A DNA stretch of 12,917 nt from contig CALDJI010000106.1 of NCBI GenBank assembly GCA_937901805.1, forward strand, positions 1-12,917, written 5' to 3'. Position numbers and translations under genes: made by a program. The stretch comes from an uncultured Clostridia bacterium. GTDB lineage: Bacteria; Bacillota; Clostridia; Oscillospirales; Ruminococcaceae. Positions 1 through 12,917 of the stretch are shown piece after piece. Below the pieces are notes generated by a model. It had not been told where the DNA came from, did no database searches, and saw nothing but the letters and a program-made list of their open reading frames with translations. The number at the start of each line of letters is the position of its first letter. Position 1 is the stretch's first letter.

Positions 1-321
1 ATTCTCCACCGCCGCCGCAGTATCCTGAATGCAGTAGAGCGACGCTCCGCGTTCCCCGTATTTTTGGGCGGAGCGGGAGGCCTGTGCGCAAACAATCAGA
101 AAACAGGAAGCTTCCCGAGGCCAGGAAAACGAAAAACACTCGCAGAGTTTTTCCTTCAGAGCCTGTCCCCGTACAACGAAGAAATGCCATGGCTGTAAAT
201 TCCCCCCGCTTGGGGCGGCAAGCCCTGCCCGCAGAAGCTGATGAACCATCCCTTCCGGAACCTCACGGTTCATATAACGGCGAACCGAACGCCGTGTAAA
301 CACTGTCTGTTCAAAATCCAT
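1..321 (-). CDS. Nitroreductase family protein, N-terminal part (cut by window edge)
   Basis: Reading leftward from the ATG at 319-321, the frame is open for 107 codons to the edge of the window, so the C-terminal part is missing. The N-terminus matches the FMN-dependent nitroreductase family: TRRSVRRYMNREVPEGM (residues 9-25) carries the FMN-phosphate-binding RRSVRxY pattern. It is followed by the family signature APSGGNLQPWHFFVV (36-50) and, near the cut, YCIQDTAAAVEN (96-107), the usual helix before the second half of the fold. Such enzymes are soluble flavoproteins that use NAD(P)H to reduce nitro compounds, quinones or other electrophiles; the real substrate cannot be told. The start is supported by a GGAAAGGGG ribosome site about 7 nt upstream and an extended -10 promoter about 90 nt upstream. 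Family assignment is firm; subfamily is unknown. Confidence 0.9.
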   Translation of the reverse strand, partial: MDFEQTVFTRRSVRRYMNREVPEGMVHQLLRAGLAAPSGGNLQPWHFFVVRGQALKEKLCECFSFSWPREASCFLIVCAQASRSAQKYGERGASLYCIQDTAAAVEN

Positions 322-412
322 TTGTAAACCCCTTTCCAATCCCGTCCCGGTACGTGCCGCAGGCTGCCTTTCAGACGGGTTGTCAAAATCCGTATCTTTT
401 GCTTGTATCGCT

Positions 413-421
413 ATTATACCA
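413..421 (-). promoter_or_regulatory. Extended -10 promoter for the nitroreductase
   Basis: On the minus strand the sequence reads TGGTATAAT, a perfect TATAAT box with the TGn extension. The hexamer 17 nt upstream (TTTATG) is a poor -35, which is usual for extended -10 promoters. The predicted transcript starts near 405 and leaves a leader of about 85 nt before the nitroreductase ATG. I see no recognisable riboswitch in the leader. Confidence 0.6.
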
Positions 422-540
422 CGCAAAACACAAACCATAAACTGGAGAATTGCCTGTATCATGCAAAAAGTTTTGAAGCAGGATTTTACAAAATATCTCT
501 TCCCCCCTGTCCACGGACAGAGAGGAAGGGATATGGAAGC

Positions 541-774
541 TTACCTTCTGTTTTCCATCTCGATCATGTCGCCGTAAACTGGGGTGGGCATTCCGAATCC
601 ACCGGAAATATCCATAATCCGCCCTGTCGTAAACGCCGATTCATCACTTGCGAAATAAACAACTGCCGCCTCAATTTCCTCCAGCAAGCTCCTCTTCTCA
701 ATCGGAGTGTGCTTTTGGAAAGGTACTGTTTCCCGTATCTGAAGCAGAGTGCAGCAAAACCTATCGATTTGCTT
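541..774 (-). pseudogene. C-terminal remnant of a short-chain dehydrogenase/reductase (SDR)
   Basis: From an in-frame TAG at 775-777 down to a TAA at 541-543 the minus strand is open for 77 codons without a credible start codon or ribosome site. The translation reads like the end of a classical SDR: EEIEAAVVYFASDESAFTTG (residues 32-51), then RIMDISGGFGMPTPVYGDMI, which corresponds to the usual 'fLaSDeaSfiTGqvl.vdGG' end of these NAD(P)-dependent oxidoreductases. The Rossmann N-terminus and the catalytic Tyr-x-x-x-Lys are absent. The first 10 or so residues (KQIDRFCCTL) do not look like SDR, so the break probably lies near 740-765. It sits directly upstream of the yabP operon on the opposite strand, suggesting a past deletion or rearrangement. 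It is not expected to give a functional enzyme. The homology is judged by eye from the conserved SDR tail. Confidence 0.65.
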
Positions 775-849
775 CTAAACCCTCTCTCTTTTTCATACCA
801 TGGTGTTACAAAGATGTTGTCCATCAAACAATGAAGAGGAGGATCCATG

Positions 850-1137
850 ATGGCAGAAGAAAAGAAAATGATGAAAATCCCGCATAATGTGATTTTGGAG
901 GACAGGCGGGTTTTAACCGTCTCCGGCGTCACTGATATTGACAGCTTTGACGAACAGACAGTCATCCTATTTACAGATTTGGGGGAATTGACTGTAAAGG
1001 GAGAGGATTTGCATATCAACAAACTCAATGTTGACTCCGGAGAACTGAGTGTGGAAGGAACGATTTATGGATTATCCTATGCGGAGCCGGACAACAAACC
1101 GGCCGGCGGCGGAATTCTCTCCAAATTATTTCGATAG
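850..1137 (+). CDS. yabP: Sporulation protein YabP (YabP/YqfC family)
   Basis: A protein of about 95 residues matching YabP in size and pattern: an N-terminal HNVILEDRRVLTVSGVTDID stretch, SFDEQTVILFTDLGELTVKG, then LHINKLNVDSGELSVEGTIY. This is the beta-rich core of the YabP/YqfC family. YabP is a forespore-associated sporulation protein made in the mother cell in Bacillus subtilis, where it is linked to spore coat and cortex assembly; its chemistry is unknown. It is followed 13 nt later by yabQ, then divIC and an S1 protein, the conserved Firmicutes order, which makes the identification secure. The start is ambiguous: two ATG codons stand in a row (847 and 850). The AGGAGG at 837-842 is 4 nt from the first and 7 nt from the second, so I chose 850. 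The short C-terminal AGGGILSKLFR resembles an amphipathic tail. Confidence 0.9.
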   Translation: MAEEKKMMKIPHNVILEDRRVLTVSGVTDIDSFDEQTVILFTDLGELTVKGEDLHINKLNVDSGELSVEGTIYGLSYAEPDNKPAGGGILSKLFR

Positions 1138-1150
1138 TAGGTGACAGGGC

Positions 1151-1714
1151 ATGGGGATTTCCATTTCCCAACAGACAGTCTCATTTTTACAATCCCTGCT
1201 GCTTGGTGCGGCGCTTGGACTGCTGTACGACGGATTTCGGATTCTGCGCCTTCTTATCCCCAGCGGAAAAATCATCGCCTTTCTCGAGGACATCGCCTAT
1301 TTTCTGCTGTGCGGCTTTATCAGCTTTGCTTTTCTGCTGGCTGTTAACAACGGGATTATTCGCGCCTATCTTCTGATCGGAGAACTCCTGGGGGCTGTTT
1401 TGTATTACTTCACGCTTGGAAAATGTCTCTATCGGATCGCAGATAAAATGATCGCATGGTTCCGGAAATTTCTCGCCCTGCTCTACCGGTTATTCTTATC
1501 CCCATTTGTCCGCCTGTTTCGGGCAATTTCGCATCGTATCCGCCGGATTGCGGAGAAACTGGGAAAAAACTTTTCAAAAAACGCAATTAAATCAAAATAC
1601 CGCTTGAAAGAGCGCCACAGACTATTGTATAATGTGGATAAATATCATACACGCAGCCAAAGACCGCGGCGCCGAAGAGGAGTGATCAAACATGAAAATG
1701 GCCAAAAAAAGTAA
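1151..1714 (+). CDS. yabQ: Spore cortex biosynthesis protein YabQ
   Basis: A 187-residue membrane protein directly behind yabP. Three hydrophobic segments are visible: about residues 10-33 (containing GAALGLLYDGFRILRL, the characteristic YabQ start), 42-65 and 69-89. They are followed by a strongly basic cytoplasmic tail of about 90 residues ending in QRPRRRRGVIKHENGQKK. In B. subtilis YabQ sits in the outer forespore membrane and is required for the spore cortex; it is a marker of endospore formers. AGGTGA at 1139-1144 lies 6 nt before the ATG. The last 23 nt overlap the start of divIC in another frame, so translation is probably coupled. The tail is poorly conserved in the family, so its length is not informative. 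Confidence 0.9.
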   Translation: MGISISQQTVSFLQSLLLGAALGLLYDGFRILRLLIPSGKIIAFLEDIAYFLLCGFISFAFLLAVNNGIIRAYLLIGELLGAVLYYFTLGKCLYRIADKMIAWFRKFLALLYRLFLSPFVRLFRAISHRIRRIAEKLGKNFSKNAIKSKYRLKERHRLLYNVDKYHTRSQRPRRRRGVIKHENGQKK

Positions 1715-1979
1715 AGTCGGCTTTCTTTTGAAAATTGCCGTTTTATTGTTTGCCATCTATTTTGTCGTCACTTTTATCCAGTTGCAGCTTGATTTGCAGG
1801 AAAAACGGCAGACTTTGGCACAAGTACAGGCTGCGTGTGAACAGCAACAGTTGTCCAATGAGGAAAAACAGTCCCTGCTTGAAAGCGGCGACCTTTCCGA
1901 ATACTACGAGCGGATTGCCCGGGAACACGGGTATGTCGGTGCTGGAGAACGGGTGTTTATTGACAAATCGGGCAACTAA
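1692..1979 (+). CDS. divIC: Septum formation initiator, DivIC/FtsB family
   Basis: A 95-residue bitopic membrane protein. A short basic N-terminus (MKMAKKSKVG) precedes one transmembrane helix at about residues 10-28 (GFLLKIAVLLFAIYFVVTF). An extracytoplasmic coiled coil follows (about 31-62, rich in Q, E, L and K), then the conserved end YYERIAREHGYVGAGERVFID typical of the DivIC/FtsB family. These proteins form the DivIB-DivIC-FtsL (FtsQBL) subcomplex that activates septal peptidoglycan synthesis. The gene overlaps the end of yabQ by 23 nt and has GAGGAG 9 nt upstream of its ATG. Family assignment is strong; DivIC rather than a second FtsB-like paralogue is inferred from the yabPQ neighbourhood. 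Confidence 0.88.
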   Translation: MKMAKKSKVGFLLKIAVLLFAIYFVVTFIQLQLDLQEKRQTLAQVQAACEQQQLSNEEKQSLLESGDLSEYYERIAREHGYVGAGERVFIDKSGN

Positions 1980-2030
1980 ACCCCGGCAGGAATGCGTTTT
2001 AACAATTTAAGGGAGGCAGTTTTTGTATTT

Positions 2031-2492
2031 ATGCAGCTTGAAACGGGAAGTATTTTAGAGGGTAAAGTTACCGGGATTACAAAATTCGGTGCGTTTGTCG
2101 AATTACCGGGTGGAAGAACCGGCATGGTACATATCTCCGAAATTGCGGCAACCTATGTCAAGGAGATCCGAGATTTTGTAACAGAAAACCAGATGGTCAA
2201 GGTCAAAATCCTGAACATCGGCGAGGATGGAAAAATCAGCCTTTCGATGAAACGTGCAGTTGATAATCCACCTCCCCAGCATCAAAAACGCAGACAAGGG
2301 CCGAGAACGGACAGCTTTGAGTGGAACAGCAACCGGCGCGGCGGGCAGTCGGGCGAAAAAATGTCGTTTGAAGATATGCTCAATAAATTCAAGCAGACCA
2401 GCGATGAAAAAATGAGCGATCTCAAGCGCGTCACAGAATCCAAGCGCGGAAGCGGCGGCTACGGCCGGCGCGGCGGGCAGTCCAGAGGATAA
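2031..2492 (+). CDS. yabR: S1 RNA-binding domain protein, YabR-like
   Basis: A 153-residue protein with one S1 OB-fold at residues 3-75. It has the pattern GSILEGKVTGITKFGAFVEL, then GRTGMVHISEIA, VKVKILNIGEDGKISLSMK, the same type of S1 repeat as in polynucleotide phosphorylase and ribosomal protein S1. After it comes a hydrophilic tail rich in R, G, S and Q, with RRGGQS occurring twice (102-107 and 146-151). It is the usual fourth gene of the yabPQ-divIC block and probably binds RNA; no precise role is known. A longer frame begins at the ATG at 1992, but family members begin just before the S1 domain, so I placed the start at 2031. The best ribosome site, GGGAGG at 2009-2014, is then unusually far (16 nt), which leaves the start uncertain. 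Confidence 0.85.
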   Translation: MQLETGSILEGKVTGITKFGAFVELPGGRTGMVHISEIAATYVKEIRDFVTENQMVKVKILNIGEDGKISLSMKRAVDNPPPQHQKRRQGPRTDSFEWNSNRRGGQSGEKMSFEDMLNKFKQTSDEKMSDLKRVTESKRGSGGYGRRGGQSRG

Positions 2493-2495
2493 AAC

Positions 2496-2527
2496 AAAAA
2501 AGCGGATGCAGCTGCATCCGCTTTTTC
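2496..2527. terminator. Bidirectional intrinsic terminator, perfect palindrome
   Basis: 2497-2526 is a perfect 30-bp palindrome: A5, then GCGGATGCAGCTGCATCCGC, then T5. Each strand forms a GC-rich stem followed by a T-run. It starts 4 nt after the S1 gene stop and lies about 11 nt beyond the stop of the converging acetyltransferase gene, so it should end transcription from both sides. Confidence 0.92.
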
Positions 2528-2537
2528 TATTGCCTTT

Positions 2538-2978
2538 CTAAAACCCCAGCCGGAACACAACTTCTCCGTGATCCATCCGGTTGTCATCCACAAAGCCAAG
2601 GCTGGTATACAGCTTGCGTCCCCACTCATTATCCGGCTCAAAACTGAGGAAAAGGACATGGTGATCCGGCGCCGCCTCCTGCTTGATTTTTTCAATCAGC
2701 ATTTCCATACCCCGCCGGCCATAGCCGCGGGACTGGTACTTCTCATCAATCATCAGACGATAGATCCAGTATTCCCGCTCTTCATAATCCAGTCCGTACA
2801 TAGCAAAGCCAATGGGCCGTTCTCCATCATAAACTGCCAGCGGCACGCATTCCGGCTGCACTTTTGCCTGCGCCAGGGATACGGAATTTGGCGCCACAAA
2901 ATGCTTTTGTCCCTCTGCCACAGATAACCGCAGTACTTCCCAGAGATTTTTGCGGTTCACTTCTCGAAATGATAACAT
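2538..2978 (-). CDS. GNAT family N-acetyltransferase (BltD/diamine acetyltransferase-like)
   Basis: A 146-residue single-domain GNAT enzyme, transferring acetyl from acetyl-CoA to an amine. The pyrophosphate-binding motif is clear: YRLMIDEKYQSRGYGRRGME (residues 73-92), with the Q-x-x-G-x-G pattern at 82-87. The C-terminal NEWGRKLYTSLGFV (118-130) is the usual final helix and strand. The arrangement FAMYGLDYEEREYWIYRLMI resembles spermidine/diamine acetyltransferases such as BltD and PaiA, so a small polyamine-like substrate is possible but unproven. The frame extends to a GTG at 3011, but the ATG at 2978 has AAGGGGG 7 nt upstream and starts at the expected place (MLSFREV). It converges on the S1 gene and shares its terminator. 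No convincing promoter is seen upstream. Confidence 0.87.
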   Translation of the reverse strand: MLSFREVNRKNLWEVLRLSVAEGQKHFVAPNSVSLAQAKVQPECVPLAVYDGERPIGFAMYGLDYEEREYWIYRLMIDEKYQSRGYGRRGMEMLIEKIKQEAAPDHHVLFLSFEPDNEWGRKLYTSLGFVDDNRMDHGEVVFRLGF

Positions 2979-3157
2979 AGCCTTTCCCCCTTGTTCTGTT
3001 TCGTTTTCCACTCTATCATGAAACAGGAGCGTTTGTCACGAGGCAACTTCCATGAAAATAAGAATACTTCCCTGTATATCCTGCTTACTGTTTTCTTGGC
3101 CGCTGGGTTCCATCCCTGCAAATTTCTTTACAGGGACTGGGAATGACGATTTTCCTG

Positions 3158-3166
3158 TGATATAAT
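3158..3166 (+). promoter_or_regulatory. Extended -10 promoter for the phosphoribosyltransferase
   Basis: TGATATAAT is a perfect -10 hexamer (3161-3166) with the TGn extension. The -35 position 17 nt upstream is weak (TGGGAA). The implied transcript starts near 3173, giving a leader of about 43 nt. Confidence 0.6.
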
Positions 3167-3181
3167 AAAAACGGAATTAAT

Positions 3182-3196
3182 CGCCCAAGCCGGGCG
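3182..3196 (+). other. Small hairpin in the phosphoribosyltransferase leader
   Basis: CGCCC, a 5-nt loop AAGCC, then GGGCG form a 5-bp GC stem in the short 5' leader, 5 nt before the AAAGGTG ribosome site. It may affect mRNA stability or translation. It is too small to be any riboswitch class I know, and no T-run follows, so it is not a terminator. Confidence 0.35.
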
Positions 3197-3215
3197 TCAG
3201 AAAGGTGTTTTGTAC

Positions 3216-3773
3216 ATGGAACTGACCTATGAAATCGATATTAAAGGAATGAAACGTACACTCCCGCTGTGCCGTGTCAGCGATGAGCTGTATATTGGTG
3301 CGTTCGTGATTTTCGGTGATGTGGAACTGACCGAACACTGTGCAAAAGAACTGCTGAAAATTGCACCGGAACACGATATCATGATTACAGCAGAATCCAA
3401 AGGGATTCCCCTGGTCTATGAAATGGCAAGGCAGGAGCATGCCCCGCATTATCTGATTGCCCGCAAGGCTCCAAAACTCTACATGAAAAACGTCGTGTCT
3501 ACAGAAGTCCACTCCATTACCACTGCAAAAAAACAGGAACTTTTCATTGACAGCGACGATATGGAACTGATGAAAGGCAAACGCGTCCTGATTATTGACG
3601 ATGTGATCAGTACTGGGGAATCGCTGCGTGCAGTCGAAAAACTGGTCAAGCACGCCGGCGGGAATATTGTCGGAAAAATGGCCATTCTCTCAGAAGGGGA
3701 CGCCAATCTGCGGGAAGATATCCTATGCTTACAGCATCTCCCCCTGTTTAACCCGGATGGCAGCGAAAAGTAG
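3216..3773 (+). CDS. Phosphoribosyltransferase, adenine-PRTase-like type I family
   Basis: A 185-residue type I phosphoribosyltransferase. The PRPP-binding loop is intact: VLIIDDVISTGESL (residues 124-137), with the paired acidic residues and the TGES turn. The AESKGIPLVYEMAR segment (59-72) corresponds to the region of adenine/xanthine PRTases that carries the PPi loop, and ARKAPKLYMK (82-91) is also typical. Such enzymes transfer a nucleobase to PRPP, releasing pyrophosphate, in purine salvage in the cytosol. Here the exact base is not determined; adenine is the closest family, but a regulatory role of the PurR/XPRT kind is not excluded. The ATG at 3216 has AAAGGTG 8 nt upstream; the frame extends only two codons further, to a TTG. 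It stands alone between its own promoter and a strong terminator. Confidence 0.85.
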   Translation: MELTYEIDIKGMKRTLPLCRVSDELYIGAFVIFGDVELTEHCAKELLKIAPEHDIMITAESKGIPLVYEMARQEHAPHYLIARKAPKLYMKNVVSTEVHSITTAKKQELFIDSDDMELMKGKRVLIIDDVISTGESLRAVEKLVKHAGGNIVGKMAILSEGDANLREDILCLQHLPLFNPDGSEK

Positions 3774-3835
3774 GAACCGACTTCCAGAGGACAGCCGCTT
3801 TTTCAGACATACTCACTGTCTTTTCAAAACTCCAG

Positions 3836-3868
3836 AAAGGGCCGGACAAATTTTGTCCGGCCCTTTTT
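3836..3868 (+). terminator. Strong intrinsic terminator after the phosphoribosyltransferase
   Basis: A 15-bp perfect stem (3836-3850 with 3852-3866, core GGGCCGGACAAA) is followed by two further T residues of a five-T run. It lies 62 nt after the phosphoribosyltransferase stop. On the other strand it is about 60 nt past the fkbM-like stop but has only three T residues, all within the stem, so it may also stop that operon less efficiently. Confidence 0.88.
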
Positions 3869-3927
3869 CTGTCCCCAAAACCAATCTGGAGGTTTCTCAA
3901 GGCATTCCTTCGCGGGCGATCCTACCG

Positions 3928-5007
3928 TCAGCACATGGATTCCGGAACTGCATAGAGGTTGGTTTCCCATGCTGGAAGATAGGGGTGATGACGCATAAAC
4001 AGCCGGTATCCTGGATAGAGCCCCTTTACCAACAGAGGCAGATCAAACAAATCCTCGTTGCGGTGATAGCAGGAGATGATCAGCCCCGGATGACAGCGGG
4101 CAATCATGTTTTTGCATCCAAGCAGAGCCTGCCGTTCCGCTCCTTCCACGTCCATCTTGATTACATCAAAGCAATCGGATGGATACTGGTTGTCTATGCT
4201 GTCAACCGGGATTTCCACATTGCCTTCCTCCCCAAGCGAGGAATTCCTCCCAGCTTTTCGGAAAAAGTGCAGCATATCTGCGCTGCTCCAAACCCCTTTA
4301 GCCCGGAGTTGTACCGGGAATCCGGCCGTATTTGCAAACCGGCTCAGTTTTTTGAAGTTTTTCGAATCCGGCTCCCATGCTTCTGCATGGGCAGGAATAC
4401 CCGCATACTGTGCAAATTCCCGGAGCGTATCCCCATCATAAGCTCCTAAATCCAAATACCGCATCCCCGCATGGGTATGGAGCAGTTCTGTGTAAACCAT
4501 TTCTTTGGGAGTTGTGATTCTCTTTAAGTATCCAGCTTTCCCGCTGAGCTTAAAACGCAGGGTATCTTCAAAGACTCTGCGGGATGCCTCATCCGCCATG
4601 AGACGATAAGCTTCTTCCAATTCCTGCCCGTGTTCCCGTACATACCGGTCATCAAACAGGCCTCCTCCGATTACCGGGACGTCGGGAAGATAGAGTTCGC
4701 GTTCCTGCTCCATCCGGTAAATCCGTTCCATAGTCGGCTGGTCGTGTACAGCAAAAGCCACCAGTACCATGAAATCCCCGAAGCGCTCGATCGCTTGTGT
4801 ATACCGCAGGACCTCAAACCCTAAAAAGGAATGCCCGCGTACATGGTCGTCGCTTGCAAATACTCCGCTGATCCGGATACCCATGGTATCCAGTACCCGC
4901 AGAATTTTTTCTGCTCCATCCCCCATCCCATACAGCAGGATGGGCTTTTTCGTCTGGCGTATCTGCTGCCAGACTGTCTTTTGCTCAAACAGAATCTCCT
5001 GTACCAT
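3928..5007 (-). CDS. FkbM family methyltransferase with N-terminal Rossmann domain
   Basis: A protein of 359 residues in two parts. The first (about 20-120) has a nucleotide-binding-like start, ILLYGMGDGAEKILRVL, then GVFASDD, as in sugar-metabolism Rossmann domains often joined to FkbM. The second is a SAM-dependent methyltransferase: motif I YLDLGAYDGDTLREF (184-198), an acidic strand-2 end in AWEPD (210-214), and the FkbM hallmark DVIKMDVEGAERQAL (281-295). FkbM enzymes O-methylate sugars or polyketides; the substrate here is unknown, and glycan or surface polysaccharide methylation is an inference. The frame extends upstream to 5064, but that would run through an inverted repeat. The ATG at 5007 has AAGGGGG 5 nt upstream and is preferred. 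It is the last gene of the Rnf-like operon, 75 nt after the glycoside-hydrolase-like gene. Confidence 0.83.
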   Translation of the reverse strand: MVQEILFEQKTVWQQIRQTKKPILLYGMGDGAEKILRVLDTMGIRISGVFASDDHVRGHSFLGFEVLRYTQAIERFGDFMVLVAFAVHDQPTMERIYRMEQERELYLPDVPVIGGGLFDDRYVREHGQELEEAYRLMADEASRRVFEDTLRFKLSGKAGYLKRITTPKEMVYTELLHTHAGMRYLDLGAYDGDTLREFAQYAGIPAHAEAWEPDSKNFKKLSRFANTAGFPVQLRAKGVWSSADMLHFFRKAGRNSSLGEEGNVEIPVDSIDNQYPSDCFDVIKMDVEGAERQALLGCKNMIARCHPGLIISCYHRNEDLFDLPLLVKGLYPGYRLFMRHHPYLPAWETNLYAVPESMC

Positions 5008-5027
5008 ATTTTCCCCCTTTTCACAGC

Positions 5028-5061
5028 AGAGGCGTTTTGCAGATGTTTGCAAAACGCCTCT
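5028..5061. repeat. 14-bp inverted repeat between two genes, no T-run
   Basis: AGAGGCGTTTTGCA (5028-5041), a 6-nt loop (GATGTT), and the exact reverse complement (5048-5061). On the minus strand it lies 21 nt after the glycoside-hydrolase-like stop and about 20 nt before the fkbM-like start. There is no U-tract on either side, so it is not a standard terminator. It may be an mRNA-stabilising or processing hairpin, or a protein-binding site. Confidence 0.75.
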
Positions 5062-5082
5062 CAAAACCGGATTGTTTTTCTT

Positions 5083-6324
5083 TTAGAACTGATAATCTCC
5101 ATTTTCATTGTAGAGGAGATAGCTTTCCACTCCATTTTCCCGGGCAGCTGTCTCTTGCGCTTCCACCTGTTCCTGAGTGTAATCGCCCTTTTCCAATACG
5201 GCAATGAGTTCCGTTACCGAGGAATTTCCCAGATTTGCCTGAATCTGTTTGAGAAGAACCCGAACAATTTCCGCAGGATCTCTTGTGGAAGGAGAGAGCA
5301 CCTGATCCCCAATCGTAATTGCATTTTCCAGTTCAGAAGGCATCAGATCCAGCGCCAGATACTGTGCTCCAAGTGAGAGAACCGTCCCGCCATACTGGTC
5401 TTCCTGTATCTCGACAGCCGCAATTGCCGGTACTTCCACAATCAGTTTTGCGCCTTTTTCACTCAATTTCTGATCTAGGGACAAAACAAATCCCTGGAGT
5501 GCTTCCTGCTTGGTCATGGTATCCTGTTTGGAACCATAATCCGTCATATTCAGCGCCTCTCCGGTAGGGAACTGGACGGAATCCAGCAAGATGTTTGTAC
5601 ATCCCATGGAGACAAGCTCGCCGGCAAGATCCGTAATATATTTTTGCGCCGCATCCGAATATGGATTGAGCCAGCGCTTTCCCCCATTGTTAACCGCGGC
5701 ATCCACCCAGACATAACTGGTATCTCCTTTATAGCGTACCACTGCATCGGAAGAACCGGACAGCCCGCCCAGGTATTTGGCGGCTGGATCGTCTTGGAAT
5801 GCATGTAGTTTTGCCGTCACAGTGATTCCAGCTGAGGCAAAGCGCTCCACTACCGCGGTCAGATCAACGGCATTGGCAGATATGACCCCCGCCTTTTGGG
5901 CTGCCTCTACCTGAGAATCATAGTAAAGAATCCCTTCCCCATCTTTCAGTTCAATCACAACATTGTTGATACCCAATGCCTGGAATTCAGAAATCAAAGT
6001 GTCTACGCCAGCCTGATTTTGTACTGCACTTGCGGGAAGATAGGCACTGTGGGTTGCCGTATCCGTCCCGGTCCCAGCATCCGAAGACGCTTCTGAAGGG
6101 TTCTCCTCTGAGGAAGTATTTGAAACCGGAACCATCGGCGTGGAAGAAGGAGCCGGATCCAGTCTTCCAGACAGGTAATCGGAAACCGGGCCAATCACAC
6201 TAAACCCGACAAAGAAAAGCGCCAGGCAGCCCACTGTAACAAGGATTACCTGCAAGGCGCTCACCCGGTGCTTCCCGCTGCGGTAAATTCGATTATAGCG
6301 TTTGATTTTTTTCGTTCTTTTCAT
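5083..6324 (-). CDS. Membrane-anchored glycoside-hydrolase-like protein (DUF4015 type)
   Basis: A 413-residue protein. A very basic N-terminus (KRTKKIKRYNRIYRSGKHR) precedes one transmembrane helix (about 23-48). A Ser/Thr/Pro/Glu-rich linker (about 53-94) follows, then an extracytoplasmic TIM-barrel-like domain. Visible DUF4015 features are LGINNVVIELKDGEGILYY (117-135), RWLNPYSDAAQKYITDLAGE (217-236) and NILLDSVQFPTG (244-255), resembling the 'W.NPy...v..y...ia.E....GfdeiqfDyvrFP' core of putative glycosyl hydrolases. Activity is not established for most of this family, and the acidic pair expected for catalysis cannot be confirmed by eye. The frame continues to a GTG at 6345 that overlaps the rnfA-like stop (GTGA), but GGAGG lies 8 nt before the ATG at 6324, so I used the latter. 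It occupies the place where rnfB normally stands. Confidence 0.75.
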   Translation of the reverse strand: MKRTKKIKRYNRIYRSGKHRVSALQVILVTVGCLALFFVGFSVIGPVSDYLSGRLDPAPSSTPMVPVSNTSSEENPSEASSDAGTGTDTATHSAYLPASAVQNQAGVDTLISEFQALGINNVVIELKDGEGILYYDSQVEAAQKAGVISANAVDLTAVVERFASAGITVTAKLHAFQDDPAAKYLGGLSGSSDAVVRYKGDTSYVWVDAAVNNGGKRWLNPYSDAAQKYITDLAGELVSMGCTNILLDSVQFPTGEALNMTDYGSKQDTMTKQEALQGFVLSLDQKLSEKGAKLIVEVPAIAAVEIQEDQYGGTVLSLGAQYLALDLMPSELENAITIGDQVLSPSTRDPAEIVRVLLKQIQANLGNSSVTELIAVLEKGDYTQEQVEAQETAARENGVESYLLYNENGDYQF

Positions 6325-6341
6325 GACATTTTCCTCCGCTG

Positions 6342-6938
6342 TCACACCGGGAGCTGATGCCCGATTAATCCATAAAATGCAAGCGATAGTATTCCGATAT
6401 AAAGCAGGGTGACCGGAAGTCCCCGAAAGGCACGCGGAACCTGCTGTAAGGACAAAACCCTCTGCCCTTCCCCCACCAAAAGCAGCGCGGCAGAAAACCC
6501 AACGGCGGAACCGACGGCAAATCCCAGCGCATGGGAAAAAGTCAAAATTTCCTGCATGGCAATCAGGGAAGCCCCTATGACCGCCGTATTAAAACAGGCC
6601 AGACGGAGCACAACTTTCAGATGTTTATATTCCTCCGGTTTTTTCTTCTCATAATAAAGGGTGAGCGGAAGATACAAAAGGGAGACGCACACAAGATAAA
6701 TCAGCGGGTAAAATGCATATAAAAAACTGACAGCACGCAGCAGCCGGTAAATTCCCCAGGACAGGCAGGTGACAATCACCATCACCACAGACAATACCCA
6801 GGTAAAGGAGAAAAGATAGGTAGGCTTTCGGACAATCATCATGGTTTTTCCAATGCCAAGTCCCCGGGTAAAAAGAAGGTTCTCCACAGTCAGCGCCATT
6901 ATCATATAGACGAAAAAGTCACCAAGCATGGCCATCAT
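6342..6938 (-). CDS. Divergent RnfA-like membrane subunit lacking the cluster cysteines
   Basis: A hydrophobic protein of 198 residues with about six membrane helices, as in the RnfA/RnfE/NqrD/NqrE family. Its place in the C-D-E-A order and partial motifs identify it. ALTVENLLFTRGLGIGK (15-31) aligns with the RnfA start 'VNNFVL...LGICPFLG', and ACFNTAVIGASLIAMQE (114-130) aligns with 'TNCAVLGVALLN.QE'. In both places the conserved cysteine that ligates the [2Fe-2S] cluster at the RnfA/RnfE interface is replaced (Gly30, Thr118). Canonical RnfA is about 190 residues, so the length is normal. The start overlaps the rnfE-like stop by 4 nt (ATGA), with AAGGAGG 7 nt upstream. RnfA identity is inferred from order and alignment from memory; the divergence is strong. 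Confidence 0.7.
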   Translation of the reverse strand: MMAMLGDFFVYMIMALTVENLLFTRGLGIGKTMMIVRKPTYLFSFTWVLSVVMVIVTCLSWGIYRLLRAVSFLYAFYPLIYLVCVSLLYLPLTLYYEKKKPEEYKHLKVVLRLACFNTAVIGASLIAMQEILTFSHALGFAVGSAVGFSAALLLVGEGQRVLSLQQVPRAFRGLPVTLLYIGILSLAFYGLIGHQLPV

Positions 6939-7636
6939 TCACACTCCTCCTTTTCCGCCAGTCTTTCTATTTCTTCCAGCTGCTCCTGTGCTTCCTCTTC
7001 CATCGCGCTAAGCCGATCGACAAATCTTTTGAAAAGCTCATTTCCCTTCTGAAACAGGGCAGCCAAAAACGCAACAATAAAAAATCCTCCAAAAGGATAG
7101 AGCAACGCAGGTATTGAAAAACCGGTGCCAACTTCTATGCCAAACAAGGTTCCCGCCCCCAGCAATTCCCGGATAACAGCCACAAGAAAAATTGCCAGGG
7201 CAAACCCGAGTACCTGGAAAATCATATCCATGACCAAAAAAGCACGTTTTCTGCGCCCGACAAACATCTGTGCACGGGTAATGGGGATGGAATTGACCAC
7301 CACCATGGGCAGATAGATTCCCACCAATCCCATCTCTGTAGGAAAATATCCGCGAATCAAAAACGCCGCAGGAATATAGCTAACCGCTGCGCAAACCATG
7401 TACAGTAAAATGTGAAACCAGTGCCCCTGCTTCCTCTTAATAAAAAGGGATATCAACATCGTTGGCACCATGGTAATTGCCATCCCAAGAGAAAGCACCA
7501 ATGCGTTCTTTACAGTTGTGCTCGCCACGATCACCGGAGCCAGGGCAAGCCCTTTTATTAAGACCGGGTTTTTGGAGAGCAGCCCGTTCATAGGCGCCGT
7601 TTTTTTCCGGTTCTTTTTTATGAATGAAAGGTTCAT
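6935..7636 (-). CDS. Divergent RnfE-like membrane subunit lacking the cluster cysteines
   Basis: A 233-residue polytopic membrane protein. The N-terminal SKNPVLIKGLALAPVIVAST (21-40) aligns with the RnfE start 'NPVLVQ.LGLCP.LAVT.S'. IYLPMVVVNSIPITRAQMF (107-125) aligns with 'IFIPLIVVNCIILGRAEAFA', and IRELLGAGTLFG (155-166) is the typical RnfE end of the fifth helix. The two conserved cysteines have become Ala33 and Ser116. The C-terminus adds a charged acidic tail (about 205-233, EEEAQEQLEEIERLAEKEE) that may form a cytoplasmic coiled coil. It begins 19 nt after rnfD-like; a GGGGGG run stands 11 nt before the ATG. No rnfG lies between it and rnfD, which is unusual. Membership in the RnfA/E family is secure; function is not. 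Confidence 0.75.
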   Translation of the reverse strand: MNLSFIKKNRKKTAPMNGLLSKNPVLIKGLALAPVIVASTTVKNALVLSLGMAITMVPTMLISLFIKRKQGHWFHILLYMVCAAVSYIPAAFLIRGYFPTEMGLVGIYLPMVVVNSIPITRAQMFVGRRKRAFLVMDMIFQVLGFALAIFLVAVIRELLGAGTLFGIEVGTGFSIPALLYPFGGFFIVAFLAALFQKGNELFKRFVDRLSAMEEEAQEQLEEIERLAEKEECE

Positions 7637-7655
7637 CTGCCAAAGATCCCCCCTA

Positions 7656-8771
7656 TCAGTGTTGTCCTTCCTCTTCCGGTTTAGTCAAGTCTTCCTTTTC
7701 CTCATTTGATTCCGGACCTGTCCGGCCCTTTCTGGGTTTTATGGAAAGTGAACTGAAACGGGACTGCATCTGGCGGGTATATGCTTTTGCCATCTCAAAA
7801 GAATGTCTGCTCAGCTGCGTATGGTGATAGTACAAGTACGCACAGATGCGATCCAACAGAGAACTGACGCTGTTGAGAATAATCACCGCAAAACAGGCCC
7901 CTGCCTCAAACGCGCCATACCTGGAAAACCACATCGTGACAAGACCGGCTAAAACCGCATATAGTATTTTAGCTGGTTTGAGTTTTGGCGCCGTCGCGCA
8001 GTCCCCGGCAATAAATACCGCCACAAAAACGATTCCGCCCGAAACCAGCTCATAAAATGCCGATCCAATCCGGCTGGACATCACGCGCGGGAACAGATAG
8101 GCATAGGCACCCATCGTTACAAGCATGGTCACCGGAATATGCCAGCTTACACTACCGAGCGCAAGTAGTAATAACAGACAAGTAGCCACGACTAAAATAT
8201 TAGTGGCTCCCATCGGTCCCGGGAATTTTCCCAAAATCATTTCCATTTTTCCAAAATTGGGGATTCCCTCCAGCTTCAGTACTGCCGCCGTACTCTGTAC
8301 CAGGGGAGTGGAAAGATCGCTTTCCAGTCCCAGCCTGGTGAATGGGATCGGATAATAAAACATCAATTTCGAATAGGCAATACTTAAAAAAGCAATTCCC
8401 ACTGCCGCCGGGTTAAATGGATTTTTCCCAAATCCTCCGAACGGCCATTTTGCCACCACAATTGCGACAAAGGCGCCGATGACCGGAATATAATAGGGTA
8501 TGGAAGCCGGCATCAGCATTGCCATTGTAACGCCTGTTACCAGTCCCGATAAATCCAGGGGCTCAATCCTCCGGTTGACCAGCAGCATACAGAGCATATC
8601 TAACAGATAGCAGGAAGCCCCGCTGATTACGGTTACCATCAAAGCGCGCAATCCATAATAATAAACCGCCATCATTACCAGAGGTACCAGCGCGATCAAC
8701 AGACTCGTCATCATCCAGGGAACGGAATTCTTTCCCCTGACAAACGGGGCGCTTGTGAACCTAGCTCTCAT
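7656..8771 (-). CDS. RnfD-like flavoprotein membrane subunit
   Basis: A 371-residue polytopic protein and the best conserved member of the cluster. It shows the RnfD/NqrB features in order: FTSAPFVRGKNSVPWMMTSL (5-24, cf. 'SPHIRS..ST..IM.DV'), LDLSGLVTGVTMAMLMP (72-88), and GGFGKNPFNPAAVGIAFL (112-129). Then come GPMGATN (185-191), where Thr190 is at the site of the covalently bound FMN, and RYGAFEAGACFAVIILN (284-300), SLLDR (304-308). RnfD normally carries the FMN in an intramembrane electron path with RnfG and RnfE. Beyond residue 310 there is a hydrophilic extension of about 60 residues that canonical RnfD largely lacks. The ATG overlaps the rnfC-like stop by 11 nt, with GAGGAGG 9 nt upstream. 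The family call is strong. Confidence 0.87.
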   Translation of the reverse strand: MRARFTSAPFVRGKNSVPWMMTSLLIALVPLVMMAVYYYGLRALMVTVISGASCYLLDMLCMLLVNRRIEPLDLSGLVTGVTMAMLMPASIPYYIPVIGAFVAIVVAKWPFGGFGKNPFNPAAVGIAFLSIAYSKLMFYYPIPFTRLGLESDLSTPLVQSTAAVLKLEGIPNFGKMEMILGKFPGPMGATNILVVATCLLLLLALGSVSWHIPVTMLVTMGAYAYLFPRVMSSRIGSAFYELVSGGIVFVAVFIAGDCATAPKLKPAKILYAVLAGLVTMWFSRYGAFEAGACFAVIILNSVSSLLDRICAYLYYHHTQLSRHSFEMAKAYTRQMQSRFSSLSIKPRKGRTGPESNEEKEDLTKPEEEGQH

Positions 8772-10026
8772 GGGCAGCGTCCTCCTCTACGGCATTTTCC
8801 CTTGCAAGATGTTGCTTGGCATTTTTCATGTAGGAAATCAAATCAATTCTGGAGGGGCAAATATAGGAACAGGCTCCGCATTCCACACAGCTCTGAACCC
8901 GGTATTCACGGCATTGTTCGTACTCCCCGGCCCTGCTCAGCCGGTACAGGTAATAGGGCATCAGACGGGAAGGGCATGCGTCCACACATTTTGCACATCC
9001 CATGCATTCAAAATGCGTTTTTTGCCCGGTACGCAGGGCAAAAATCCCTCTGGTAGCCGGGCCGACCGGAATCTCGCTGTTGACGACAGAACACCCGTTC
9101 ATCGTCCCGCCAACCACAATGGTATCCGGCTTGTGCTTGATTTTGCACAGTTCTAGTACCGCCCCAATCGGCGTGCCAATGGGGACTTCCATGTTCCTGG
9201 GCGTTTTCAGGCAGTTTCCGGAAACGGTGATAATTACAGTGTGGTGTGGAATTTCCAAACAGACTGCCCGGTATAGATGATACAGCGCGGCTGCGCCTAA
9301 AAAGAGGGTCGGCTGCTGGCCATCCGCCTGCGCCTGCATGGTATACCGCACTGGGTATTTCCCCTTGATCTGCTCTACAGCGATCCCCTCAATTTCCGAT
9401 GGAAACTGGTAGGAGAGCTCCATGTCCCTTACAAATACGCAAATGCTTGTCTCCCTTGCCTCCAAGGCGGCGCAGGCAATTTGGAGTCCCTTTGCCACTT
9501 CTCGCCCAAAATAGCGGACAACAGCCATCCCTGCGCTCTGATAGGGCTCGTCCTCAATTGCATCGGCGACAACTCGGGTAACCCCTTTTTCTCTTGCCTC
9601 TTCCAGTTTGTCTGCAACCGGGCGTCCGTCCAGTTCGCAGATTACGCCAAACCGGCGGGCAAGCTCGATTACTTTTTCATAGCAGACGTCGTCTGCCCCG
9701 CGTTTTTCATTTTCATCAAACTCTGTGATGATGGAGTCAATTTTGGTAATACGGGCACATTCCGTATTCCCCAAAAAGGGCAGATCCAACTGGATTTTTT
9801 CTTTAAAAAAGCCGTTGATGGCCGGGTAGAAAAAATCCCCGTTGTCTTTGTTTTCCAAAAAAGGCTGTTCTTTGAATACGTTAAAACCCTGCTCAAACAA
9901 TAGCTTTGCGGATCCCGACAATGGGATATAAACGTATTCCGGGTCGTTCATCCGCAAAATTCCAGAGGAAAATGCAGGTTCTTTATACTGAATCGGCATG
10001 ATGCCGCGCTGATTGCCTATAATCAT
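8761..10026 (-). CDS. Divergent RnfC-like iron-sulfur subunit
   Basis: A 421-residue cytoplasmic protein related to RnfC. The N-terminal RGIMPIQYKE (7-16) and YVYIPLSGSAK (31-41) match 'GGIHPP..K' and 'V.IPLSQH.GAPA'. IITVSGNCLKTPRNMEVPIG (265-284) with IVVGGTMNGCSV (303-314) is the SLBB region. Two [4Fe-4S] motifs close the protein: CMGCAKCVDACP (Cys341, 344, 347, 351) and CVECGACSYICP (Cys380, 383, 386, 390). The glycine-rich NADH/FMN loop ('GLGGAGFPTHVK') is not present; the aligned stretch reads GVICELDGRPVADK (127-140), although the following EDEPY (158-162) recalls 'ECEPY'. It probably relays electrons through its clusters but may not use NADH. The ATG at 10026 has AGGTGA 9 nt upstream. 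It is the first gene of the operon and divergent from the mecA-like gene. Confidence 0.83.
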   Translation of the reverse strand: MIIGNQRGIMPIQYKEPAFSSGILRMNDPEYVYIPLSGSAKLLFEQGFNVFKEQPFLENKDNGDFFYPAINGFFKEKIQLDLPFLGNTECARITKIDSIITEFDENEKRGADDVCYEKVIELARRFGVICELDGRPVADKLEEAREKGVTRVVADAIEDEPYQSAGMAVVRYFGREVAKGLQIACAALEARETSICVFVRDMELSYQFPSEIEGIAVEQIKGKYPVRYTMQAQADGQQPTLFLGAAALYHLYRAVCLEIPHHTVIITVSGNCLKTPRNMEVPIGTPIGAVLELCKIKHKPDTIVVGGTMNGCSVVNSEIPVGPATRGIFALRTGQKTHFECMGCAKCVDACPSRLMPYYLYRLSRAGEYEQCREYRVQSCVECGACSYICPSRIDLISYMKNAKQHLARENAVEEDAAHES

Positions 10027-10051
10027 GGTAAGTGCTCACCTCTTGCACACA

Positions 10052-10069
10052 GGCCGTCCAAATACGGCC
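10052..10069. repeat. Inverted repeat in the divergent rnfC/mecA intergenic region
   Basis: GGCCGT, 6 nt (CCAAAT), ACGGCC: an 18-nt dyad in the 111-nt gap between the rnfC-like start (10026) and the mecA-like start (10138). Its place between divergent genes fits an operator or a leader hairpin for the rnfC-like mRNA. No good -35/-10 pair for either direction was found in this gap, so its role is open. Confidence 0.35.
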
Positions 10070-10137
10070 AAAACTCATATCAAAACGAACTGCGCCGTAC
10101 CGTTTGCCACGGCCGCGCCATAAGGAGTGGATTTCCC

Positions 10138-10701
10138 TTGAAAATTGAATGTAACGGCCAAAACAGTATGAAAGCTGTCCTCACCCGGGCCGATATGGAA
10201 CGGTACTGTGTCACCTATGAAGAGCTCAGCTCTCAAAACCGCGCCACCAGAAACCTAATTCTTTCCATTTTAACCCGTGCCAAATTACAGACCGGGTTTG
10301 ACGCCTCCAGCGGGAAACTGCTGGTCGAGGTGTATCCCTGCGAAGACGGCGGATGCGTATTCGCCTTTTCTGTACTAGATTCCTCGGAAAAAGGGGCGCC
10401 GGAGGAAGAACTCCCTCTGGTTTTTGCTTTTGAAGGCATTGATCCCCTTTTTTCCTGCTGCTGCAGAGTGCAGAGGGAGCTCCTTTCCAGCATCCAGGCA
10501 AGCTGCCTGTACCGGACACAGAACAGCTATGTGCTTCTGGTTTATCCTAAAAACGGGTGTTCCGACCCTGTTTCCAGCCTGCTGCTGGAATACGCAAAAC
10601 CTTTAAAATCCGGAAAATATACGGCCGCCTATTATGCGGAACATGCAAAACCCCTGATTGAACAGCGTGCCGTTTCCCTGCTGGCCTCCTGTGTCGGCTG
10701 A
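10138..10701 (+). CDS. MecA-like adaptor protein (TTG start)
   Basis: A 187-residue protein of the MecA family, adaptors that bring substrates to the ClpC/ClpP protease. The N-terminal MKIE, then LTRADMERYCVTYEEL (15-30), RNLILSILTRAKLQTGFD (38-55) and LLVEVYPCEDGGCVFAFS (61-78), match the N-domain found in clostridial MecA-like proteins. An acidic middle and a C-terminal domain follow, ending in SLLLEYAKPLKSGKYTAAYY. Known MecA proteins are about 210-220 residues, so the linker is short. The start is TTG at 10138: AAGGAG at 10122-10127 is 10 nt upstream and the family begins M-K-I-E, whereas the first ATG (10168) would lose that strand. The gene is divergent from the Rnf-like operon and ends 2 nt before the rpe stop. 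Which substrates it delivers cannot be told. Confidence 0.8.
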   Translation: MKIECNGQNSMKAVLTRADMERYCVTYEELSSQNRATRNLILSILTRAKLQTGFDASSGKLLVEVYPCEDGGCVFAFSVLDSSEKGAPEEELPLVFAFEGIDPLFSCCCRVQRELLSSIQASCLYRTQNSYVLLVYPKNGCSDPVSSLLLEYAKPLKSGKYTAAYYAEHAKPLIEQRAVSLLASCVG

Positions 10702-10703
10702 TC

Positions 10704-11375
10704 TTATCCTCTATAATGGCGCAGAGCCGTATCTGTAAGCGCCTGAACCGCCGCATGGTAATCCGCCTTGGAAAACAGAGCGGAGCCGGCTACCAGGACA
10801 TTAGCGCCTGCCGAACAGACTGCCGGAGCGGTTTGTTCGGAAATGCCGCCGTCCACCTCAATATCCAGATCCAGACCCCGTTCCCTTGCCGCTTCATAGA
10901 GCTCCGCGACCTTGGAAACCGGACCCTGCATAAATTTTTGCCCGCCGAATCCAGGCTCCACCGTCATGACAAGCGCCATTTCAATGTCGTCCAGGTAGGG
11001 CAGGATCTCAGATACCGGGGTAGCAGGCTTAATGGAAAGCCCGGCCGCCTTTCCAAAAGAATGGATGCGATCAATGGTATCGCAGATATTGCTGTCGCAT
11101 TCTGTATGGAAAGTGATCAGATCTGCTCCGGCCTTTACATAGTCTTCAATATAGGATAACGGATCGGAAATCATCAAATGTACGTCAAAACGGGCGTTTG
11201 TGTGCCCCCGCAGAGCGGAGATCACACAAGGCCCCATTGAAATGTTCGGGACAAAGTGTCCATCCATCACATCCAGGTGCAGATATGCCGCGCCGGCAGC
11301 ATCCATGGTGTGAACCTCTTCGGCAAGGCGGGAAAAATCCGCCGCCAGAAGAGAAGGGGAAATTTTTATTTGCAT
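10704..11375 (-). CDS. rpe: Ribulose-phosphate 3-epimerase
   Basis: A protein of 223 residues, the normal length for Rpe. This cytosolic TIM-barrel enzyme interconverts D-ribulose 5-phosphate and D-xylulose 5-phosphate in the pentose phosphate pathway using a divalent metal. Visible signatures are ISPSLLAADFSRL (5-17; catalytic region Ser7), LHLDVMDGHFVPN (32-44; His33 and Asp35 metal ligands, Asp38), FDVHLMI (63-69; His66 ligand), VEPGFGGQKF (139-148; phosphate/loop) and IEVDGGI (172-178; Asp175, the second catalytic acid). All key residues are present. The frame extends far upstream to 11594, but the ATG at 11375 begins exactly at the conserved start and has GGAGG 9 nt upstream. In many Firmicutes rpe follows rsgA; here it stands alone, divergent from the aldo/keto reductase and convergent with the mecA-like gene. 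Confidence 0.95.
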   Translation of the reverse strand: MQIKISPSLLAADFSRLAEEVHTMDAAGAAYLHLDVMDGHFVPNISMGPCVISALRGHTNARFDVHLMISDPLSYIEDYVKAGADLITFHTECDSNICDTIDRIHSFGKAAGLSIKPATPVSEILPYLDDIEMALVMTVEPGFGGQKFMQGPVSKVAELYEAARERGLDLDIEVDGGISEQTAPAVCSAGANVLVAGSALFSKADYHAAVQALTDTALRHYRG

Positions 11376-11416
11376 CTGGGCAATCCTCCAATTCTGTCCA
11401 TGTCCGGACGGTCCGA

Positions 11417-11453
11417 AATATAAAAAATCAATGTTCTGCTGCAATTTTGTCAA
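11417..11453 (-). promoter_or_regulatory. Candidate promoter(s) for rpe
   Basis: On the minus strand TATATT (11417-11422) is preceded by TTGCAG (11439-11444) with a 16-nt spacer. A perfect TTGACA (11448-11453) lies just upstream with TGATTT 17 nt away. Either could serve. The implied leader is 35-45 nt and contains the 8-bp palindrome GTCCGGAC. Confidence 0.45.
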
Positions 11454-11621
11454 ATTGTATGGAAAAACGGCAGACGGTTTCCGCTTATCTGTTTTTCTTC
11501 CTTTGGGGCAAACCGCCAGTCTTCGCCAATGTTTTGTTCTGCGAAACTGATAAATAATCGATCTTATTTTAAACCAACTGCACAAAAAGGTCAATAAAAC
11601 CCAAAGGTTTAAGAGAAACTC
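11454..11621. other. Intergenic stretch between rpe and the aldo/keto reductase
   Basis: The gap between the divergent starts (11376-11696) is 321 nt. Apart from the two promoter regions at its ends, I see no gene, known riboswitch or RNA motif, or repeat in this AT-rich middle part. The upstream extension of the rpe frame across it has no family resemblance or ribosome site. Confidence 0.5.
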
Positions 11622-11650
11622 TTTTCAAAATGTTTTCATTGTGATACAAT
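11622..11650 (+). promoter_or_regulatory. Promoter for the aldo/keto reductase
   Basis: TTTTCA (11622-11627), a 17-nt spacer and TACAAT (11645-11650), the latter preceded by TGA so that the -10 is of the extended type. Predicted transcription begins near 11657, about 40 nt before the chosen ATG. Confidence 0.65.
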
Positions 11651-11696
11651 TTACTAAGAAATATTCAAAATTATGGCTAAAGGTAGGGAAATTATT

Positions 11697-12827
11697 ATGG
11701 ACAAACGCCAATTTGACCGTCTTGATTCCACTCTTCCCCGTCTCGCTTTCGGCTGCATGCGCCTCCCGAAAACACCCGATGGGAAAATAGATTATGCCGC
11801 CGCAGGTGAAATGGTGGATTATGCTATGGCCCATGGCTTGAACTATTTCGATACCGCCTATGTCTACCACGATCAGGATTCGGAAAACTTTGTCGGACAG
11901 GCTTTGAAAAAATATGACCGTAAATCGTTCTATGTCGCAACGAAACTTCCCTTGTGGCTGTGTGAAACCAAAGAGGATATGGAGCGCATCTTTAACGAGC
12001 ATCTGCAGCGCCTGCAAATGGATTATATCGACTTTTACCTGCTCCACTCCACCAACCGCGGGGTCTATCCAAAATGGGCGGAGTTTGGCGCCTATGAATT
12101 TATTGAACAGAAGAAAAAAGAGGGAAAAATCCGTAACATCGGTTTCTCCTTCCACGCGGACAAGGATCTGCTGGAGGAAATCCTCTCTTCCCACCACTGG
12201 GATTTCTGCCAGCTGCAAATCAACTATCTCGACTGGCATAACGGCGACGCCAAGGAACTCTATGATCTCACCGTCAAGCATGATGTTCCCGTCATGGTCA
12301 TGGAACCTGTACGCGGCGGCTATCTCTCCTCTTTTGCTCCCGCAGTCGAAGCCCCTATGAAAGCCTGCCATCCGGAGCTGTCGGTTTCCGCATGGGCTCT
12401 GCGCTGGGTCGCTTCCCTTCCAAATGTTGCTATTGTCCTGAGCGGCATGTCCAACATGAAGCAAATGCAGGATAATGTCAACACTTTTACGGATTTTGAA
12501 CCGATGAATGACGAGGAATATCAGGTCATTGATAAAGTGCTCGCGGAGCTGGACAAAATCAAACCGATCCCCTGCACCGGATGCCGGTACTGCATGGATT
12601 GCCCGAACGGGGTCGACATCCCGGCGGCCTTTGCTGCATACAATGACTACAAGAAAACAGAGAATAAAGAACTGATTCTCAACCGCTATTTTAACCCGAA
12701 CAACGCTTCCAAACTTGCCTCTCAGTGCATTGCGTGCGGAGCCTGTGCACCGCAGTGCCCGCAGCACATCAACATCCCAGAAGAACTTGCCAGAGTTACT
12801 AGGGAATTGGAAGCACTCAAGGGTTGA
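11697..12827 (+). CDS. Aldo/keto reductase with two C-terminal [4Fe-4S] motifs
   Basis: A protein of 376 residues in two parts. The aldo/keto reductase barrel carries the full catalytic tetrad: Asp52 and Tyr57 in YFDTAYVYH, Lys83 in VATKLPL and His117 in FYLLHST. GKIRNIGFSFHA (143-154) and the NAD(P)-binding end VAIVLSGMSNMKQMQDNV (244-261) also fit. The C-terminal ferredoxin-like domain has CTGCRYCMDCPNGVDIP (Cys293, 296, 299, 302) and CIACGACAPQCP (Cys344, 347, 350, 354). This architecture (COG1453-like) is common in anaerobes and probably links ferredoxin or another low-potential carrier to carbonyl reduction; substrate unknown. The frame begins at an ATG at 11673, but that has no ribosome site and is very near the predicted transcript start. 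The ATG at 11697 has AGGTAGGG about 8 nt upstream and begins at the usual MDKRQF. Confidence 0.93.
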   Translation: MDKRQFDRLDSTLPRLAFGCMRLPKTPDGKIDYAAAGEMVDYAMAHGLNYFDTAYVYHDQDSENFVGQALKKYDRKSFYVATKLPLWLCETKEDMERIFNEHLQRLQMDYIDFYLLHSTNRGVYPKWAEFGAYEFIEQKKKEGKIRNIGFSFHADKDLLEEILSSHHWDFCQLQINYLDWHNGDAKELYDLTVKHDVPVMVMEPVRGGYLSSFAPAVEAPMKACHPELSVSAWALRWVASLPNVAIVLSGMSNMKQMQDNVNTFTDFEPMNDEEYQVIDKVLAELDKIKPIPCTGCRYCMDCPNGVDIPAAFAAYNDYKKTENKELILNRYFNPNNASKLASQCIACGACAPQCPQHINIPEELARVTRELEALKG

Positions 12828-12829
12828 TT

Positions 12830-12858
12830 TTGACAAATCCCTATTCCCAATATATTTT
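12830..12858 (+). promoter_or_regulatory. Candidate outward promoter after the aldo/keto reductase
   Basis: A perfect TTGACA (12830-12835) is followed by TATATT after 15 nt or TATTTT after 17 nt. It begins 2 nt after the reductase stop codon and points to the right edge. Spacing or match is imperfect in both readings, so this may be chance in AT-rich DNA. Confidence 0.3.
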
Positions 12859-12890
12859 CTCAGACTGAAGAATCGAGGGCGCCCCTGCTT

Positions 12891-12917
12891 TGATATGTAC
12901 CCCCTTTACTGGACACC
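12891..12917 (+). mobile_element. Possible left terminal repeat of an IS3-family element (cut by window edge)
   Basis: The last 27 bases start with TG and read TGATATGTACCCCC, a short A/T stretch, then CTGGACACC. They resemble the 'TG..(t)gACCCCc..aa.(g)TTGGACA' type of terminal inverted repeat common in IS3-family (IS150-like) elements. No transposase gene or second end is inside the window, so this rests on pattern memory alone. A chance match is possible. Confidence 0.35.

What the first reader, a model, noticed from the sequence alone, without database searches (positions are those of the whole stretch)
6342..10026. Partial Rnf-type complex: rnfC-D-E-A without rnfG and rnfB
Seen: four overlapping or closely spaced minus-strand genes in the canonical order, but only 19 nt between rnfD-like and rnfE-like (no rnfG) and a glycoside-hydrolase-like gene where rnfB should be. 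Known: clostridial Rnf operons are rnfCDGEAB, and RnfG (covalent FMN) and RnfB (ferredoxin-interacting) are core electron carriers. Inference: this is a separate, repurposed Rnf/Nqr-derived membrane complex, not the energy-conserving NAD:ferredoxin pump. Possible roles are flavin-linked envelope redox or assembly of a surface glycan.
Basis: partly seen in the sequence, partly recalled or inferred. Interest (0 to 1): 0.78.

Follow-up and report, generated by a model that had tools for sequence, protein, structure and literature searches.

The report
Rnf-derived membrane complex without electron wiring
Some gut clostridia carry, beside their ordinary Rnf redox pump, an ancient second copy of its membrane core that has lost the residues for its electron carriers but kept its proposed ion path, so it probably moves ions or solutes without electrons, which could help show how the real pump works.

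Summary
In detail: minus-strand rnfC-, rnfD-, rnfE- and rnfA-like genes (10026-6342), no rnfG or rnfB, then a DUF4015 gene. The window lacks all four cysteines of the intramembrane [2Fe-2S] cluster; of 63 readable sets 29 have none and 34 one, against four in 40 of 40 ordinary operons from the same genomes. The RnfD threonine that carries FMN is kept in 2 of 76; RnfC's flavin/NAD loop is replaced by acidic residues. The proposed ion path stays: an acid at Asp248 (73 of 76) and two aromatic gate residues (76 of 76; ordinary 12 of 40). The set forms its own clade apart from Rnf and Nqr, usually follows rpe (70 of 80 loci), and lacks rnfC in 37 of 70. An ordinary RnfA is also present in 43 of 44 genomes. 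So it is hardly the flavin redox system proposed, but most likely a redox-silent ion or solute translocator, often with a wall-facing TIM-barrel partner. Loss of the wiring is well supported; substrate and role are inference. A Faecalibacterium rnfDEA operon is in print, read there as a redox pump.

The parts
8761..10026 (-). rnfC-like (C): keeps the 8 Cys of two [4Fe-4S] clusters; Gly-rich FMN/NAD loop replaced by a largely acidic motif (window C-E-L-D-G-R, family D-E-x-D-G-[KR]); absent from 37 of 70 resolvable relatives' loci
7656..8771 (-). rnfD-like (D): RnfD/AmtB-type fold; FMN-Thr153 position is Ser160; keeps acid Asp257 (= Asp248) and aromatic gate Phe249/Phe253 (= 240/244)
6935..7636 (-). 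rnfE-like (E): both [2Fe-2S] Cys replaced (Ala33, Ser116)
6342..6938 (-). rnfA-like (A): both [2Fe-2S] Cys replaced (Gly30, Thr118); clade-specific Tyr180 and Tyr189 (69 of 69 each) and His194 (65 of 69) near the C-terminus
5083..6345 (-). DUF4015 (PF13200) protein: cytosolic K-I-K-R-Y tail, one likely TM helix, outer TIM barrel; likely true start at 6324
10704..11594 (-). rpe (ribulose-phosphate 3-epimerase), same strand upstream; neighbour of the set in 70 of 80 loci (true rpe start probably further in)
10138..10701 (+). mecA-like gene on the other strand between rpe and rnfC; present in part of the relatives (18 of 80 loci)

Best explanation
An old paralogue of the Rnf membrane core that has been taken off the electron path. 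SHOWN: D, E and A keep Rnf homology (D also the predicted fold) and an ordered operon but lack the ligand residues of the intramembrane [2Fe-2S] cluster and the acceptor Thr of the RnfD FMN; no RnfG or RnfB gene was found in the window's block; C keeps two [4Fe-4S] binding motifs but not the FMN/NAD loop, and whole lineages lack C. INFERRED: the D-E-A core now works as a non-redox translocator. The RnfA-E half-helix hourglass and the AmtB-like RnfD, which in Rnf change state with electron transfer, would switch on ion or solute binding instead, with the Phe-Phe gate and the acid at the Asp248 position of D as the ion path. Where present, C (two Fe-S clusters and a new acidic pocket) would be a cytosolic regulatory cap, and the membrane-anchored DUF4015 barrel, laid out like RnfG, an outer partner that meets the cell wall. 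Sub-claims: own clade 0.97; no Rnf-type electron transfer 0.92; ion or solute translocation 0.45; working link to the barrel where present 0.35.
Against: No ion flux, substrate or phenotype is known. Ser at position 153 (51 of 76, window included) could in principle still take FMN: serine flavinylation is reported for other proteins (PMC11334425, passage). Arg130, Glu185 and Ser284 are lost too but also differ in proteobacterial Rnf, so they prove nothing. Cys loss is not unique to the clade: two sets otherwise closer to ordinary Rnf lack one (L202) or two (L207) of the four, so losing ligands need not mean this function. Asn124 and Asp248 also line the riboflavin pocket, so a bound riboflavin next to C's clusters is possible in C-plus lineages, leaving a stub of redox chemistry. 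Which subunit moves the ion in Rnf is itself disputed. Conserved acid and gate could be structural; the acid is M or V in 3 of 76. DUF4015 is missing in 14 of 37 C-minus loci (at L025 and L053 the contig ends close by) and was not found in L161 and L208-L210, so it is not obligatory.
Confidence: 0.5

Rival explanations
1. A modulator or alternative core of the ordinary Rnf pump: the redox-dead D-E-A(-C) replaces or joins subunits of the canonical complex, using its RnfG/RnfB or blocking it.
For: 43 of 44 relatives' genomes that carry the set also have an ordinary RnfA hit (223 bits or more), with G- and B-like hits beside it in most.
Against: Ordinary Rnf is common in the order anyway (171 of 197 genomes match the A1 profile, ordinary and divergent together). 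G031 (L054) has the set without a canonical RnfA, RnfG, over-cut-off RnfB or ApbE, though it is an unfinished MAG. Without the cluster and FMN a mixed core could not pass electrons by the known route. The set evolves as its own clade with its own order and neighbours.
Confidence: 0.15
2. A residual cytosolic redox device: ferredoxin-like electrons enter the two [4Fe-4S] clusters of C and at most reach a riboflavin in D, and this reduction gates the membrane core (redox-sensing valve).
For: 8 of 8 cluster Cys kept in 34 of 34 C proteins; Asn124 and Asp248, which flank riboflavin in RnfD (PMC9588780), are mostly kept.
Against: C is missing in 37 of 70 resolvable loci that keep D, with two changes of state on the tree, most simply two losses.
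Confidence: 0.15
3. One reading: a flavin-linked envelope redox system.
For: ApbE is encoded in 42 of 44 genomes; Ser replaces the FMN-Thr in 51 of 76 D proteins.
Against: ApbE is expected anyway for the canonical Rnf of the same genomes; Gly or Asn in 23 of 76; no RnfG match within 15 kb of the set in 44 genomes; no [2Fe-2S] to carry electrons out. An ApbE-like motif search gave 0 of 76, but only 15 of 40 ordinary D proteins, so that test is weak.
Confidence: 0.05
4. A wall-glycan machine in which D-E-A only anchors or drives the DUF4015 barrel (FtsEX- or Tol-like division of labour; analogy recalled).
Against: D-E-A persists where DUF4015 is not found; the beta-4 acid of 4s1a is D or E in only 32 of 62 proteins, so catalysis is doubtful in many.
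Confidence: 0.15

Closest known systems
Rnf complex (ferredoxin:NAD+ oxidoreductase, RnfCDGEAB)
   Different: No RnfG or RnfB in the block; 3 or 4 of the 4 [2Fe-2S] Cys lost in 63 of 63 readable sets, the FMN-Thr lost in 74 of 76, the RnfC FMN/NAD loop lost; own clade.
Na+-NQR
   Same: Also an offshoot of a duplicated rnf operon that lost rnfB (PMC4014512, PMC12174285, passages read); NqrA also lost its cofactors; same double Phe gate as NqrB in the two sets compared.
   Different: NQR keeps the [2Fe-2S] Cys and both FMN sites and gained NqrF; this set has no input module at all.
Two-subunit Nqr/Rnf-like flavinylation complexes (PMC11334425, passages read)
   Same: RnfD-like membrane part without the flavinylation site.
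   Different: Those have a C-terminal NAD-binding domain and an RnfG/NqrC homologue, hence remain redox systems; the passages describe only these two subunits.
rnfDEA operon of Faecalibacterium duncaniae A2-165 (PMC10781979, one passage read)
   Same: Same gene content as the C-less members here; F. gallinarum (L049) carries such a set.
   Different: The paper treats it as encoding an NADH:ferredoxin oxidoreductase that builds a proton gradient. L049 lacks all four Cys and has Gly at position 153. The F. duncaniae sequence itself was not examined.
DUF4015 / Cwp19 and PgaB-type TIM barrels
   Same: Outer barrel above the Pfam cut-off (121.8 vs 27 bits); closest solved folds Cwp19 and the PgaB C-terminal domain.
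   Different: Only 14-16% identity to those two; substrate unknown; here tied to a membrane core.

Membership tests
Rnf complex | Six subunits C, D, G, E, A, B encoded together | tested here: not met
   Only C, D, E, A in the window. Sharing of those subunits is not excluded.
Rnf complex | Four Cys of RnfA/RnfE binding an intramembrane [2Fe-2S] | tested here: not met
   Window 0 of 4; 63 readable sets (window included) have 0 (29) or 1 (34) of 4; ordinary operons 4 of 4 in 40 of 40.
Rnf complex | RnfD threonine carrying covalent FMN (Thr153) | tested here: not met
   Window Ser160; T in 2 of 76, S 51, G 18, N 5; ordinary 40 of 40. Flavinylation of Ser not testable here.
Rnf complex | RnfC FMN/NAD-binding Gly-rich loop (GxGGAGFP) | tested here: not met
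   Five loop positions kept in 0 of 34. That this loop binds FMN/NAD is recalled from NuoF-like proteins; PMC9588780 places FMN between the NuoF-like domains.
Rnf complex | RnfC two [4Fe-4S] motifs | tested here: met
   8 Cys in 34 of 34; but C absent in 37 of 70 loci.
Rnf complex | Curated NCBIfam subfamily cut-offs for RnfC, D, E, A | tested here: not met
   All four below cut-off. Seven ordinary RnfA of relatives also fall slightly short (223-227 vs 229.3 bits), so this alone is weak.
Rnf complex | Groups with Rnf in a tree | tested here: not met
   31 D+E+A sets on one side of a branch, support 100, stem 1.66, against 24 Rnf and 2 Nqr (quick method, no bootstrap).
Rnf/Nqr superfamily (by descent and fold) | RnfD/NqrB fold and PF03116/PF02508 homology | tested here: met
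Na+-NQR | NqrF and NqrC present, [2Fe-2S] Cys kept | tested here: not met
   No such gene among the ORFs scanned; Cys lost.
DUF4015 glycosyl-hydrolase-like barrel | PF13200 above gathering score and TIM-barrel fold | tested here: met
DUF4015 glycosyl-hydrolase-like barrel | Catalytic activity on a glycan | not testable with these tools
   The beta-4 acid is D or E in 32 of 62 family members; the window has Asp255.
Ion or solute translocator | Measured transport | not testable with these tools
   Only residue conservation and fold.

The most novel reading that the evidence does not exclude
A redox pump turned into a redox-free machine: the first recognised Rnf/Nqr-type complex without electron carriers in its membrane core, in which ion flow through D-E-A, freed from electron transfer, drives or gates a wall-facing Cwp19-like barrel and, in some lineages, answers to a cytosolic Fe-S cap.
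Probability: 0.2. Interest if true: 0.9.

Novelty: new variant of a known kind. Interest (0 to 1): 0.72.

Why it matters
It is still debated whether Na+ crosses Rnf and NQR through RnfD/NqrB or through RnfA-E (PMC12174285, section 18). A natural D-E-A core kept by selection without the known membrane redox ligands lets that be tested: what it still moves, and through which subunit, shows what the core can do without electrons. It also warns against annotating rnfDEA or rnfCDEA genes of gut clostridia as an energy-conserving NADH:ferredoxin oxidoreductase, as has been done for Faecalibacterium (PMC10781979, one passage).

Tried and rejected
Decay or pseudogenes: rejected, open frames across the family and dN/dS 0.07-0.11 for C, D, E, A, with DUF4015 0.09, window against L001.

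First idea that D keeps its FMN site through 'MGAT': dropped. That stretch is the Glu185 loop; the FMN threonine is Thr153 (PMC9588780; mapping).

Arg130, Glu185 and Ser284 as proof of FMN loss: dropped, since E. coli, Aeromonas and Shewanella RnfD also differ there.

FkbM as a working part: dropped, only L001 of 80 loci has it. Promoter and terminator scan: counts close to shuffles (8 vs mean 8.2; 12 vs mean 10.6), no use made. RNA family search: not run. Use of the ordinary RnfG/RnfB by this set could not be tested. One protein search was left unused. The Methylococcus record was fetched, but its stretch gave no E, so it is in none of the counts.

Literature: ten searches; four returned nothing. 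None of the titles and abstract starts listed by the others describes a Cys-less Rnf set. The closest is the rnfDEA remark in PMC10781979. Two papers that matched 'rnfCDEA' print rnfCDEAB (PMC11456536, PMC10215811, passages). The library lacks most subscription papers and preprints, so 'not in print' is not claimed beyond these searches.
Full report
WHAT IS THERE. The minus strand of the window holds rnfC-like (10026-8761), rnfD-like (8771-7656), rnfE-like (7636-6935) and rnfA-like (6938-6342) ORFs, tightly packed, followed by a DUF4015 ORF (6345-5083; the start at 6324 fits relatives better) and an FkbM methyltransferase ORF (5064-3928). The D-E gap is 19 nt and there is no rnfG; no rnfB follows A. 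Upstream lie a mecA-like gene on the other strand and rpe. All four Rnf subunits fall below the curated NCBIfam cut-offs although the homology is certain. The host's own genome is not held.

A FAMILY. A scan of the genome collection with an alignment of 34 RnfA-like sequences found 110 confirmed places, of which the best 80 were kept. My ORF picking and profiles gave, near the block, rpe on the same strand in 70 of 80 loci, DUF4015 in 61, C in 33, mecA in 18. Block patterns among the 80: rpe-C-D-E-A-DUF4015 30, rpe-D-E-A-DUF4015 18, rpe-D-E-A 8, the rest other or partial; patterns that lack A or E partly reflect my ORF picker, since an A match brought every locus in. D, E, A and C used in residue counts: 75, 74, 68 and 33 loci plus the window; other loci were dropped because the picker kept no ORF of the minimum length (or, for C, found none).

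LOSS OF C. In 70 loci the state of C can be read (C seen before D, or rpe seen upstream of D): 33 have C and 37 do not; 10 of 80 are unreadable. A six-frame rescan of the 37 with the C profile gave seven weak hits of 14-27 bits, none between rpe and D. A profile of C from 16 members gives 398-506 bits in three C-plus genomes; in all 14 C-minus genomes searched the best hit is 190 bits or less, at the canonical operon except in G031 (30 bits). Two limits: a distant true C scored only 180 bits on a similar profile (L210), and G041 has one further hit of 129 bits outside both operons.

HOW COMMON. Among 197 genomes of the same order, 20 hits were fetched and read and six more genomes of that draw later (three with the set, three ordinary): 17 of 197 are shown to carry it (the centre genome G027, 12 with 141.9 bits or more, and G136, G067, G122, G106). 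Seven fetched hits of 126-135 bits were ordinary RnfA. The other hits were not read, so this is a lower bound. Among 291 genomes of the class, 7 have a D match of 286 bits or more, all seven of the new clade, the centre included. Ten weaker D hits that were read (207-264 bits) lie in sets whose E (and A, where held) are closer to ordinary Rnf; seven of these D proteins are themselves near ties between the two profiles.

COFACTOR AUDIT. I compared the set with 40 ordinary operons taken from 40 of the same 44 genomes. Using the numbering of the C. tetanomorphum structure (PMC9588780, section 9 read in full; other passages): RnfE Cys26 and Cys109 are Cys in 40 of 40 ordinary and 0 of 75 divergent proteins; RnfA Cys25 40 of 40 and 0 of 69; RnfA Cys113 40 of 40 and 35 of 69. 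In 63 sets where all four can be read, window included, 29 have none and 34 have one. Ten further Rnf and Nqr sets (E. coli, Monoglobus, Acetoanaerobium, Fusobacterium, Aeromonas, Bacteroides, Vescimonas, Shewanella; Nqr of Leisingera and Bacteroides) have all four. The FMN threonine of RnfD is T in 40 of 40 and 10 of 10, but S 51, G 18, N 5, T 2 of 76 in the set. The RnfC loop GxGGAGFP becomes D-E-x-D-G-[KR] in most (window C-E-L-D-G-R) with a further acidic stretch DAxDDEP (window DAIEDEP), while the 8 cluster Cys stay in 34 of 34. 21 of 33 C proteins are only 340-359 aa long, short at the N-terminal side. Against a clean split: outside the 40, two sets closer to ordinary Rnf lack one (L202) or two (L207) of the four Cys, and one RnfA-like database protein near the family has both A cysteines (P0132).

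TREE. 57 concatenated D+E+A sets, quick IQ-TREE with a mixture model: the 31 divergent sets form one side of a branch, SH-aLRT 100, stem length 1.66, against 24 Rnf and 2 Nqr. Eight divergent rows have unusual composition, and a long stem can mislead about where the clade attaches, less about its unity. The state of C needs two changes on it, most simply two losses; the count itself gives no direction. Purifying selection holds for C, D, E, A and DUF4015, window against L001.

CO-OCCURRENCE. 43 of 44 genomes with the set have an ordinary RnfA (36 over the curated cut-off, the other seven 223-227 bits); RnfG-model matches in 42 of 44 (4 over cut-off, four of the rest only 23-25 bits), RnfB over cut-off in 41 of 44, ApbE in 42 of 44. 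The nearest RnfG match to a divergent A is about 17 kb away and weak (G029). G031 (L054) has the divergent set and none of these over cut-off; it is a MAG, so absence is weak evidence.

READING. Electrons cannot take the known Rnf route through this core. What has been kept across the lineages is D-E-A: an AmtB-like subunit with an acid and a closed aromatic gate, and the A-E half-helix pair, which a 2025 review likens to alternating-access symporters (PMC12174285, sections 14, 16, 18 read). The simplest function is translocation without redox. C and DUF4015 are accessories that some lineages lack. The transported species, the driving force and the wall link are inference.

IN PRINT. PMC10781979 (one passage) lists rnfDEA (CG447_09840-830) beside rnfCDGEAB in F. 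duncaniae and assigns both to a membrane NADH:ferredoxin oxidoreductase. The related F. gallinarum set (L049) has S, S, A, P at the four Cys positions and G at 153, which speaks against that reading; the F. duncaniae sequence was not seen. PMC11334425 (passages) describes a different reduced Nqr/Rnf-like system.

Noticed in passing
L107, L108, L109, L115, L125, L104 (canonical rnf operons of relatives): Ordinary rnfG genes of some relatives are very long open frames (452-653 aa) with two or three matches to the RnfG model each.
   Followed up: no
L199-L204: Another reduced Rnf set in some Clostridia: D, a gap about the size of rnfG, E and A, with all four Cys kept in five of six (L202 three), and no rnfC found in the stretch held, which is short upstream in some.
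   Followed up: partly
L207 3209-7850: An otherwise ordinary rnfC-D-E-A operon in which RnfA Cys25 and RnfE Cys109 are both Gly.
   Followed up: no
P0017, P0027 and others: RnfE-like proteins, these two 354-407 aa long, with the first cluster Cys kept and the second replaced by Ser (12 rows of pattern CS among 121 aligned).
   Followed up: no
window 11673-12827 (+): Aldo-keto reductase with a C-terminal ferredoxin-like Cys pattern; a relative lies within five genes of the set in 21 of 80 loci.
   Followed up: no
window 847-1979 (+): Three small ORFs that resemble sporulation and division genes (YabP-, YabQ- and DivIC-like) upstream of an S1-domain gene; the three names are recalled from the sequence and were not searched.
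   Followed up: no
P0132: An RnfA-like protein near the family (39% identity) that has Cys at both cluster positions; a possible intermediate.
   Followed up: no
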